DNA of 64,000 bases, taken from positions 6,324,001-6,388,000 of the forward strand of contig NZ_CP107989.1 in the NCBI RefSeq assembly GCF_041435015.1. The letters run 5' to 3'. The notes under the pieces were generated by a model that worked only from the letters and a program-made list of their open reading frames with translations, was not told the DNA's origin and searched no databases. How positions within the stretch are numbered: the stretch's first letter is position 1; the number at the start of each line of letters is the position of its first letter. The position numbers and the translations under genes were made by a program. This document shows, piece after piece, positions 1 through 64,000 of the stretch. The DNA comes from Streptomyces canus (GTDB taxonomy: Bacteria > Actinomycetota > Actinomycetes > Streptomycetales > Streptomycetaceae).

Positions 1-495
1 TGGACCGGGGACCTCTTCTACCGGGACGCCGACGGCTATCTCTACTTCGCGGGCCGTACCGACGACCGGTTGCGCGTCGACAGCGAGAACCTGGCCGCGG
101 CGATGATCGAGAACATCCTCGCGCGCTACGAGGGGGCGGTGGCCGTCGCCGTGTACGCGGTGCCGGATCCGGTGACCGGGGACCAGGTGATGGCGACCGT
201 CGCGGGGACCTTCGATCCGGAGGCCTTCGTGGACTTCCTGGAAGCCCAGCCCGATCTCGGGACGAAGATGGCGCCCCGGTTCGTGCGGGTGGTGGAGCGG
301 ATGCCGGTGACCGCCACGAACAAGATCCACCGGGCGCGGCTCAGGAAAGAGGGCGTGCGGTGCGCGGACCCGGTGTGGTGGCGGCCACCGGGGAGGCGGA
401 CGTACCGGAGACTGGAAAACGCCGAAGGGCCCCTCGCTCCCACGAGAGGCCCTTCACCGGTGCGCCGCCAGGGACTCGAACCCCGGACCCGCTGA
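1..495 (+). CDS. Acyl-CoA synthetase (AMP-binding), C-terminal part, cut by the window edge
   Basis: The frame is open from the first base, so the N-terminus lies outside the window. The visible 164 residues are the C-terminal lid of an ANL-family fatty-acid CoA ligase. The hinge motif GRTDDRLRVDSENLAA is at about residues 18-33, and the lysine that closes on the adenylate is in TNKIHRARL at about 106-114. These enzymes activate a carboxylic acid to an acyl-AMP and then an acyl-CoA in the cytoplasm. Family homology fades around WWRPPGRRTYRRL (near base 415). After that the frame runs through the tRNA terminator and 35 nt into the opposite-strand tRNA-Lys before a stop at 493-495, so the true C-terminus may have been altered by a small indel. 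The substrate cannot be told. Confidence 0.85.
   Translation, partial: WTGDLFYRDADGYLYFAGRTDDRLRVDSENLAAAMIENILARYEGAVAVAVYAVPDPVTGDQVMATVAGTFDPEAFVDFLEAQPDLGTKMAPRFVRVVERMPVTATNKIHRARLRKEGVRCADPVWWRPPGRRTYRRLENAEGPLAPTRGPSPVRRQGLEPRTR
413..455 (-). terminator. Intrinsic terminator of tRNA-Lys copy 1
   Basis: The hairpin arms GAAGGGCC and GGCCCTTC (424-455) enclose a second CTCG/CGAG pair. On the minus strand a short T-run (complement of 416-419) follows. It lies 6 nt beyond the 3' end of the tRNA. Copy 2 of the tRNA has a similar hairpin. Confidence 0.7.
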
Positions 496-534
496 TTAAG
501 AGTCAGCTGCTCTAACCAACTGAGCTAGCGGCGC
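461..534 (-). tRNA. tRNA-Lys (anticodon CTT), copy 1
   Basis: Reading the minus strand gives a full cloverleaf. The acceptor stem is GCGCCGC/GCGGCGC with A as discriminator base, the D-arm is AGCTCAGTTGGTTAGAGC, the anticodon loop CTCTTAA carries CTT, and the T-arm is GGGTTCGAGTCCC. The length is 74 nt and the CCA end is not encoded. It is identical base for base to the copy at 15141-15214. Confidence 0.97.
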
Positions 535-618
535 ATGACTCTCGCCCTCCGCCTTCGGCGGCTGGCGACAGAGAAAATACTACCCGGTCGGAAGGGGTGC
601 TTCTGACCACGGCCGAAC

Positions 619-1377
619 CTAGATCGCCAGTGACAGGAGGACCGGTGCCGCCCCCCTGTTCAAGCGGTCCGTCGCCTGGCGCAGGCGGTGGGCCTGGTCG
701 ACCGGCAGGGACAGTGCGAGGCATCCCACCGACGACCCCGCCGTGATCGGCACCGCCGCGCACACCGTGCCCACCGCGTACTCCTGGAGGTCGAGATGGG
801 GGACCGTCGGCGGCTGGGCCTCCAGGCGGGAGAGCAGCAGCTTGTCGTTGGTGATGGTCCGCGAGGTGAGCCGGGTCATGCGGTGCCGGGAGAGGTGATC
901 GCGGCGGCCGTTGTGGTCGAGCTGGCTGAGCAGGCTCTTGCCGAGGGCGGTGGCGTGGGCGGAGGAGCGGAAGTCCACCCACTCGTTGACCGCCGGGGTG
1001 GCGGGGCCGTCGGCGTACTGGGCGATGGTGACCTCGCCGTCGACGTACCGGCTGATGTAGATGGCCGCGCCGATCGAGTCGCGCAGTTCGTCGAGGGTGT
1101 GCTGGAGCTTGTCGCGCAGGGCCTCGTCACGGTCGTGCGAGGAGCTCAGCCTGGTCAGGGCGGCTCCCGTCACATACGCGCCGTCGGCGACCTGCTCGAC
1201 GTACCCCTCGCGGCGCAGCATCCTCAGGACGGTGGTCAGCCGCTCCGGGTCGAGGCCGGTGGTACGGGCGAGTTCGACGTCGGTGACTCCGGCGGTGTGC
1301 CGCGCCACTGTCTCCAGGACGCGCAGTGCGTCCTGGGCCGAGTGGTACGGCGCGGTCGGTTCGTGCTTCAGCGCCAC
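619..1377 (-). CDS. IclR-family transcriptional regulator
   Basis: 252 residues. An N-terminal winged helix-turn-helix lies at about residues 12-65 (SAQDALRVLETVARH...GVTDVELARTTGL), followed by the IclR effector-binding domain ending in PITAGSSVGCLALSLP. The GTG at 1377 is chosen because AGGGGGAAAACC precedes it at good spacing; an in-frame start 30 nt further upstream lacks such a site. The gene lies downstream of the Ehu-type transporter on the same strand, 220 nt after its last gene. It is therefore the likely local regulator of the transporter and catabolic genes up to 9.4 kb, sensing a small organic acid or amino-acid-like ligand. The ligand is unknown. Confidence 0.85.
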   Translation of the reverse strand: MALKHEPTAPYHSAQDALRVLETVARHTAGVTDVELARTTGLDPERLTTVLRMLRREGYVEQVADGAYVTGAALTRLSSSHDRDEALRDKLQHTLDELRDSIGAAIYISRYVDGEVTIAQYADGPATPAVNEWVDFRSSAHATALGKSLLSQLDHNGRRDHLSRHRMTRLTSRTITNDKLLLSRLEAQPPTVPHLDLQEYAVGTVCAAVPITAGSSVGCLALSLPVDQAHRLRQATDRLNRGAAPVLLSLAI

Positions 1378-1529
1378 GGTTTTCCCCCTGCGCTCGCTCG
1401 GTCGCACTACTACTGGGCCGTAATCCAGACAGCGATCCCCTCCACGATAACCGGCAAAAGGCTTGTAGTGAGCGGCTGTTGACGAGATTCCGTCCCCGGG
1501 CCGGGCCTCTCAGCAGGGGCGCTGACACC

Positions 1530-1543
1530 CTGGCATATGCCAG
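1530..1543. promoter_or_regulatory. Perfect 14-bp palindrome upstream of the IclR gene
   Basis: CTGGCATATGCCAG is a perfect inverted repeat, 153 nt upstream of the iclR-type start and just past the end of the transporter ATPase gene. It is a reasonable operator candidate, but binding is inference. Twelve of its bases recur at 15886-15897. Confidence 0.4.
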
Positions 1544-1597
1544 AGACATGACCCGGGTCCGGGACCTCGAAGGTTGAACGCTGTTCATCTCTTGGCG

Positions 1598-2395
1598 TCA
1601 GAGAACCGCGCTGAGAAATTCCCGGGTGCGGTCCTGCTCGGGGTCGCTGAAGATCTTCTCCGGCGCGCCCGACTCGATGATGCGGCCCGAGTCGAACATC
1701 AGGACCTGGTCGGAGATGTCCCGGGCGAAGTTCATCTCGTGGGTCACACAGAGCATCGTGATGTCGGTGGTGCGGGCGATGTCCCGCAGCACGTCGAGCA
1801 CGCCGGCGACCAGCTCCGGGTCGAGCGCCGAGGTCACCTCGTCGAGCAGCAGCACCCGCGGCCGCATGGCCAGCGCCCGCGCGATCGCCACCCGCTGCTG
1901 CTGGCCGCCGGAGAGCTGGGTCGGCCGGGCGCCGGCCTTGTCGGCGAGGCCCACCAGGTCGAGCAGCTCACGCGCGCGTGCCTCCGCCTCGTCCTTGGAC
2001 ATGCCGAGCACGGTGACGGGTGCCTCGGTGATGTTGCGCAGGACCGTCATGTTCGGGAACAGGTTGAACTGCTGGAAGACCATCCCGATCTTCTTGCGCA
2101 CCTCGCGGAGCTGCTTCTCCGGTGCCGGGAACAGGGTCTGGCCGTCGACCGTGACCGTGCCCTCGTCGGGCTTGGTCAGCGTCATCAGCATCCGCAGGAT
2201 CGTGGTCTTGCCGGACCCGGAGGGGCCGATCAGCGTCACGTGCTTGCCGGAGTCCACGGAGAAGTTCAGCTGGTCCAGGACGGTGTTCGACCCGAAGCGC
2301 TTGGTCACGTTCTCGAAGCGGATCAGCTCGCTGCCGTCCACCGGCGGGTTGGCGCCTGCGTCGGGTTCTTTCATCAGGGGAGTGTCAGCGGACAA
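1598..2395 (-). CDS. ABC transporter ATPase, polar amino acid / ectoine (EhuA) type
   Basis: 265 residues. The nucleotide-binding domain is complete: Walker A GPSGSGKT (about residues 58-65), Q-loop in VFQQFNLF, signature LSGGQQQR, Walker B LLLDEVTSALD and the H-loop histidine in CVTHEMNF. It powers the membrane import complex formed with the two permeases and the binding protein encoded immediately upstream on the same strand. The start used is a TTG with GGAG 7 nt upstream that overlaps the previous gene; an ATG at 2374 is the alternative. It is the last gene of the four-gene operon. The family is closest to the glutamate/ectoine transporters, but the actual substrate is not shown by the sequence. 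Confidence 0.9.
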   Translation of the reverse strand: MSADTPLMKEPDAGANPPVDGSELIRFENVTKRFGSNTVLDQLNFSVDSGKHVTLIGPSGSGKTTILRMLMTLTKPDEGTVTVDGQTLFPAPEKQLREVRKKIGMVFQQFNLFPNMTVLRNITEAPVTVLGMSKDEAEARARELLDLVGLADKAGARPTQLSGGQQQRVAIARALAMRPRVLLLDEVTSALDPELVAGVLDVLRDIARTTDITMLCVTHEMNFARDISDQVLMFDSGRIIESGAPEKIFSDPEQDRTREFLSAVL

Positions 2396-3035
2396 GACGT
2401 CGCTCCAGGGATCGCAGAAGAAGGGAGGCCAGATAGGAGATGACGATGAAGGCCACGCCGATCACGGTCAGCGGCTCGGTGAACTGGAAGTGCTCCTGGG
2501 CGAACAGCCGCGCCTCGCCGAGCATCTCCAGCACCGTGATGACCATCAGCATCGGTGTGTCCTTGAGCATCGAGATCACGTAGTTGCCGAGAGCCGGTAC
2601 GACCCGTCGGATCGCCTGCGGCAGGATCACCACCTGCCAGGTCCGCACCCGCGGCAGGTTCAGCGCCGTCGCCGCCTCCCACTGGCCGGTCGGCACCGCC
2701 TCGATACCGGCCCGGTAGACCTGCATGGTGTACGTCGAGTAGTGCAGCCCGATCCCGATGACACCGGTGGCCAGCGCGGAGAGGGTCACGCCCCACTCGG
2801 GCAGCACATAGAAGAGGAAGAACAGCTGGACCAGCAGCGGGGTGTTGCGCACGAACTCCGTGACCACCCCGACCGGCCAGCGCACGAACCGCGAGGGGGC
2901 GCGCATCAGCAGCGCCCACACCAGGCCGAGCGCGAAGGAGATCAGCGAGCCGAGCGCGAGGGCTTGCAGGGTGACCAGCAGCCCGTCCCAGAACTGCGGC
3001 ATGAAGTCGCTTACGGCACTCCAGTCCCACGTCAT
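2385..3035 (-). CDS. ABC transporter permease, EhuD type
   Basis: 216 residues with about five hydrophobic segments and the HisMQ-type permease signature around EAATALNLPRVRTWQVVILP, the loop that couples to the ATPase. It pairs with the permease encoded just upstream, which it overlaps by 4 nt (ATGA), to form the membrane channel for a small polar solute. Length and layout are normal for the family. The ATPase gene follows and overlaps its end by 11 nt, so the operon is tightly coupled in translation. Confidence 0.88.
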   Translation of the reverse strand: MTWDWSAVSDFMPQFWDGLLVTLQALALGSLISFALGLVWALLMRAPSRFVRWPVGVVTEFVRNTPLLVQLFFLFYVLPEWGVTLSALATGVIGIGLHYSTYTMQVYRAGIEAVPTGQWEAATALNLPRVRTWQVVILPQAIRRVVPALGNYVISMLKDTPMLMVITVLEMLGEARLFAQEHFQFTEPLTVIGVAFIVISYLASLLLRSLERRLVR

Positions 3036-3754
3036 GCGACATGACCTCCTACGCCCGTCGTCCGGGCCCGCTTCAGCTCGGCGTCGGTGTCAAGACCGCG
3101 TTGGGGCTCCGTGCCGACCCCCGCCTTGAGCTTCTTCTCGAGGCCGCGCATCAACCGGGTGAGCAGGAAGGCGATCACGAAGTAGATGAGCAGCAGATAC
3201 GTGTAGATCCCGGCACTCTCCTGGAGCGCGAGCCGCACCAGGTTGCCGCTGAACGCCAGATCGCCCATGCCCATCACGGACACCAGCGCGGTGCCCTTGA
3301 GCAGCTCGATCAGCAGGTTGGAGAACGGCGGGATCATCTCCGGCACCGCCTGCGGCAGCAGGATCAGCCGGAGCCGCTGCCAGGGCGTGAAGCTCAGCGC
3401 GATCCCGCCCTCCTGCTGCGCCGGGTCGACCGCCTTGAGCGCACCGCGCACGATCTCGGAGCCGTACGCCCCGTAGGTCAGTCCGAGTGCGAGCGTGCCC
3501 GCCCACATCGGCACCAGCTGCCAGCCGAAGGCCGGGGGCAGCACGAAGAACACCCAGAAGATCATCACCAGTGCCGAGGTTCCGCGGAACACCTCGGTGT
3601 AGAAGCCCGCGAGGAAGCGGACGATCCACAGGCGGTGGGTGCGCAGGACGCCGACCACGAAGGACACGGCGGCTGCGAGGATCGCGCTGAAGAACAGCAG
3701 CTGGACCGTCGTCCAGATGCCCTTGAGTACCAGTTCCCAGAGTCCGGAGGTCAT
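3032..3754 (-). CDS. ABC transporter permease, EhuC type
   Basis: 240 residues, hydrophobic, with the HisMQ coupling loop near QQEGGIALSFTPWQRLRLI. It forms the heterodimeric inner-membrane channel with the EhuD-type partner. The ATG at 3754 overlaps the stop of the binding-protein gene by 4 nt, and its own stop overlaps the next start by 4 nt. The charged C-terminal tail (LEKKLKAGVGTEPQRGLD) is longer than in many relatives and is probably cytoplasmic. Confidence 0.88.
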   Translation of the reverse strand: MTSGLWELVLKGIWTTVQLLFFSAILAAAVSFVVGVLRTHRLWIVRFLAGFYTEVFRGTSALVMIFWVFFVLPPAFGWQLVPMWAGTLALGLTYGAYGSEIVRGALKAVDPAQQEGGIALSFTPWQRLRLILLPQAVPEMIPPFSNLLIELLKGTALVSVMGMGDLAFSGNLVRLALQESAGIYTYLLLIYFVIAFLLTRLMRGLEKKLKAGVGTEPQRGLDTDAELKRARTTGVGGHVA

Positions 3755-4656
3755 CCGCCGCAGAGCTCCTTCGCGGTCAGGTCCGTCATCTCGGCCTGCG
3801 TGAACCCGAAGGGCTTGAGGACCCGGAACAGCTCCCCGCTCTTCTTCAGCTTCCGCAGCTCGGCGTTGAAGGCGTCCCGCAGGTTCGTCTCGGTCCGGCG
3901 GAACGCGAAGGCGCCCCCGTCGACGTGCGGTTTGCCGCCGACGGTCGGGGTGAAGGCCTTCGTGGCCTCCGCCTTGGCCGATTTCTTCACCACCTCGCGG
4001 GTGGTGAGCGCGGTCCCGGCGAACACGTCGACGCGTCCCGCCTCCACGGCGTTCAGCCCCGCGACCTGGTCCGGAACGATCAGGATGTCGCTTTCCTTGT
4101 ATCCCGCCTCGACGGCGTACCCGATCTCCGCGTAGCCGGTCCCGGTGGCGAACTTCGCCTTCTTCGCGACGACGTCCTTGTAGTTGTGAAGACCTTTGGG
4201 ATTTCCCTTGCGCACGATGAAGGAATCGAGCATCTGGTAGTCGGGATCGGCGAAGATCACCTGTTCGCAGCGTTCCGGTGTGACGTACATCCCGGCCGCC
4301 ACGACATCGAACTGCTGGGAATTCAGCCCGGGAATGAGCGAGCCGAACTCGGTGGGCACGGGCTGCACCTTGTCCACCCCGAGCCGCTTGAATATGACCC
4401 TCGCGAGTTCTGGTGCCTCGCCGGTGAGGTCGCCGTTCTTGTCGATGTATCCGAACGGGATCTCACCCGCGATTCCCAGCCGTACGACACCTGCCGCCCT
4501 GAGCCGGTCGAGCAGTTCACCGCCTCCCGTGGTCGAGGCGGTGGCCACGCGTGAGCAGCCCGCGGCGCCCAAAGCACCGAGCGCCGCTACCCCCGCGAGC
4601 AGCGACCGGCGGGTGGTCCCGGATATGTGTTCGCCATGTTCCAGTGGTGGAGCCAT
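3751..4656 (-). CDS. Solute-binding lipoprotein of an Ehu-type ABC transporter
   Basis: 301 residues from the ATG at 4656; upstream in-frame starts would add a non-homologous leader. The N-terminus has a twin-arginine signal (TTRRSLLAGVAALGALG) ending in the lipobox GAAGC, so the mature protein is probably exported folded by Tat and lipid-anchored outside the membrane. The body is a family 3 periplasmic-binding fold (VRLGIAGEIPFGYIDKNGDL; GVDKVQPVPTEFGSLIPGL). It captures the substrate for the two permeases that follow. It is the first gene of the operon and is divergent from the DUF3830 gene across a 97-nt shared promoter region. Ectoine-type ligands fit the family, but no ectoine degradation genes (EutB-E type) are nearby, so the ligand is open. 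Confidence 0.88.
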   Translation of the reverse strand: MAPPLEHGEHISGTTRRSLLAGVAALGALGAAGCSRVATASTTGGGELLDRLRAAGVVRLGIAGEIPFGYIDKNGDLTGEAPELARVIFKRLGVDKVQPVPTEFGSLIPGLNSQQFDVVAAGMYVTPERCEQVIFADPDYQMLDSFIVRKGNPKGLHNYKDVVAKKAKFATGTGYAEIGYAVEAGYKESDILIVPDQVAGLNAVEAGRVDVFAGTALTTREVVKKSAKAEATKAFTPTVGGKPHVDGGAFAFRRTETNLRDAFNAELRKLKKSGELFRVLKPFGFTQAEMTDLTAKELCGG

Positions 4657-4753
4657 GGCGGCGCGGCTACCCGACCGGATGCGACTTATGCAGATCGATT
4701 TGAGCCCCGTTCCGGATCGAGGCCCTCTTGACCGGCGGGGGACCATGGAATGC

Positions 4754-5248
4754 ATGGCTGACCGCTACATCGAAGTCTCGCTGGTCAAGCGGGGAATCAC
4801 CGCCACGGCAAAGCTCCTGGACGATCGGGCTCCGATCACCTGTGCGGCCGTATGGGATGCCCTCCCGCTCGCCGGTGACGTCTATCACGCGAAGTACGCA
4901 CGCAACGAGATCTACGCACTTTTCCCACCTTTCGCAGAATCGGAACCACCCTTGGAAAATCCGACAGTTACCCCGATTCCCGGAGATCTCTGCTATTTCT
5001 CCTTCGCGGGCACCGAACTCGGCACCAAGTCCTACGGCTACGACCGCGAGGTCCGCGCCGGCACGACCGTCGTCGACCTGGCCCTGTTCTACGAACGCAA
5101 CAACCTGCTCCTGAACGCCGACGTGGGCTGGGTGCCGGGGATCGTCTGGGGCCAGGTGGTGGACGGGCTGGACGCCCTGGCCGAGGGCTGCAACGACCTC
5201 TGGCGCGCGGGCGCCCTCGGCGAGAGCCTCCGGTTCAGCCGGGCGTGA
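4754..5248 (+). CDS. DUF3830 family protein
   Basis: 164 residues starting MADRYIEVSLVKRGITATA. An in-frame ATG 9 nt earlier (4745) is possible because the only purine-rich stretch, GGGGG, lies between the two optimal spacings. The sequence has the small cyclophilin-like beta-barrel look of the DUF3830 family (WDALPLAGDVYHAKYARNEIY; PGDLCYFSF). No catalytic residue is assigned for the family. DUF3830 genes recur beside amidases, hydroxyacid dehydrogenases and Asp/Glu-racemase-like proteins in catabolic clusters, as here, which suggests a role in breaking down the transported compound. The 3' end overlaps the convergent amidase gene by 14 nt. Confidence 0.75.
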   Translation: MADRYIEVSLVKRGITATAKLLDDRAPITCAAVWDALPLAGDVYHAKYARNEIYALFPPFAESEPPLENPTVTPIPGDLCYFSFAGTELGTKSYGYDREVRAGTTVVDLALFYERNNLLLNADVGWVPGIVWGQVVDGLDALAEGCNDLWRAGALGESLRFSRA

Positions 5249-6662
5249 CGCTCCTCGCGCGGGCCGGGTCGGGCGGCCGGATGCCCGCCGTTTCCGCCTC
5301 GTAGAGTGCGTGAGCCGCCCGCAGCACCAGGTCGTCCCGGTGCCGGGCCGCCACGATCTGGAGTCCCACCGGCAGCCCGTCGGCGTCGGTCCCCACCGGG
5401 ACGGACGCGGCGGGCTGCTGGGTCATGTTGAAGGGGTAGGTGAAGGGCGTCCACCCCGTCCAGCGGTGGTGCCCCGAACCCTTCGGGACCTCCGTACCCG
5501 CCTCGAACGCGGTGATCGGAAGGGCCGGGGTGACCAACAGGTCGTAGGAGTCGTGGAAGCGGCCCATCCGGCGCCCCAGCTCCATCCGGACGTCCACCGC
5601 GGCCAGGTAGTCGAGCGCACTCATGCGTGACCCGAGACCGCAGATCGCACGGAGCCCCGGGTCCAGCAACGCCCGCTGGTGCGGCCCGAGATGCTGGGTC
5701 ACCCGGGCCGCCCCGCTGAACCACAGGGTGTGGAAGGCGTCCACCGGGTCGGCGAAGTCGGGATCGGTCTCGGTGACGTACGCGCCGAGTCCGGCCAGGC
5801 GCTCCACGGCCCGCCGTACCGCCGCGGCGACCCCGGGCTGTACGGCCACCTGGCCGCCGAGGGACGGCGAGTACGCGATCCGCAGCCCGCGCACCCCGCC
5901 CGACAGGGCCGCCGTGTACGGGCCGGCCGCCGGGCCCAGCGCCGACCAGTCACGGGAGTCCGGCACCCCGATGACGTCGAGGAGCAGCGCCGCGTCGGCC
6001 GCGTCGCGGGTCATCGGGCCCACGTGGGCGAGGGTGCCGAAGGCGCTCGCCGGGTACAGCGGCACGCGGCCGTACGTCGGCTTGAGGGCGAAGATCCCGC
6101 AGAACGCGGCCGGGATGCGGACGCTGCCCCCGCCGTCCGTGCCGAGCGCGAGCGGTCCCGCGCCGAGCGCCACGGCCGCCGCGGCGCCCCCGCTGGAACC
6201 GCCCGCGGTGCGCGTCGGGTCGTAGGGATTGCGCGTCACGCCCGACAGCGGCGAGTCCGTGACGCCCTTCCAGCCGAACTCGGGGGTCGTGGTCTTGCCG
6301 ACGAAGACCGCGCCCTGCTCGCGCAGCCGGGCGACGGACGGGGCGTCCTCGTCCCAGGTGCCGCTCTCCGGGATCGTCCTGGAGCCCTTCAGCGTCGGGG
6401 CGCCGCGCAGCAGCAGGATGTCCTTCACCGTGACCGGGACGCCGTCCACCGCGCCGGACGGCTCCCCCCGTCGCCAGCGGTCGGCCGAGGCGCGGGCCTG
6501 CGCCAGGGCCTCCTCGCCGGTCAGCCGCACGAACGCGTTCACCTCCGGCTGGATCCGTTCGGCCCGGTCCAGAGCCGCCCGGGTCGCTTCCACGGGGCTG
6601 AACTCGCCCTTGCGGTAGCCCTCCAGGAGTTGTACGGCGGTCAGTTCGGTGAGGTCCTGCAT
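5235..6662 (-). CDS. Amidase, amidase-signature family
   Basis: 475 residues, a full-length amidase-signature hydrolase. The Ser-cisSer-Lys triad is visible: the lysine in GVPVTVKDI (about residue 79), the glycine/serine loop GGSSGG (about 156-161) and the acylated serine in [16 protein letters not shown]. It hydrolyses a C-N amide bond to acid plus ammonia or amine in the cytoplasm. It lies 18 nt downstream of the hydroxyacid dehydrogenase gene on the same strand, so the two are probably one transcript. With the transporter and isomerase-like genes beside it, it may act on an imported amide or a ring-opened intermediate; the substrate is unknown. Confidence 0.88.
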
Positions 6663-6680
6663 GTGCCCCTCCGCTCACGT

Positions 6681-7628
6681 TCAGTGCCCTGGCACGTACC
6701 CGCGTTGCTTGTCGACCACGTTCGGCAGTGATCTGCCCGCTTCCCAGCGGTCGTACAACTGCAAGAACTGCGTGCCGAGTTCATCGCGCCAACCGATCGT
6801 GTCACCGCTCATGTGCGGGGACACGATCAGGCCCGGGACCTGCCACAACGGACTGTCGGGCGGCAGCGGCTCGGTGTCGAACACATCGAGGGCGGCCCCG
6901 GCGATCCACCGCTTGGACACCGCCTCCACCAGCGCGTCCTCGACGACCAGCTGACCCCGGCCGATGTTGATGAACCGCGCGGAGGGCTGCATCATCCCGA
7001 AGCGGCGTGCGTCGAACATGCCGTGTGTGTCCGCGGTGAGCGGGGCGGCCGCGATCACCCAGTCGGCGCGGGCCATCAGACGGTCGAGGTCGTCGGGGCC
7101 GTGGATCCCGGTGCGGGAACGGCGGCCGACGAGGGCGGTGGTGATGCCGAGCGCCTTGAGGGTGCTCACGATCGCCCGGCCGATGGGCCCGGAACCGACC
7201 ACACAGGCACGGGTCCCGGCCACCCGCTGGGACTCCCGGTGCCGCCACACGCCCTCCCGCTGCAGCTCCAGGGTCCGGGGCAGGTCCTTCGCCATCGTCA
7301 GGACCAGGGCGGCGACGTACTCGGCGATCGGCTGGTCGAAGACCCCGCGGGCGTTGGTCACCACCGTGTCGGAGACGGCGAGTTCGGGGCACATCAGATG
7401 GTCCACGCCCGCGCTCGCCGTGTGCACCCAGCGCGGCCGCGGGCCCTCGCCCGGCCACGCGTCACGCACGGCGGTCGAGGTGAAGTCCCAGACGAGCAGC
7501 ACGTCGGCGGACGGCAGCCGCTCGGCGAGCGTGGTCCCGTCCGCGTGCTCGATCCGGGCCCGTCCGGTGAGCTTTCCGAGCCGGGGCAGGGGGTCGGCGT
7601 CAAGGACGAGAAGGGTGGGGACGGACAT
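6681..7628 (-). CDS. D-2-hydroxyacid dehydrogenase (NAD-binding)
   Basis: 315 residues from the ATG at 7628. The Rossmann motif is GSGPIGRAI, the substrate-binding arginine region NIGRGQLV, the acid-base glutamate region DVFDTEPLPPDSPLW, and the active-site histidine lies in SPHMSG. It interconverts a 2-keto acid and a D-2-hydroxy acid with NAD(P)H. Longer in-frame starts exist upstream but add a low-complexity leader without homology. It is the first gene of a two-gene unit with the amidase, transcribed away from the isomerase-like pair across a 198-nt region that holds repeat elements. Confidence 0.85.
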   Translation of the reverse strand: MSVPTLLVLDADPLPRLGKLTGRARIEHADGTTLAERLPSADVLLVWDFTSTAVRDAWPGEGPRPRWVHTASAGVDHLMCPELAVSDTVVTNARGVFDQPIAEYVAALVLTMAKDLPRTLELQREGVWRHRESQRVAGTRACVVGSGPIGRAIVSTLKALGITTALVGRRSRTGIHGPDDLDRLMARADWVIAAAPLTADTHGMFDARRFGMMQPSARFINIGRGQLVVEDALVEAVSKRWIAGAALDVFDTEPLPPDSPLWQVPGLIVSPHMSGDTIGWRDELGTQFLQLYDRWEAGRSLPNVVDKQRGYVPGH

Positions 7629-7672
7629 CGAGGCACCGTTTCTGCGGATTATCGCGGGGGCTGCCAGGCGTC

Positions 7673-7731
7673 TGACATGGGCGGAAACGCCGGCGGTGAC
7701 ACCGGTGTGACGTGAGCGTGACATGGGCGGA
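7673..7731. promoter_or_regulatory. Divergent control region with 13-bp direct repeats and a palindrome
   Basis: TGACATGGGCGGA occurs twice in the same orientation, at 7673-7685 and 7719-7731. Between them ACACCGGTGT (7699-7708) is a perfect 10-bp palindrome. The cluster sits between the divergently transcribed dehydrogenase and isomerase-like genes, so it is a good candidate for the binding region of the nearby IclR-type regulator. This is inference from position only. Confidence 0.4.
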
Positions 7732-7826
7732 TTGACCACGCTCGCACCCGAACCTACCTTCGTCAACACGGGCGTTGTGCACGTACCGCTGTCCCCCCGT
7801 CTCTCACCGTGAGGCCGGTCTCTGCC

Positions 7827-8651
7827 ATGGACGTTTCCTTTCTAGGTGGTCCGCGCCCCCAGCGCGGTGTCGGTGTCGTCGCCCCCTTCGACTTCGCGCT
7901 GGATCGCGAGCTGTGGCGGTGGGTCCCCGACGAGATCTCGCTCCATCTGACCCGTACCCCGTATGTCCCCGTCGAGGTCAGCCTCGACCTGGCCCGTCTG
8001 GTCAGCGAGCACGAGACCCTGCACGAGGCGGTGCGCACGCTCAACGCCATCGCCCCCGAGGTCGTCGCCTACGCCTGCACCTCCGGCAGCTTCGTCGGCG
8101 GGATCGCCGGGGAACGCGCCATGTGCGCGGCCATGACCAGGGCGGGCGCGGTCCCGTCCCTGACCACGTCCGGCGCCCTCCTGGACGCCCTCGCCGAACT
8201 CGACGTCCGCCGGGTGGCGCTGGTGACGCCGTACACGGTGTCGGTGACCAGGTCGCTGGAGGAGTACGTCGCCGAGGCGGGCGTCTCGGTCACCGGGTGC
8301 GCCTACATGGGCCTGACCCGGCACATCTGGAAGGTGCCCTACCGCCAGGTCTCCGAGATGGCCCACAAGGCCGTACGGGGCGACGCCCAGGCCCTGTTCA
8401 TCAGCTGCACCAACCTGCCCACGTACGACGTCATCCCGCAACTGGAAGCGGAACTGCGCATACCGGTGATCTCGGCCAACCAGGTGACGATGTGGGCCGC
8501 GCTGCGCCGACTGGGTACCCGAGCCGTGGGACCGTACCAGGCGCTGATCGATCCGGCGGCGCGGTACGGCCCCGTGCGCCCGGAGATTCCGGGACTGCCG
8601 GAAGTCCGGGGCCTGCCGGACGAAGAGCAGCAGCAGGAAGGCTGGACATGA
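7827..8651 (+). CDS. Asp/Glu racemase superfamily protein, EutA / maleate isomerase-like (both cysteines kept)
   Basis: 274 residues from the ATG at 7827; a GTG at 7809 is possible. The fold has two half-domains, each expected to supply one catalytic cysteine. The first is in VAYACTSGSF (about residue 78) and the second in ALFISCTNLPTYD (about residue 200). With both cysteines, cis-trans isomerisation or racemisation of a dicarboxylate or amino acid by two-base or thiol chemistry is plausible. The gene overlaps the next, related gene by 4 nt (ATGA), so the two are made together and could form a heteromer. Ectoine-utilisation EutA proteins belong to this family; the true substrate is unknown. 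Confidence 0.8.
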   Translation: MDVSFLGGPRPQRGVGVVAPFDFALDRELWRWVPDEISLHLTRTPYVPVEVSLDLARLVSEHETLHEAVRTLNAIAPEVVAYACTSGSFVGGIAGERAMCAAMTRAGAVPSLTTSGALLDALAELDVRRVALVTPYTVSVTRSLEEYVAEAGVSVTGCAYMGLTRHIWKVPYRQVSEMAHKAVRGDAQALFISCTNLPTYDVIPQLEAELRIPVISANQVTMWAALRRLGTRAVGPYQALIDPAARYGPVRPEIPGLPEVRGLPDEEQQQEGWT

Positions 8652-9379
8652 CCGCTCTCGGATTCCTCTACCCGGGCCACTCCGCCGAGGACGACTATCC
8701 ACGCATCGAACAGCTCCTGGGCAGCGACATCCGCCTGGACGTCGTCCACACCGACATCGGCACCGACGCGCACCGCGTGGACGCCCTCCTCGAGATGGGC
8801 TCGGCCGAACGGCTCGCCGCCGGTGTCGAGGAACTGCGCATGTCGGGCGCCGAGTCCGTCGTCTGGGCCTGCACCAGCGGCAGTTTCGTCTACGGCTGGG
8901 AGGGCGCCCACGAGCAGGTGCGCACCCTCGCCCGCACGGCCGGCATGGCCGCGTCCTCGACGTCGTTCGCCTTCGTGCACGCGGCCCAGGAGATCGGGGC
9001 CGGGCGGGTGGCGGTCGCGGCCACCTACCCGGACGACGTGGCGGGCCTGTTCGCGGAGTTCCTGCGGGCGGGCGGAGTCGAGGTCCTCCAGGTCCGCGGC
9101 GCCGGGATCATCACCGCCGCGGAGGTCGGCACCTGGGGCGAGGAGGAGGTCTTCGCGCTGGCCCGGGAGGCCGACTCGCCGGACGCCGAGGCGGTGCTCC
9201 TCCCGGACACCGCCCTCCATACGGCCACCCACATCCCGGCCCTGGAGAAGGAGCTCGGCAAGCCGGTCCTCACCGCGAACCAGGTCACGGTCTGGGAGGC
9301 ACTGCGGCTGACGGACCGCCGGGTGAACGCTTCGGCCCTGGGGGCGCTGTTCACCAGGGAGCCGATCGTCCAGGTGTGA
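8648..9379 (+). CDS. Asp/Glu racemase superfamily protein, EutA-like, lacking the second cysteine
   Basis: 243 residues, related to the upstream gene product and translationally coupled to it. The first cysteine motif is kept (VVWACTSGSF, about residue 75). Where the partner has SCTNLPTYD, this protein reads PDTALHTATH, so the second catalytic cysteine is replaced. A single-cysteine member may use different chemistry (compare arylmalonate decarboxylase, which keeps the other cysteine) or be a non-equivalent subunit. It ends 20 nt before the convergent membrane-protein gene. Confidence 0.78.
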   Translation: MTALGFLYPGHSAEDDYPRIEQLLGSDIRLDVVHTDIGTDAHRVDALLEMGSAERLAAGVEELRMSGAESVVWACTSGSFVYGWEGAHEQVRTLARTAGMAASSTSFAFVHAAQEIGAGRVAVAATYPDDVAGLFAEFLRAGGVEVLQVRGAGIITAAEVGTWGEEEVFALAREADSPDAEAVLLPDTALHTATHIPALEKELGKPVLTANQVTVWEALRLTDRRVNASALGALFTREPIVQV

Positions 9380-9398
9380 GGCGCGCCTGTTCAGGGGC

Positions 9399-9932
9399 TC
9401 ACCGCCGACGGTCGTGGGCGGCCTCGGCGGTGAGTTCCGTGTGCATGGCGAGAAGTCGCCGGTGTTGACGGTTTCCGTACAGGACGAGCCAGCCCAGGAA
9501 GACCCCGGCGAACAGGACCGTGCCGAGGGTCTGCGGCAGGCTCGCCGTCAGGGCCGTCAGCACCACGACCGCGCAGAACAGGACGGCGAGGACGACCTGG
9601 GCCGCGACCCGGTGGCGGGTGCGGTGCAGACGCTGTTCGACCAGGTCGCGCATGGCCTGCCGCTCCTGCGGCTCCGTGGGCACCTCGCCCCGCCGCAGCT
9701 TCCGGTCCAGCGACACGAGGCCGTCCACGGAGCCTCCGGCGGCCCGCTTCTCCCGGCGCCGCACGGTGAGCATCACGCCGACCCCGCCGACCGAGGCGAA
9801 CGCCACGTACAGCAGGGCCGAGGCGATCGAGCGTTCCGGGGACAGCAGCAGGACCACGACGCACGCGACCAGGAGGGACAGGACGACCTGGACCCACAGA
9901 TGCTTGCCGAGAAAGGAATTGACGCGTTCCAC
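9399..9932 (-). CDS. Membrane protein of unknown function, four predicted segments
   Basis: 177 residues from a GTG. Hydrophobic stretches lie at about residues 12-30 (LWVQVVLSLLVACVVVLLL), 37-56, 109-127 and 134-152. A basic cytoplasmic loop (RRREKRAAGG... LRRGEVPTEPQERQAM) lies between the second and third. No enzymatic motif is visible. It follows a second small membrane-protein gene by 12 nt and is likely cotranscribed with it. The pair is conserved-looking but not recognised as any characterised family. Confidence 0.7.
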   Translation of the reverse strand: MERVNSFLGKHLWVQVVLSLLVACVVVLLLSPERSIASALLYVAFASVGGVGVMLTVRRREKRAAGGSVDGLVSLDRKLRRGEVPTEPQERQAMRDLVEQRLHRTRHRVAAQVVLAVLFCAVVVLTALTASLPQTLGTVLFAGVFLGWLVLYGNRQHRRLLAMHTELTAEAAHDRRR

Positions 9933-9944
9933 GGCCTGCCCCCG

Positions 9945-10205
9945 TCACATCCGGTCGCGGCGGCGGACCGCGCGCAACCGCATCGTCAGGCCGACGGCCA
10001 GCAGCACCAGGGCCACCGCGCAGTAGGCCCACGAGCCGGTGCCGCGCACGGTGTCGACGGCGGCCAGGACCACCCACAGGGCGGCGACGACACTCAGCGC
10101 GGTCCACGCGATGTCGGCGATACGGATGGACAACTGGGCGCGCTGTCTGGTGCCGGGTTCGAGCGGTCCGAGTTCCGACGGCCGGGACGGGTTCTCTCGC
10201 GTCAT
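9945..10205 (-). CDS. Small membrane protein, two predicted segments
   Basis: 86 residues from the ATG at 10205, preceded by GGAGGG at good spacing. A polar N-terminal third is followed by two membrane helices (DIAWTALSVVAALWVVLAAV and WAYCAVALVLLAVGLTM) and a basic tail RLRAVRRRDRM, so both ends are probably cytoplasmic. It is the first gene of a two-gene membrane-protein unit, divergent from the flavin oxidoreductase gene. Function unknown. Confidence 0.7.
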   Translation of the reverse strand: MTRENPSRPSELGPLEPGTRQRAQLSIRIADIAWTALSVVAALWVVLAAVDTVRGTGSWAYCAVALVLLAVGLTMRLRAVRRRDRM

Positions 10206-10396
10206 GGCGATCCCTCCGGATTGTGGATTTGTGCGCTTTGAGTACCCGGGGGCGGGTGCGGCAAGCGGTCGACGCAGGTCGGGATGCGGAAGCAGGCGCT
10301 CCAGGAATCCTCGATCCCGCCCGGGAATAAACGGGGACACTCTCCTGTTAATCCGTGACTGACAGCGCACGGCTCTTGAGCAGGAGGCACCCCACC

Positions 10397-11484
<1,088 letters not shown>

Positions 11485-11488
<4 letters not shown>

Positions 11489-13299
11489 GCCTTCACGCCC
11501 ATCAGCCCGGAGATACGATCCGGCGACACCGGCCGCGAGTACAGCCAGCCCTGGCCGGTGTCGCAGCCGATCCGGCGCAGCCGGGTGGCCTGGGCCGAGG
11601 TCTCGACGCACTCCGCGGTGACGGTGAGGCCGAGGCGGTGGGCGAGCTGGATCATCGCCTCGACGACGACCTCGTCGGCCGGATTCGGGGGGACGCCCTC
11701 GCCCTCGTACTGGAAGCCGCGCACGAAGGAGCCGTCCAGTTTCAGGACGGAGACCGGCAGGCGGCTGAGGTAGGCGAGGTTCGAGTAGCCCGTGCCGAAG
11801 TCGTCGATCGCGATGCCGACGCCCATGTCGCTCAGCGCCTGGAGGGCCTGGAGCGGGCGGCCCGCCGAACCCATCACCGCCGACTCGGTGAGTTCGAGCT
11901 GGAGGAGATGGGGCGCCAGGCCGGTCTCCGCGAGGGTCTTCGCCACGTCCGCGACCAGGTCGGAGTCCCAGACCTGACGGACCGCCACATTGACGCTGAC
12001 GAAGATCGGCGGCTCGTCGGGGTGGTCGAGCTGCCACCGACGGGCCTGGCGGCAGGCGGTGTCGAGGATCCAGCGGCCGAGCGGGACGATCGAGCCGTCC
12101 TCCTCGGCCAGTGCGATGAACCGATTCGGCGTCAGCATCCCGAACTGCGGGTGGTTCCAGCGCACCAGCGCCTCGACCCCGCGCAGCCGGCCGTCCTCCA
12201 TGCCCACCAGCGGCTGGTACTCCAGCTGGAACTCGCCGCGCTCGATGGCCGGGCGGAGCGTGGAGGCGAGGGCCTGGCGGGTCATGCGGTGAGCGTTGCG
12301 CTCGGGGTCGAAGAGCGTCCAGCGGTCCCGGCCGTCCGCCTTGGCCCAGTACAGCGTGGTGTCGGCGGCCTGCATCAGACCCGTCGCCGAGGTGCCCTCC
12401 GCCTGCCGCTCGACGACCCCGATCGACGCCGACACCGACATCCGGTTGCCGGAGACGTCGAAGGGCGCCTGGACGGCCTTCAGCAGGGACTCGGCGAGGT
12501 CGGCGAGCTGTTCGGTGCCCGTGGAGTCCTCGACGAGCAGCGCGAACTCGTCGCCGCCCAGCCTCGCCACCAGGGGAGCGGTCGCCCGACCCTGGCCGGC
12601 CTCGTCCGCGCAGCGCGTGAGCCGCTCGGCGACGGCGGCCAGCAGCCGGTCGCCGACCCGGTGGCCGAGGGTGTCGTTGACGGCCTGGAACCCGTCGAGG
12701 TCCAGGTAGCACAGCCCGATCCGGCCCGTGCCGCCCTGCTCGTACGACTCCGGCTCCAGCGCGGCCGTCAGCCGCTCGAAGAACAGCGTGCGGTTGGGCA
12801 GCCGCGTCACCGGGTCGTGCATCTGCAAGTGCCGCAGCCGGGCCTGGAGTTCACGACGGGCCGTGATGTCGGCGACGGACAGCAGGACACCGGGGGAGCC
12901 CTGGGGGCCTTCGGCCAGCGGGGTGATCGTGATCTGCGCCCACATCGAGTGCCCGTCGGGATGCTTGAGCCGCCGCTTGCAGCGCAGCTTCGCCTGCCGG
13001 CCGCGCAGCACCTCGCGGTAGGAGTGCCAGGTGCGGGCGTCCGAGGCCAGATCCACCAGGTCGGCGGCCTGGGCCCCGGCCAGCTCCTCCGCTGCGGCGC
13101 CGAGCAGCTCGCCGAAGGCGGGGTTGGCGTCGACGACCGTGCCCTCGCGGTCCACCACGGCCATGGCCAGCGGCGCCGCCGCGAATGCGGCACGGTGCGT
13201 CGGGGGCTCCGTACGAGCAGGTGTCGTAATGTCACTCTCTGTTACGGCCGACCCGTCAGGATCTGCCGCGGGCGCCGGCCCTTCGGACGTTCCGTTCAC
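11485..13299 (-). CDS. cdgA: PAS-GGDEF-EAL c-di-GMP enzyme, CdgA
   Basis: 604 residues from the GTG at 13299, with GGGAG 7 nt upstream. Order: PAS domain (about 38-150), diguanylate cyclase domain with intact GGDEF at 248-252, then an EAL phosphodiesterase domain with EAL at 376-378, LTESAV, and the loop-6 motif DDFGTGYSNL. No RxxD inhibitory site precedes GGDEF. No transmembrane segment is seen, so it is cytoplasmic. It can in principle both make and hydrolyse c-di-GMP, the ligand that activates BldD in Streptomyces. Domain order and location relative to adpA, ceb and des match S. coelicolor CdgA (SCO2817, a known BldD target) from memory. A candidate BldD box lies upstream. Confidence 0.85.
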
Positions 13300-13469
13300 C
13301 GCTAGCTCCCGCAGTGCACTCGATCGCTGTCCGCGCAGGAAAGTGTGCCGATCATAGAGGCTGCCCCCGGGCCCTTCCAGCCATTGCCCGGTCTGGAGGA
13401 CCGGCAACCCCTTCTGGCAGATCGTTTCTGCCCGCAGCTGGACGGGTTCTTGGGGCCTGGGACCGGTTG

Positions 13470-13482
13470 TGACGTTCCGTGA
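13470..13482. promoter_or_regulatory. Candidate BldD box upstream of cdgA
   Basis: TGACGTTCCGTGA matches the outer half-sites of the BldD consensus TNACNCWGNGTNA (7 of 9 fixed positions), 171 nt upstream of the cdgA start. BldD control of cdgA is established in S. coelicolor; that this exact site is used is inference. Confidence 0.4.
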
Positions 13483-13557
13483 GCGATTCGGGGGTGTCGG
13501 CCGGTCCGGCAGGTCACGCCATCTCACTCGTCCGGTGCAGATAAACAGGGCGTACTG

Positions 13558-14868
13558 GTGCAAAACCACACAGGCTGGGTGCGGTATCCCGTGAAACCGC
13601 TCCCGGAGGTCCCGTTGCCGCGCCCGTTTCCGCGCACACTCCCGCGCCCCCGACTGCGCAGCACCGCCGCCGTGTTCACCACCATGGCGGCCCTCGCCTC
13701 CACCTCTCTCGTCACCGGCCCCTCGGTCGCCGAACCCTTCTCGTCGGAGCCCTGCACCCTGGAGCGCACCGAGGCCCACCACTCGGAGGGCCTCGACACC
13801 TGGAACACCGCCTATCCGCGCCCGGCCCGCGCCCTCGACGCGGTCATGGTCTTCCTGTCCTTCCCGGACGCCCGGCCGATGACCACCCCCGCCCAGCTGG
13901 CCGCCGACCACTTCCCGGCCACCACCCGCTTCTTCCAGCACGCCTCCTACGGCCGCTTCACCCTGCGCCCGCACCCGCTGCGGCACTGGATCCGGATGCC
14001 GCGCCCGTCGACGGCCTATGCCATACACCGCGACTGGAGCGCCGCGGACCGGGGGGCCTATCTGCACGACGCGCTCGCCGCGGCCGACGGGCAGGTCGAC
14101 TTCTCGCGCTACGACGTCGTCTACTTCGTCGCCGACCCGGACGCGCCCGGCGTCGACTCGGACGCCACGAAGGTCGTCAACCTGGACGTACCGCTGCGGG
14201 CCGACGGCACGGACATCCGCCGGGTGGTCACCGTCTTCGAGAAGCACCCGCCGGACCGGCTGGTGCTGGCCCATGAGACGGGGCACGTGTTCGACCTGCC
14301 GGACCTCTACCACCGGCCGATGGACGGCAAGGGCGACTGGGACACCTATGTCGGCGACTGGGACCTGATGGGCAGCCAGTTCGGACTCGCCCCCGATCTG
14401 TTCGCCTGGCACAAGTGGAAGCTGGGCTGGCTGGAGCGGCGGCAGGTGGTGTGCGTACGGGGACCGAAACCGACCCGGCTGACGCTGGAGCCGCTGGGGA
14501 CCGGTCCCGGCAACGCCGGCATCTTCGGGCCCGGGCGCGGCACCAAGCTCGCGGTCGTGCGCACCGGGGCCGACAGTGCGCTCGCCTTCGAGGCCCGTGC
14601 GGCGATGGGCGACGACGAGGCGGTCTGTCAGCAGGGTGTGCTGATCTATCGCATCCACAGCGGCGCCGCGTCCGGCGGCGGCCCGATCCAGGTGATCGAC
14701 GCCCACCCCCGCACCGAGGCCTGCTGGGAGAACTCCGTCTACCCACCCCTCGCGGACGCCCCCGTCGACATCGGCGAGACCTTCACGGTCCCGGGCGAGC
14801 ACGTACGCGTAGCGGTGACCGGACGAACGGCCACCGGGGCGTGGAACGTGGAGATCGCGCTCGGGTGA
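13558..14868 (+). CDS. Secreted M6-type metalloprotease
   Basis: 436 residues. The N-terminus is basic then hydrophobic (RSTAAVFTTMAALASTSLVTG), consistent with a Sec signal, though the start is uncertain (GTG at 13558, 13579 or 13591, none with a clear ribosome-binding site). The zinc site is clear: HETGHVFDLPDLYH, the HExxH plus third histidine of metzincin-like M6 (immune inhibitor A type) proteases, followed by GDWDLMGS. Cysteines in the mature part suggest disulphides. It is probably an extracellular peptidase. It is divergent from cdgA, with which it shares a 258-nt upstream region. Confidence 0.8.
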   Translation: MQNHTGWVRYPVKPLPEVPLPRPFPRTLPRPRLRSTAAVFTTMAALASTSLVTGPSVAEPFSSEPCTLERTEAHHSEGLDTWNTAYPRPARALDAVMVFLSFPDARPMTTPAQLAADHFPATTRFFQHASYGRFTLRPHPLRHWIRMPRPSTAYAIHRDWSAADRGAYLHDALAAADGQVDFSRYDVVYFVADPDAPGVDSDATKVVNLDVPLRADGTDIRRVVTVFEKHPPDRLVLAHETGHVFDLPDLYHRPMDGKGDWDTYVGDWDLMGSQFGLAPDLFAWHKWKLGWLERRQVVCVRGPKPTRLTLEPLGTGPGNAGIFGPGRGTKLAVVRTGADSALAFEARAAMGDDEAVCQQGVLIYRIHSGAASGGGPIQVIDAHPRTEACWENSVYPPLADAPVDIGETFTVPGEHVRVAVTGRTATGAWNVEIALG

Positions 14869-14950
14869 CTTCCCGGCCGACGGCTCGGTGGGCGAGGGGG
14901 CGTGGGTGGCGGAGCCCCCGCAACGCGCGGCGCAGCCGCGCAGAAACGAC

Positions 14951-14995
14951 GATGGCGAGGCCGGTTCGCGCTTTCCGCGAACACGCCTCGCCATC
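14951..14995 (-). terminator. Strong hairpin terminator beyond the tRNA-Lys fragment
   Basis: An 11-bp perfect outer stem (GATGGCGAGGC/GCCTCGCCATC) and a 7-bp inner stem (GTTCGCG/CGCGAAC) are separated by a small internal loop. On the minus strand GTCGTTTC follows. It sits 7 nt past the detached tRNA 3' fragment, the distance expected if it was once the terminator of an intact tRNA gene. Confidence 0.65.
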
Positions 14996-15002
14996 GACAT
15001 CG

Positions 15003-15038
15003 TGCGCCGCCAGGGACTCGAACCCCGGACCCGCTGAT
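15003..15038 (-). pseudogene. Detached 36-nt 3' fragment of tRNA-Lys
   Basis: These 36 nt are identical to the 3' half of the tRNA-Lys gene that starts 103 nt away, from the discriminator base to the anticodon-stem region. Similarity stops abruptly at GCTGAT, inside the anticodon stem. The fragment keeps its own downstream terminator. Such a 3'-end repeat is what tyrosine-recombinase elements leave when they integrate into a tRNA gene, but only about 100 bp separates the repeats, so any element is gone. A partial deletion of a tandem tRNA pair is the alternative. Confidence 0.75.
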
Positions 15039-15101
15039 GCTGCATCTCCCGGGGGGCGACCCCCGGACCCCCGGCCGCCCTGCAGTGCCGTCAAGCAAGG
15101 C

Positions 15102-15133
15102 TGAAGGCCCCCCGCACTCGCGAGAGGCCTTCA
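15102..15133 (-). terminator. Terminator of tRNA-Lys copy 2
   Basis: Hairpin arms TGAAGGCC and GGCCTTCA lie 7 nt past the tRNA 3' end, with the inner palindrome CTCGCGAG. It resembles the terminator of tRNA-Lys copy 1 (shared CGAGAGGCC...TTCA). Confidence 0.6.
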
Positions 15134-15140
15134 CTGTCTG

Positions 15141-15214
15141 TGCGCCGCCAGGGACTCGAACCCCGGACCCGCTGATTAAGAGTCAGCTGCTCTAACCAAC
15201 TGAGCTAGCGGCGC
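15141..15214 (-). tRNA. tRNA-Lys (anticodon CTT), copy 2
   Basis: 74 nt, identical to the gene at 461-534, in the same orientation and 14.6 kb away. Anticodon loop CTCTTAA; CCA is not encoded. The 5' end overlaps the last 10 nt of the upstream coding sequence (stop TAG inside the acceptor/D-arm junction), so the tRNA may be cut from a longer transcript. Confidence 0.97.
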
Positions 15215-15795
15215 TTGCTGACGTCGTAGACCTTAGCATCCTGATCGGCGGGGGGAAAAATCGATATCCGCACGGCGGCGCGAGCCGCCCGTACCGCCGC
15301 CCAGAGCAGGATTTCCGGGCCCGGCAGCCAGGGGTGGCGGGTGTCGGGGGCGACCAGCCAGCGGGAGGCCGCCGCGGATTTCGGGGCGCTCAGCGGGGCC
15401 GGGACGGTGACCGCGTCGCCGATGCCGTGGCACAGCAGCGGCGGGATGGCGGCCGTACGGCCGATCTCCTCCCAGCGCAGCAGCGACGGCAGCCGCTGAG
15501 CCGTGCCGGGCGCCGCGAACAGCAGCATCCGGGCCCGGAGCATCGCCACCGGCCCCGAGCCCGGCCCCTCCTCCCACAGCCGGTCGAGCATCCGGCGCCC
15601 GAAGACCGCCGGGGCGCTGACCACGTCGAAGGCGGTGCCGCAGGGCAGTACGACCGGGGCCGCGGGGCGCTCCTCCCAGAGCGCCAGGGTGCTGCGCGGG
15701 TACGTGCCCGCCGAGGCGAGCCAGGCGGCACCGTCCGCGGTGACGCCCGAGACGTCGAAGCGTGTGTCGGAGAGCGGTTCGTCGCGAGTGCTCAT
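15205..15795 (-). CDS. Bifunctional primase/polymerase N-terminal-like protein
   Basis: 196 residues. The layout VVLPCGTAFDVVSAPAVFGRRML ... GPVAML ... LLFAAPGTAQRLPSLLRWEEIG ... SRWLVAP recalls the short Prim-Pol-like proteins common in Streptomyces, which lack a helicase part and probably do not prime replication. No acidic polymerase dyad can be assigned with confidence. A shorter relative is encoded at 24238-24630. The stop codon is supplied by the 5' part of the tRNA-Lys gene, so gene and tRNA overlap by 10 nt on the same strand. Confidence 0.65.
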   Translation of the reverse strand: MSTRDEPLSDTRFDVSGVTADGAAWLASAGTYPRSTLALWEERPAAPVVLPCGTAFDVVSAPAVFGRRMLDRLWEEGPGSGPVAMLRARMLLFAAPGTAQRLPSLLRWEEIGRTAAIPPLLCHGIGDAVTVPAPLSAPKSAAASRWLVAPDTRHPWLPGPEILLWAAVRAARAAVRISIFPPADQDAKVYDVSKRR

Positions 15796-15885
15796 GCCGC
15801 CTACATCTACCGGGCGTGAGCAGGTCGTTCCACAGAGTTGCGGGAAATCGGGACAGGAGGGGCCGAGGAGGGGTATCTTGCCCGC

Positions 15886-15897
15886 CTGGCATATGCC
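15886..15897. promoter_or_regulatory. Second copy of the CTGGCATATGCC half-palindrome
   Basis: CTGGCATATGCC lies about 90 nt upstream of the Prim-Pol-like gene. It shares 12 of the 14 bases of the palindrome at 1530-1543; the last two bases differ (CC instead of AG). It may be chance or a shared operator. Confidence 0.25.
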
Positions 15898-15938
15898 CCT
15901 GATGGTTGACGGCGGCTACGGCGAGAGCTTGCCCGTGC

Positions 15939-16307
15939 TCACACGGGGTCGGCGTGCCCCGCTCCGCCCTCCGCGCCACGCAGCAGATCCCGGCCGAACT
16001 CGACCATCTTCTTGGCGTAGTCCTCGGTCCACTCGGCGCGCTCGGCGATGTCGGCCGTCGTGAGCCGGTCGAAACGCCGGGGGTCGGCCAGCTGGGCCGC
16101 CGCCATCGCCTGGAACTCCACAGCACGGTCCGCCGCCGCACGGAAAGCCTGCGCCAGCTCGGTGGACCGGCTCAGCAGCGCGCGCGGGTCGTCCATCGAC
16201 TCGAGGTCGAAGAAGTGCTCCGGATCGTCGGCCACCTGTGCGGGCTCGAACAGCAGGGGCGCGGGGCGCAGCCGCGGTTCGTTCCGACGCGGCGTGGGCT
16301 CCGCCAT
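15939..16307 (-). CDS. Conserved protein of unknown function
   Basis: 122 residues from the ATG at 16307, which has GAGGAGG 9 nt upstream. It is mostly charged and helical, with no signal peptide or membrane segment (PEHFFDLESMDDPRALLSRS; FDRLTTADIAERAEWTEDY). The C-terminal half looks like a short helix-turn-helix-like helical bundle, but no family was recognised. It lies downstream of the 166-bp tandem repeat on the same strand as the helicase operon, though separated from it by about 470 nt, so it is probably transcribed on its own. Confidence 0.65.
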   Translation of the reverse strand: MAEPTPRRNEPRLRPAPLLFEPAQVADDPEHFFDLESMDDPRALLSRSTELAQAFRAAADRAVEFQAMAAAQLADPRRFDRLTTADIAERAEWTEDYAKKMVEFGRDLLRGAEGGAGHADPV

Positions 16308-16444
16308 GTCTTCATCCTCCTCGTACGTCGTCCGTACCGGCAGCCCATCTGTGCATGGGCCACCGTCCATTGTCCCGCGCCCATGCAAGAGGGCGGGGCG
16401 CCTGCGGCGGTACCAAGGTCTACGGCCCGCGCGATGTTCCCGCT

Positions 16445-16847
16445 CACGGCCGCCACGCCACCCGGTGCTCCGCCAGCCGTGCGAGTATCGCGTGGTTCGC
16501 CTCCCAGCCGTCCGGGCTGTTTCCATCGGCCGCCTCCGGCGGCGTGCCGGACTCCGTCCGGCGAGGGGCGGCGCTGAGCCGGATGCCCGCCGACCAACCG
16601 GTGTGTCGATCACGGCCGCCACACCACCCGGTGCTCCGCCAGCCGTGCGAGTATCGCGTGGTTCGCCTCCCAGCCGTCCGGGCTGTTTCCATCGGCCGCC
16701 TCCGGCGGCGTGCCGGACTCCGTCCGGCGAGGGGCGGCGCTGAGCCGGATGCCCGCCGACCAACCGGTGTGTCGATCACGGCCGCCACACCACCCGGTGC
16801 TCCGCCAGCCGTGCGAGTACCGCGTGGTTCGCCTCCCAGCCGTCCGG
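16445..16847. repeat. 166-bp tandem repeat, 2.4 copies, built from the helicase 3' end
   Basis: Unit starts are at 16445, 16611 and 16777; the third is cut at 16847. Each unit contains 71 bp matching the end of the helicase gene (coding ...DGWEANHA(V/I)LARLAEHRVVWRP plus stop) and 95 bp of spacer with GC-rich hairpins (GCCGCCTCCGGCGGC; GCCGGACTCCGTCCGGC). The copies differ at only a few positions, so the duplication is recent or kept uniform. The only other content of 16308-16775 is the promoter and RBS of the 122-residue gene. Confidence 0.9.
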
Positions 16848-18113
16848 AAACTTCACCAGCGTCCCCAGCTGGACCGGTTCCGTCGACGGGTAGTCGTCCA
16901 GGAGCTCGCTCACGCCCGCGCGGCACACCACGACGCACGCGTGGCGGTGCCGGGAGGCCAGGACGCACAGGCGGCCCGTCTCCAGGTGGAAGGCGGTGGC
17001 GTCGGGGCGGCCGGAGAGGGGGTGGAGGACGACCGTGACGTCGTACTCGCGGCCCTGGAGCCGGTTCGCGGTGTCGACGGTGACGTCCATGACGCCGAGA
17101 TCGGCGAGCGCCGCGCGGACGGCCGCGGCCTGGTCGCGATGGGCCGTGCCCACGGCGATGCGGTCGGCGGTGAGCGGCGCGGGGTCCGGTGAGCGTTCCG
17201 ACGTGGCCGCCCCGCCCCGGTCCAGCAGCCGCCGTACGACGGTCGCGACGGCCCGTACCGCCTCGGGGTCCGTGCGCGGAGTGTGCCGCGCGGGCAGCTC
17301 CAGCAGGCCCCAGCCGGACTCCGCCGCCGCGTCGATCACCCGGTCGGGGCCCGAGCCGTCCGAGGGGACGCCGAAGGTGAGCCGGCGGTCGCCGTGGTCG
17401 GTGCCGCTGCGGAAGGGCGTGTACGGGTAGAAGGCGTCCGAGACCAGGGGCGCGGCCGAGGCGGGCAGCCGCCAGGACACCGGCAGGCGGTGCTGGGGCA
17501 GCTCCGGGTTGTGGGCCAGCAGGGTCGTCACCGCCGAGGCCGAGGGGTCGTACGACAGCCCCGCCCACTGCTCGCTGCCCACGATCGCGAACGGGTCCAG
17601 CTGCCCCGGGTCGCCCACGAACAGCGCCCGCTCGAACAGCCCCGCCACCGCCAGCAGCGCGTCCGAGCGCATCTGGTACGCCTCGTCCACGATCGCGTGC
17701 GCCCACGGCTCGTCGGCCTTCACATGCCCCCACTTGGCGGCCGTGGAGATCACCACGGGCAGCCCGGTCAGATCACCCGCCTTCGCCGACTTCCGTACGT
17801 GCGCCAGCGCGTCCAGCGCCTTGTCGTACGGGTCGGCGTCGCTGCTGTGCAGCCGCCCGACCGGCAGTTCGGGGTTCTTCTCGGCGAGCCGCAGGACCAG
17901 GTCGTCCACCTGGGCGTTCGTCTGCGCCACGACCATCAGCGAGCGCCCCGCGTCGGCCAGCTCCAGCGCGGCACGGACGACGAGGGTGGACTTGCCGGCG
18001 CCGGGCGGGGAGTCGACTACGACACCGCGGTGGGTGCCGTGCAGGGTGTCGTGGAGGATCGCGTCGGTGGCCCGCGCGGCTTCGGCACCGGGGTCGAAGG
18101 TCCGGGTGGTCAC
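16776..18113 (-). CDS. SF1 DNA/RNA helicase (Upf1/Dna2-like)
   Basis: 445 residues from the GTG at 18113, with GGAGG upstream and a 4-nt GTGA overlap with the preceding gene. Motif I is PPGAGKST (36-43), motif Ia VVAQTNAQVDD, motif II DEAY (144-147), motif III FVGDPGQLDPF (167-177), motif IV VSWRLP, motif V DTANRLQGREYDVTVV and motif VI LASRHRHACVVV. This is the SF1B, Upf1/Dna2-like set, so it probably translocates 5'-3' on single strands using ATP. It is the last gene of a three-gene operon with a Fe-S nuclease and an unknown protein. The last 23 codons are duplicated in the tandem repeat just downstream. Confidence 0.88.
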   Translation of the reverse strand: MTTRTFDPGAEAARATDAILHDTLHGTHRGVVVDSPPGAGKSTLVVRAALELADAGRSLMVVAQTNAQVDDLVLRLAEKNPELPVGRLHSSDADPYDKALDALAHVRKSAKAGDLTGLPVVISTAAKWGHVKADEPWAHAIVDEAYQMRSDALLAVAGLFERALFVGDPGQLDPFAIVGSEQWAGLSYDPSASAVTTLLAHNPELPQHRLPVSWRLPASAAPLVSDAFYPYTPFRSGTDHGDRRLTFGVPSDGSGPDRVIDAAAESGWGLLELPARHTPRTDPEAVRAVATVVRRLLDRGGAATSERSPDPAPLTADRIAVGTAHRDQAAAVRAALADLGVMDVTVDTANRLQGREYDVTVVLHPLSGRPDATAFHLETGRLCVLASRHRHACVVVCRAGVSELLDDYPSTEPVQLGTLVKFPDGWEANHAVLARLAEHRVVWRP

Positions 18114-19702
18114 AGGAGGTCCTCCGGGGTCAGGGGATCGGCGCTCTCCTGCACGCCCTCCCCGGGCGGCCCGCCGTGCGTCCACGGCGTGTCCTCCGGG
18201 TCGGGCAGCTTCGCGCCGCCACGCTGCTCGTGCTCGAAGAGCGTGAAGCACACCCGGTCGCCCTTCTCGGGCACGGACCCGGTCTCGGGTTCCTTGCCGC
18301 GGCCCATCTTGTCGAGGATCTTGAGGACGACGAGGGCGCCCTCCTCCTCGTACCCCACGAACTCGGCCGACTGCGGTTTCCCGCCCAGCGCGCGGTACAC
18401 CTTGGCCCGCTCGCCCAGATGCGGCCGGTCGTCGGTCCGTACGGTCACCAGGGGGCGCGGGCTCGGCCGCTTGCCCTCGCTGTACGTCATCACGACGTCC
18501 GTGACCTCTCCGGCGAACGCCTCCCCGGCCAGTCGCCGTCCCGCCATCACCAGCGGGTCGTCGAGCGCCTCCTGCGCCTCCAGACGGGCCTGTTCGCGCT
18601 CGCGCGCGGCGAGCTTGTTGGCGGCGGTGACCGCGTCGTCGCGGCGCGGCTGCGGGGGCTCGCCCGCCACGACCCGGTCGCGATGGCTCGTGAACGACCA
18701 ACGGTCGCGCGTCCACCGCTCCTCGGCGTGCGCCCCCTCGGGCAGCGTCCGCAGCAGGTCGATGCCCCGCCACACCGCGTCCCAGGTCGGGCGCGTACGA
18801 CTGGCGACCAGGGCGCGGATCTCCTGCTCGGCGGCGGTGAGCGCGCCGAGCCGGTCGTCGGCCTCCAGTCCGTCCTCGGCGGCGGCGAGGGCGATACGCG
18901 CGCGGTCGTAGCGCAGGAGGGCCGGGGCGAGCAGCTTGTTGTCGAACGCCGGGTCGGTGGCGGGCCCCGCGGGCGGGTGCAGCAGCTGGCCGTGGTCGTC
19001 CCGGGCGAGCTCGGCCTCCAGCGCGGCCTCGGCGCCCGAGCGGCCCTGCGGCGGGTCGATCCACGCGAGCAGCGCCCCCAGGTGCTGGTCCTCCAGCGTG
19101 GACTGGCCGGTGGACCAGTGCCGGCCCAGTACGTCCGTCATCGCCAGCAGCAGCGAGGAGCCCGGCACCCGGGCCCGCTCCCCGAAGTGGGTCAGCCACC
19201 GGCCCAGCAACGGCACCCGGGGCGGGGCCGGATACGGCGTCTCCGGGTCCTGCTCCGCCGTACGCCGGAAACGCATGGAGCGCCCGAGCAGCCGTACGAA
19301 ATCGACACCCGCGCGGCTCGGCAGGATCAGCTGCGGGGCGTCCGCGCACAGCTCGACCTCGACCTTGACCCGCTTGCCGGTCTCCGGATCGGTCTCGTTG
19401 CGCTCGGCGGCCTCCCATGCCCCGGCGTAGCCGTCGACGTACGGCAGTACGACGTCCGCCAGTTCGGCCAGGAACGCGAACCTGAGGTCCCGGTCCCGCG
19501 GCTGCGGTACGACCAGGAGGCGCGGCGTGTCCCGGTCGGTGCCCACGAGCGCGCCCAGCGGGGCACCGGCCTCGCCCGCGGTGGTGAGCGGGACGAGGAC
19601 GAGGGGGTGGTCGGAGAGGTGCCGGTGCAGCACGGTCGCGGCGGGCTGGGCGCGGCCGGTGCTGACGGCTTCGAGGCGGGCGAGGGTGGCGATCAGCGAC
19701 AC
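18110..19702 (-). CDS. Unknown protein of the nuclease-helicase operon
   Basis: 530 residues from the GTG at 19702, overlapping the nuclease gene by 10 nt and the helicase gene by 4 nt. No family was recognised with certainty. The middle is helical and charged (AANKLAAREREQARLEAQEAL). The C-terminal 120 residues look beta-rich (EVTDVVMTYSEGKRPSP; LVTVRTDD; ALVVLKILDKMGRG; GDRVCFTLFEHEQ), like the beta-barrel that precedes the helicase core in Upf1/Dna2 proteins. I therefore infer that it works as a separate accessory or stalk module of the helicase. There is no signal peptide or membrane segment. Confidence 0.75.
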   Translation of the reverse strand: MSLIATLARLEAVSTGRAQPAATVLHRHLSDHPLVLVPLTTAGEAGAPLGALVGTDRDTPRLLVVPQPRDRDLRFAFLAELADVVLPYVDGYAGAWEAAERNETDPETGKRVKVEVELCADAPQLILPSRAGVDFVRLLGRSMRFRRTAEQDPETPYPAPPRVPLLGRWLTHFGERARVPGSSLLLAMTDVLGRHWSTGQSTLEDQHLGALLAWIDPPQGRSGAEAALEAELARDDHGQLLHPPAGPATDPAFDNKLLAPALLRYDRARIALAAAEDGLEADDRLGALTAAEQEIRALVASRTRPTWDAVWRGIDLLRTLPEGAHAEERWTRDRWSFTSHRDRVVAGEPPQPRRDDAVTAANKLAAREREQARLEAQEALDDPLVMAGRRLAGEAFAGEVTDVVMTYSEGKRPSPRPLVTVRTDDRPHLGERAKVYRALGGKPQSAEFVGYEEEGALVVLKILDKMGRGKEPETGSVPEKGDRVCFTLFEHEQRGGAKLPDPEDTPWTHGGPPGEGVQESADPLTPEDLL

Positions 19703-20895
19703 GTGGTCACCCCCAGCGCCTCCGCGCGCAGTTCGGCCGCCCTGCGCAGGGCCGCCACCGCCGGATCGTCCGGATCGCCGGCCTCGCCGCGGGCCGCGGC
19801 CAGCACCTCCTCGACCGTCGTCAGTCCGCCCAGTTCCGCGCGTACCGAGCGGCCCAGGGAGGTCACCGCGCCGGCCGTGCGGGAGCGGTCCCGGCAGTGG
19901 AAGGCCAGTTCGCACGCGGACAGGCATTCGGGGGCGTAGGTCGCCGGGACCGACTCGACCGCCGCGGTCAGTTCGGCGGCGGGCTGGTCGGGGGCGAAGC
20001 AGGTGCCGTCGGGCAGGGCGTCCGCGATGTCCTGGATGCGGGTGAGACGGGCCAGCTGGCGGGCGGTGACCGCGCGCTGCTTGCGGATGTCGACGGCAGA
20101 GGCGGTGGGCAGGTTGGAGAAGTCCTTGGGGCAGACCAGCAGAACCCGGTGGCGCACCTTCGGAGCCGGTTCCAGTCGGGCGGCGACCTCCTCCAGCGCC
20201 AGGACGTACACCGCGGCCTGGCGGGCGGCCGCGCCCACCTTCGACGGGTCCGCCGAACCGTCCAGCATCGGGAAGGACTTGATCTCCACGACCGTCCAGC
20301 TGCCGTCCGGGTGCACGACCACCGCGTCCGGCTCCAGGAAGGCGGGGGAGCCGGCGACGTCGAGCGCGAGCATCGGGTGATCGAGCAGCGTCCAGGTGCC
20401 CGCCGCCGCTGTGGCCTCACGCAGGGCCAGGGCCGTACGCGCGGTACGGCCCTCGGGGCCGATCGCGGTGAGGTCGGGGACCCGGGCGTCGGCGGGGGGC
20501 TGCGCGGTGCGGTCCAGCCGCTCGTGCACCAGCCGCAGCAGCTCCGCGCCGCCGTCCGCCTTGACCTTCGCCTCGAAGGCGTTGCCCCGCGTCAGGGCGA
20601 ACTGCGACTGCCCGAAGGCGGACGGCGCGCCCAGCGCGCTCGCCACCGCCGTCTTGTTCACCCCGGCGCCGTCGAGGATCGCGCGCCGCTTGCACCCGGG
20701 GTTCGCGGCGAGGGCCGCGAGGGCGCGCGCGTCCAGTGCCGTGGCCGGTACCTCGGGCCCGCGCAGCTCAGCGAGCCGCTGCCGGAGCGCCGTCTCCCGC
20801 TTCCGCGGGAGAGGTACTCGGCTCGGTTCCGCTTCCGAAGCCTGACTCGCGCTGCCGTGGAATGTGCTCACCCGCGGAAGTCTGGCATCCGTCAC
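19693..20895 (-). CDS. RecB-like PD-(D/E)XK nuclease with a probable Fe-S cluster
   Basis: About 400 residues. RecB-family motifs appear in order: GNAFEAKV (about 105), PDAVVV with the metal-binding aspartate (about 190), EIK (204-206) and QAAVY (226-230). One cysteine near residue 68 (PGCKRRAIL) plus CLSACELAFHC near 324-334 form the 1+3 cysteine pattern of Cas4, AddB and Dna2 nucleases, which hold a 4Fe-4S cluster; the spacing is CX3CX5C rather than the usual CX2CX5C. The start is uncertain: TTG 20901, GTG 20895 or GTG 20871, none with a good ribosome-binding site. It is the first gene of the operon, and its 5' end overlaps the preceding PAP2 gene by over 100 nt. Confidence 0.82.
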   Translation of the reverse strand: MTDARLPRVSTFHGSASQASEAEPSRVPLPRKRETALRQRLAELRGPEVPATALDARALAALAANPGCKRRAILDGAGVNKTAVASALGAPSAFGQSQFALTRGNAFEAKVKADGGAELLRLVHERLDRTAQPPADARVPDLTAIGPEGRTARTALALREATAAAGTWTLLDHPMLALDVAGSPAFLEPDAVVVHPDGSWTVVEIKSFPMLDGSADPSKVGAAARQAAVYVLALEEVAARLEPAPKVRHRVLLVCPKDFSNLPTASAVDIRKQRAVTARQLARLTRIQDIADALPDGTCFAPDQPAAELTAAVESVPATYAPECLSACELAFHCRDRSRTAGAVTSLGRSVRAELGGLTTVEEVLAAARGEAGDPDDPAVAALRRAAELRAEALGVTTCR

Positions 20896-21721
20896 TGACA
20901 ATTGAGGGCTCTGCGTCCCGCGAGACGGCGGTGACGGGAGCCAGCCGCGCCCGGATGGCCGCCGTGGCCCGCTCCGCGGCCCGTGTGACGTACGGGGCGA
21001 GCAGGAACCCGGCGCCCATCACGGCCGCGCCCGCGACCGCGTCGAGGAAGTAGTGGTTCGCGGTGCCCATGACCACGATCGTGGTGATCAGCGGGTAGGC
21101 GACGGCCGCGACCCTCGTCGTACGCGTCCTGCCGTAGCGCCACAGCATCACGCCGCACCACAGGGCCCAGCCGACATGCAGGCTCGGCATGGCCGCGTAC
21201 TGGTTCGTCATGCCGCCCATGCCCCGCGGGGCACTCGCCTCGCCGCCCCACCAGCCGTACGAGCTGTACTGGGCCATCGTGTCGACGAAGCCGTGGCTCG
21301 CGGAGAGGAGGCGGGGCGGGCAGGTCGGCAGCAGGGTGAAGCCGATCAGCCCCATGAACGTGGACGTCATCAGCCAGGTGCGGGCCGCGCGGTAGTGCAG
21401 CGCGCGGGACCGGAAGAGCCAGACCAGGACGGCCGGCGTGACCAGGTAGTGCAGCGAGGCGTACCAGAAGTCGGCCGGTACGCCGATCCAGGTCTGGCTG
21501 GTGAACAGCCGGTTGAGCGGATGTTCGGCGTTGAGGTAGAGGAACTTCTCGACCTTGAGGATCGCCAGGCCGTGGTCGACGGCGCCCGTGACATCACCCC
21601 TGGCGAGGAGCCGGCCGGCGCTGTAGCAGGCGTACACCAACAGGATCAGGGGCAGCTCGGTCCACCAGCGCAGCCGCGTGTCCGGGACTGCCTCGGTGCC
21701 TGGTGTCTCGGTCAGCGGCAT
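20768..21721 (-). CDS. PAP2-superfamily membrane phosphatase / phosphotransferase
   Basis: 317 residues with about six membrane segments. The motifs TCPPRLL, MPSLHVGWALW (motif with the catalytic histidine) and ANHYFLDAVAGA (second histidine and aspartate) place it in the Aur1/Ipt1-like PAP2 group, which acts on lipid phosphates or transfers inositol phosphate at the membrane surface. The ATG at 21721 follows GGGGGACAGGA. The last 40 residues are polar and not conserved-looking, and they overlap the nuclease gene in another frame, so the two genes may be coupled. Confidence 0.8.
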   Translation of the reverse strand: MPLTETPGTEAVPDTRLRWWTELPLILLVYACYSAGRLLARGDVTGAVDHGLAILKVEKFLYLNAEHPLNRLFTSQTWIGVPADFWYASLHYLVTPAVLVWLFRSRALHYRAARTWLMTSTFMGLIGFTLLPTCPPRLLSASHGFVDTMAQYSSYGWWGGEASAPRGMGGMTNQYAAMPSLHVGWALWCGVMLWRYGRTRTTRVAAVAYPLITTIVVMGTANHYFLDAVAGAAVMGAGFLLAPYVTRAAERATAAIRARLAPVTAVSRDAEPSIVSDGCQTSAGEHIPRQRESGFGSGTEPSTSPAEAGDGAPAAAR

Positions 21722-21930
21722 CCGATCCTGTCCCCCTTCGTTTCGCGCGGCGTCCGGCGGTCCTCGTCCGGTCGTGCCACTTTACGGCGTATGTGCGGGC
21801 CCATGTGGAGTGCCCCCACGCAGCGCCTTCGGCCCTCAAAGACGCTGGGATCGCCCGTCGGGTTGCCCCTGCACAGCGTGCGGGATGATGGAGGGGTTCC
21901 GCCTCCGCTTTCCCCCGGAAAGGTCTCTTC

Positions 21931-22527
21931 ATGGCACCGCGCATCCTGCTGGCCCGGCACGGACAGACCGAGTGGTCGCTGTCCGGCAAGCACACCGGCA
22001 GGACCGACGTGCCGCTCCTCGAGGAGGGACGGCGGGGCGCCAAGCTGCTCGGAGAGCGGCTGCACCGGGCTCCGCATGACGGTCTCCCCGGGGTGGAGAT
22101 ACGCACGAGCCCGCTGGCACGCGCGCGGGAGACGTGTGAACTCGCCGGGTTCGCGGAGCGGGCGGCCACCTGGGACACGCTCATGGAGTGGGACTACGGC
22201 GCGTACGAGGGCATGACCCCGGACGAGATCCAGGCCGTCAGGCCGGGGTGGCTGATCTGGCGGGACGGGGTGCCGGACGGGGAGTCTTTGGCGGAGGTCA
22301 CCTCGCGTGCGGACGAGGTCGTCGACTGGGCGCGTTCCGCGGACCGGGATGTGCTGGTGTTCGCCCACGGGCACATTCTGCGGTCCATCGGGGCGCGGTG
22401 GCTGGGGCTGCCGATCGACTTCGCGGCGCGGGTGCGGCTGAATCCGACGTCCCTTTCGGTGCTGGGCTGGGCTTATGACGAGCCGGCGATCGAGAGCTGG
22501 AACGACTTGGGGCATCTGGGTTCGTAG
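21931..22527 (+). CDS. Histidine phosphatase (phosphoglycerate-mutase-like)
   Basis: 198 residues, cytoplasmic. The catalytic LARHGQTEW is at residues 7-15, with a second arginine in [11 protein letters not shown], the proton donor glutamate in [10 protein letters not shown] and the second histidine in VFAHGHILR. It dephosphorylates a small phosphorylated substrate through a phosphohistidine; the substrate is unknown. A weak AAAGG precedes the ATG. It is transcribed away from the PAP2 gene. Confidence 0.88.
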
Positions 22528-22578
22528 TCGGGTGTCGCCCGGTGGGGGCGACGCGCCCGCAGCCGAACAACCACGCCC

Positions 22579-23985
22579 TCACGCGGTCCTCGGCGTCGAC
22601 GCATGGCGTTCCAGAAAGGCCGACACCCCCGAGGCCCGCCGGTGAGGCAGCAGCACCCTCGCCGTTCCCGCCAGCATCGTCTGGATCCGGGACGACTGGA
22701 CCTCGCCCAGCAGCTCCAGGACCCGCAGCCCCGCCGCCGCACTCTCGTCGGGGTGGCCGCCGCGGGCCAGGTCGTCGGCCAGTTCGGCCGTGTACAGCGC
22801 GATGTTGCGGGTGAAGTGCGGATCCTGGAGATCCGCCGCCCGGCCCGCGTGCCGGGCGGCCCGGCGCCAGTCGCCCAGCGTCGACCAGCACTGCGCCTCC
22901 AGACCCTCCAGCTCGGCCTCGCCGTAGAAACTCATCCACTCGGGGTCGGCGTCCGAGAGGCCTCGTTCGAAGAAGGCCTGCGCGCGGGCGAGTGCCTGCT
23001 CGCACCCCGTGCGGTCGGCGAGTCCCGCCCAGCCGCCCGCCTCGCGCAGCGCGAGCAGCGACATCAGCCGGGGCGAGCCCAGGGACCGGGCGACCCGCTG
23101 CGCGGCCTGCGCGGCCCGCACCGCCTCACGCGGCCGTCCCGCGTCGCGCGCGAGGAAGGCGGTGTTGCAGAAGGCATGCGCCTCGAGGGCGTCGTCACCG
23201 GTCACGCGGGCCGTCGCGAGCGCCTCGGCGTAGTGCGAACGGGCGTCGTCGAAGCGTCCCGAGTCGTGCGCCAGCCAGCCCACCGAGATGGCGAGTTCGC
23301 CCGCACCCGAGTGCAGCCGGTCCGCGGTCGTCTGCCGGGTCGCACCGGCGTCCAGCAGTGCATAGGCGGCGCGCAGGGGAGCCGCCGCGCGCCGGTACAG
23401 GCCGTCCGCGCCGTGCCGGTCGTCGAGCAACCGGATCCTGCGCACGGCCTCTTCCAGGGCACCCGCCTCGCCCGTCCCGGCGCGGCGGACCGGCCGTCCG
23501 GCGGCCGTGGCGTCGACGGCGAGCCCGAGGGGGCCCAGTGAGGCGGCGGCCACCGTGGCGCCCCCGCCGGTCATGAATGCGCGACGCAGCACGTCGCTCT
23601 CCTCGTAGTCGTCGTACGTCTCGTCAGGGTCTTGCGTGTCTTGCGGGTCATACGGCTCGTACGTCCCCTCTGTCTCACCCGCCGGACGCGCCCGGCGTCC
23701 GCGTACGGAGGCGCGGGGCGCGAAGCCCAGGTCGGTGAGCGTGCGGCCGGGGAACATGTGCAGGAACACCCGTTCGTACGCGTAGTTGGGGCAGCGGATC
23801 TCGCCCGCCTCGACGCGGCCCACATAGCGCGCGTCGCAGCTGACCCGCTCGCCGATCTCGCGCGCGGCCCGTCGAACCGCCGCGGCGAACTCGGCCGGCG
23901 AGCGCTGTCCGCGCAGGCGCCGGAACGCGAGGTTCGGCCGCGGTGGGGTGGGGGACTGGGACGAGGTCACCAATGACGACGCCAT
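22579..23985 (-). CDS. Helix-turn-helix / TPR regulator, NsdA-like
   Basis: 468 residues from the ATG at 23985, with GAGAGGA upstream. The N-terminus has a degenerate XRE-type helix-turn-helix (SPAEFAAAVRRAAREIGERVSCDARYVGRVEAGEI). An acidic low-complexity linker (DPQDTQDPDETYDDYEE) follows, then DVLRRAFMTGGGATVAAASLG, a twin-arginine-like stretch typical of this Streptomyces family but internal and unlikely to be a signal. The rest is tetratricopeptide-like helices (ALATARVTGDDALEAHAFCN; AAQAAQRVARSLG). Relatives include NsdA, a repressor of development and antibiotic production. A regulatory role is likely; the target is unknown. Confidence 0.78.
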   Translation of the reverse strand: MASSLVTSSQSPTPPRPNLAFRRLRGQRSPAEFAAAVRRAAREIGERVSCDARYVGRVEAGEIRCPNYAYERVFLHMFPGRTLTDLGFAPRASVRGRRARPAGETEGTYEPYDPQDTQDPDETYDDYEESDVLRRAFMTGGGATVAAASLGPLGLAVDATAAGRPVRRAGTGEAGALEEAVRRIRLLDDRHGADGLYRRAAAPLRAAYALLDAGATRQTTADRLHSGAGELAISVGWLAHDSGRFDDARSHYAEALATARVTGDDALEAHAFCNTAFLARDAGRPREAVRAAQAAQRVARSLGSPRLMSLLALREAGGWAGLADRTGCEQALARAQAFFERGLSDADPEWMSFYGEAELEGLEAQCWSTLGDWRRAARHAGRAADLQDPHFTRNIALYTAELADDLARGGHPDESAAAGLRVLELLGEVQSSRIQTMLAGTARVLLPHRRASGVSAFLERHASTPRTA

Positions 23986-24237
23986 GGCCGGGTCCTCTCG
24001 TGCGAACCGTCGAACCATGCCGGAGGTGGGCGAGTTGACTGGTTTGTCAGTGTGACGCCCTGTTTCCGGCGGGCAAGAACGTACCTGCTGTGTCCGGGTC
24101 GCCATGCGGGGTTTGGCTACAAACCGGATATCTCATCCGGGATCTGCCATGAACTGCCATCCTTTGCGGCGGACTTCTGCCGTAGCCGTTGACACGGGCG
24201 CGCGTTGAAATCCTCGGAGTCGGACGAGGGTTCCTTG

Positions 24238-24630
24238 ATGGAGGCCGCGATGGAGATCAGCCAGAGCGTCGATCCTTGTACGCCGGTGTCCTGTGACGTG
24301 GTCACGGTGCCGACGCGACACGGCCTGGAGGCCGTCGACATCCTGCGGCGGGGGGTGGGGGACGGGGTCGGTCCGGTGCTGCATGACGACGGCGGCCAGA
24401 CATTGGGATTCCTGGTGCCGCCGGGGACCGCGGCAGGTTGGGACATGCCGGGGAGCACGTGCACGGAGACGGACGGCCGGGGTCTGCGGCTGGCTCCGGA
24501 GCCTCCGGTGGCGGGATCGGACTGGCTGCTGCCACCGGGAGACGCCGACCTGGCGACGGACCCGGCGGTGCTGCGGGCAGCACTGGGCGAGGCGGCGAGA
24601 CTCATCGAGGCCGCGGACAATTGCCAGTGA
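24238..24630 (+). CDS. Short protein related to the Prim-Pol-like gene product at 15.2 kb
   Basis: 130 residues from the ATG at 24238 (GAGGG 8 nt upstream); an ATG at 24250 has GGAGG and is equally good. By eye, VVTVPTRHGLEAV ... GPVL ... GFLVPPGTAAGWDMPGS ... SDWLLPPGDA ... LREA-like C-terminal helix lines up with VVLPCGTAFDVV ... GPVA ... LFAAPGTAQR ... SRWLVAP in the larger protein. So it belongs to the same family in shortened form. No catalytic residues are seen. It is divergent from the HTH/TPR regulator, a pairing common in Streptomyces. Confidence 0.65.
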   Translation: MEAAMEISQSVDPCTPVSCDVVTVPTRHGLEAVDILRRGVGDGVGPVLHDDGGQTLGFLVPPGTAAGWDMPGSTCTETDGRGLRLAPEPPVAGSDWLLPPGDADLATDPAVLRAALGEAARLIEAADNCQ

Positions 24631-24700
24631 GTTCGCCGGTCTGCGGGGGCCCCACCGGCCCGCAGACGCGTGACCACCCGCTGCCGCGGATAATGGCGGT

Positions 24701-25552
24701 GTGGGAAAGTCCAGAAGGTCCGCCGAAGCCGTCGTAGAGCCAGTGGACGGCGGCCTCGCCGAGCTCATCCCCGATCGAGAGCGCACACACGCGTGGACGC
24801 TGCTCATCGACGGCGCCCCGCAGTCCCACGTCGATCTGGACGACCCGACGTACCTCTCCTTCGAATACCAGCGCCGCCTCGGCCACGTCATCGACCTCGT
24901 CGCGCCGCCCGGCAGGCCCGTGCACGCCGTGCACCTCGGGGGAGGCGCCTTCACCCTCGCGCGGTATCTCGCCGCCACCCGCCCCCGCTCCACCCAGCAG
25001 GTCGTCGAGCGGGATGCCGCTCTGGTCCAACTGGTCCGGCGAAAGCTCCCGTTGGAGCAGAACGCGCGCATACGGGTGCGGTCCGTCGACGCGCGCGAGG
25101 GCCTCGCCAAGGTGGCCGACGGGTGGGCCGACCTCGTGATCGCCGATGTGTTCAGCGGAGCCAGGACCCCGGCCCACCTCACCTCCACCGAGTTCCTCGA
25201 CGAGGTCCGCCGGACCCTCAGGCCGGGCGGGTACTACGCCGCCAACCTCGCCGACGGACCGCCGCTCGCCCATCTCCGCGGCCAGATCGCCACCGCCGCC
25301 GCCCGCTTCCCCCAACTCGCCCTCGCGGCCGACCCGACGGTCCTGCGCGGCAAACGCTTCGGCAACGCCGTCCTGGTCGCCTCCGACACCCCCCTGCCGG
25401 TCGCGGAACTGACCCGCCGCGCCGCCTCCGACCCGCACCCCGGCCGCGTCGAACACGGCAAGGCGCTCCTCGACTTCACCGGAGGCGCCGCGGCCGTGAC
25501 GGACGCCGGAGCGGTGGCCTCGCCCGCCCCGCCGGCCTCCGTCTTCAGATGA
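24701..25552 (+). CDS. Spermidine-synthase-like methyltransferase-fold enzyme
   Basis: 283 residues from the GTG at 24701. The Rossmann core is of the spermidine synthase type: AVHLGGGAFTLARYLAA binds the adenosyl group, followed by QQVVERDAALVQLVR and the active-site region LVIADVFSGARTP. It is cytoplasmic and lacks the membrane domain found in some actinobacterial relatives. Aminopropyl transfer or methylation are both possible, and the exact reaction is not shown. The next gene is convergent, 9 nt away. Confidence 0.8.
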   Translation: MGKSRRSAEAVVEPVDGGLAELIPDRERTHAWTLLIDGAPQSHVDLDDPTYLSFEYQRRLGHVIDLVAPPGRPVHAVHLGGGAFTLARYLAATRPRSTQQVVERDAALVQLVRRKLPLEQNARIRVRSVDAREGLAKVADGWADLVIADVFSGARTPAHLTSTEFLDEVRRTLRPGGYYAANLADGPPLAHLRGQIATAAARFPQLALAADPTVLRGKRFGNAVLVASDTPLPVAELTRRAASDPHPGRVEHGKALLDFTGGAAAVTDAGAVASPAPPASVFR

Positions 25553-25561
25553 CCCGGTGAC

Positions 25562-26059
25562 TCAGTACGTACCGATCTCCACCCGCGGCGGCCCGTCGTG
25601 CCAGGTGCAGAACACCGACACCCGGTCCGTGCCCGAGGTGAACTCCACCCGGATCCACGACTCCGTCTTCCACACCTGCATCGACCAGCCCGTGCCCGGC
25701 GTCGCGGACACCAGGGCCGCGGACTTCTCGCCGAGGTCGAAGACCGCGCGGCCGCCGTCGGTGTCGTAGCTCCTGACCTGACCGGAAGCCGTGGGGGAAG
25801 GGCTGTTGGAGGGCGTCGGGCCGGCGGACGTGACCCTCGGCGTCGGTGACGGGCTCCTCGACGGGGTCGGCCGCTTCGGGCTCGGTGAGGCCAGCGGCTT
25901 CGACTCCTGTGTCGTCGCCTCGGCCGCCGTGATGGGCAGGGCGCGCGGCGGATCGTAGGCCGTGCCCGCCATGACCGTGTGGACGCCCCACCACGACAGC
26001 GTGACCGCCGCGCCCGTGGCGAGCGTCCAAGCCAGTACGTGTACGAGTCCGTTGCGCAT
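25562..26059 (-). CDS. Membrane-anchored or secreted protein with Pro/Ser linker
   Basis: 165 residues from the ATG at 26059. The N-terminal hydrophobic segment LVHVLAWTLATGAAVTLSWW is an anchor or signal. A PSPTP-rich spacer (about residues 52-92) is followed by a compact 70-residue domain (VFDLGEKSAALVSATPGTGW; VEFTSGTDRVSVFCTWHDGP). No family was recognised. The domain is probably extracytoplasmic, held away from the membrane by the linker. It is divergent from the two-component regulator gene, 99 nt away, so it could be a target or sensor accessory of that system. Confidence 0.65.
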   Translation of the reverse strand: MRNGLVHVLAWTLATGAAVTLSWWGVHTVMAGTAYDPPRALPITAAEATTQESKPLASPSPKRPTPSRSPSPTPRVTSAGPTPSNSPSPTASGQVRSYDTDGGRAVFDLGEKSAALVSATPGTGWSMQVWKTESWIRVEFTSGTDRVSVFCTWHDGPPRVEIGTY

Positions 26060-26158
26060 CGCGGGCCATACTGCCTCAGGCACCTCACGGAGCGCACCCG
26101 GACCGAGTTGTCCACAGGCGCCGGAAAGAGGCCCCCCGCATGGCGTACGGTGCCGCGC

Positions 26159-26863
26159 ATGGCAAGTGTGCTCGTGGTCGAGGACGACCAGTTCGTTCGC
26201 TCGGCGCTCATCCGGCACCTGACCGACGCGGCACACACCGTGCGCAGTGTCGGCACGGCACTGGAGGCGCTGCGCGAGGTCGCCCATTTCCGTTTCGACG
26301 TGGTCGTCCTGGACCTCGGACTGCCCGATCTGGACGGGTCCGAGGCCCTGAAGATGCTGCGCGGGATCACCGACGTCCCGGTCATCATCGCCACCGCGCG
26401 GGACGACGAGACGGAGATCATCCGACTGCTGAACGCCGGTGCGGACGACTACCTCACCAAGCCCTTCTCGGTCGAGCACCTCTCCGCCCGCATGGCCGCC
26501 GTCCTGCGACGGTCCCGTGCCGCCGGAGGTGACGGACCGCCGGAGACCGTGCTGCGCGTCGGCGGCCTGAGCGTCGACCCGCTGCGCCGCCAGGCCGAGC
26601 TGGACGGCGTCCGACTCGACCTCACCCGCCGCGAGTTCGACCTGCTCGCCTTCCTGGCCGCCCGCCCCGGGGTGGTCGTGCCCCGCAAGGAACTCCTCGC
26701 GGAGGTCTGGCAGCAGTCCTACGGCGACGACCAGACGATCGACGTCCATCTGTCGTGGCTCAGGCGCAAGTTGGGGGAGACGGCCGCGCAGCCCCGCTAT
26801 CTGCACACCCTGCGGGGCGTCGGCGTGAAGCTGGAACCACCGGGCGGGGGGCTGCCGCTGTGA
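26159..26863 (+). CDS. OmpR-family response regulator
   Basis: 234 residues. The receiver domain has acidic DD at 9-10, phosphoacceptor D52 (VVVLDLGLPD), the T in IIATARDD and K in LTKPFS. The C-terminal winged-helix DNA-binding domain (LDLTRREFDLLAFLAARPG; TIDVHLSWLRRKLGE) is typical of OmpR. It is cytoplasmic and forms a pair with the histidine kinase encoded next, which overlaps its stop by 4 nt. A chitinase gene follows the pair by 74 nt. Confidence 0.93.
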   Translation: MASVLVVEDDQFVRSALIRHLTDAAHTVRSVGTALEALREVAHFRFDVVVLDLGLPDLDGSEALKMLRGITDVPVIIATARDDETEIIRLLNAGADDYLTKPFSVEHLSARMAAVLRRSRAAGGDGPPETVLRVGGLSVDPLRRQAELDGVRLDLTRREFDLLAFLAARPGVVVPRKELLAEVWQQSYGDDQTIDVHLSWLRRKLGETAAQPRYLHTLRGVGVKLEPPGGGLPL

Positions 26864-28269
26864 GATGGGCTCTGGTCAAGGTCTGCCTGGCGGTCACCAC
26901 CATGGTCGTGGTCGCCTTCGCCATCCCGCTCGGCCTCGTCGTCAGGGAGATGGCCCGGGACCGCGCGTTCTCCAACGCCGAGCGGCAGGCCGCCGCCGTC
27001 GCCCCGGCGCTGTCCATCACCACCGACCGCGACCAGCTGGAGCGGGTCGTCGCCTCCGCGGGCTCGGACTCCGGGATGGCCGTTCACATACCAGCCGACA
27101 GCGACGGGAAGAGCGGTCGGAAGGCCGTCGACATCGGACGGCAGCGGGCCGCCGCCGCCGACATCGCGACCGTGCGGAAACTGGGCCGCGCCTCCACCAC
27201 CGAGGTGCCCGGCGGCTCCACCCTGCTCCAGCCGGTCGCGCTCAGCTCCGGCGAGATAGCCGTCGTCGAGGTGTACGTCCCCGAGTCCGAGGTGAGCAAC
27301 GGCGTCGCGACCGCCTGGGCGGTGCTCGCGGGCGTCGGCATCGCGCTCGTCGTCGGCTCGGTCGCGGTCGCCGACCGGCTCGGCGTCCGGATGGTGCAGC
27401 CCGCCCAGAAACTCGTCGAGGGCGCCCATGAACTGGGGGAGGGGAAGCTGGGGTCGAGGGTGCCGGAGGAGGGGCCGACCGAACTGCGGCTGGCGGCGGT
27501 CGCGTTCAACTCCATGGCCGACCAGGTCGTACAACTGCTGGCGAACGAGCGGGAGCTGGCCGCCGATCTGTCCCACCGGCTGCGCACCCCGCTGACCGTG
27601 CTGCGGCTCAACGCGGCCTCGCTCGGGGACGGGCCCGCCGCGGAGCAGACCCGGGCCGCCGTCGCGCAGCTGGAGCGCGAGGTCGACACCATCATCCGCA
27701 CCGCGCGGGAGGCCAAGCCGCAGACGGCGGCCGCCGGGCCCGGCGCCGGGTGCGACGCGGCCGAGGTGGTCCGGGAGCGGATGGGGTTCTGGTCCGCGCT
27801 CGCGGAGGACGAGGGCCGCAAGTGGCGGGTGGCCGGCACCGAGCGGCCGGTGCGCATACCCGTGGCCCGGCCGGATCTCGCCGCCGCGCTGGACGCCCTG
27901 CTCGGCAACGTCTTCCGGCACACCCCGGAGGGCACCGCCTTCGCCGTCGACGTGCACAACGGCGAGGACGCCGTGATCGTGCTCGTCTCCGACGCGGGGC
28001 TCGGCATTCGCGACCCCGAGGCCGCGATGGCGCGCGGGCGGGGATCGGGCAGCGCCGGGTCGACCGGGCTCGGGCTCGACATCGTGCGTCGGCTCGCCGA
28101 GGCGACCGGCGGGGACGTACGGATCGGGTCGTCGGTGCTGGGCGGCACCGAGGTGCGGATCTGGATCCAGCTGGACGGACGGGAACCGGTGCGCCGGGGA
28201 CACCGGGTGCGCCGGCGCCGAACGGGCAGATTGGTCTCGACCTTTAACCGACCCCGATCCCTTCCTTAA
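26860..28269 (+). CDS. Membrane histidine kinase
   Basis: 469 residues from a GTG coupled to the response-regulator stop (GTGA). TM1 is at about 6-26 and TM2 at about 150-172, with a sensor loop of about 125 residues outside. A HAMP-like segment follows, then the H-box LSHRLRTPLTVLRLN with the phosphorylated histidine, N-box DALLGNVFRHTPEG, and G-boxes DAGLGI and STGLGLDIVRRL. It phosphorylates the upstream regulator. The signal is unknown; the loop has no recognised domain. Confidence 0.92.
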   Translation: MRWALVKVCLAVTTMVVVAFAIPLGLVVREMARDRAFSNAERQAAAVAPALSITTDRDQLERVVASAGSDSGMAVHIPADSDGKSGRKAVDIGRQRAAAADIATVRKLGRASTTEVPGGSTLLQPVALSSGEIAVVEVYVPESEVSNGVATAWAVLAGVGIALVVGSVAVADRLGVRMVQPAQKLVEGAHELGEGKLGSRVPEEGPTELRLAAVAFNSMADQVVQLLANERELAADLSHRLRTPLTVLRLNAASLGDGPAAEQTRAAVAQLEREVDTIIRTAREAKPQTAAAGPGAGCDAAEVVRERMGFWSALAEDEGRKWRVAGTERPVRIPVARPDLAAALDALLGNVFRHTPEGTAFAVDVHNGEDAVIVLVSDAGLGIRDPEAAMARGRGSGSAGSTGLGLDIVRRLAEATGGDVRIGSSVLGGTEVRIWIQLDGREPVRRGHRVRRRRTGRLVSTFNRPRSLP

Positions 28270-28306
28270 GGGCGCCCTAAGATCCTCAACCCCCGTCCTG
28301 ATCAGG
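28269..28306. promoter_or_regulatory. Palindromes between the kinase and chitinase genes
   Basis: AGGGCGCCCT (28269-28278) and CCTGATCAGG (28297-28306) are perfect 10-bp palindromes in the 74-nt gap. The first touches the kinase stop codon. Either may be an operator for the chitinase gene. No T-run follows, so an intrinsic terminator is unlikely. Confidence 0.3.
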
Positions 28307-28343
28307 CCATTTGCCCGATTCCGGCTCGCTAGCGTGCCGCGTC

Positions 28344-29732
28344 ATGAGCATGCATCGGCGCAAGGTGAGTGGCAGGAACAGGCTGATCGGCGGGGCGGTG
28401 GCCGCCGCCGTGGTCGGGGGCGGCGCGGTCCTCGTCACCGGAACCGCCCAGGCGGCCGGGGTCGGCGTCGCGTACACCAGGACCAGTGACTGGTCGACGG
28501 GTTACTCCGCGCAGTACGTCGTCACCAACAACAGCGGTGCGGTGGACAAGGACTGGAAGCTGGAGTTCGACCTGCCGAGCGGATCCACGCTCGGTTCCCT
28601 GTGGAACGGGGAGTCCGGTGTGAGCGGGCGGCACGTCACGGTGAAGCCGCCTCGCTGGGACACCGACGGTCTGGCCGCCGGTGAGTCGGTCACGGTCGGG
28701 TTCGTGGTCAACGGCACGGGCGCTCCCACCGGCTGTCGCATGGACGACGCCGACTGCGCCACCGACGGCAACGACACCCCCACACCCGCACCCACGGCCA
28801 CCCCCACGCCCACTCCCACCTCCACCGCTTCCCCCACCGGGAGCGCCGGCTTCGCCCCCTACGTCGACACCTCCCTCTACCCCGCCTTCGACCTCCTCGC
28901 GAGCGCCGCGTCCACCGGCGTCAAGAACTACAACCTCGCCTTCGTCACCGACGGCGGTGGCTGCACCCCCAAGTGGGGCGGGGTCACCGACCTGGCGAGC
29001 GACGCCGTGGCCCAGCAGATCGGCGCGCTGCGGGCGAAGGGCGGGGACGTCCGGGTCTCCTTCGGCGGCGCCTCCGGCTCCGAGCTGGCCACGACCTGCT
29101 CCTCGGCGGACACGCTGGCGGCGGCGTACGGGAAGGCCGTGGACGCGTACGGCCTCACCAAGGTCGACTTCGACGTGGAGGGTGGCGCGCTGCCGAACAC
29201 GGCCGCGAACACCCGGCGGGCGCAGGCGATCGCGAAGCTCCAGTCGCGACACCCCGGACTGGACGTCTCCTACACGCTCCCGGTCATGCCCGAGGGCCTC
29301 ACCCAGGACGGGGTGGACCTGCTCGCGAACGCCAAGTCGAACGGCGTCGAGATCGACACCGTCAACATCATGGCGATGGACTACGGGCCCTCGTACAGCG
29401 GAGACATGGGCACCTACGCCGAGCAGGCCGCCACCGCCACCCAGGCACAGGTCAAGGGCGTTCTCGGGCTGTCCGACAGCGCGGCCTGGAAGGCCGTCGG
29501 TGTGACGCCGATGATCGGGGTCAACGACGTGGCCTCGGAGATCTTCAAGGTCGACGACGCCTCCCAGCTGGTGACCTTCGCCAAGGCGAAGGGCCTGGGC
29601 GGGCTGTCGATGTGGTCCGCCACCCGGGACAAGCAGTGCCCCGGGGGCGCGAAGCCCTCGGCCGACGCGACCTGCAGCTCGATCGTCCAGGACGCGTTCG
29701 CCTTCTCGAAGGCCTTCTCCGCCTACAACTGA
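28344..29732 (+). CDS. Secreted GH18 chitinase with CBM2 module
   Basis: 462 residues. A signal peptide (RLIGGAVAAAVVGGGAVLVTGTAQA) ends near residue 39. A CBM2-type carbohydrate-binding module (VGVAYTRTSDWSTGYSAQY ... WNGESG ... GFVVNG) covers about 40-140. A threonine/proline linker follows (DTPTPAPTATPTPTPTSTA), then a GH18 catalytic barrel. The catalytic glutamate lies in KVDFDVEGG, matching the DxDxE signature, and IMAMDYGPS carries the conserved barrel-strand residues. It hydrolyses chitin outside the cell. No strong ribosome-binding site precedes the ATG at 28344; 28350 is an alternative. Its position behind a two-component pair suggests control by it. Confidence 0.88.
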   Translation: MSMHRRKVSGRNRLIGGAVAAAVVGGGAVLVTGTAQAAGVGVAYTRTSDWSTGYSAQYVVTNNSGAVDKDWKLEFDLPSGSTLGSLWNGESGVSGRHVTVKPPRWDTDGLAAGESVTVGFVVNGTGAPTGCRMDDADCATDGNDTPTPAPTATPTPTPTSTASPTGSAGFAPYVDTSLYPAFDLLASAASTGVKNYNLAFVTDGGGCTPKWGGVTDLASDAVAQQIGALRAKGGDVRVSFGGASGSELATTCSSADTLAAAYGKAVDAYGLTKVDFDVEGGALPNTAANTRRAQAIAKLQSRHPGLDVSYTLPVMPEGLTQDGVDLLANAKSNGVEIDTVNIMAMDYGPSYSGDMGTYAEQAATATQAQVKGVLGLSDSAAWKAVGVTPMIGVNDVASEIFKVDDASQLVTFAKAKGLGGLSMWSATRDKQCPGGAKPSADATCSSIVQDAFAFSKAFSAYN

Positions 29733-29932
29733 ACCCGTCGCCCACGAGGCTCCTGTGTCACCGGTAGGCAGGGATGTCGGTCACGTTTCGACAAATCGGG
29801 TCGATAGCTATTGACGCATGACCTGACATACCGCTGTCATTGCGCCACCGTGTTCGGTCAAGTTGATTTCTGGTTGATTACGACCGGTCTCCAAACCCTC
29901 CATGATCGAACCCCTGCCTTCAGGAGCCGTAC

Positions 29933-31237
29933 ATGCGTGACCTCTCGTCTTCCCTCCCCTCGCCCAGCCGCCGCGGTCTGCTCAAGGGCATGGGCGGCGC
30001 CGCCCTGCTCGGAGCCGGCATACCCCTGCTGTCCGCCTGCGGCAGCAGCGACAGCGGTTCGGACTCCAAGACCGTCACGCTGGGGTCGAACCAGTCGGAC
30101 GCCGTGCCGAAGAAGGCGTACGGGGAGATCTACACGGCGTTCACGAAGCAGTCGAAGCTCACGGTCAAGGTCAACACGAAGGACCACAACACCTTCCAGG
30201 AGCAGATCAACTCCTACCTCCAGGGCACGCCGGACGACGTGTTCAACTGGTTCGCCGGGTACCGCATGCAGTTCTTCGCGGCCAAGGGGCTGGCCTCCCC
30301 GATCGACGACGTGTGGGAGAAGATCGGCGACAACTTCCCCGACGCGATGAAGAAGCTCAGCAAGGGCGCGGACGGCAAGTACTACTTCGTGCCGCTGGTC
30401 ACGTACCCGTGGGCGATCTTCTACCGCAAGAGCGTCTTCGCGCAGCACGGCTACGAGGTGCCCACCACCTGGGACGCCTTCATCGCCCTCTGCAAGCAGA
30501 TGAAGAAGGACGGCCTGGTCCCGATCGCGTTCGGTGACAAGGACGCCTGGCCGGCGATGGGCACCTTCGACCAGCTCAACTTCCGCACCAACGGCTACGA
30601 CTTCCACGTCGACCTGATGGCGGGCAAGGCCTCCTGGACCGACGCCAAGGTCAAGACCGTCTTCGACCACTGGGCCGAGATACTGCCCTACCACCAGGAC
30701 GGCTTCATGGGCCGCACCTGGCAGGACGCGGCGCAGACCCTGGTGGCCAAGAAGGCCGGCATGTACGTGCTGGGCACCTTCGTGGCGCAGCAGTTCACCA
30801 ACAAGGCCGACCTGGACGACCTCGACTTCTTCGCCTTCCCGGAGATCAACTCCGCGTACGGGCAGGACACCGTCGAGGCGCCGGCCGACGGCTTCATGGT
30901 GAGCAAGTCGCCGAAGAACAAGGCGGGCGTCACCAAGCTCATGGAGTACCTGGGCACGCCGGAGGCCGAGCAGATCTACCTCAAGTCCGACACCAGCGTG
31001 GTGGCCGCCTCCAACAAGGCCGACACCTCCTCGTACACGCCGCTGCAGAAGAAGGCGTACGAGATGATCACCGGCGCCAAGAGCCTGACCCAGTTCATGG
31101 ACCGTGACTCGCGTCCCGACTTCACCTCGACGGTGATGCAGCCCTCGCTCCAGAAGTTCCTGCAGAACCCCAAGGGGATCGACAGTCTGCTCTCCTCGAT
31201 CGAGCGCCAGAAGAAGACGATCTTCGCGTCCGGCTGA
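29933..31237 (+). CDS. Sugar-binding lipoprotein of an ABC transporter (galactoside type)
   Basis: 434 residues. A twin-arginine signal (SRRGLLKGMGGAALLGAGIP) ends in the lipobox LLSAC, so it is an exported lipoprotein. The mature part is a family 1 (maltose-binding-like) solute-binding protein: TVTLGSNQSDAVPKKAYGE, DDVFNWFAGYRMQFF, WAIFYRKSVFAQHGYEVPTT. It delivers an oligosaccharide to the permeases encoded next. The alpha- and beta-galactosidase genes in the same operon suggest a galactose-containing oligosaccharide. The 200 nt upstream hold the promoter; no operator could be named. Confidence 0.88.
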   Translation: MRDLSSSLPSPSRRGLLKGMGGAALLGAGIPLLSACGSSDSGSDSKTVTLGSNQSDAVPKKAYGEIYTAFTKQSKLTVKVNTKDHNTFQEQINSYLQGTPDDVFNWFAGYRMQFFAAKGLASPIDDVWEKIGDNFPDAMKKLSKGADGKYYFVPLVTYPWAIFYRKSVFAQHGYEVPTTWDAFIALCKQMKKDGLVPIAFGDKDAWPAMGTFDQLNFRTNGYDFHVDLMAGKASWTDAKVKTVFDHWAEILPYHQDGFMGRTWQDAAQTLVAKKAGMYVLGTFVAQQFTNKADLDDLDFFAFPEINSAYGQDTVEAPADGFMVSKSPKNKAGVTKLMEYLGTPEAEQIYLKSDTSVVAASNKADTSSYTPLQKKAYEMITGAKSLTQFMDRDSRPDFTSTVMQPSLQKFLQNPKGIDSLLSSIERQKKTIFASG

Positions 31238-31250
31238 GCTGAGCGACTCA

Positions 31251-32231
31251 ATGACTACCGACACGAACATGAAGAGCCCGGAGGCGGCCGCCGTGCCGCC
31301 TTCGGGCCCTGCCCCTGTCAAGAAGCGGGTCCCGCGGGGGCGCAAGCGCCTGCTGACCCGCCGTGACCGCATCACGCTCGGCTTCATGGCCGGCGTGCCC
31401 ACGGTCCTGCACGTGGCCCTGGTCTGGGTCACCGCCCTCGCCTCGATCGCCCTGGCCTTCACCAGCTGGGACGGCATCGGCTTCGACTCCATCAAGTGGG
31501 TCGGGCTGGACAACTTCAAGCAGCTGTTCAGCGACAACCCGCAGTTCTGGCCGGCCGTCGAGCACAACGTCATCTGGTTCGTCGTGCTCATCCTGATCCC
31601 GACGCCGTTCGGCCTGTTCCTGGCCGTGCAGCTGGACAAACAGATCCGTTTCTCCCGGGTCTACCAGACCGCGTTCTTCCTGCCGGTCGTGGTCTCCCTC
31701 GCGGTCACCGGGTTCGTGTGGCAGCTGGTCTACAACCCGGACACCGGCCTGATCAACAGCCTGATCGGGGCCAACAAGCCCGGCCACTACATCGACTGGA
31801 TCGGCGATCCGCACCTGAACCTGTGGGCGGTGCTGATCGCCGCGTCCTGGCGGCACACCGGCTACATGATGATCCTCTACCTGGCCGGCCTCAAGGGCGT
31901 GGACCCCTCGCTGCGGGAGGCGTCCTCGCTGGACGGCGCGAACGAGTGGCAGACGTTCAAGAACGTCATCTTCCCCACCCTGCGCCCCACCAACACGGTC
32001 GTTCTGGTCGTCACCATCATCGAGGCACTGCGCGCCTTCGACCTGGTCTTCGTCTTCAACAAGGGCGCCCAGGGCACCGAGCTGCTGTCGATCCTGATCA
32101 CCAACAACATCATCGGCGAGTCCAGCCGGATCGGTTACGGCTCGGCGATCGCGGTGGTCCTGCTGGTCATCTCCCTCGTCGTGATCATCCCGTACCTGAT
32201 CTCGACCTTCCGCAAGGAGCGCAGCGCATGA
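31251..32231 (+). CDS. Sugar ABC transporter permease, MalF type
   Basis: 326 residues with six predicted membrane helices and the EAA coupling loop REASSLDGANEWQTFKNVIFP at about 223-243. It starts 13 nt after the binding-protein stop. It pairs with the MalG-type partner encoded next, overlapping it by 4 nt. No ATPase gene is in the operon; in Streptomyces such transporters normally use the shared ATPase MsiK. Confidence 0.9.
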   Translation: MTTDTNMKSPEAAAVPPSGPAPVKKRVPRGRKRLLTRRDRITLGFMAGVPTVLHVALVWVTALASIALAFTSWDGIGFDSIKWVGLDNFKQLFSDNPQFWPAVEHNVIWFVVLILIPTPFGLFLAVQLDKQIRFSRVYQTAFFLPVVVSLAVTGFVWQLVYNPDTGLINSLIGANKPGHYIDWIGDPHLNLWAVLIAASWRHTGYMMILYLAGLKGVDPSLREASSLDGANEWQTFKNVIFPTLRPTNTVVLVVTIIEALRAFDLVFVFNKGAQGTELLSILITNNIIGESSRIGYGSAIAVVLLVISLVVIIPYLISTFRKERSA

Positions 32232-33121
32232 GCACCCCCACCGTCGCGCTCGGCGCCAAGCAGCGCACGCCCCTGCGCCCGGCCCGGATCCTGCTCCACG
32301 TGTTCCTGGCCGGCACCGCACTGGCCTGGCTCGCCCCGCTGCTGTGGGCGGTCTTCGCGGCCCTGCGCCCCTACAGCGAGACCAGCACCAAGGGCTACGT
32401 CTCCTGGCCCGACACCCTCAACTTCGACAACTTCAAGAACGCCTTCACGCAGTCCGACATGCTGCACTACTTCGGCAACACGCTGATCATCGCGGTCCCG
32501 GCCGTGCTGGTCACCCTGCTGCTGTCGTCGATGGTCGCGTTCTACGTCTCCCGCTTCGACTTCCGGCTGAACATCTTCCTGCTGCTGGTCTTCACCGCCG
32601 GCAACCTGCTGCCGCAGCAGGTCATCATCACCCCGCTGTACCGCATGTACCTGCTCATCGACCTGCCCGGCATCACCATGAGCGGCAAGCTGTACGACTC
32701 CGCCCTCGGCCTGGTCCTGATCCATGTGGCGTTCCAGTCCGGGTTCTGCGCCTTCGTCCTGTCCAACTACATGCGCATGCTGCCCCACGAGCTCACCGAG
32801 GCCGCCCTCGTCGACGGTGCCTCCGTGTGGCGGATGTACTGGCAGATCGTGCTGCCGCTGTGCAAGCCCGCGATGGCTGCCCTGGGCACCCTGCTGTCCA
32901 TCTGGATCTACAACGACTTCTTCTGGGCCATCGTGCTGATCTCCACCGGCGAGAACATGCCCATCACCTCGGCCCTGAACAACCTCTCCGGCCAGTACTT
33001 CACCGACCCCAACCTGGTCGCCGCGGGCGCCCTGCTCACCGCGATCCCCACCCTGATCGTGTACTTCGTGCTCCAGCGCCAGTTCGTCAGCGGACTGACC
33101 CTCGGCGCCAACAAGGGCTGA
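32228..33121 (+). CDS. Sugar ABC transporter permease, MalG type
   Basis: 297 residues from the ATG at 32228, coupled to the upstream permease by ATGA. It has six predicted membrane helices and the EAA loop TEAALVDGASVWRMYWQIVLP at about 195-215. It forms the heterodimeric channel with the MalF-type partner. Length and features are normal for the family. The alpha-galactosidase gene begins 26 nt downstream. Confidence 0.9.
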   Translation: MSTPTVALGAKQRTPLRPARILLHVFLAGTALAWLAPLLWAVFAALRPYSETSTKGYVSWPDTLNFDNFKNAFTQSDMLHYFGNTLIIAVPAVLVTLLLSSMVAFYVSRFDFRLNIFLLLVFTAGNLLPQQVIITPLYRMYLLIDLPGITMSGKLYDSALGLVLIHVAFQSGFCAFVLSNYMRMLPHELTEAALVDGASVWRMYWQIVLPLCKPAMAALGTLLSIWIYNDFFWAIVLISTGENMPITSALNNLSGQYFTDPNLVAAGALLTAIPTLIVYFVLQRQFVSGLTLGANKG

Positions 33122-33147
33122 CCGCCCGCACCTGAGAGAGAACCACC

Positions 33148-34461
33148 GTGCCCCACCCCTTCACCCCGCTCGCCTCCGTGCCCGTGGATCCCCGAAAGGC
33201 CCGCGTCCACGAGGAGGGCTGGCAGTCCTGGAGCCCCAGCGGCGCCTACGCCCTCGGCGACAAGCCGTACCGCCCGACGAACGAGAACTGGGCGACGGTC
33301 TGCTATCGCCCGGGTGTCACCGTCCCCGAGGGCGCCTTCCAGGGCGAGGGGCTGCTGGCGCTCGACCCGGGCGACGGATCGCCGGTACGGCTGTGGGCGG
33401 CGACGGACCCGCTGCACGAGGTCCCGTCGATCCGCCTGGTCGCCGAGGGCTCCGTGGTGGAGGTCTCCGCCGACGGCCCGGTGAAGGAGTTCACGGGTAC
33501 GGACATCCAGTCGGCGCTGGCCGAGTGGGCCGCCGGACTCGGGGTCGAGGCCCCCCGCCCGGCGCCCACCGTCTGGTGCTCCTGGTACGAGTACTTCACC
33601 GACGTCACCGAGGACGACATCCACGAGAACCTCCGTGCGATGGACACCCTCGACCTGCCCATCGACGTCGTCCAGATCGACGACGGCTACCAGAAGGCCC
33701 TCGGCGACTGGCTCACCCTCTCCGGCCGCTTCCGCTCCCGCGCGGGCATCGCCGACGCGATCCGGGCCCGGGGCCGCCGCGCCGGCATCTGGACGGCCCC
33801 CTTCCTGGTCGACCCGGCCAGTGACCTGGCCGCCGAGCACCCCGACTGGCTGGTCGAGGACCTCGACGGAGGCTTCCTGCACGCCGGCCGCAACTGGGGC
33901 CACGACCTGTGCGTCCTGGACACGACCCACCCCGAAGCGGCGGAGTATCTGGCGTCGGTCTTCAGGACCCTGGTGTCCGAGGGCTACGACTACTTCAAGG
34001 TCGACTTCCTGTACGCGGGGGCGCTGGAAGGCGTACGGCACACCTCCGCGGACGCGCTCACGGCGTACCGCTCCGGGATCGAGCTGATCCGCGAGGCCAT
34101 CGGCGAGGACGCCTACCTGCTCGGCTGCGGCGCGCCCGTCCTGCCCTCCGTCGGCCTGTTCGACGCGATGCGGGTCAGCCCCGACACGGCCCCGCACCGG
34201 CGTCCCGAGGCCGACGACTACAGCCAGCCCGGCCAGGACCCGGCCGAGTTCACCGGCGTCGGCCGCCAATGGCAGCACGGCCGGCTCTGGGTCAACGACC
34301 CCGACTGCCTGATGGCCCGCCCGGCCGTGGAGACCCGCGAGCGCTGGGCGGCCCACGTGGAGGCCACGGGCGGCCTGATGGCGTCGAGCGACCGCCTGCT
34401 GTCGCTGGACCCGTGGGGCGTGGAGACGACCCGGCGGCTGCTCGCGGGAGACGCCCGATGA
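33148..34461 (+). CDS. Alpha-galactosidase, GH36-like
   Basis: 437 residues from a GTG preceded by GAGAGAG. The TIM-barrel motifs of GH36/melibiase are present: TVWCSWYEYF, VVQIDDGYQ, and the nucleophile aspartate in YFKVDFLYAG; the acid/base aspartate is likely in MRVSPDTAP. No signal peptide, so it works in the cytoplasm on imported sugar. It is shorter than classical GH36 enzymes (about 700 residues) and lacks most of the N-terminal beta-supersandwich. It overlaps the beta-galactosidase gene by 4 nt, so both release galactose or glucose from the same imported oligosaccharides. Confidence 0.85.
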   Translation: MPHPFTPLASVPVDPRKARVHEEGWQSWSPSGAYALGDKPYRPTNENWATVCYRPGVTVPEGAFQGEGLLALDPGDGSPVRLWAATDPLHEVPSIRLVAEGSVVEVSADGPVKEFTGTDIQSALAEWAAGLGVEAPRPAPTVWCSWYEYFTDVTEDDIHENLRAMDTLDLPIDVVQIDDGYQKALGDWLTLSGRFRSRAGIADAIRARGRRAGIWTAPFLVDPASDLAAEHPDWLVEDLDGGFLHAGRNWGHDLCVLDTTHPEAAEYLASVFRTLVSEGYDYFKVDFLYAGALEGVRHTSADALTAYRSGIELIREAIGEDAYLLGCGAPVLPSVGLFDAMRVSPDTAPHRRPEADDYSQPGQDPAEFTGVGRQWQHGRLWVNDPDCLMARPAVETRERWAAHVEATGGLMASSDRLLSLDPWGVETTRRLLAGDAR

Positions 34462-36452
34462 TCCCGGAGGGCATCGCCTACGGCGGTGACTACAACCCCG
34501 AGCAGTGGCCCGAGGAGGTCTGGGCCGAGGACGTACGCCTCATGCGCGAGGCGGGCGTGAACATGGTCAGCGTCAACATCTTCGCGTGGGCGCTCCTCGA
34601 ACCCCGCGAGGGCGAGTACGACTTCGCGCGCCTCGACAAGATCCTCGCCCTGCTCCACGAGAACGGCATCGCCGCCGACCTGGCGACACCGACGGCGGCC
34701 CCGCCGGCCTGGTTCTTCCGCACACACCCGGAAGCGCTGCCGGTCGACAGGGACGGCAGGAGACTGTCGTACGGCAGCCGCCAGACGTTCTGCCCGTCGA
34801 GCCCCGCCTACCGGGAGGCGGCCCTGCGGATCGCCCGGGTGCTCGGGGAGCGCTACGCCGACCACCCGGCCGTCGTGATGTGGCACGTCCACAACGAGTA
34901 CGGCTGCCACAACGCGGAGTGCCACTGCGACGCGAGCGCGGAGGCGTTCCGGGTGTGGCTGCGGTCGCGGTACGGCGATCTGGAAACCCTGAACCACGCC
35001 TGGGGTACGGCCTTCTGGAGCCAGTGGTACTACGACTGGGACGAGATCATCCCGCCCCGCGCCACCGGTGCCGTGCCCAACCCGACCCACCAGCTGGACT
35101 GGCGCCGCTTCTGCAGTGACGCACTGCTGTCGCTGTACAAGGCGGAGCGTGAGGTGCTGCGGGAGGCCGCCCCCGCGGTGCCGGCCACCACCAACTTCAT
35201 GGTGATGTACAACTTCGAGGCGCTGGACTACTGGCGCTGGGCACCGGAGCTGGACGTCGTCTCCAACGACCACTACCTGCGGTCCACCGACCCCGAGTCG
35301 GAGATCGACATCGCGCTCAGCGGCGACCTGGTCCGTTCGCTGGCGGGCGGCCCGTGGCTGCTGATGGAGCACTCGACGGGCGCGGTGAACTGGCAGCCCG
35401 TCAACCGGGCGAAGAATCCCGGTGAGTTGCGCCGAAACGCCCTGGGGCACGTCGCCCGAGGTGCCGACGGCATCGCCTACTTCCAGTGGCGGGCCGCGAA
35501 GGCGGGCGCCGAACAGTGGCACTCGGCGATGCTCCCGCACGCCGGCACCGACAGCCGGATCTGGCGGGACGTGGTGGCGCTGGGCGCGGACCTGAAGGCA
35601 CTGGCGGAGGTGCGGGGCAGCACCAGCCCCGCCTCGGTCGCCGTCGTCTGGGACTGGAACGCCCGCTGGGCCCTGGAACTCCCCTCCCAGCCCAGCGAGT
35701 CGGTGCGCTACCTCGACCTGGTCCGCTCCTGGTACGAGCCGCTGTGGCGCTCCGGCGTGGCCGTGGACTTCGTCCACCCGTCGGCTGACCTGTCGGGGTA
35801 CCGCCTCGTCCTCGCCCCCGCCCTCTACCTGGTCGACGACGAGGGCGCGGAGAACCTGACCGGCTTCGCGTCGGGCGGCGGCACCCTGGTCGTCGGCTTC
35901 CACAGCGGGGCTGTCGACGCCAACTGCCATGTGCGCCTGGGCGGTTACCCGGGAGCGTTCCGGGAGCCGCTAGGCGTCCGCACGGACGAACTCTTCCCGC
36001 TGCTGGCCGGTGAGTCCCTCGGCCTGAGCGACGGCGGCACGGCGTCCCTGTGGTCGGAGCGGGTACGCCTGGAAGGCGCGGAGGCCGTCACGTCGTACAC
36101 CTCGGGCCCCCTGACCGGAGTCCCCGCGGTGACCCGGCACACCTACGGCGAGGGCGTGGCCTGGTACCTGGCCACCCACCCGGACCCGTCGACGCTCGCG
36201 GGTCTGCTGGACCGGATCCGCACCGAGGCGGGGGTGGAGCCGGTGCGGGAGGTTCCGGAGGGGGTGGAGGCGGTACTGCGGCGGGGTACGGAGGCCGACT
36301 ATCTGTTCCTGATCAACCACGGGGAGCGGGATGCGGAGGTCGAGGTCTCGGCCGAGGCCACCGATCTGTTGACGGGCGGGCCCACCAAGGACGGCAAGGT
36401 GTCCGTCGCGGCGGGAGACGTCGTGGTGGTACGGGAGCCGCGAAACCGGTGA
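34458..36452 (+). CDS. Beta-galactosidase, GH42
   Basis: 664 residues from the ATG at 34458 (ATGA overlap). It has the GH42 barrel: YGGDYNPEQWPEEVWAEDVRLM near the N-terminus, acid/base glutamate in WHVHNEYG, nucleophile glutamate in LLMEHSTGAVNWQ, and cysteines in CHNAECHCDA matching the zinc-binding loop. A trimerisation domain and C-terminal beta-domain follow. It is cytoplasmic. It is the last gene of the five-gene uptake and hydrolysis operon and is convergent with the conflict-system gene, 10 nt away. Confidence 0.92.
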   Translation: MIPEGIAYGGDYNPEQWPEEVWAEDVRLMREAGVNMVSVNIFAWALLEPREGEYDFARLDKILALLHENGIAADLATPTAAPPAWFFRTHPEALPVDRDGRRLSYGSRQTFCPSSPAYREAALRIARVLGERYADHPAVVMWHVHNEYGCHNAECHCDASAEAFRVWLRSRYGDLETLNHAWGTAFWSQWYYDWDEIIPPRATGAVPNPTHQLDWRRFCSDALLSLYKAEREVLREAAPAVPATTNFMVMYNFEALDYWRWAPELDVVSNDHYLRSTDPESEIDIALSGDLVRSLAGGPWLLMEHSTGAVNWQPVNRAKNPGELRRNALGHVARGADGIAYFQWRAAKAGAEQWHSAMLPHAGTDSRIWRDVVALGADLKALAEVRGSTSPASVAVVWDWNARWALELPSQPSESVRYLDLVRSWYEPLWRSGVAVDFVHPSADLSGYRLVLAPALYLVDDEGAENLTGFASGGGTLVVGFHSGAVDANCHVRLGGYPGAFREPLGVRTDELFPLLAGESLGLSDGGTASLWSERVRLEGAEAVTSYTSGPLTGVPAVTRHTYGEGVAWYLATHPDPSTLAGLLDRIRTEAGVEPVREVPEGVEAVLRRGTEADYLFLINHGERDAEVEVSAEATDLLTGGPTKDGKVSVAAGDVVVVREPRNR

Positions 36453-36462
36453 CCGAACGGCA

Positions 36463-39400
36463 TCAGGATGCGAGCGGGTTCTCCCGGAGCCACCTGCGGA
36501 TCCGGTCCGCCTCTTCCTCGCGTCCGAGTCTGCGGAGCAGGATTTCCTGGAGGCCCAGCACGGTGTGCAGGCACATCAGCACCACGGGATTTCCGGAGAC
36601 CCTTACGCGATAGAACTCCACGATCTCGCCCGTGGTCCTGAGCGCGTCCCCGAGCTCGTCGACGTCCAGCGTCATCAGCTCGGCCCGCAGGCGCCGTGAG
36701 CGGGTGGGGTCATAGGCGAAGGCTGTGGGGTCGGCGGCCGCGAGGCGGTGCCCGACCTCCGCCGCCTCCCACTCACAGGCGAAGGCCACCCCCTCTCGTT
36801 CTGCCTGTGACAGATCCAGAGCGAGGTTTGACAGCGCGCGCGCCAGGTCGGGTTCGTAGGTGGCGGGGTATTCGGAGGCCAGTCGGCGCCAGATCGCCAC
36901 CGCTTCCTCGGTGGCCGTCCGGCCCTCACCTGCGCCGAAGACTTCGGCCCGTTGAGTGCCGAGGTTGGTCAGCGTCGCGGCGAGGTCGGGCTCGAAGGCG
37001 CGGTTGTCGGCCGCCAGCGGCCGCCACACCGCCACCGACTGTTCGGTGAGGTCCAGAGCCTTCTCTGCGCGCCCCACGTTGACCAGATGACCTCCGACCG
37101 CGGACAGGGATCGCGCCACCTCGTGCCGGAAGACGACGGGGTTGTCCGTGGCGAGCCGGCACCAGATCACCAGCGCCTCCTCGGCCCGGCGCAGGGCCTC
37201 TTCGGCGAGTCCCACCCCCGACAGCCGAACGCCGAGTCGGTGGAGGCCACTGGCCAGGCCGGGACCGTAGGCGGTGAAGTCGTGGCGTGCGAGCCTGCGC
37301 AGGATGTCGACCGCCTCCTCCTCGACGGCCAGAGCCTCCTGCACACGGCCCACCTGGGCCAGCTGTTCGTCCAGGTTGGACAGGGAGCGTGCCAGGTCGG
37401 GCTCGTGGGCGGCCGGGTTCTCGGCCACGAGCCGGCGTCTGATCTCCACCGCCTCCTCCTCGGCGGCCAGCGCCTCGCGCCAACGCCCCAGGTTCTTCAG
37501 GTCCACCCCGAGGTTGGACAGCGAGCCGGCGAACTGGGATTCGAAGGCGTCGGGATCGTGGGCCGCGAGCGGACGCAGGAGCCGTACGGACTCCTCGGTG
37601 GCAGCCAGGGCCTCGTCCAGGCGCATGGTGTCCGAGAACCTGATGCCGAGATTGGAGAGTGCGCCGGCCAGGTCGGATGTGAAGGCGGTCGGGTCGGCGG
37701 CGGCGAGCCTGCGCCAGATCCGCACTCCCTCCTGCGCGAGAGCGAGTCCCTCGGCGAGGCGTCCCGTCTCCGTCAGCCTGATGCCGAGGTGGGACAGTGA
37801 ACGGGCGAGATCCGGTTCGTGGAGAGGGGAGGCCTGGGCCAGCCGGCGCCAGACTGCCGACGCCTCGGCGGTCGCTGCCAGTGCCTCCTTCCTGCGCCCC
37901 AGTTCGCTCAGCTGAGAGCCGTAGTTGGAGAGCGAGACCGCGAGCCGGTGTTCCTCGCCGTCCGTCCCGTCCGCCACGTGCCGCCGCCGGATCGCTATCG
38001 CCTCTTCGATGACGGCGAGGGCTTCGGCTCTGTGCCCCGCGTGACCCAACTGGGTGCCGAGGTTGTCGAGCGATGTGGCCAGCACGGGTTCGTGAACGGC
38101 CGGGTACTCGTCCGCCAGCACCCGGTCGGCCTTGGCCAGACCCCGGCGGAGCCGCAGAGCGAGCGGGGCGATGACCCGAGACGACAGAGGCAGCGCGGTG
38201 ACCGCGCCGTAGGCGGCCTCGTAGGTGAGGTGTGCGCTGTCCAGAGCCGAGTCCAGAGCGCTGAGAACCTGCCGACTCTCCTCGGCGCGGCCGGAGTTGT
38301 AGTGGGCGATGGCCGCGCGGGTCAGGACGACGATGATCTGGGCCTGTTGAGCGGGTGCGGACTTCTCGAACAGGGCCGGGAGCGGGACGTACCCACGCAG
38401 GAGGGCGGACGAGGCCTGGTACTCGGCGATGCGGTCGGGCTGGAGGGAACCCCAGTACCGGCTGGGTTCGGGCGGGTAGAGACCGGCCAGCCAGGCCACG
38501 GTGTCCATGATCTTGCAATCGGGCACGTCGCGAAGCACGCCGATCACCTTGGCCGCCTCGTCCTCGTCGGCCGCCCCGCACAACACGACCACCGCGACGA
38601 CGGCCTCCAGGGCCCGGGTGGACAGGCGCAGTTCGAAGGCGGGCGTCTCGGCGCTGTCCTTCCAGAACCGCTTCTCGTGGAGCAGGAGGACAGCCTCCGG
38701 CGGGGTGCCGGGGGGTACGTCGGCAGGGCGGGGCCCGAGCTGAAGCAGGGCGACCAAGGCGGTCGTCTGAAGGGTGAGGGCGTTGTCGTAGCGGGGATGG
38801 GCCAGGTCGTCGGGTGGCTGGAGCTCCCCGGCCAGTCCTGCCCAGTCGTGCTCGGGCAGGGTCGGGATGCGGGGCAGGAGGCGAGCGAGGTCGTGAGCCG
38901 CGCGGAGGAACGCGCTGTGCCGTTCCGCGACGGGGCGGCTGCGGGGGATGAGCGCGGTGAGCTCGATGCCCGGGGTGTGGATGAGTTCCTGTCGCACGTC
39001 CGGCTCCTCGCTGAGCGAGTCGCTGCGCCAGGGCCCGTCGGACCGGGCCACCACGAGCAGCCGTACGCGGTGACGGGAGGGGTGCAGGTCGCTGATGAGG
39101 CGGCGCACCAGGTGGGGACGGGTCTCCGCGTAGTCCACGACGATCAGCAGGGGCAGCGCCGTGGCCAGAGCGGTGAAGTCCGGTACGCCGCGATCGGTGA
39201 GGTCGGAGCGCAGGTGCCCGGTCACCCAGCCTCGACGCCGGAGGAGTTCGGTCAGACGGCGGGCGAGGCGGCTCTTGCCCTGTCCGCCCGGCCCGGTCAG
39301 GACCTCCACCGACATCGCGGACGGACCGTCCTGGCACCAGGTGAGCAGCCGGGAGAGTTCACGGTCGCGGCCGTGGAAGGCGACGGCCTCGGCATCGGCG

Positions 39401-40179
39401 CGCAGCAGAGAGGCCGGTGACTTCAGATGGCGTGTGGACGCGGCCGGGGTGAACAGGGTTGCTGCTTCGGCCGGTTCGAGGAGTGGCTCCCAGCCGGTGT
39501 GCTCGGTGGCCACCAGGCGGAAGTCGTCGTCGGCGAGGAGGCGGTCGCTGGGGGTGGCGGTGAGGCGGGTACCGCCCTCGGCCCGGCGGTCGCGGCCGAC
39601 GACACCGCACAGCAAGTGCCCGCTCCCGCCGCCGTCGTAGAGTACGGCGGCCCCCGAAATGCCGGACCAGCGGCTGCCGTTCGCCAGTGCGGCCCGGTCG
39701 ACGGGGAGGAGGGGGTCGGTACTGGAGACCTCATAGTGTCCGGCCAGGGACCCCTTGCCCGGCGTGATGGAGCCGTTGAGCTGCTCGTCCAGGCGCCTGC
39801 CGTCCGGGTCCCTCTGCATGCGCGGAAAGCCGGCCAGGATGACAGAACAGGGACGGGCGCCGATCACGAGGCCGAATCTCTGCGGTGGCCGGACCGACGG
39901 GTCGCTCAGCGATTCCGGTGGCTGCCAGCCGTTGCCTTCGGCGATCTCGACCAGAGCCGCGTCGATGGTCTCGTCCAGGAGGTGCCAGCGCACCGTCGCG
40001 GGATACTTCGGCCCGTCGGCCAGAGCCAGCGACACAGTGGCCGCGCCGCGGTCGCCTTCCCCGAGCACATGGGCCGCCGTGAGCGCCAGCCTGGGCGCGA
40101 TCAGGTAGCCCGAGCCGAAGCTCCGTGGGTCCGGTCCCGGAACCCCCACGAAGATCCGCACCAGTCGGTCGTTCGCCAC
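36463..40179 (-). CDS. Trypsin-like protease - STAND NTPase - TPR protein (conflict system)
   Basis: 1238 residues from a GTG with GGGGAGG upstream. The N-terminal trypsin-like domain has a full triad: H37 (TAAHVLG), D73 (TIDAALVEI), S175 (SGISGAAV). A STAND-type P-loop domain follows: Walker A GPGGQGKS (296-303) and Walker B LLIVVDYAE with D349. From about 690 to 1140 there are roughly ten TPR-like repeats (EPDLARSLSNL..., LGRREEAL-like) of about 45 residues. No signal or membrane segment. Such proteins act as NTP-dependent sensors: the repeats recognise a trigger, the NTPase oligomerises, and the protease is switched on. The small Trypco2-type gene just upstream is its usual partner. A role in phage defence or regulated cell death is inferred. 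Confidence 0.85.
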   Translation of the reverse strand: MANDRLVRIFVGVPGPDPRSFGSGYLIAPRLALTAAHVLGEGDRGAATVSLALADGPKYPATVRWHLLDETIDAALVEIAEGNGWQPPESLSDPSVRPPQRFGLVIGARPCSVILAGFPRMQRDPDGRRLDEQLNGSITPGKGSLAGHYEVSSTDPLLPVDRAALANGSRWSGISGAAVLYDGGGSGHLLCGVVGRDRRAEGGTRLTATPSDRLLADDDFRLVATEHTGWEPLLEPAEAATLFTPAASTRHLKSPASLLRADAEAVAFHGRDRELSRLLTWCQDGPSAMSVEVLTGPGGQGKSRLARRLTELLRRRGWVTGHLRSDLTDRGVPDFTALATALPLLIVVDYAETRPHLVRRLISDLHPSRHRVRLLVVARSDGPWRSDSLSEEPDVRQELIHTPGIELTALIPRSRPVAERHSAFLRAAHDLARLLPRIPTLPEHDWAGLAGELQPPDDLAHPRYDNALTLQTTALVALLQLGPRPADVPPGTPPEAVLLLHEKRFWKDSAETPAFELRLSTRALEAVVAVVVLCGAADEDEAAKVIGVLRDVPDCKIMDTVAWLAGLYPPEPSRYWGSLQPDRIAEYQASSALLRGYVPLPALFEKSAPAQQAQIIVVLTRAAIAHYNSGRAEESRQVLSALDSALDSAHLTYEAAYGAVTALPLSSRVIAPLALRLRRGLAKADRVLADEYPAVHEPVLATSLDNLGTQLGHAGHRAEALAVIEEAIAIRRRHVADGTDGEEHRLAVSLSNYGSQLSELGRRKEALAATAEASAVWRRLAQASPLHEPDLARSLSHLGIRLTETGRLAEGLALAQEGVRIWRRLAAADPTAFTSDLAGALSNLGIRFSDTMRLDEALAATEESVRLLRPLAAHDPDAFESQFAGSLSNLGVDLKNLGRWREALAAEEEAVEIRRRLVAENPAAHEPDLARSLSNLDEQLAQVGRVQEALAVEEEAVDILRRLARHDFTAYGPGLASGLHRLGVRLSGVGLAEEALRRAEEALVIWCRLATDNPVVFRHEVARSLSAVGGHLVNVGRAEKALDLTEQSVAVWRPLAADNRAFEPDLAATLTNLGTQRAEVFGAGEGRTATEEAVAIWRRLASEYPATYEPDLARALSNLALDLSQAEREGVAFACEWEAAEVGHRLAAADPTAFAYDPTRSRRLRAELMTLDVDELGDALRTTGEIVEFYRVRVSGNPVVLMCLHTVLGLQEILLRRLGREEEADRIRRWLRENPLAS

Positions 40180-40200
40180 GACACCTCCCCCCGGGGACGG

Positions 40201-40530
40201 TCACTCTGTGTCGAGCACGTCGATGTCGCCACTCCCGGGCTGGTGCGGTTGCAGCTTCACCGTCACCGTGTGGGTAGCCCTTCTGCCGCTCTCCTTCCTG
40301 CCACCCAGGCTGACCACGCTCCAGCGCAGCCCACCGTCGATCCCCTGGACGCCGGTCAGCTCCAGGCCGAGTTCCAGAGTGATCTCCCCCAGCGTGAACA
40401 GCACCCCCCGGTCGCCGGGACCCGAGGGACTGGATGCGCGGCTCTGGGCCTCGGCGATCTGGTCTCTCAGCATCGCGATCGCGTCCGCCAGGTCGAGCCA
40501 CCCCGGCTCCGCGCCATGGCTGTCCGTCAT
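40201..40530 (-). CDS. Trypco2-type small protein (trypsin co-occurring domain)
   Basis: 109 residues from the ATG at 40530, preceded by GGGGGG. The N-terminal amphipathic helix (LDLADAIAMLRDQIAEAQSRA) is followed by a beta-rich domain (VLFTLGEITLELGLELTGVQ; LRWSVVSLGG; THTVTVKLQPH). This matches the Trypco2 family, known from comparative genomics as a small protein encoded beside trypsin-like effector proteins. It ends 21 nt before the protease-STAND gene, so the two form one operon. It may bind or restrain the protease until a trigger is sensed (inference). Confidence 0.78.
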   Translation of the reverse strand: MTDSHGAEPGWLDLADAIAMLRDQIAEAQSRASSPSGPGDRGVLFTLGEITLELGLELTGVQGIDGGLRWSVVSLGGRKESGRRATHTVTVKLQPHQPGSGDIDVLDTE

Positions 40531-40714
40531 CGGCCCCCCGGTCGTCGACTGTCGCCTCCTATTTCTCCCGCCGCGCACGGAAGAAACCAGTCCAAATGTG
40601 TGCCTTCGCTACGTCCGCCCCGAGCTGCTGAGAAGAGGGCGCCGGCACTGCCCCGGCTCGCGGCGCGCGCCGATGCGGGGGACTTCGACGAGCTGCTCGC
40701 CAAGGAGACCTACC

Positions 40715-40897
40715 GACGTGCAGCGGGAGCTCAAGGAGGAGGGGCGGCACCGCTCCGCCGGAGCCGTGGATCTTCTCGTCGCCGCGACGGCCGAACTCCA
40801 GGGCCTGATCATGCTTCACCACGACAACGGGTTCGAGACCATCGCCGCGGTCACCGGCCGGCCGACCCAGCGGCTGGCCGCGCCGGGCAGTCTCCGA
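40715..40897 (+). pseudogene. Remnant of a PIN-domain (VapC-type) toxin gene
   Basis: DVQRELKEEGRHRSAGAVD then LLVAATAELQG, LIMLHHDNGFETIAAVTG and RPTQRLAAPGSL match the C-terminal half of Streptomyces VapC-like ribonucleases, including the acidic residues of VDLL and HHDNGF. The N-terminal half and the antitoxin gene are missing, there is no start, and no stop follows the homology for a long distance, so it is a dead fragment. A stretch in another frame just upstream (40611-40713) may also be coding debris. The rest of the 445-nt gap shows nothing else. Confidence 0.7.
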
Positions 40898-40975
40898 GCC
40901 CGGTGGGGCGCGGCGGGGCGCGGCACCCCCCTCGGCTGCCGCGCCCCGTTCCCCCGACCCCCGTCTCCGTGGTGG

Positions 40976-42415
40976 CTACTGAGTGCTCTGGACCTCCGGG
41001 AGCGTGCCCGTGCGGGCTGCCCGGCCGTACCAGAGAGCGCTGGACTTGGGTGTCCGTTCCAGCGTCGCGTAGTCCACGTAGACCGCGCCGAAACGCTTCT
41101 CGTAGCCGTACGCCCACTCGAAGTTGTCCAGCAGGGACCACAGGTAGTAGCCCCGGACGTCCGCGCCGTCGGCGATCGCGCGGCGGACCGCGGCGAGGTG
41201 GCCCTGCAGATAGGCGACCCGCTCGGGGTCGTGGACGCGGCCGTCGGGGTCGGGCTTGTCGTCGTAGGCCGCGCCGTTCTCCGTGATGTACAGCGGCAAC
41301 CCCGGGGCCTCGCGCGTGTAGCGCATGATCAGATCGTGCAGACCCGTCGGGTCGATCGTCCAGCCCATCTCCGTGCGCTCACCGGGGGTCTGGTGGAAGG
41401 TGACGTCGTCCGCCCCGGGCCACGGGGAGTGCGTGCTGCTGCCGTGACCGTCGGCGCGCGGCCCGCTCGCGTCCGGATCGGCGGCCGAGACCAGTGCCGG
41501 CGTGTAGTAGTTGAGGCCCAGCGCGTCCAGCGGCTGGTTGATCAGGGCGAGGTCGCCGTCCTCGACGAACGACCAGTCCGTGATCAGCTCCGTCGCCGTG
41601 AACAGCGTCTGCGGATACGCCCCGTGCAGGATCGGCCCGTGGAAGACACCGTTGGCCAGGTCGTCGATCTTCTGCGCCGCCGCCAGGTCCGCCGCGTCCT
41701 GCGAGAAGGGCCTGACCACCGAGGAGTTGAGACTGAGCGCCACCGAGTTGCGGGCCGGCATCGACGCGCGCAGCGCCGAAGTGCCCAGTCCGTGGGCCAG
41801 GTTCAGCGTGTGCGCCGCCTTCAGCGAGGCCGCGGGGTCCGTACGGCCCGGCGCGTGCACCCCGGACGCGTAGCCCAGGAAGGCCGCGCACCACGGCTCG
41901 TTGAGGGTGATCCACTGTTCCACCCGGTCGCCGAGCGCCTCCCCGACGATCTGCGCGTACTCCGCGAAACGGTAGGCCGTGTCGCGCTCGGGCCAGCCGC
42001 CCGCGTCCTCCAGCTCCTGGGGCAGGTCCCAGTGGTAGAGCGTCACGGCCGGCTTGATGCCGTGCGCGAGGAGCTCGTCCACCAGCCGGCGGTAGAAGTC
42101 CAGACCCCGCTGGACCGCGGGGCCGCGGCCGGTCGGCTGCACCCGGGACCAGGAGATCGAGAAACGGTACGCCGTCAGGCCCAGGTCGGCCATGAGCGCC
42201 ACGTCGTCGCGGTAGCGGTGGTAGTGGTCGACAGCGATGTCACCGTGGTCTCCGCCGGCCGTCTTGCCCGGGGTGTGGCTGAAGGTGTCCCAGATGGAGG
42301 GCGTACGGCCGTCCTCCCGCACCGCCCCTTCGATCTGGTACGCGGAGGTCGCGGCGCCCCACAGGAAGGCGGGGGGAAAGGTCACCGGGGTCACCGGCGT
42401 TTCGGACTCAAGCAT
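40976..42415 (-). CDS. bglC: Beta-glucosidase, GH1 (cellobiose hydrolysis)
   Basis: 479 residues. GH1 barrel: [15 protein letters not shown] at the N-terminus, acid/base glutamate in TLNEPW and nucleophile glutamate in YITENGAA. No signal peptide, so it hydrolyses imported cellobiose or cellotriose to glucose in the cytoplasm. It follows cebG with a 119-nt gap in the order cebE-cebF-cebG-bglC. A CebR operator overlaps its start codon, so it can be repressed separately from the transporter. The gene order matches SCO2798 from memory. Confidence 0.93.
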
Positions 42416-42428
42416 GGAAGCGCTCCCA
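42415..42428. promoter_or_regulatory. CebR operator over the bglC start codon
   Basis: TGGAAGCGCTCCCA differs by one base from the perfect CebR palindrome TGGGAGCGCTCCCA. It includes the first base of the bglC ATG. CebR binding at such sites, relieved by cellobiose or cellotriose, is established in other Streptomyces. Confidence 0.88.
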
Positions 42429-42534
42429 TTGGAGGTCGTCAGAGCGACTGATGAAGGGGGGAGGGGAGTGGAAGGGGCCGAGGCGGCGCCGGCCCGGCCC
42501 CAGGAGAGATGGCGGAAAAGCCGTATGAGGGGTG

Positions 42535-43440
42535 TCAGCCCTTGATCGCGCCCTGCATGATGCCGCCCACGATCTGCTTGCCGAACAGGATGAAGGCGAT
42601 CAGCAGCGGCAGTGTGCCGAGGAACGCGCCCGCCATGATCACGGCCTGGTCGGGGACATAACCGGTGCCCAGCGAGTTGAGGGCGACCTGCACGGTCGGG
42701 TTCTGCTGGTTCAGGGCGATGATCGGCCACAGGAAGTCGTTCCAGGCGAACACGAAGGTCAGCAGCCCGAGCACGGCCATCGCCGGCCGCGCGGCCGGGA
42801 AGACCACGTGCCACACCACCCGGATGCTGCTCGCCCCGTCCACCCGGGCCGCCTCGATCAGCTCGCTCGGTAGCGCCTGCACCAGGTACTGCCGCATGAA
42901 GAAGGTGCCGAAGGCCGTCACCAGAGTGGGCAGGATGACTGTCTGGAGCTGGTTCGACCACCCGAGGTCGGCCATCCACAGATACAGCGGTACGACAGCC
43001 AGCTGCGGCGGGATCATCATCGTGCCGATCGTCAGCAGCAGCAGAAAGCCCGAGAACCTGAACTGCAGCTTGGCGAAGGCGAATCCGGCGAGCGTGGAGA
43101 ACAGCACCGTGCTGATCGTGATGGCGCCCGCGACGATCACGCTGTTGAGCATCGCGGTGCCGAGGCCGGCCTCGTCCCACGCGGTCTGCATGTTCTTGAA
43201 CAGGTTCCCGCCGAACCACAGCGGCGGCGGTGTCTCGGCGAGTCGGTGGTCGGTGCGCGAGGCCGCGATCGCCGTCCACACCAGGGGCGCCAGCGAGACG
43301 AGCGCGAAGACCGCCAGGACCAGATAGGTCACCGGGCCCGCGTGCAGCTGCTTGCCCGCGCCCATCACCCGACGGGAGGGGCCCCGCTTCTTCCCCGCCT
43401 GAGGCTCTGCCTGAGGCAGCGTCAGTTCACTGGTGGTCAT
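42535..43440 (-). CDS. cebG: Cellobiose/cellotriose ABC transporter permease CebG
   Basis: 301 residues with six predicted membrane helices and the EAA loop [21 protein letters not shown] at about 193-213. It is a MalG-type permease that forms the channel with CebF, whose gene overlaps its start by 4 nt. The ATPase is expected to be MsiK, encoded elsewhere. Confidence 0.92.
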
Positions 43441-44468
43441 TGGGACTTCCTCAGACGTCGGGTGACCAGCAGGTTGATCGCGGCGACGATCAACAGGATC
43501 AGGAACATGGACCAGGCGATCGCGGACGCCTTGCCGAGGTTGCCGATGATCCAGCCCTGGTCGTACATGTACAGGCCGAGCGTCTGGTACTGGTGCTCGG
43601 AGCCGCCCTTGGAGCCGCTGACCCCACCGAACAGCAGGGGCTCACCGAAGAGCTGGGTCGCGCCGATGGTGGAGACCACCACCGTGAACAGGATGGTCGG
43701 CCGAAGCTGTGGGACCGTCACGTGGATGAACTGCTGCCAGCGGTTGGCCCCGTCGATCGCCGCCGACTCGTACAGGTCGGCCGGGATCGCCTGCATCGCC
43801 GCGAGGTAGATCAGCGCGTTGTAGCCGGTCCACCGCCAGATCACGATCGACGACACCGCGAACTGCGAACCCCAGTCGGACTCACGCCAGTTGATGGGGT
43901 CGATGCCCACGAAGTCGAGGAGCCAGTTGATCATGCCGCCGTCCCACGAGTACAGCAGCGTGAAGACGAGGGTCGCCGCCGCCACCGAGGTGGCGTACGG
44001 GGTGAGCATCACGACCCGCCAGACGGTCGAGCCGCGCAGCCGGTAGTTGAGCAGGTGCGCAAGTCCGATCGCCGCCATCAGCTGCGGCACCGTCGAGATC
44101 ACACCGATGGTGAAGGTGTTCTTGAGGGCGTTCCAGAAGAAGTCCGAGGACAGCAGGTTCTGGTAGTTGTCCAGGCCCGCCCAGGTCTGGGTGTCCAGCG
44201 AGGACAACTGCACGTCGTGCAGCGAGTACCAGGCCGTGTACAGCAGGGGGATCAGGGAGAACGCCCCGAAGATGACGAAGAAGGGGGCGATGAACACGTA
44301 CGGAGACGCCTTCATGTCCCAGCGGTACAGCCGGCTGCGCCAGGGGCCCTTGCCCTCGGGCGGCGGCGTACCGCGACCGTGAGCGCCCCGGGCCGCGCCC
44401 GGCTGGGAGCCGGGCGCGGCCTCGGCGCTCGACGCGGGATGCGCGAGTGCCTGCTTGGGGCTTGTCAC
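43437..44468 (-). CDS. cebF: Cellobiose/cellotriose ABC transporter permease CebF
   Basis: 343 residues from the GTG at 44468, which overlaps the cebE stop by 4 nt. A polar, Ala/Gly/Pro-rich N-terminal tail of about 50 residues precedes six predicted membrane helices. The EAA loop YESAAIDGANRWQQFIHVTVP is at about 234-254. It is a MalF-type permease partner of CebG. Confidence 0.92.
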   Translation of the reverse strand: MTSPKQALAHPASSAEAAPGSQPGAARGAHGRGTPPPEGKGPWRSRLYRWDMKASPYVFIAPFFVIFGAFSLIPLLYTAWYSLHDVQLSSLDTQTWAGLDNYQNLLSSDFFWNALKNTFTIGVISTVPQLMAAIGLAHLLNYRLRGSTVWRVVMLTPYATSVAAATLVFTLLYSWDGGMINWLLDFVGIDPINWRESDWGSQFAVSSIVIWRWTGYNALIYLAAMQAIPADLYESAAIDGANRWQQFIHVTVPQLRPTILFTVVVSTIGATQLFGEPLLFGGVSGSKGGSEHQYQTLGLYMYDQGWIIGNLGKASAIAWSMFLILLIVAAINLLVTRRLRKSQ

Positions 44469-45790
44469 TGGCCGAGCACGTCCTTGATCTCGTTCGTGGC
44501 CGCGTCCCAGCCCTGCTCGGGCGACTTGCCCTTCTGCTCGACCTGGAGGATGCCGATGTCGGTCAGCGCGGTGTTGATCGGCTGGTCCTTGACGCCGAAG
44601 ATCTGTGCCGGGATCGTCTTCGCCGCGTCGGAGAAGATCTGCGTGATCGGCGCGTTGCTGAAGAACTCCGTGGTGGCGGGGGCCGGCTTCAGGGTCGAGT
44701 AGGCCGCCGGGGCCGACGGGAAGCTCGCCTGCTTGGCGAAGACCTTCGCCTGCTGCTCGGGCGCGGTCAGCCACTTCGCCAGCTCGATGGCCTCCTTCTG
44801 GTGCTTGCCCGCGGTCGGCACGCCGATGAAGGCACCGCCCCAGTTGCCCGCGGTCGGAGCGGCCGCCACGTCCCACTTGCCCTTGCCCGCGTCACCGGAC
44901 TTCTCCTGGATGTAGCCGATCATCCAGGCGGGGCAGGCCACGGTGGCGAAGGAGGCGTTCGCGTAGCCCTGGTCCCACGGCTTGTCGAACTGCTTGAGCT
45001 TCGCCGACATGTTGCTGGTCGCCACGGACATCGCGACGTCCCAGGCGTTCTTCACACCGCTGGACTTGTCCCAGACGACCTTGCCGCTCTTGTCGTAGTA
45101 GCGCTCGCTCTCACCGTTGAGCACCGCGTTGTAGACGGAGGAGGCCGAGTCCACGAACTTGGTGCCGCTCGGCGCCTTCTTCATGTACTGCTTGCCGAGG
45201 TCGACGTACTTGTTCCAGTCGCCCTTCCACTGCGCGGCGAGCTTGGTGCGGTCGGTCTCCAGACCGGCCTTCTCGAACAGGTCCTTGCGGTAGCAGATCG
45301 CCATCGGGCCGATGTCGGTGCCGAGCCCGATGAGTTTGCCGTCCGCCGTCGTGGCCTGGGCGTTCTTCCAGTCCAGCCACTGCGACTTGTCGACGTCCTT
45401 GCCGAGGTCGACGAACTTGGAGCCCTGCGTCTGGACGGCCTCGGTGATGTTGCCGACCTCGATGGCCTGGATGTCGTCGGTGCCGGAGCCGGCCTGCAGC
45501 CGGGTGAGGACCTTCGGCCAGTAGACGTCGGTCCGGGTGGTGACGTTCTCCTTGATGGTGATGTCCGGGTGCAGCTTCGTGTACTCGTCGTAGAGACCGG
45601 CCTGCTTGTAGCCGAAGACTCCGAAGGTGCCTACGGTCAGCGTGGTCTTGCCGCCGCCGGAGTTGTTACCCGAGCCCGACGAGTCGCCGTCGTCCGAGTC
45701 GCCGGCACAGCCGGCCAGCACTCCCGTAGTCAGTGCGGCGACGGCCGCCAGGGCCAACAGCCGGTGGGACCGGCGGGTAGTCGTGCGCAT
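44465..45790 (-). CDS. cebE: Cellobiose/cellotriose-binding lipoprotein CebE
   Basis: 441 residues. Signal peptide with lipobox (LAALAAVAALTTGVLAGC, cysteine 28), then a Ser/Gly-rich spacer (DSDDGDSSGSGNNSGGG) and a family 1 sugar-binding fold (LTVGTFGVFGYKQAGLYDEY; MAICYRKDLFEKAGL). It captures cello-oligosaccharides outside the membrane. It is the first gene of the ceb operon, with a perfect CebR operator 117 nt upstream. In plant-associated Streptomyces this uptake links cellulose breakdown to metabolism and development. Confidence 0.93.
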   Translation of the reverse strand: MRTTTRRSHRLLALAAVAALTTGVLAGCAGDSDDGDSSGSGNNSGGGKTTLTVGTFGVFGYKQAGLYDEYTKLHPDITIKENVTTRTDVYWPKVLTRLQAGSGTDDIQAIEVGNITEAVQTQGSKFVDLGKDVDKSQWLDWKNAQATTADGKLIGLGTDIGPMAICYRKDLFEKAGLETDRTKLAAQWKGDWNKYVDLGKQYMKKAPSGTKFVDSASSVYNAVLNGESERYYDKSGKVVWDKSSGVKNAWDVAMSVATSNMSAKLKQFDKPWDQGYANASFATVACPAWMIGYIQEKSGDAGKGKWDVAAAPTAGNWGGAFIGVPTAGKHQKEAIELAKWLTAPEQQAKVFAKQASFPSAPAAYSTLKPAPATTEFFSNAPITQIFSDAAKTIPAQIFGVKDQPINTALTDIGILQVEQKGKSPEQGWDAATNEIKDVLGQ

Positions 45791-46145
45791 TGCGTCCTCC
45801 TGTTGCCTGACGTGCCGACCCCCCGGCCAACTGCGTTGTTGGACCCGTTACTTGACTGCTGCGGCTCGGGCGGGGAACGTGCGGGATGTTTATGTGTCAG
45901 GTACCGTGGGAGCGCTCCCACTCGTGATGTGTTGAAGGTTCGCGGGTTGGAGCGAGGGTGTCAAGGGAGCGTGCAGGGCGATATCGCTTTGAGATGTTTC
46001 CTTCGCTGGGGTCGGGTCTTTGGCCGCTGCGGAGGGTGGCGCCGTCGAAGCGGGTGGACGGAGACTGTTCGGTGGCGATCACTCATTCGAGGGAGGCTGA
46101 TCTGTTCTCATGCGACGTGGTCGTGGCGCCGATAGCTTCCTTGTC
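45791..46145. promoter_or_regulatory. cebE promoter region, now ending at the inserted element
   Basis: The 355 nt hold the cebE promoter and the CebR operator at 45907-45920. The part beyond about 46090 probably belongs to the left end of the TnpB element, but no boundary repeat could be seen. Confidence 0.6.
45907..45920. promoter_or_regulatory. CebR operator of cebE, perfect palindrome
   Basis: TGGGAGCGCTCCCA is the consensus CebR-binding site with no mismatch. It would block transcription of cebEFG (and possibly bglC by read-through) until cellobiose or cellotriose releases CebR. Confidence 0.93.
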
Positions 46146-47480
46146 GTGAAGCTGGTCGTGCAGGTCAAACTCCTGCCGACGCCTGTTCAGGCGGCGGCTC
46201 TCGAGACGACCCTGCGCGCCTGCAACGAAGCCGCCTCATGGGTGGCCGAGGTGGCGTTCGAGAGCTCGGTGTACAAGAACTTCACACTGCGCAAGCACTG
46301 CTACGCGGAGCTCAAGAGCCGGTGGGGATTGGGCGCGCAGGCCGCCCAGCACGTGATCAAGAAGACGGCCGACGCATACACAGCTCTGCATGCAAACCTG
46401 AACACACACAGTTCCGGCAAGAGAAACTCGAAGCGGAAGCGGAGGGATGCGAAGCGTCCCCTCGCGTTCCGTCCGGAATCCGCGCAACCTTACGACGACC
46501 GCATGCTCTCCTGGCAGACGGAAGCACGCACCGTCTCCGTGTGGACGACGCGCGGCAGGATCAAGGACGTCGCCTACGTTTGCGGTCCTGAGCAACTCGC
46601 CACACTGTCCCGGTACCGCAGGGGCGAGTCGGACCTGGTGCACCGCGACAATGCCTGGTTCCTGCTGGCCACGTGCGAGGTACCGGAAGCGGCGCTCAAA
46701 GACAGCCCTGTGGACTTCCTCGGAGTCGACCTGGGGATCGTGAACATCGCCACCACCAGTGACGGCGAGATCATGTCCGGGCGTCGGCTCAACCGCTCAC
46801 GGGCCCGTGACGGCGCGCTGCGGAGGAAGCTGCAGAAGAAGGGCACCAAGTCCGCCAAACGACGCGCGCAGCGTCGACGCCGGAAGGAGGCGCGGCGGAC
46901 TCGGGACATCAATCACAAGATCGCGAAACATGTGGTGGCCGAGGCGGAACGCACCGGTCGTGGGATTGCCCTGGAGGACTTGACGGGCATCCGCGAGCGG
47001 GTACGGCTTCGTAAGCCCCAACGGGCCACGCTCCACTCTTGGGCCTTCGCCCAGTTGGGGAGGTTCATCGCGTACAAGGCCCGCCGGGCGGGTGTGCCGG
47101 TGGTGCACGTCGATCCGGCGTACACCTCGCGCACCTTCGCCGAGTGCGGCCACGTGGACAAGTCGAACCGGGTCTCCCAGGCGTGGTTCGCGTGCCGGTC
47201 CTGCGGATTCGTTGATCACGCGGACCGGAACAGCTCCCGCAACATCCGCGCCCGTGCGTGGGAGTTGTGGCGAAGCGGGGCCCGGTCAGTGGCCCCTGCC
47301 GGCCCCGGACGGGGGCGGCTGAACGCGGGCGAAGCATCACCGCCAGTGGTGCCCGCAACGCAAGCTTTGCCGCGCAAGCGGCGGGCGGCTGACTTATCAG
47401 CCTGTTACCGGCCCACCGAGGCTGTCAGCGTTTGAGGGCCGGGCCAGGCCGATCAGGCTGAGCGGGGCACGGTGGAGGTA
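46100..47480 (+). mobile_element. TnpB-only IS605/IS1341-type element between cebE and cebR
   Basis: One gene, tnpB, without a tnpA transposase, lies in the intergenic region that in other Streptomyces directly separates cebR from cebE. Ends are approximate because such elements lack inverted repeats; no target duplication is expected. The guide RNA of TnpB would overlap the 3' end of the gene and the right end. Confidence 0.75.
46146..47435 (+). CDS. tnpB: RNA-guided endonuclease TnpB (IS605 OrfB family)
   Basis: 429 residues from the GTG at 46146. The RuvC catalytic residues are all present: D195 (GVDLGIVN), E277 (ALEDLTGI) and D360 (DHADRNSS). The zinc ribbon between them reads FAECGH ... 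CRSCG, so the first cysteine of the usual CxxC is phenylalanine. A basic helical segment (KSAKRRAQRRRRKEARR) lies at about 235-251. The C-terminal tail beyond about 380 is non-conserved and contains a TTA codon (47394-47396), rare in Streptomyces and dependent on the bldA tRNA. TnpB cuts DNA matching its guide RNA and helps the element persist. The degenerate zinc site leaves activity uncertain. Confidence 0.9.
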   Translation: MKLVVQVKLLPTPVQAAALETTLRACNEAASWVAEVAFESSVYKNFTLRKHCYAELKSRWGLGAQAAQHVIKKTADAYTALHANLNTHSSGKRNSKRKRRDAKRPLAFRPESAQPYDDRMLSWQTEARTVSVWTTRGRIKDVAYVCGPEQLATLSRYRRGESDLVHRDNAWFLLATCEVPEAALKDSPVDFLGVDLGIVNIATTSDGEIMSGRRLNRSRARDGALRRKLQKKGTKSAKRRAQRRRRKEARRTRDINHKIAKHVVAEAERTGRGIALEDLTGIRERVRLRKPQRATLHSWAFAQLGRFIAYKARRAGVPVVHVDPAYTSRTFAECGHVDKSNRVSQAWFACRSCGFVDHADRNSSRNIRARAWELWRSGARSVAPAGPGRGRLNAGEASPPVVPATQALPRKRRAADLSACYRPTEAVSV

Positions 47481-47559
47481 GCCCCCGCGACCGTCACGCC
47501 GACACGCGGGACTGTTAAATTCCAGGCCAGCTTAGAGACACGGTGGGAAGGCGGAGCCC

Positions 47560-48615
47560 ATGGCAAGCCACGGAGCGCGGAGCCGAAGCGGTGGCCGGCC
47601 CACCCTCGAAGAGGTCGCCGCGCGCGCCGGCGTCGGCCGGGGGACCGTTTCCCGGGTGATCAACGGCTCGCCCCGGGTCAGCGACGCCACGCGTGCGGCC
47701 GTCGAGGCGGCGGTGGCGGAGCTCGGGTACGTCCCGAACACGGCCGCGCGTGCCCTGGCGGCCAACCGTACGAACGCGATCGCGCTGGTCGTGCCCGAGC
47801 CGGAGACGCGGTTCTTCGCGGAGCCGTACTTCTCGGACATGCTCAAGGGCGTCGGCGCCGAGATCTCGGAAACCGAGATGCAGCTCCTGCTGATCTTCGC
47901 GGGCAGCGACCGCGAACGCCGCCGGCTGGCCCAGTACCTGGCCGCGCACCGGGTCGACGGCGTCCTGCTGGTGTCGGTGCACGCCGACGACCCGCTCCCC
48001 GACCTGCTGTCCCAGCTGGAGATCCCGGCGGTGATCAGCGGCCCGCGCTCGGCAGCCGAAACGCTCCCGTCCGTGGACTCCGACAACTACGGCGGCGGCC
48101 GCTCGGCCGTGGAGCACCTCCTGGCCGGCGGCCGCCGCGCGATCGCGCACATCACCGGCCGCCTCGACGTGTACGGCGCCCAGCGCCGTGTCGACGGCTA
48201 CCGGGACGCGCTGCGCGACGCGGGCCACGAGGTGGACGAGCGGCTGATCGAACCCGGCGACTTCACGGAGGAGGGCGGGCGCCGGGCGATGACGAAGCTG
48301 CTGGCCCGCCGCCCCGACCTGGACGCGGTCTTCGCCGGCTCGGACGTCATGGCGGCCGGCGCCCGCCAGGTCCTGCGCGAGGAGGGCCGCGGCATCCCCT
48401 CCGACGTGGCCCTGATCGGCTACGACGACTCGGCCATAGCGCGCCACATGGACCCGCCCCTCACCAGCGTCCGCCAGCCCATCGAGGAGATGGGCCGCCA
48501 CATGATCGACCTCCTTCTCACGGAGATCGCCGACCGCCGCCCGGCGGTTTCCCGGGGTCTGGAGCGCAGGCAGGTGGTCCTGGCCACGGAACTGGTGGCG
48601 CGGGCGTCGTCCTGA
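47560..48615 (+). CDS. cebR: LacI-family cellobiose repressor CebR
   Basis: 351 residues from the ATG at 47560. The N-terminal LacI helix-turn-helix is TLEEVAARAGVGRGTVSRVI with the hinge helix PNTAARALA, followed by the sugar-binding core (VIGYDD-like LIGYDDSAIARHMDPPLTSV near the C-terminus). It represses cebEFG and bglC through TGGGAGCGCTCCCA-type sites and is released by cellobiose/cellotriose. In the backbone arrangement it is divergent from cebE. Here a TnpB element of about 1.4 kb separates it from the shared control region, so its own expression may have changed. Confidence 0.93.
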   Translation: MASHGARSRSGGRPTLEEVAARAGVGRGTVSRVINGSPRVSDATRAAVEAAVAELGYVPNTAARALAANRTNAIALVVPEPETRFFAEPYFSDMLKGVGAEISETEMQLLLIFAGSDRERRRLAQYLAAHRVDGVLLVSVHADDPLPDLLSQLEIPAVISGPRSAAETLPSVDSDNYGGGRSAVEHLLAGGRRAIAHITGRLDVYGAQRRVDGYRDALRDAGHEVDERLIEPGDFTEEGGRRAMTKLLARRPDLDAVFAGSDVMAAGARQVLREEGRGIPSDVALIGYDDSAIARHMDPPLTSVRQPIEEMGRHMIDLLLTEIADRRPAVSRGLERRQVVLATELVARASS

Positions 48616-48659
48616 CCTCGGCATCAAGAGGTTGAACGCAAGGATCACCCTGGAAGGCC

Positions 48660-49439
48660 ATGACCGCCCACCCCCTGCTGGACGTTGACGAGATCCCCGG
48701 GACCGAGCCGTACCTGCGGACCGTGGGTCAGGTGTTCCGTTCCTTCCGCGAACAGGACTCCGGCTGCCTCTCCCACGGAGTCCGGCTCCCCGACGGCACC
48801 CGCTGGTTCGTGAAGGAGGCCACGACCGACCGCGGCCGGCGCTCGCTCGACCGCGCCTGGTCCTTCCACCGCACGGTCCGGCACCCGGCGATCGTCCCGC
48901 AGCTGCACCGGATCACCGTGGGAGACCGCCGTAGCGCCGTCGTCATGCCGTGGCACGACGGCGAGATCCTCTACGACCGCACCGCCCGCGCCCGCTTCCG
49001 CGCCCTGCCCCTCGCCCGCGTCCACGACGCCCTGGACCGCGTCCTGGACGCCCACCTCGCCGTCGAGGCCGCGGGTCAGGTCGCCGTGGATCTCTACGAC
49101 GGCGCCTTCCTCTACGACTTCGGCGCCCACGAACTCCACCTGATCGACCTGGACGAGTACCGCCCGGGCCCGTTCGTCCTGACCGAGGACCGCCTCCCGG
49201 GCTCCACCCGCTTCATGGCCCCCGAGGAGCGGCGGCGCGGCGCCACCATCGACCGCCGCACCACCGTGCATTCCCTCGGGCGCACGGCCCGCCTCCTCCT
49301 GGACGCCGGCCCGGGCGAGGACGCCTTTCGCGGTACGTCCGCACAGCTCGCGGTCGTCGAACGGGCCACGCGTCCGGAGCCGGGCGAACGGTTCGACGGC
49401 GTACGGGAGTTGGTCGAGGCGTGGCGGGCGGTGTCGTAG
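48660..49439 (+). CDS. Atypical protein-kinase-fold protein
   Basis: 259 residues from the ATG at 48660, 44 nt after cebR. It has a kinase-like layout: the lysine in TRWFVKEAT (beta-3), the position of the catalytic loop reads VAVDLYDGAFLYDF instead of HRDxxxxN, the metal-binding motif reads HLIDLDEY instead of DFG, and STRFMAPEE resembles the activation-segment end. It has no membrane anchor or sensor domain. Activity is plausible but not certain; it could be a small-molecule kinase. Transcription may continue from cebR. Confidence 0.7.
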   Translation: MTAHPLLDVDEIPGTEPYLRTVGQVFRSFREQDSGCLSHGVRLPDGTRWFVKEATTDRGRRSLDRAWSFHRTVRHPAIVPQLHRITVGDRRSAVVMPWHDGEILYDRTARARFRALPLARVHDALDRVLDAHLAVEAAGQVAVDLYDGAFLYDFGAHELHLIDLDEYRPGPFVLTEDRLPGSTRFMAPEERRRGATIDRRTTVHSLGRTARLLLDAGPGEDAFRGTSAQLAVVERATRPEPGERFDGVRELVEAWRAVS

Positions 49440-49448
49440 AAGGGTGGC

Positions 49449-50345
49449 TCAGGCGGTCGTGAAGTAGTGGCCCGCCTCCAGGTCCGGGATCAGCGCGGGG
49501 TGCTCCGGCTGCCAGTCCAGCAGCTTCCGGGTGAGCGTGCCGGACGCCCGCATGCCGATGGAGGCGAAGCGGCCGAGCCAGCCGAAGTGGTCCGTGGCCT
49601 CCTCGGGGGCCACGCTCGTGACCGGCACGCCCAGCCCCCGCCCGACGGTCTCGGCGATCTCGCGGAACGGCACCCCCTCGTCCCCGATCGCGTGCAGCCG
49701 TACGCCCGCCGGTGCCGCCTCCAGGGCCAGCCGGAACAGCCGGGCCGCGTCGAGCCGGTGCACGGCCGCCCAGTGGTTGGAACCGTCGCCCACCATGGCC
49801 GAGACGCCCTTGTCGCGCGCGAAGTCGATGAACATGGGCACGAAGCCGACGTCACCCTCGCCGTGCACGCTCGGGGGAAGCCGCAGCACCGAGGAGCGCA
49901 CCCCGCGCTCGGCGAGCGCGAGCGTCGCGATCTCCGAGGCATGCCGGTGCTTGGCGGGGGAGTCCGGGTCGGCCGGGTCCTCCTCGGTGCTGAGGCGCCC
50001 CGGTGCGGTCAGCAGCCCCGAGGTGACCACGAAGGGCTTGCCGGTGCCTTCGAGGACGGACCCGATGGCCTCGATCGCCCGCAGGTCGGCCTCGCCGGAG
50101 GTGGTCAGGTTGCTGAAGTCGTGGATGAACGCCAGGTGGGCGACCCCGTCGGCCGCCTCGGCACCCCGGCGCAGACTGTCGAGGTCGTTCAGGTCCCCGC
50201 GGTGCACCTCCGCTCCGGCGGACTTCAGTGCCTCCGCGGACCGGTCCGAACGGGCCAGGCCCAGGACCTCGTGCCCGGCGTCGAGGAGTTCACGGGTGAC
50301 GGCGGAACCGACGAAGCCGGTCGCACCGGTGACGAATACACGCAT
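49449..50345 (-). CDS. NAD(P)-binding SDR / epimerase-like oxidoreductase
   Basis: 298 residues from the ATG at 50345, with AAGGA upstream. Extended SDR fold: TGATGFVGSAVTRELLDAG binds the nucleotide at residues 6-24 and DGVAHLAFIHDF follows. The catalytic tyrosine is not in a standard YxxxK; the matching region reads KHRHASEIATLAL, which suggests an atypical or redox-sensor-like member. Divergent from the LysR gene, which probably regulates it. Confidence 0.8.
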   Translation of the reverse strand: MRVFVTGATGFVGSAVTRELLDAGHEVLGLARSDRSAEALKSAGAEVHRGDLNDLDSLRRGAEAADGVAHLAFIHDFSNLTTSGEADLRAIEAIGSVLEGTGKPFVVTSGLLTAPGRLSTEEDPADPDSPAKHRHASEIATLALAERGVRSSVLRLPPSVHGEGDVGFVPMFIDFARDKGVSAMVGDGSNHWAAVHRLDAARLFRLALEAAPAGVRLHAIGDEGVPFREIAETVGRGLGVPVTSVAPEEATDHFGWLGRFASIGMRASGTLTRKLLDWQPEHPALIPDLEAGHYFTTA

Positions 50346-50420
50346 GGTGATCCTTCGCTGTGACGAGTGAGGGTCCCAGCGTGCGGAGGAGCGGCCGGGC
50401 GCGTCCAAAGCTTGTTCCGC

Positions 50421-50430
50421 ATTGCGCAAT
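50421..50430. promoter_or_regulatory. Palindrome between the divergent SDR and LysR genes
   Basis: ATTGCGCAAT is a perfect 10-bp palindrome near the middle of the 160-nt divergent region and is unusually AT-rich for this DNA. It is a good candidate for the core of the LysR-type operator. Confidence 0.4.
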
Positions 50431-50505
50431 ACGCATCAGGCATGACAGCAGGTGGCAGCCCTTGTCTGCGGGAACCGGTCGCGAACCCCGGCGTACGCTT
50501 CGGGC

Positions 50506-51381
50506 ATGACCGACCTCGACCTCCGGCTGGTCCGGTACTTCACGGCCGTCGCCGAGCACCGGCACTTCGGCCGGGCCGCCGACGCGCTGCACATCACCCA
50601 GCCGTCACTGAGCCGGCAGATCCGGCGGCTGGAGCAGCAGCTGGGCGCGCGACTGCTGGAGCGGACCCCGCAGGGGAGCGGCCTCACCGAGGCGGGGGCG
50701 GTCTTCCTGCCCCGGGCGAAGGCGCTGCTGCGCTCGGCGGCCCAGGCGGCGAGCCTTGCCCGGGCGGCCGCCGAGCCGAGCCGGATCACCGTGGGGTATA
50801 CGGCGGGCATCATCGTCACCCCGGCGGTGCGCGCACTGCGCGAGCGCTTCCCGGACGCCGACGTCAGGACCGCGCACGTCGGCTGGGGCGAGCGGACCAC
50901 TGCGCTGCCCGAGCTCAAGGTCGACGTACTGGTGACCCGGCTGCCCTTCCCGACCGACGCGGCGCAGGTGACGGTCCTCTACGACGAGCCCCGGGTCGTG
51001 GTGCTCCCGGTCGGTCACCGCCTCGCCGGCAAGGAGTCCGTCACCCTCGACGACATCGCCGAGGAGCCGCTGGTCCGGGTGGCCGACCCGGTGTGGAACG
51101 CGTACTGGCGCATCGACCCCCGACCGGACGGCCGACCGGCACCCGACGGTCCCCTGGCCGACGCCCTGGAGGACAAGTTCGAACTCGTCGCCTCGGGGCA
51201 GGCCCTGGCCATCACGGCGTTGCCCCGGGCCGGTGCGCTCCGCCCCGACGTCACCGCGGTCCCGCTGCACGGAGTCGACCCGGCCCATGTGGTCCTCGCG
51301 ACCCGCGCCGAGGAGCGGAGCCGGCTGGTCGTGGCCTTCCGCAAGGCAGCGCGGGCCTTGCTCAAGGCGTCCGACTCCTGA
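50506..51381 (+). CDS. LysR-family transcriptional regulator
   Basis: 291 residues from the ATG at 50506. The N-terminal helix-turn-helix is FGRAADALHITQPSLSRQIRRLE, followed by a periplasmic-binding-like effector domain (RITVGYTAGIIVTPAVRALRERFPDADV). It is divergent from the SDR gene, the classic layout of a LysR regulator and its target. The effector is unknown. A strong hairpin terminator follows 5 nt after its stop. Confidence 0.9.
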   Translation: MTDLDLRLVRYFTAVAEHRHFGRAADALHITQPSLSRQIRRLEQQLGARLLERTPQGSGLTEAGAVFLPRAKALLRSAAQAASLARAAAEPSRITVGYTAGIIVTPAVRALRERFPDADVRTAHVGWGERTTALPELKVDVLVTRLPFPTDAAQVTVLYDEPRVVVLPVGHRLAGKESVTLDDIAEEPLVRVADPVWNAYWRIDPRPDGRPAPDGPLADALEDKFELVASGQALAITALPRAGALRPDVTAVPLHGVDPAHVVLATRAEERSRLVVAFRKAARALLKASDS

Positions 51382-51386
51382 AACGA

Positions 51387-51426
51387 CCTCAGCCGGTGAC
51401 CCTGTCTCCAGGATCACCGGCTGAGG
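51387..51426. terminator. Bidirectional terminator between the lysR gene and tRNA-His
   Basis: A 13-bp perfect stem CCTCAGCCGGTGA/TCACCGGCTGAGG with a 14-nt loop. It ends lysR on the plus strand and tRNA-His on the minus strand. Confidence 0.8.
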
Positions 51427-51430
51427 TGAG

Positions 51431-51506
51431 TGGGGTGAGTGACGGGACTTGAACCCGCGGCCACCTGGACCACAACCAGGTGCTCTACCAACTGAGCTAC
51501 ACCCAC
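51431..51506 (-). tRNA. tRNA-His (anticodon GTG)
   Basis: The acceptor stem GTGGGTG/CACTCAC, anticodon loop TTGTGGT (GTG), T-arm GGGTTCAAGTCCC and an encoded CCA end are all visible. The extra G at position -1, a histidine identity element, is encoded at 51507 and can pair with C73. Confidence 0.97.
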
Positions 51507-51584
51507 CATGTTCGGCTGTCCTGGGTTTCCCCGACCGGCCGAGAAAAAGTGTACAGGGTCTGAAGGGGTGCTCGCGCCCGGCTT

Positions 51585-52187
51585 TTACCGCCCGGGCAGA
51601 ACGTGCTTCGCGGCGATCGTCTTCGCGGTGTCGGAGTCGGGTCCGGGCTGCGGGACGAAGATCGCCTCGCGGTAGTAGCGCAGCTCCGCGATGGATTCGC
51701 GGATGTCGGCGAGGGCGCGGTGGTTGCCGTTCTTCTCCGGGCTGTTGAAGTAGGCCCGCGGGTACCAGCGCCGGGCGAGCTCCTTCACGGAGCTGACGTC
51801 CACGATCCGGTAGTGGAGGTAGTCCTCCAGGGTGGGCATGTCCCGGAGCAGGAACCCGCGGTCGGTGCCGACGGAGTTGCCGCACAGCGGGGCCTTGCCG
51901 GGTTCCTTGACGTGCTCGCGGACGTAGGAGAGGACCTGGTCCTCGGCGTCGGCGAGCGTCGTGCCGCCGGACAGCTCCGTGAGCAGTCCGGACGCGGTGT
52001 GCATCTGACGCACCACCTCCGGCATCGTCTCCAGCGCCTGGTCCGGCGGGCGGATGACGATGTCCACACCGTCGCCGAGCACGTTGAGCTCGGAGTCGGT
52101 GACGAGGGCGGCAACCTCGATGAGCGCGTCGTCGGACAGCGAGAGGCCGGTCATCTCGCAGTCGATCCACACCATGCGATCGTTCAT
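51585..52187 (-). CDS. ornA: Oligoribonuclease
   Basis: 200 residues from the ATG at 52187. It is a DEDDh 3'-5' exonuclease: D9 and E11 in [10 protein letters not shown] in GTDRGFLL, and H and D in [11 protein letters not shown]. It degrades 2-5-nt RNA and pGpG, the linear product of c-di-GMP hydrolysis, in the cytoplasm. It lies downstream of adpA on the same strand, with a strong terminator in the 100-nt gap. The adpA-ornA order is conserved in Streptomyces, where ornA affects morphological development. Confidence 0.95.
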
Positions 52188-52247
52188 GCGAACACCCTAC
52201 GGCTGACGTCCGCCTTTGGGGTGCCCCGCGTCGGCGCGAGCACCTGT

Positions 52248-52281
52248 GACACCGGGCGGGCCCGGAGGCCCGCCCGGTGTC
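52248..52281 (-). terminator. Terminator between adpA and ornA
   Basis: A perfect 14-bp stem GACACCGGGCGGGC/GCCCGCCCGGTGTC with a 6-nt loop, 6 nt past the adpA stop. It should reduce read-through from adpA into ornA. No T-run follows. Confidence 0.75.
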
Positions 52282-52287
52282 AGGACG

Positions 52288-53511
52288 TCATGTGCCGCTG
52301 CGCTGCCCCGGCAGGCTCGCCCGGCCTCCGACGTACAGCTCGCGGCCGTTCTCGGAGGACGGGCCCACGGGCGCCGGGGTGCGGCGGGTCTGGATCGGAA
52401 CCGGGCCGCTGTCCGGGTGCAGCTGCACCGCCGGACTGGGCGCGGGACCGGTCGGACCCACCGAGCCGTCGCTGTCCACCGGCTTGTCGCCCTGCGGACG
52501 GCGGGCCCGGTACGCGGCCCGGTAGGCGGCCGGGGACGAGCCCAGCTGCCGCCGGAAGTGCCCGCGCAGCGCCACCGGCGAGCGGAAGCCACAGCGGCCC
52601 GCGACCTCGTCCACCGAGTAGTCGGACGTCTCAAGGAGCCGCTGCGCCTGCAGCACCCGCTGCGTGATCAGCCACTGCAGCGGGGCCGAACCCGTCAGCG
52701 AGCGGAACCGGCGGTCGAACGTACGACGGCTCATGTACGCCCGCGCCGCCAGCGTCTCCACGTCGAACTGCTCGTGGAGGTGCTCCAGCGCCCAGGCGAC
52801 GACCTCGGCCAGCGGGTCGGCGCCGATCTCCTCTGGTAAAGACCTGTCGAGGTAGCGCTCCTGACCGCCCGAGCGGCGCGGCGGGACCACCAGGCGGCGG
52901 GCCAGCGCGCCGGCCGCCTCATTGCCGTGGTCCGTCCGCACGATGTGGAGACAGAGGTCGATCCCGGCCGCGGTACCGGCCGAGGTCAGTACGTCGCCGT
53001 CGTCCACGAAGAGTTCTCGTGGATCGACGTGCACCGACGGGTAGCGCTTGGCCAGCGTCGGTGCGTACATCCAGTGTGTCGTCGCGGGGCGGCCGTCCAG
53101 CAGGCCCGCCGCGGCCAGAACGAACGCGCCGGTGCACAGCCCGACGATGCGGGCGCCCTCCTCGTGCGCCCGGCGCAGAGCCTCGAGCGCTTCCTCCGGC
53201 GGCGGTGAAGTGATCGAGCGCCAGGCCGGTACGACGACCGTGCCCGCGCGTGAGATCGCTTCCAGGCCATGCGGTGCGGTGAGTTCCAGGCCCCCTGTGG
53301 TCCGCAGTGGGCCTTCTTCGCCGCCGCACACCAAAAGGCGGTAGCGCGGTACGCCGGCGTCCTGGCGGTCAATCCCGAACACCGACAACGGTATGGAACT
53401 CTCGAAGATGGGGCCGCCGCTGAACAGCAGCACCGCGACGATCTCCTTGCGGCGTCGCCCGGAAAGCTTCCGGGCCGCGGCTTCCGGCGCGGCAGTGGAG
53501 TCGTGGCTCAT
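52288..53511 (-). CDS. adpA: Master developmental regulator AdpA (BldH)
   Basis: 407 residues from the ATG at 53511, with AGGGGGG upstream. The N-terminal DJ-1/PfpI-like dimerisation domain (VAVLLFSGGPIFESSIPLSV ... VGLCTGAFVLAAAGLLDG) covers about 25-195. The C-terminal AraC/XylS DNA-binding domain (LAARAYMSRRTFDRRFRSL; VDEVAGRCGFRSPVALRGHF) covers about 235-335, followed by a variable Pro/Ser-rich tail. A TTA codon at 52837-52839 (Leu225) sits between the domains, so translation depends on the rare bldA leucyl-tRNA. The sequence is nearly identical to known AdpA proteins. It controls hundreds of genes for aerial growth and secondary metabolism. Confidence 0.98.
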   Translation of the reverse strand: MSHDSTAAPEAAARKLSGRRRKEIVAVLLFSGGPIFESSIPLSVFGIDRQDAGVPRYRLLVCGGEEGPLRTTGGLELTAPHGLEAISRAGTVVVPAWRSITSPPPEEALEALRRAHEEGARIVGLCTGAFVLAAAGLLDGRPATTHWMYAPTLAKRYPSVHVDPRELFVDDGDVLTSAGTAAGIDLCLHIVRTDHGNEAAGALARRLVVPPRRSGGQERYLDRSLPEEIGADPLAEVVAWALEHLHEQFDVETLAARAYMSRRTFDRRFRSLTGSAPLQWLITQRVLQAQRLLETSDYSVDEVAGRCGFRSPVALRGHFRRQLGSSPAAYRAAYRARRPQGDKPVDSDGSVGPTGPAPSPAVQLHPDSGPVPIQTRRTPAPVGPSSENGRELYVGGRASLPGQRSGT

Positions 53512-53888
53512 ACTGCTAAGCCCCCCTCGGTGGTCGCGGCTCCTCGGTTGTGTCGCTCCTGCACGTTTCCCCTCGGTCCTGCACGAGTCCCCCGCCGTAA
53601 GACGTCAAGATCGAATCTACTGTGTCCCGTGGTGTCGGCGAGACCAGTTCGTCATCCGGCACATTGTCGACATGGCAACTTGGCGTAAAGCATTCGATCA
53701 CGAAGCGTTGCACTCGTGGGCCGTGCAGGGAAGTGCGCCTTGTGGCAGTGGCTAATCCACATAGGGTGCGCAGGGCCCCGGAGACCTTATCCGTGCAGGT
53801 GGAACGGGGGTTGAGGGGTGGTCGGACCAAGGGACACGCCCACTGCGGAAGTTGGCTGAAAAGAATCGTCCCGGTGCATGGAAACCGG
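53512..53888 (-). promoter_or_regulatory. adpA promoter and long leader region
   Basis: 377 nt without a gene. A candidate BldD box, TCACGAAGCGTTG (53698-53710), matches 7 of 9 fixed positions of TNACNCWGNGTNA, 187 nt from the start codon. Nearer the gene, TCCTGCACG occurs twice (53557-53565 and 53577-53585), 20 bp apart, two helical turns, so one protein could bind both on the same face. adpA is a known BldD target; these exact sites are inferred. Confidence 0.5.
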
Positions 53889-54194
53889 TCAGCCGACCGG
53901 TGTATTTCCCCCGGTGTGACGGCCGCCTCGATGGGCCCCGGTGCCGCTCCTGTGACGACGGCCACGATGGGGTGCCCGTTCCTCCGCCCGCAGTTGGGCC
54001 GCGCCGCGCTCCGACTGGCGCAGGAGGATACGGCAGACGGCCGTGACGGCGGCGAGACCGAGGGCCGTGCCCGCCGCGCCGGCCAGCGAGGTGCCGTAGC
54101 AGACGAGAACCACCGGGACGAGGACGCAGCTGAAGGCCGCCCAGCGGACCACGTCCGTGCTGGAGTCCTCGGAGGGCGGTCGGTGTCCGGTCAT
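53889..54194 (-). CDS. Small membrane protein upstream of adpA
   Basis: 101 residues from the ATG at 54194, with GGGAG upstream. Two hydrophobic helices (VVRWAAFSCVLVPVVLVCYG; AAGTALGLAAVTAVCRILLR) are followed by a long basic Arg/His/Gly-rich tail probably in the cytoplasm. No family recognised. It lies 377 nt upstream of adpA on the same strand. The 337 nt on its other side hold its promoter and that of the stress-protein gene. Confidence 0.65.
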   Translation of the reverse strand: MTGHRPPSEDSSTDVVRWAAFSCVLVPVVLVCYGTSLAGAAGTALGLAAVTAVCRILLRQSERGAAQLRAEERAPHRGRRHRSGTGAHRGGRHTGGNTPVG

Positions 54195-54433
54195 CGCGTG
54201 CTCCCTGTGGCGTCTCCCTGCGGGGTGGCTCACGGAGGTCAACGCGCGTTCGACCGGTCGGTCACTGTATCGAGGGGCCGTCCGGTGGGTCCGGGGCAGG
54301 AGCGGCCGCGTGAACCCTGTGCAAACCGCCTGTACAGCGCAGCAACCATTGCGTTACGGGCGCCCCCTCGTGCATGCTCCCTGGAACCCCCACGGACCGA
54401 GGGCGGGCGCTGGGCTAAGGAGGCTTGCCGCCG

Positions 54434-54447
54434 TACCCTTGGGGGTA
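54434..54447. promoter_or_regulatory. CsoR-like operator candidate upstream of the stress-protein gene
   Basis: TACCCTTGGGGGTA is an inverted repeat of TACCC/GGGTA with a 4-nt G-rich spacer, the pattern bound by CsoR-type copper or persulfide sensing repressors. It lies 85 nt upstream of the universal stress protein start. Confidence 0.4.
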
Positions 54448-54531
54448 TGGGGTTGGGAAGATGATTCCCGGACACAGCTCCGCCGCACCCTGTCATCCCT
54501 CCCACACAAGGATCACAACGCCGAGACAGCC

Positions 54532-55059
54532 ATGGCCGGTCACGAATTCTTCGAACCAGCGGACCGCAAGCGGCCCGTCGCCGACCCCACGGCGGCCGAG
54601 CCCCAGGCGGCGGAAGAGCCACGCCACTCCTGCGACCCCGCCTTCAAGCATGGCGTCGTGGTCGGCTTCGACGGCTCCACATCCAGCGAGCGGGCCCTCG
54701 CGTACGCGATCGGCATGGCCCATCGCTCCGGCTCGGGCCTGATCATCGTGCACGTCGCCAACCGGCTGCCCACCACCGTGTGGGCCGGCTGTGAGCCACC
54801 GGTCTTCGTCGACGTGCCGGATCACCGCACCGAGGTGCTGGGCCTCGAGCTCGCCTGTGCCGACTACCTGGCCGAGGTGCCCTGGATCCTCGTCGAGCGC
54901 GGCGGAGACATCTGCCATGAGCTCGAGGAGGTCGGGCGGGAGTACGAGGCGGACGCGATCGTCGTCGGCTCCACCCATGGCATCGTGGGGCGCATCTTCG
55001 GCTCCGTCGCGGGGCGGCTCGCCAAGCGGGCGAAGCGGCCCGTCGTCGTCATTCCGTAA
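54532..55059 (+). CDS. Universal stress protein (UspA family)
   Basis: 175 residues from the ATG at 54532. A 35-residue Pro/Ala-rich leader precedes a single Usp domain: VVVGFDGSTSSERALAYAI, LIIVHVANRLP, and the ATP-binding loop VVGSTHGIVGRIFGSVAGRLAKRA (GX2GX9G(S)-like). Usp proteins help cells survive stress in ways not fully defined. A CsoR-like palindrome lies in the promoter region. The gap after it (55060-55302) holds only a terminator. Confidence 0.85.
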   Translation: MAGHEFFEPADRKRPVADPTAAEPQAAEEPRHSCDPAFKHGVVVGFDGSTSSERALAYAIGMAHRSGSGLIIVHVANRLPTTVWAGCEPPVFVDVPDHRTEVLGLELACADYLAEVPWILVERGGDICHELEEVGREYEADAIVVGSTHGIVGRIFGSVAGRLAKRAKRPVVVIP

Positions 55060-55238
55060 CTCGCCTTCCTCCCAGGTGAGATGGGCAAATCTACTCGCGC
55101 GTAGAGGTGTTTGTGCCCTTGTGAAGGGCATATAGCGGTCACCGCACCGCTGCACACCGAAGCGTGCTGCCGACCGAGGCGTGACGGCCACCGGTCAGCC
55201 GCGCGGGGCCGGGAGTTGGGCGGCTTCCCGGCGATGAA

Positions 55239-55277
55239 ACGGACCCCCCGTGAAGGGTGGCATCACGTGGGGTCCGT
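55239..55277. terminator. Bidirectional terminator between the stress-protein gene and glmS
   Basis: Arms ACGGACCCC...CGTGA and TCACG...GGGGTCCGT pair over 14 bp. CCTTTTG follows on the plus strand and a short T-run on the minus strand. Confidence 0.75.
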
Positions 55278-55302
55278 CCTTTTGTCCGGCGTCCGCGGGC
55301 GG

Positions 55303-57120
55303 CTACTCCACCGTTACCGACTTGGCGAGGTTCCTGGGCTTGTCGATGTCCCGGCCCAGCGCCAAGGCCGTGTGGTAGGCGAGGAGTTGGAGGGGGATGC
55401 CCATCAGGATGGGGTCCAGTTCGTCCTCGTTCTTCGGGACCACGATCGTCTCGTCGGCCTTCTCCTGGTGCTGGTGGGCGACCGCCAGGATCCTGCCGCT
55501 GCGGGCCTTGATCTCCTCCAGGGCCGCGCGGTTCTTCTCCAGGAGGTCGTCGTCGGGGACGATCGCCACCGTCGGGAGGGCCGGCTCGATCAGGGCCAGG
55601 GGGCCGTGCTTGAGCTCGGAGGCGGGGTAGGCCTCGGCGTGGATGTAGGAGACCTCCTTGAGCTTCAGGGAGGCCTCGCGGGCCACCGGATAGCCCCGCA
55701 CCCGGCCGATGAAGAGCATCGAGCGGGCCTCGGCGTACTGCTCGGCCAGCTTCCTGATGTGCTCCTCCTGCTCCAGCATCTCGGTGATCTGCGCGGGGAG
55801 CTTGCGCAGGCCCTCGATGATCCGCTTGCCGTCGCGGACCGAGAGGTCACGGGTGCGGCCCAGGTGGAGGGCGAGCAGGGCGAAGGCCACGGTCGTGTTG
55901 GTGAAGCACTTCGTGGAGACCACGCAGACCTCCGGGCCCGCGTGCACGTAGATGCCGCCGTCCGCCTCCCGGGCGATCGCCGAACCGACCACGTTCACCA
56001 CGCCCAGGACGCGCGCGCCCTTGCGCTTGAGCTCCTGGACGGCCGCGAGGACGTCGTAGGTCTCACCGGACTGCGAGACCGCGATGTAGAGGGTGTCCGG
56101 GTCCACGACCGCGTTGCGGTAACGGAACTCCGAGGCGGGCTCCGCGTCCGCGGGGATGCGGGCCAGCTCCTCGATCATCTGGGCGCCGATCATGCCCGCG
56201 TGGTACGAGGTGCCGCAGCCGAGGATCTTCACGCGGCGGATCTGACGGGCCTCGCGGGCGTCCAGGTTGAGGCCGCCCAGGTGCACGGTGGAGAAGCGGT
56301 CGTCGATGCGGCCGCGCAGGACGCGGTCCACGGCGTCGGCCTGCTCGTGGATCTCCTTGTGCATGTAGGTGTCGTGGCCGCCCATGTCGTAGGAGGCGGC
56401 CTCCCACTCGACGGTGGTGGGCTCGGCCGTCGTGCGGGTGCCCTCCGTCGTGTAGGTGCGGAAGTCGTCGGCCTTGAGGGTGGCCATCTCGCCGTCGTCC
56501 AGCGTCACTATCTGCCGCGTGTGGGCGACCAGTGCGGCGATGTCCGAGGCGACGAACATCTCCTTCTCGCCGATGCCGAGGACGACCGGGGAGCCGTTGC
56601 GGGCCACCACGATGCGGTCGCTGAAGTCGGCGTGCATCACGGCGATGCCGTAGGTGCCCTCGATCACCCGCAGGGTGTCGCGGACCTTGTCCTCCAGCTT
56701 CTCCGCCTGGGAGCGCGCGATGAGGTGGACGAGGACCTCGGTGTCGGTCTCGGAGAGGAACTCGACACCGTCCGCCTCCAGCTTGCGGCGCAGGTCGGAG
56801 GCGTTGTCGATGATGCCGTTGTGGACGACGGCGACCTTGCCCTCGGCGTCCAGGTGCGGGTGGGCGTTCACGTCGGACGGGGCGCCGTGGGTGGCCCAGC
56901 GGGTGTGGGCGATGCCGGTCGTGCCCTTGAAGCGGGCCGGGACCTTCGCCTCCAGGTCGCGCACCCGGCCCTTGGCCTTGACCATCTTCAGGCCGGCCGT
57001 CTTCGGCGAGGTGACGACTATGCCGGCCGAGTCGTAGCCGCGGTACTCCAGGCGCTGCAGACCCTCCAGGAGCAGCGGAGCGACATCACGCTTCCCGATG
57101 TAACCGACGATTCCGCACAT
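55303..57120 (-). CDS. glmS: Glutamine-fructose-6-phosphate aminotransferase (isomerising)
   Basis: 605 residues, full length. The glutaminase nucleophile is Cys2 (MCGIVGYIG), with THGAPSDVNAHPH in the glutamine site. Two SIS sugar-isomerase domains follow (GCGTSYHAG; SQSGETYD), and the C-terminus PRNLAKSVTVE is typical. It makes glucosamine-6-phosphate, the first step to UDP-GlcNAc for the cell wall, in the cytoplasm. It starts 12 nt after a small unknown gene on the same strand, so both are probably cotranscribed. No glmS ribozyme is seen. Confidence 0.97.
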   Translation of the reverse strand: MCGIVGYIGKRDVAPLLLEGLQRLEYRGYDSAGIVVTSPKTAGLKMVKAKGRVRDLEAKVPARFKGTTGIAHTRWATHGAPSDVNAHPHLDAEGKVAVVHNGIIDNASDLRRKLEADGVEFLSETDTEVLVHLIARSQAEKLEDKVRDTLRVIEGTYGIAVMHADFSDRIVVARNGSPVVLGIGEKEMFVASDIAALVAHTRQIVTLDDGEMATLKADDFRTYTTEGTRTTAEPTTVEWEAASYDMGGHDTYMHKEIHEQADAVDRVLRGRIDDRFSTVHLGGLNLDAREARQIRRVKILGCGTSYHAGMIGAQMIEELARIPADAEPASEFRYRNAVVDPDTLYIAVSQSGETYDVLAAVQELKRKGARVLGVVNVVGSAIAREADGGIYVHAGPEVCVVSTKCFTNTTVAFALLALHLGRTRDLSVRDGKRIIEGLRKLPAQITEMLEQEEHIRKLAEQYAEARSMLFIGRVRGYPVAREASLKLKEVSYIHAEAYPASELKHGPLALIEPALPTVAIVPDDDLLEKNRAALEEIKARSGRILAVAHQHQEKADETIVVPKNEDELDPILMGIPLQLLAYHTALALGRDIDKPRNLAKSVTVE

Positions 57121-57132
57121 GTGTATGTATTC

Positions 57133-57426
57133 CTAGCCGTAGACGATGCGCCGTAGCTGCCGGAGCGTGAGCTCGGGCGGTGCCACCGCTCGGTATGTCA
57201 GATCCGCCTCGATCCGTCCGAAGATCTCCGCGTTCACCAGGCCCTGTGCCTGGAGCTCGCGGTGGCGGCGACGGACGAACTCCACGGTCGTCTCGTCGAA
57301 GTAGGCGAGCACGTCCTGGATCACCCGCAGCGCCTCGCCCCGGCTCAGGGGCGTGGACCGCGTCAGATGATCAACCAGGTCGTCGTGCACCCGGTAGATC
57401 CTGGGGTACCGGGAGCCGTTTCGCAA
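57133..57426 (-). CDS. Conserved small protein upstream of glmS
   Basis: 97 residues from a TTG with CAGGA upstream; a GTG at 57390 is the alternative. It is charged and helical (DHLTRSTPLSRGEALRVIQD; DETTVEFVRRRHRELQAQG; LRQLRRIVYG). No domain or catalytic motif was recognised. The 12-nt gap to glmS suggests coupled expression and perhaps a link to amino-sugar metabolism or its control. Confidence 0.7.
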   Translation of the reverse strand: MRNGSRYPRIYRVHDDLVDHLTRSTPLSRGEALRVIQDVLAYFDETTVEFVRRRHRELQAQGLVNAEIFGRIEADLTYRAVAPPELTLRQLRRIVYG

Positions 57427-57455
57427 GAATCCTGCCCGGTATCGGGCAAGTGGCT

Positions 57456-57510
57456 GTTGATGTTCTTATGAACGTCTGTTCGCAAGCTGTCCATCCTGCG
57501 TCTCACACCT
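57456..57510. promoter_or_regulatory. PHO-box-like array of 11-nt repeats
   Basis: In register every 11 nt: GTTGATGTTCT, TATGAACGTCT, GTTCGCAAGCT, GTCCATCCTGC, GTCTCACACCT. Four of five units start with G-T-T/C, as in PhoP direct repeats (GTTCACC-type). The array lies 31-85 nt upstream of a secreted phosphoesterase gene, which makes PhoP control plausible. Confidence 0.4.
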
Positions 57511-57540
57511 CGTCGCTCGTGGCGACGAGTTTCAGACGTC

Positions 57541-59118
57541 ATGGACATTCCTCGTATGGGCGTACCCGACCAGCTCGCCGAGCGCATGAGCATGGCCGAG
57601 CAGCACGAGTACCTGCGCGCCAGATTCTCCCGGCGCAACATGATCAGGGGCGGTGCCGTCACGCTGGGCGCCGTCGCGGGTGGCGCGTTCGTGCCGGGCG
57701 CCGTCGCCCAGGCCGCCACGCCGACCCGGACCTTCGCCAGTGCCGAGAGCGTCGACGGCGCACTCGTCGCCCCCTTCGGCCGTCACCTCGCCTACGGCAA
57801 CGACGCGCGCACCGAGATGACCGTCTCGTGGCAGGTGCCGGTCGCGGTCAAGAAGCCGTTCATCCGGATCGGCGCCCGCCCCTGGGACCTCTCCCGCAAG
57901 ATCGAGGCCGAGGTGCGCACCCTGTACACCCCGGCCGGCGTCGGCGCCAGCGGCGACCACACGCAGTACTACGTGCACGCCAAGCTGAGCCGGCTGCGCC
58001 CCGGCCAGACCTACTACTACGGTGTCGGCCACCAGGGCTTCGACCCGGCCGAGCCGCACCTGACCGGTACCCTGGGCACCTTCACCACCGCGCCCGCCCA
58101 CAAGAAGCCGTTCACCTTCACGGCCTTCGGCGACCAGGGCGTCAGCTACCACGGCCTGGCCAACGACAGCCTGCTCCTCGGCCAGAACCCGGCCTTCCAT
58201 CTGCACGCCGGCGACATCGCCTACGCCGACCCGGCCGGCCAGGGCAAGTCCACCGACACCGGCTTCGACTCGCGCACCTGGGACCAGTTCCTCGCCCAGA
58301 CGGAGTCGGTCGCCAAGTCCGTGCCGTGGATGGTGAGTTACGGCAACCACGACATGGAGGCCTGGTACTCGCCGAACGGCTACGGCGGCGAGGAGGCCCG
58401 CTTCACGCTCCCCGACAACGGGCCGGACAAGGCGCACCTGCCGGGCGTGTACTCCTTCGTCTACGGCAACACGGCGATCATCTCGCTGGACCCGAACGAC
58501 GTCTCCTTCGAGATCCCGGCCAACCTCGGCATCTCCGGCGGCACCCAGACCACGTGGTTCGAGGGGCAGCTGAAGAAGTACCGGGCCGCGAAGGACATCG
58601 ACTTCATCATTGTGTTCTTCCACCACTGCGCGTACTGCACCTCCACCGCGCACGCCTCGGAGGGGGGCGTGCGCCAGGAGTGGGTGCCGCTGTTCGAGAA
58701 GTACACGGTGGACCTGGTCATCAACGGCCACAACCACCAGTACGAGCGCACCGACGTCATCAAGGGCGACAAGGTCGCCAAGAAGCTCCCGATCGGCGAG
58801 ACGGCCTACTCCGAGACCGAGGGTGTCGTCTACGTGACGGCGGGCGCGGCGGGCCGCAGCCTGTACGCGTTCAGCGCGCCGGACTCGTACGAGGGCCACC
58901 TCAACGAGCAGGACTCGGTCGCCTCCTTCATCAACACCAAGGACGGCAAGGTCAACGAGACCGTCGCCTGGTCCCGGGTGCGCTACCTCAACTACTCCTT
59001 CCTGCGCGTGGACGTGGAACCCGCCTCCAAGGGCCACTACGCCAAGCTGAAGGTGTCGGGCATCGCCGAGACCGGCGACCGCATCGACCACTTCACGGTG
59101 GCGCGCAAGGCCAAGTAA
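57541..59118 (+). CDS. Secreted purple-acid-phosphatase-like metallophosphoesterase
   Basis: 525 residues. Twin-arginine signal SRRNMIRGGAVTLGAVAGG followed by PGAVAQAA, so it is exported folded by Tat. A fibronectin-like N-terminal domain (MTVSWQVPV ... LRPGQTYYYGVG) precedes a binuclear metal phosphoesterase: FGDQG, HAGDIAYAD, YGNHDM, FFHHCAY and NGHNHQYER carry the metal ligands. It probably releases phosphate from extracellular esters. A PHO-box-like array upstream fits phosphate-starvation control. Confidence 0.9.
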   Translation: MDIPRMGVPDQLAERMSMAEQHEYLRARFSRRNMIRGGAVTLGAVAGGAFVPGAVAQAATPTRTFASAESVDGALVAPFGRHLAYGNDARTEMTVSWQVPVAVKKPFIRIGARPWDLSRKIEAEVRTLYTPAGVGASGDHTQYYVHAKLSRLRPGQTYYYGVGHQGFDPAEPHLTGTLGTFTTAPAHKKPFTFTAFGDQGVSYHGLANDSLLLGQNPAFHLHAGDIAYADPAGQGKSTDTGFDSRTWDQFLAQTESVAKSVPWMVSYGNHDMEAWYSPNGYGGEEARFTLPDNGPDKAHLPGVYSFVYGNTAIISLDPNDVSFEIPANLGISGGTQTTWFEGQLKKYRAAKDIDFIIVFFHHCAYCTSTAHASEGGVRQEWVPLFEKYTVDLVINGHNHQYERTDVIKGDKVAKKLPIGETAYSETEGVVYVTAGAAGRSLYAFSAPDSYEGHLNEQDSVASFINTKDGKVNETVAWSRVRYLNYSFLRVDVEPASKGHYAKLKVSGIAETGDRIDHFTVARKAK

Positions 59119-59129
59119 CCCGCCTCGGA

Positions 59130-60023
59130 TCACATCCGTTTGAGGATCGCCTGCTTGGCCATCGTGAACTCCTCGTCCGTCAGGACACCCGTGCGGTGCA
59201 GCTCACCGAGCTCGCGCAGCCGGCGCAGGAGGGCATCGTGACCGTCCTCGGCGGAGCCGACCGGAGAAGAAGGCGTTTCCGGTCGTACGTCCCGTGTGGT
59301 GCGTACGTCGATGGCGGCGGCCCGGGCCGGGTGCGGAAGCCTGGCCTGGACCGCCGCCGCGACCAACGCCATCAGCGGGTCCTTCTTGAAGCCCCACAGC
59401 TCCACCGCGTTCGGGTCGTACTTCGGCGGGGCCTTCGTCGGAGCGTGCCGCACGGTGAAGCGCAGGTGGCCGTTCTCCAGGCCGGCCGCGGGCTGCCACT
59501 CCACGGCGACGACGTCGGTCAGGGCAAGAGTGCGGGGCCCCGCGGAGGCCTTGGCGTCCTCCGTCTTCCAGTTCCACTCCAGCCGGATGTGCTCGCCGTC
59601 GAAGGCGGCGGTGCCGTCACCCGCGGACACGGCGAGGGGGACGGCCGGGCCCGCGAGCAGATACCCGTCCACGGGGTCGGTGGGGACCTGGTCCAGGAGC
59701 AGCGCGCCCCGGACCTCGTCCACGAAGTACTCGGCCACGCCGTAGCGGTCCGACTCCACGGTCAGCTGGTAGGGGTCATGCGGCTCGGTCAGCCGGCCGC
59801 CGGTCGCGTGCAGCAGGGGATCGGCGCCGTCGCGCAGCCGCAGCCTCAACCGGCCTGTCTTCTTTCCCTGTTCGAAGGAGATGCCCGCCAACGCGCCGAG
59901 CGGGACGACGAGTTCACCCAGTTCTCTGCGCAGCAGCCCGACGTTCTTGTCTCTTCCCGGAGTCAGCCGCAGAGCGTCGCCGTCGAAGACCCATGTGCCG
60001 TCCTTCTGGAGGATTTCCGCCAT
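59130..60023 (-). CDS. DUF4429 protein with C-terminal SHOCT domain
   Basis: 297 residues from the ATG at 60023. Two related beta-rich repeats (WVFDGDALRLTP ... LGELVVPLGALAGISFE and AAFDGEHIRLEWN ... LALTDVVAVEWQPA) correspond to DUF4429. The last 35 residues (LRRLRELGELHRTGVLTDEEFTMAKQAIL, given in part) form a SHOCT domain, a short helical module common at C-termini. The protein is cytoplasmic by appearance. Function unknown. It is cotranscribed or nearly so with the upstream fusion gene, 23 nt away. Confidence 0.8.
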   Translation of the reverse strand: MAEILQKDGTWVFDGDALRLTPGRDKNVGLLRRELGELVVPLGALAGISFEQGKKTGRLRLRLRDGADPLLHATGGRLTEPHDPYQLTVESDRYGVAEYFVDEVRGALLLDQVPTDPVDGYLLAGPAVPLAVSAGDGTAAFDGEHIRLEWNWKTEDAKASAGPRTLALTDVVAVEWQPAAGLENGHLRFTVRHAPTKAPPKYDPNAVELWGFKKDPLMALVAAAVQARLPHPARAAAIDVRTTRDVRPETPSSPVGSAEDGHDALLRRLRELGELHRTGVLTDEEFTMAKQAILKRM

Positions 60024-60046
60024 GGGGAAATTCTGGCATTCGGGGC

Positions 60047-61582
60047 TCAGTTGCCCAGCGCCTTGTCCAGGTCGTCGTCGAGGGCGAAGCGGGTCGCCGC
60101 GCCGGAGGTCCCGGCCGGCAGCATGCGGATCTCGCCGTTCGTGATCCCCACGGCGATGGCGGGCTTGTCCTGGCAGACCAGGGTGAAGGTCTTGTCCTGG
60201 TGGGCCTTGAGGAGGAAGGCCTGGTCCTCGGGGTAGGGGGCCGCGTCTCCCTGCGCGTAGGCGCACGGCCGCAGTTGCATGGGGTCGCCCACCGCCCGGT
60301 CGCCCGCGATGTCCAGACAGAACGTCGACGCCACATGCTGCAGAGCGAAGGCCCCGTCCCCGATGTCGACGACCCGCCACTGCTGTGTCGTGCCTCCGTC
60401 GCAGGCGCCCGGCGCGGGGATGCTGTCCAGGGCCTCACCGGCGGCCGCTCCGACACAGGTCCCGGGCCCGGCCGCGCTCGTCAGCGCGACGGTCGCGAGC
60501 ACGGTCCCCACTCCCTGCGAGACCGAGACCGAGGGCGAGGCCGCGGGGGACCGCGGGGGCCCCGCGGGCGGCGGACCGTAGGAACCGGCGCTCCGCTCGC
60601 TCTGCCCGACCCCGGACAGCAGATGCAGCGCTACGGCGGTGGCGGCGGCGGTCACCACGACGGCGATGGCGATGGCGAGCACCGGTCGGCGGGGGCCGGG
60701 GTCGGCGGAGCGGGGTTCGGTCGGGGTGGGGGGTGCCGGGGGAGGGGCGCCGAGGGCGAGGGGGGCTGAGGGTGCGTTCGGTGCGCCGGTGGCGCTCGGC
60801 GTGTCGGAGGTGAGGAGCTTCGCGGCGGCGTCCGGGGCCGCGGGCCGCACCGCGCGGTAGGCCGGGCCGCCCCACACCAGGAGCCGGTCGACGAGCAGGG
60901 GCCGTAGCTCCTGCGTACCCCCCGAGGTGAGCGTGCGCAGCAACGTGATGTCGTGGGCGCAGAACTCGCAGGTCTCCAGGTGCTGTTCGAGATCCGCGGG
61001 GGTCTCGCGATGCGTGCCGCGGGCGATCGCGCCGAGCATGCCGCCGTAGTGGACGCAGCGGGCGTCGGCCGTGTGCTCGGCACGCAGCCGCAGGAAGGTG
61101 TCGGCGAGACGGGAGCGGGCCGACTCCGCCATCGACTCGGCGAATTCCTGCGAGGTGTTCAGCACCCGCGCGGCGAACGCCGGTTCACCCTCCGCCAGGC
61201 ACAGCCACAGCGCGGCCCGTGACTGGTCGGCCAGCTCCCCGAACGCCCGCAGCAGCGGCGCGTCGTGCTCCACGAGCCGCAGCGTGTCCGTCGTACCGAA
61301 GGTCTCGCCCGCACGCTGGGCCCACTCCCGGAAGTCGCGGCGAAGCAGTCTTGAGCGGCTGTCCCGCAGCCACCCGAAGGCCGTGCGCCGTACGTCCGCC
61401 AGGAGCGCCGGACGCGCGGCGGGCCCTTGCTGTCCCGTCAGCACCTCCCCGGCGAGCTCCGCCGCCGTGGCGGGCCTGCCGCAGAACGCGCCCGCGTAGG
61501 CGTGGACGGCCGCGACGTCCTCCGCCGGTAACCCAATCGCCGGGTCGTGCAGGACCTGCTGCGGCGTGTGCTCGGACGTCAT
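60047..61582 (-). CDS. Sigma-like / zinc-finger / membrane / ricin-lectin fusion protein
   Basis: 511 residues from the ATG at 61582. The N-terminal 170 residues resemble a degenerate ECF sigma factor: a helical region-2-like part (TAFGWLRDSRSRLLRRDFREW) and a region-4-like part (RAALWLCLAEGEPAFAARVL). Then HLETCEFC is the HX3CX2C core of an anti-sigma zinc finger. A Pro/Ala-rich stretch leads to one membrane helix (LAIAIAVVVTAAATAVALHL). The outer part is a ricin-B-like lectin domain with QQW and cysteines in CLDIAGD and CAYAQGD. It may sense an extracellular glycan and signal inward. No separate sigma factor gene is adjacent. Confidence 0.75.
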   Translation of the reverse strand: MTSEHTPQQVLHDPAIGLPAEDVAAVHAYAGAFCGRPATAAELAGEVLTGQQGPAARPALLADVRRTAFGWLRDSRSRLLRRDFREWAQRAGETFGTTDTLRLVEHDAPLLRAFGELADQSRAALWLCLAEGEPAFAARVLNTSQEFAESMAESARSRLADTFLRLRAEHTADARCVHYGGMLGAIARGTHRETPADLEQHLETCEFCAHDITLLRTLTSGGTQELRPLLVDRLLVWGGPAYRAVRPAAPDAAAKLLTSDTPSATGAPNAPSAPLALGAPPPAPPTPTEPRSADPGPRRPVLAIAIAVVVTAAATAVALHLLSGVGQSERSAGSYGPPPAGPPRSPAASPSVSVSQGVGTVLATVALTSAAGPGTCVGAAAGEALDSIPAPGACDGGTTQQWRVVDIGDGAFALQHVASTFCLDIAGDRAVGDPMQLRPCAYAQGDAAPYPEDQAFLLKAHQDKTFTLVCQDKPAIAVGITNGEIRMLPAGTSGAATRFALDDDLDKALGN

Positions 61583-61707
61583 CGTCTCGTCCCCCCAAGG
61601 AACGCGGTCACGGCAAGATGCGGACCGTAGTGGCACTCACTATGACGATGCTGTGCACCCCGTGTGCTCAAGAGACGCAAGAAGAGCCAGAAACAGACGG
61701 GGCCGTT

Positions 61708-63480
61708 CTACAGGCCCGCGATGGGGTTGTTCAGCGTGCCGACCAGCTGGAGCGCGCCCGAGGGGTCCGCCAGGTCCACCATCTGCTTGTTGTTGCGCAG
61801 CTGGAGGCGGTTGAGGCAGGACAGGGCGAACTCGGGCGCGAACATGTCGTACTGCCGGAACTTGTCGGCCAGTTCGGGCACCGAGTGCTGGTAGTCGCGG
61901 GTGACCTCGGCGACCGTGCGCCAGAAGTCCTCCTCCTCCAGGGTTCCCTCGGCGGCGAGGTTCGCGGCGAGGAAGCGGAAGAAGCAGTCGAAGACGTCCG
62001 TGAAGATCGACAGCAGCTTCTTGTCGTCGGGGACCTCGACGCGCAGCCGCTCGACCGTCGGCGGCAGCACCGCCTCAGCGTCCATGACGGCGATCTCCTC
62101 GGCGATGTCCTTGTAGATCGCCCGCTCGACCACGCCGTCCTTCACGACCAGGACGACGTTCTCGCCGTGCGGCATGAACACCAGGTCGTAGGCGTAGAAG
62201 CTGTGCAGGAGCGGGGTGTAGTAGGCGCGGAGGTAGCGGCGCAGCCAGTCGGTCGGGGTGAGTCCCGACCGCTCGATGAGGGCGCCCGCGAAGGACCGGC
62301 CCTCGTGGTCGACGTGGACCAGCGAGGCCATGGTGGCCAGCGACTCGCCGTCCTGGAGCGACGGGACCGGGCTCTCGCGCCACAGTGCGGCGAGCATCTT
62401 GCGGTACGGCGAGTAGCGGTCGGTGGCGGCCTCGTACTCCAGGTGCCGGTAGCCCACGGCCGCGCGCTCGCGGATGATCGTGAGGCCCGTCGCCTTCAGC
62501 ACCGGATCGCCCTCGATCAGCCCGGCGAGCCAGTCGTTGATGGCCGGGGTCGCCTCCATGTACGCGGCCGAAAGTCCGCGCATGAAGCCCATGTTGAGGA
62601 CGGACAGGGCCGTCTTCACGTAGTGCTTCTCCGGGTTCGACCGGTTGAAGAAGGTCCGGATGGACTGCTGGGCCAGGTACTCGTCGTCGCCCTCGCCCAG
62701 GCAGACCAGCAGCCCGCGGGCGACCTCGGCGGCGAAGGTGACGGCGAGCTTGTTCCACCACTGCCAGGGGTGGACCGGTATGAGGAGGTAGTCGGCGGGG
62801 TCGAGGTCCTTGTCGCGCAGGACGCCGTAGAAGCGCTCGACGGTCTCCTCGCCCAGCTCCTGGCGTACGAAGGACTCGTACTCGATGCCGACCCCGGCCG
62901 TGAACGCGGCGCGCGAGCGGTGCGCGGCCAGCCAGACCAGGCGGACCGGGCTCGCGGTCTCGGGGGCGTACGAGAGGTACTCGTGGATGCCGAAGCCGAG
63001 CCGGCCGTTGTTGGCGACGAAGCAGGGGTGGCCCTCGGTCATCCCGGTCTCGATGTCCTGGAAGGAGCTCTGCGCGAGTTCGGCGACCGGGACCTGGGGC
63101 TTGGTGAGCTTGTAGCAGGTGCCCGAGAGGGTGGAGGAGATCTCCTCCAGGTAGACCGGCAGGATCTCGTCGCTCAGGCCCAGGGTCTGCTTCAGTTCGA
63201 TGAAGAAGTCCAGGGCGGCGAGGGGGAGTTCGGTGCCGTCGCGGTGGCGGGTGATCGAGTCGGCGTCGATCTGCCAGTGGTCCAGGGCGCGGCGGACGGC
63301 GGTGAAGTCGTAGCGGGTGTTGCCGTCGTCGCTGCGGACGACGTACTGGTCCTTGTCGGTCTCCTCGGGCTCGATCAGCCGCTCGTGCGCGAACTCGGCG
63401 ATGCCCTTGCGGACCAGCAGGCGGTTGGCGGTCTCCCAGCGCTCGGGGGACAGGTGGGCCACGGCGTCGGCGAGGCTCAT
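61708..63480 (-). CDS. desD: Desferrioxamine synthetase DesD (NIS synthetase, IucA/IucC family)
   Basis: 590 residues from the ATG at 63480, overlapping desC by 4 nt. It is a full IucA/IucC-type NRPS-independent siderophore synthetase: TEGHPCFVANNGRLGF (ATP-binding HP and NxGR), LLIPVHPWQW, and KTALSVLNMGFMRGL with RYLRAYYTPLLHSFY. It activates succinyl-hydroxycadaverine with ATP, then trimerises and cyclises it to desferrioxamine E or B in the cytoplasm. The desA-D operon is normally repressed by iron through DmdR1; that control region lies outside the window. Confidence 0.96.
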   Translation of the reverse strand: MSLADAVAHLSPERWETANRLLVRKGIAEFAHERLIEPEETDKDQYVVRSDDGNTRYDFTAVRRALDHWQIDADSITRHRDGTELPLAALDFFIELKQTLGLSDEILPVYLEEISSTLSGTCYKLTKPQVPVAELAQSSFQDIETGMTEGHPCFVANNGRLGFGIHEYLSYAPETASPVRLVWLAAHRSRAAFTAGVGIEYESFVRQELGEETVERFYGVLRDKDLDPADYLLIPVHPWQWWNKLAVTFAAEVARGLLVCLGEGDDEYLAQQSIRTFFNRSNPEKHYVKTALSVLNMGFMRGLSAAYMEATPAINDWLAGLIEGDPVLKATGLTIIRERAAVGYRHLEYEAATDRYSPYRKMLAALWRESPVPSLQDGESLATMASLVHVDHEGRSFAGALIERSGLTPTDWLRRYLRAYYTPLLHSFYAYDLVFMPHGENVVLVVKDGVVERAIYKDIAEEIAVMDAEAVLPPTVERLRVEVPDDKKLLSIFTDVFDCFFRFLAANLAAEGTLEEEDFWRTVAEVTRDYQHSVPELADKFRQYDMFAPEFALSCLNRLQLRNNKQMVDLADPSGALQLVGTLNNPIAGL

Positions 63481-64000
63481 GCGGTCACCCCCGTGGCGGC
63501 CACGCTGTGTTGAATTTTGAAGAAGCGTTCCCGTGTGCAGAAGCTCAACAGGGCCATTTTCTCCGGCTTCTGTATCTCTCGCTCGGGCACGAACCCGACG
63601 GCCTCGTTCAGGGCGTGGACCGCCTTGTTGGCGACGTCCGGCTCCACGACGACCCGCTCGACGGCCGGGTCCTCGAAGAGATGGGCCATCACGGCGGTGA
63701 TGACGGACCGGGTGAACCCGTGGACGGGCGCGCTGGTCGCCGGGGTCAGGAAGTGCATGCCGACGTCGCCGGGCCGGGGCTCGTACAGCCCGACGAGCTC
63801 GCGGTGGGCGGGGTCGTACTTCTCCATCAGGAAGGCGGGTTCGCCGTCCTCGCGGAGCCCCAGCAGTGCGTGGTGGTGCTCGTCGGCCGCGATGTCCATG
63901 TACGCGCGCTCGACGTCCTCGAGCTTCGCGTCCCGCATCATCCAGAACGCTGCCTTGGGGTGGGTGACCCAGCCGTGCAGGAGCTCGGCGTCCTTCACGG
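63477..64000 (-). CDS. desC: N-hydroxycadaverine acyltransferase DesC, N-terminus outside the window
   Basis: The 174 visible residues are a GNAT-like acyltransferase of the siderophore type (WVTHPKAAFWMMRDAKLEDVE cut short here; VGLYEPRPGDVGMHFL; VVEPDVANKAVHALNEAVGF). A GTG at 63998 is in frame, but relatives have about 10-15 more residues, so the gene probably continues past the edge. It succinylates or acetylates N-hydroxycadaverine to give the monomers used by DesD. It overlaps desD by 4 nt (ATGA). Confidence 0.92.
   Translation of the reverse strand, partial: VKDAELLHGWVTHPKAAFWMMRDAKLEDVERAYMDIAADEHHHALLGLREDGEPAFLMEKYDPAHRELVGLYEPRPGDVGMHFLTPATSAPVHGFTRSVITAVMAHLFEDPAVERVVVEPDVANKAVHALNEAVGFVPEREIQKPEKMALLSFCTRERFFKIQHSVAATGVTA

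Follow-up and report, generated by a model that had tools for sequence, protein, structure and literature searches.

The region studied lies in a 64,000-nucleotide window of Streptomyces canus DNA (the whole stretch that was analysed, positions being counted from its first letter) and contains two minus-strand genes, encoding a Trypco2 protein and a trypsin-STAND-TPR protein. A preliminary description had read them as a 109-residue Trypco2 protein followed after 21 nt by a 1238-residue open reading frame, and both coordinates and translations agree with this. The features are as follows:

40201-40530, minus strand: Trypco2 gene (109 aa, ATG start; protein ends ...DIDVLDTE)
40180-40200, minus strand: intergenic gap from the Trypco2 gene to the trypsin-STAND-TPR gene (21 nt; both genes in the same frame)
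36463-40179, minus strand: trypsin-STAND-TPR gene (1238 aa, GTG start at 40179)
39640-40116, minus strand: trypsin-like protease domain (residues 22-180 by Pfam; serine-protease triad H37, D73, S175)
38260-39417, minus strand: core of the STAND NTPase (residues 255-640; K302 in Walker A, D349 in Walker B)
36718-37953, minus strand: nine TPR repeats of ~46 residues each (residues 743-1154, by HMM)
40606-40894, plus strand: remnant of vapB and vapC (the end of each gene; towards GH1 in the slot)
36453-40900, no strand: variable slot (GH42 stop to a conserved edge at ~40901-40914, past the GH1 end)

Sugar-use genes were found on both flanks, as expected from the earlier placement of the pair between carbohydrate operons: one flank has genes for a binding protein and a permease together with a melibiase-like (GH36-type) gene and GH42, the other has GH1 with two permeases. 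The toxin debris reported beside the pair proved to be the ends of vapB (40606-40719) and vapC (40706-40894), which are 68% and 83% identical, respectively, to the intact vapBC adjoining GH1 in another genome (locus L092).

The trypsin-STAND-TPR protein matched Trypsin_2 with 33.4 bits (Pfam cut-off 27.6) and TPR_10 with 71.5 bits (cut-off 27.5). The matches to nSTAND_NTPase5 (30.6 bits, E 3.5e-7; cut-off 34) and AAA_16 (26.3 bits; cut-off 32.6) fell below their cut-offs, and the STAND call therefore rests on the E value of 3.5e-7 and the Walker motifs; the core limits (residues 255-640) were set by us for profile building. Among 8000 candidates scored, 631 proteins matched residues 1-760 at E<=1e-3, so the trypsin-STAND-TPR arrangement is not due to chance. 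The best 120 hits and the window protein were aligned in 121 rows, the window protein hence appearing twice (P0001 and P0123). H37, D73 and S175 each occupy the residue number first given for them, and the triad was intact in all 118 rows having all three columns, the other three being short at the N-terminus and without one or two of them. The P-loop residues K302 and D349 likewise stand where they had been placed, identical in 121/121 rows, although the STAND profile match remains under its cut-off. The protease was modelled with a chymotrypsin-type fold predicted to be closest to Deg/HtrA and V8 proteases. No STAND structure occurred among the 50 structure-comparison rows listed, most of which covered model residues 108-352 (the protease), the STAND part being barely compared. 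No Pfam match to CARD was found in this protein. PADLOC defence models gave no significant match for either protein of the pair, the Avs1b model aligning with the larger one at a non-significant E of 0.02 over residues 21-83 only; the proposed likeness to STAND/Avs immunity proteins is thus one of design only. The TPR repeats are kinesin-light-chain-like, and where about ten had been counted, nine were recovered by HMM and a possible tenth, starting at residue 697, was delimited only by eye.

The small protein matched Trypco2 (PF19631) with 66.9 bits (cut-off 24.2). D-x-E forms the C-terminus in 104 of 121 members of its subfamily versus 2 of 120 distant members, and this fixed ending is newly found here. 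Comparison of Trypco2 with solved structures gave no match below E 0.1; the Trypco2 profile hit Lsr2 weakly (E 0.13), and this match was set aside. Trypco2 modelled alone from 119 sequences had a mean pLDDT of 58, and a model of Trypco2 on the protease was unusable (pLDDT ~32-61 in the Trypco2 block); given the low confidence of both models, no fold, interface or binding surface was assigned. We also inspected 40 other Streptomyces Trypco2 loci, hand-picked and non-random (20 chosen mainly because their open frames are long, and the 20 others because they ranked at the top of the list). Trypco2 adjoined a trypsin-like peptidase in 34, no trypsin gene was recognised in five (L132, L133, L134, L140 and L159), and at L167 it adjoined an EAD2-VMAP gene; the trypsin neighbour at L139 is cut by the contig and was excluded from the 28 neighbours scanned.

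Among relatives of the STAND body, a Trypco2 gene lay close by in 37 of the 42 with a trypsin and in 0 of 14 evaluable ones without (16 in all, L185 with an N gap and L212 at a contig end being set aside), an association with a Fisher P of 7e-10 when calculated with 15 trypsin-less relatives. Trypco2 distances followed trypsin distances (r 0.733 over 63 pairs; maximum of 2000 permutations 0.143), and Trypco2 is, judged from these comparisons, co-inherited with the trypsin, which is a new finding. In the stretches retrieved for L203, L206 and L210, three trypsin-STAND genes have one Trypco2 in common. A second new finding, made on domain matches, is that the STAND-TPR body elsewhere bears a TIR in place of the trypsin, an N-terminal TIR_2 being detected in five of the eight trypsin-less relatives scanned. 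This exchange on homologous bodies bears out the sensor-NTPase-effector design suggested in the preliminary description.

To assess the distribution of the pair, the locus was compared across Streptomyces as had been proposed, and the pair was not a stable core gene at this spot. Both flanking operons were represented by genes at 11 sites, one of which has the pair, and among the matches listed, the three nearest relatives by GH1 identity were without it at the slot. The core was present in 28 of 199 Streptomyces genomes, two of which (G006 and G058) matched residues 253-626 only, and DNA-level relatives of the pair occurred in 10 of 392 genomes. The pair is accessory. Slot contents vary between the same two operons, and in G009, which belongs to another species, a different pair, Trypco2-trypsin-NACHT, occupies the slot. 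A further Trypco2 lay within 6 kb of GH1 at at least two sites (G009 and G022) versus ~0.13 expected (P ~0.008), a post hoc and rough estimate in which about 200 Trypco2 matches were hand-counted and the matches listed were compared by eye; since the two Trypco2 proteins are alike, they may represent one event. Transposase or recombinase neighbours scored above the Pfam cut-off in three of the seven DNA-level relatives examined (L238, L240 and L241, with type III CRISPR genes also at L240), and a transposase match at L239 only below it. The accessory slot inferred earlier is thus supported by its variable contents and by the genes of mobile elements that adjoin the pair in some of its closest relatives. 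No flanking DNA was common to the window and any of the seven; among these, shared flanks were confined to just downstream, in L238 and L240 (486 + 200 bases) and in L238 and L239 (121 bases), and the L238 gene in the shared downstream stretch is a resolvase.

The repeats were compared within and between 106 proteins, giving identities of 0.659 and 0.570, respectively, and 14 of 53 genes had at least three repeat pairs at >=70% identity. The repeats of the window protein itself have diverged (0.43 identity), so recent diversification holds for relatives and not for the window gene. At positions 2, 5, 9, 12 and 13, which we take to be the ligand face, pN/pS in the relatives' repeats was 1.84 (bootstrap 1.20-3.31) as against 0.49 (0.42-0.58) at the remaining positions. 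At the 75% repeat-identity threshold the interval was 0.87-3.48 and spans 1, as do the intervals for position 9 alone at all four thresholds. Columns 6 and 13 were known as the most variable, from overlapping proteins, before the test was run. The ligand-face set had the greater pN in 14/14 genes, two of which are two frames of one locus (L179) and part of which are more distant trypsin-STAND-TPR relatives (e.g., L047, L060, L155, L191 and L214). At the level of sequence, these ratios indicate diversifying selection on the presumed ligand-face positions in relatives, not in the window gene, and the sensing part in relatives appears to evolve in the manner of immune receptors. The combination of homogenised repeats and high ligand-face pN/pS in relatives, a pattern described for fungal NLRs, is newly found.

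Collectively, we consider it probable that the two genes, accessory and probably mobile, encode an NLR-like conflict receptor, most likely anti-phage, whose effector is the protease. To this reading point active-site residues that do not vary, the exchange of effectors on homologous bodies, the association of Trypco2 with the trypsin, the patchy occurrence of the pair, and diversification at the presumed ligand face in relatives. For the ligand, oligomerisation, substrate, cell death and mode of action of Trypco2, we infer the following course. The TPR array would bind a ligand that comes from an invader or reflects the state of the host, upon which the STAND NTPase would swap its nucleotide and assemble; the clustering would activate the N-terminal HtrA-like protease, whose cutting of a target would halt or kill the infected cell. 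Trypco2 would be a dedicated partner of the protease, most likely sitting on it to restrain or position it, with its C-terminal tail contacting the rest of the receptor.

Another role for Trypco2, which we regard as unlikely, is that of substrate: activated trypsin would cut it to yield a toxic or signalling fragment, as with the MBL pro-nuclease whose gene lies upstream of the trypsin gene in Avs1 and Hachiman. The gene order indeed equals that of the published pro-nuclease/trypsin-fusion pairs (PMC12799240), and because the window flanks are not shared with the seven relatives (which have in common only the short downstream stretches in two pairs, part of them resolvase), a dedicated substrate, if any, should lie within the pair. 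However, Trypco2 is a 109-residue protein with no solved-structure match below E 0.1 and no enzyme-like motif seen, its strikingly fixed feature in the subfamily is the C-terminus, and the one Trypco2 common to three trypsin-STAND genes also suits a regulator.

Rather than serving defence, the larger protein might itself act through proteolysis as an AfsR-like regulator of development or secondary metabolism. STAND-TPR proteins of Streptomyces can be regulators, as is AfsR with its NOD and TPR domains (PMC10936776), and the pair does lie between sugar-use operons. Its patchy presence at both protein and DNA level, the mobile-element neighbours of some relatives, the effector swap with TIR, the diversifying ligand-face positions of relatives and the absence of the window flanks from seven relatives make a regulator quite improbable. 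Streptomyces is mycelial, a growth form that would suit a receptor for self/non-self or kin discrimination, as NLRs are in fungal heterokaryon incompatibility, and not for phages; we hold this to be the least probable of the three alternatives. Homogenised repeats with a variable ligand face do match fungal NLRs, a group in which some members function in incompatibility (PMC4986451), but this analysis yielded no evidence for a cognate self antigen or mycelial fusion, and those trypsin fusions with a similar gene order that have been characterised act against viruses (PMC12799240).

If the pair is indeed a protease-firing conflict receptor, filamentous actinobacteria would possess intracellular receptors of this kind that evolve like fungal NLRs, through copying and reshuffling of repeats with changes in ligand-facing residues. 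Trypco2 would gain a testable job as a protease partner, its tail being matched to the body of the receptor, and the homogenised relatives would indicate which residues ought to determine specificity, making receptor-ligand pairs searchable. More tentatively, Trypco2 and trypsin might form a portable effector cassette carried on varied NLR-like bodies (nSTAND5-TPR, NACHT and, in published systems, VMAP). Trypco2 would then be a two-sided adaptor, its core travelling with the protease and its C-terminal tail matched to the body (a terminal D-x-E where the body is a close nSTAND5-TPR, other endings where it is NACHT), and on nSTAND5-TPR the sensor would be the TPR array, homogenised and fast-evolving in some lineages and thereby the bacterial equivalent of the NLR repertoires that diversify in fungi.

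Actinobacterial nSTAND_NTPase5-TPR proteins with an N-terminal TIR (L211, L213, L215, L220 and L224) have a homologous STAND-TPR body, with TIR where the window protein has trypsin and no Trypco2 found in the fetched stretch. Trypco2 was named in 2020, paired with trypsin in the VMAP ternary conflict systems, a predicted invader response of multicellular bacteria (Kaur et al. 2020, PMC7159879). There, as in the window, the Trypco2 gene adjoins a trypsin-like peptidase; in the available text, however, Trypco genes are described with VMAP trypsins, whereas the window trypsin is fused to STAND-TPR, and a scan of the pair and eight flanking proteins gave no match to VMAP, MoxR or vWA at E<=0.1. 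In 2024, Trypco2 was classed as an adapter domain in conflict systems whose effectors are trypsin-like (PMC10907252), and the available parts of the 2020 and 2024 papers report no tested function for it. The Trypco1/Trypco2 systems at DGR loci in the latter share the combination of Trypco2 with trypsin-like effectors and have hypermutated putative sensors, but diversity-generating retroelements there vary C-type-lectin domains, whereas here TPR repeats vary.

In Avs1, Hachiman HamMAB and Lamassu, an upstream gene is likewise followed by a trypsin fused N-terminally to a defence protein (PMC12799240). Their upstream gene encodes an MBL-fold pro-nuclease; in the window this position is taken by Trypco2, with the vapBC remnant and GH1 lying beyond it. 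Proteolysis by the fused trypsin in Hachiman needs HamA-driven oligomerisation, and the same requirement was proposed by the authors for Avs1 and Lamassu (PMC12799240). In the CARD-NLR system LypABC, a trypsin-like peptidase, an NLR-like ATPase and TPR-like repeats also cooperate, but as separate CARD-trypsin-ATPase and ATPase-TPR proteins plus LypC (PMC13236601), whereas the window has one protein and Trypco2. The NLRs described by Dyrka et al. 2014 (PMC4986451) differ in being fungal, with NB-ARC or NACHT bodies and other effectors; they share the TPR_10 (PF13374) repeat type, and their TPRs show high internal conservation, variation in repeat number and selected sites on the concave face.

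Comparison of the locus across Streptomyces bore out the accessory slot proposed in the preliminary description. Among 40 sites fetched by their GH1 anchor, a gene of the left-hand (GH42-side) operon lay within the fetched stretch in 10, giving 11 sites with the window; the left operon lacked GH42 or more in L093, L094, L123, L125, and L128. The spacing of the flanking matches varied among these sites, being 4.5 kb in the window, 0.06–0.19 kb in L117, L123, L125, and L128, 0.88 kb in L094, 4.7 kb in genome G009 (L093), and 9.5 kb in L100. The three genomes nearest by GH1 identity (G141, G140, and G189; 97%, 97%, and 94%) had spacings of 0.86, 1.25, and 1.29 kb, with no Trypco2 or trypsin-STAND match in the slot. 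The slot contents differed between genomes as well. G140, and likewise G189 (sites L113 and L114), carried a single Cys-rich gene of 367–379 aa with a hydrophobic C-terminal stretch, the G140 (L113) product having no Pfam match at E<=0.01; the L094 slot encoded a PIN-like protein scoring 21.1 bits, under its cut-off of 23.6. At L100 (5105–10960), the slot was occupied by a 1951-aa ORF for which Pfam gave no match at E<=0.01. G009 contained, in opposite orientation, Trypco2 and a 1388-aa trypsin-NACHT protein, which matched PADLOC STAND_TPR at 1.2e-112 and, over its trypsin, PADLOC Avs1b and LmuA. G022 (L092) retained Trypco2, a trypsin fragment, and an intact vapBC next to GH1, and the toxin debris previously noted near the pair proved to be the ends of a vapBC like this one:

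L092, 13558–14183: intact vapB-vapC pair, next to GH1
Window, 40606–40894: vapB-vapC remnant, the vapB end running straight into the vapC end

The protein core (residues 1–670) was matched in 28 of 199 Streptomyces genomes at E<=1e-40, and DNA-level relatives were found in 10 of 392 genomes (own genome counted in both), the best non-self relative among the 392 having 72% identity. Trypco2 was present in 127 of the 199 genomes, and once in the own genome. One relative pair (P0095, P0224) carries names that mark it as plasmid-borne. Flanking DNA was fetched for seven of the remaining nine DNA-level relatives; the contig of L244 is just 5.5 kb long. Once the pair had been masked, the window flanks were unmatched by the flanks of any of the seven at E<=1e-5, and among the seven only L238 and L240, and L238 and L239, had short stretches in common, just downstream of the pair. 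Clear mobile-element genes occurred in three: L238 (resolvase, integrase core, Tn3 transposase), L240, and L241 (ISL3 and DDE transposases); a transposase-type HTH in L239 fell under cut-off. In L240 (1–14136), the pair sits between a gene for a large serine recombinase and CRISPR genes of type III (Cmr/RAMP), with 200 bases of the L238 resolvase stretch downstream. In L238 (1533–9393), a resolvase gene lies on one side of the pair and a Tn3 transposase gene on the other, a placement that transposon cargo might have.

A profile scan of named genomes for the STAND body yielded 58 loci. Trypco2 was close by in 37 of the 42 whose STAND body bears trypsin (exceptions: L182, near a contig end, L187, L193, L218, and L219) and in none of 14 trypsin-less loci (16 minus L185, with an N gap, and L212, at a contig end). 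Five of eight trypsin-less proteins scanned with Pfam carried TIR_2 in the N-terminal place of the trypsin; the remaining three had no N-terminal Pfam match. Judged from these sequence comparisons, the N-terminal position of the STAND protein is thus the effector position, and Trypco2 accompanies the trypsin. In a hand-picked survey of 40 Streptomyces Trypco2 loci, a trypsin gene adjoined Trypco2 in 34 (29 by HMM, 5 by Pfam) and EAD2-VMAP in one, and no trypsin was recognised by HMM or Pfam in five. The 28 Trypco2-adjacent trypsin proteins that were scanned matched NACHT (15), nSTAND_NTPase5 (11), TPR_12 (8), and EAD2 (2) at E<=0.01. Trypco2 and trypsin distances were correlated across 63 pairs (r 0.733; none of 2000 permutations exceeded 0.143). 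The fetched stretches of L203, L206, and L210 have one Trypco2 gene per three trypsin-STAND genes, and L192 has the pair twice in tandem.

An exact D-x-E ending was found in 104 of 121 Trypco2 proteins of the close subfamily and 2 of 120 distant ones. Sorted by body, it was frequent with the closest STAND bodies (12/14) and rarer with middle STAND (3/5), distant STAND (1/24), NACHT (0/12), and unassigned bodies (1/8), so the tail tracks the close STAND subfamily; common descent alone could account for part of this. Trypco2 has already been termed an adapter domain (PNAS 2024; PMC10907252, in the text available); we propose that its tail may contact the receptor body and that its core belongs to the protease. 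By eye, the C-termini of NACHT-type Trypco2 proteins (e.g. L162, L164, L166, and L171) follow another pattern, approximately V-G-N ... G-F-G, perhaps a match to NACHT bodies.

The serine-protease triad (H37, D73, S175), earlier described as intact, held up on alignment of the 120 best protein matches with the window protein (121 rows, the latter thereby present twice): it was whole in each of the 118 rows that lacked none of its columns, and the Walker residues K302 and D349 were identical in 121 of 121. The protease residues are therefore kept, whereas trypsins fused to vWA proteins are described as mostly inactive in the accessible part of PMC7159879.

From 119 of the 120 proteins, 966 repeats of ~46 residues were extracted, 1 to 15 per protein, certain proteins being truncated. 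Repeat identity was 0.659 within versus 0.570 between proteins (106 proteins with at least four repeats each), reaching 0.88 within one protein. The most variable repeat columns were 13 and 6, which we take to be TPR positions 9 and 2 by motif numbering; positions 2, 5, 9, 12, and 13 presumably form the groove-facing set. In 14 of 53 genes, three or more repeat pairs were >=70% identical; across these 14, pN/pS was 1.84 at this assumed set (bootstrap 1.20–3.31) and 0.49 outside it (0.42–0.58), and pN was higher at the set than elsewhere in 14/14 genes. Identity thresholds of 65%, 75%, and 80% gave 1.63 (1.18–2.46), 1.55 (0.87–3.48), and 1.98 (1.07–4.41) at the set. The window gene lies outside these 14, its own repeats having diverged (0.43 identity).

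The best-supported reading makes the pair an NLR-like receptor whose effector is a protease and in which receptor assembly would trigger that protease, and a predicted defence role is likely. The assembly-triggered step is proposed by analogy: in the available text of PMC12799240, proteolysis in Hachiman requires HamA-driven oligomerisation and the authors propose a like model for Avs1 and Lamassu. In titles and abstract beginnings, with few subscription papers covered, the TPR pattern was unreported for bacterial STAND-TPR proteins; the consulted part of PMC4986451 places selected sites of fungal NLR TPRs on the concave side, the same pattern as in these bacterial relatives of the window protein. 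The main texts of PMC7159879 and PMC10907252, as far as available, do not describe a two-gene STAND-TPR form of Trypco2-trypsin. Trypco2-trypsin pairing itself was named earlier in VMAP systems (PMC7159879, same portion), and the present locus is a variant with the trypsin on a STAND-TPR body.
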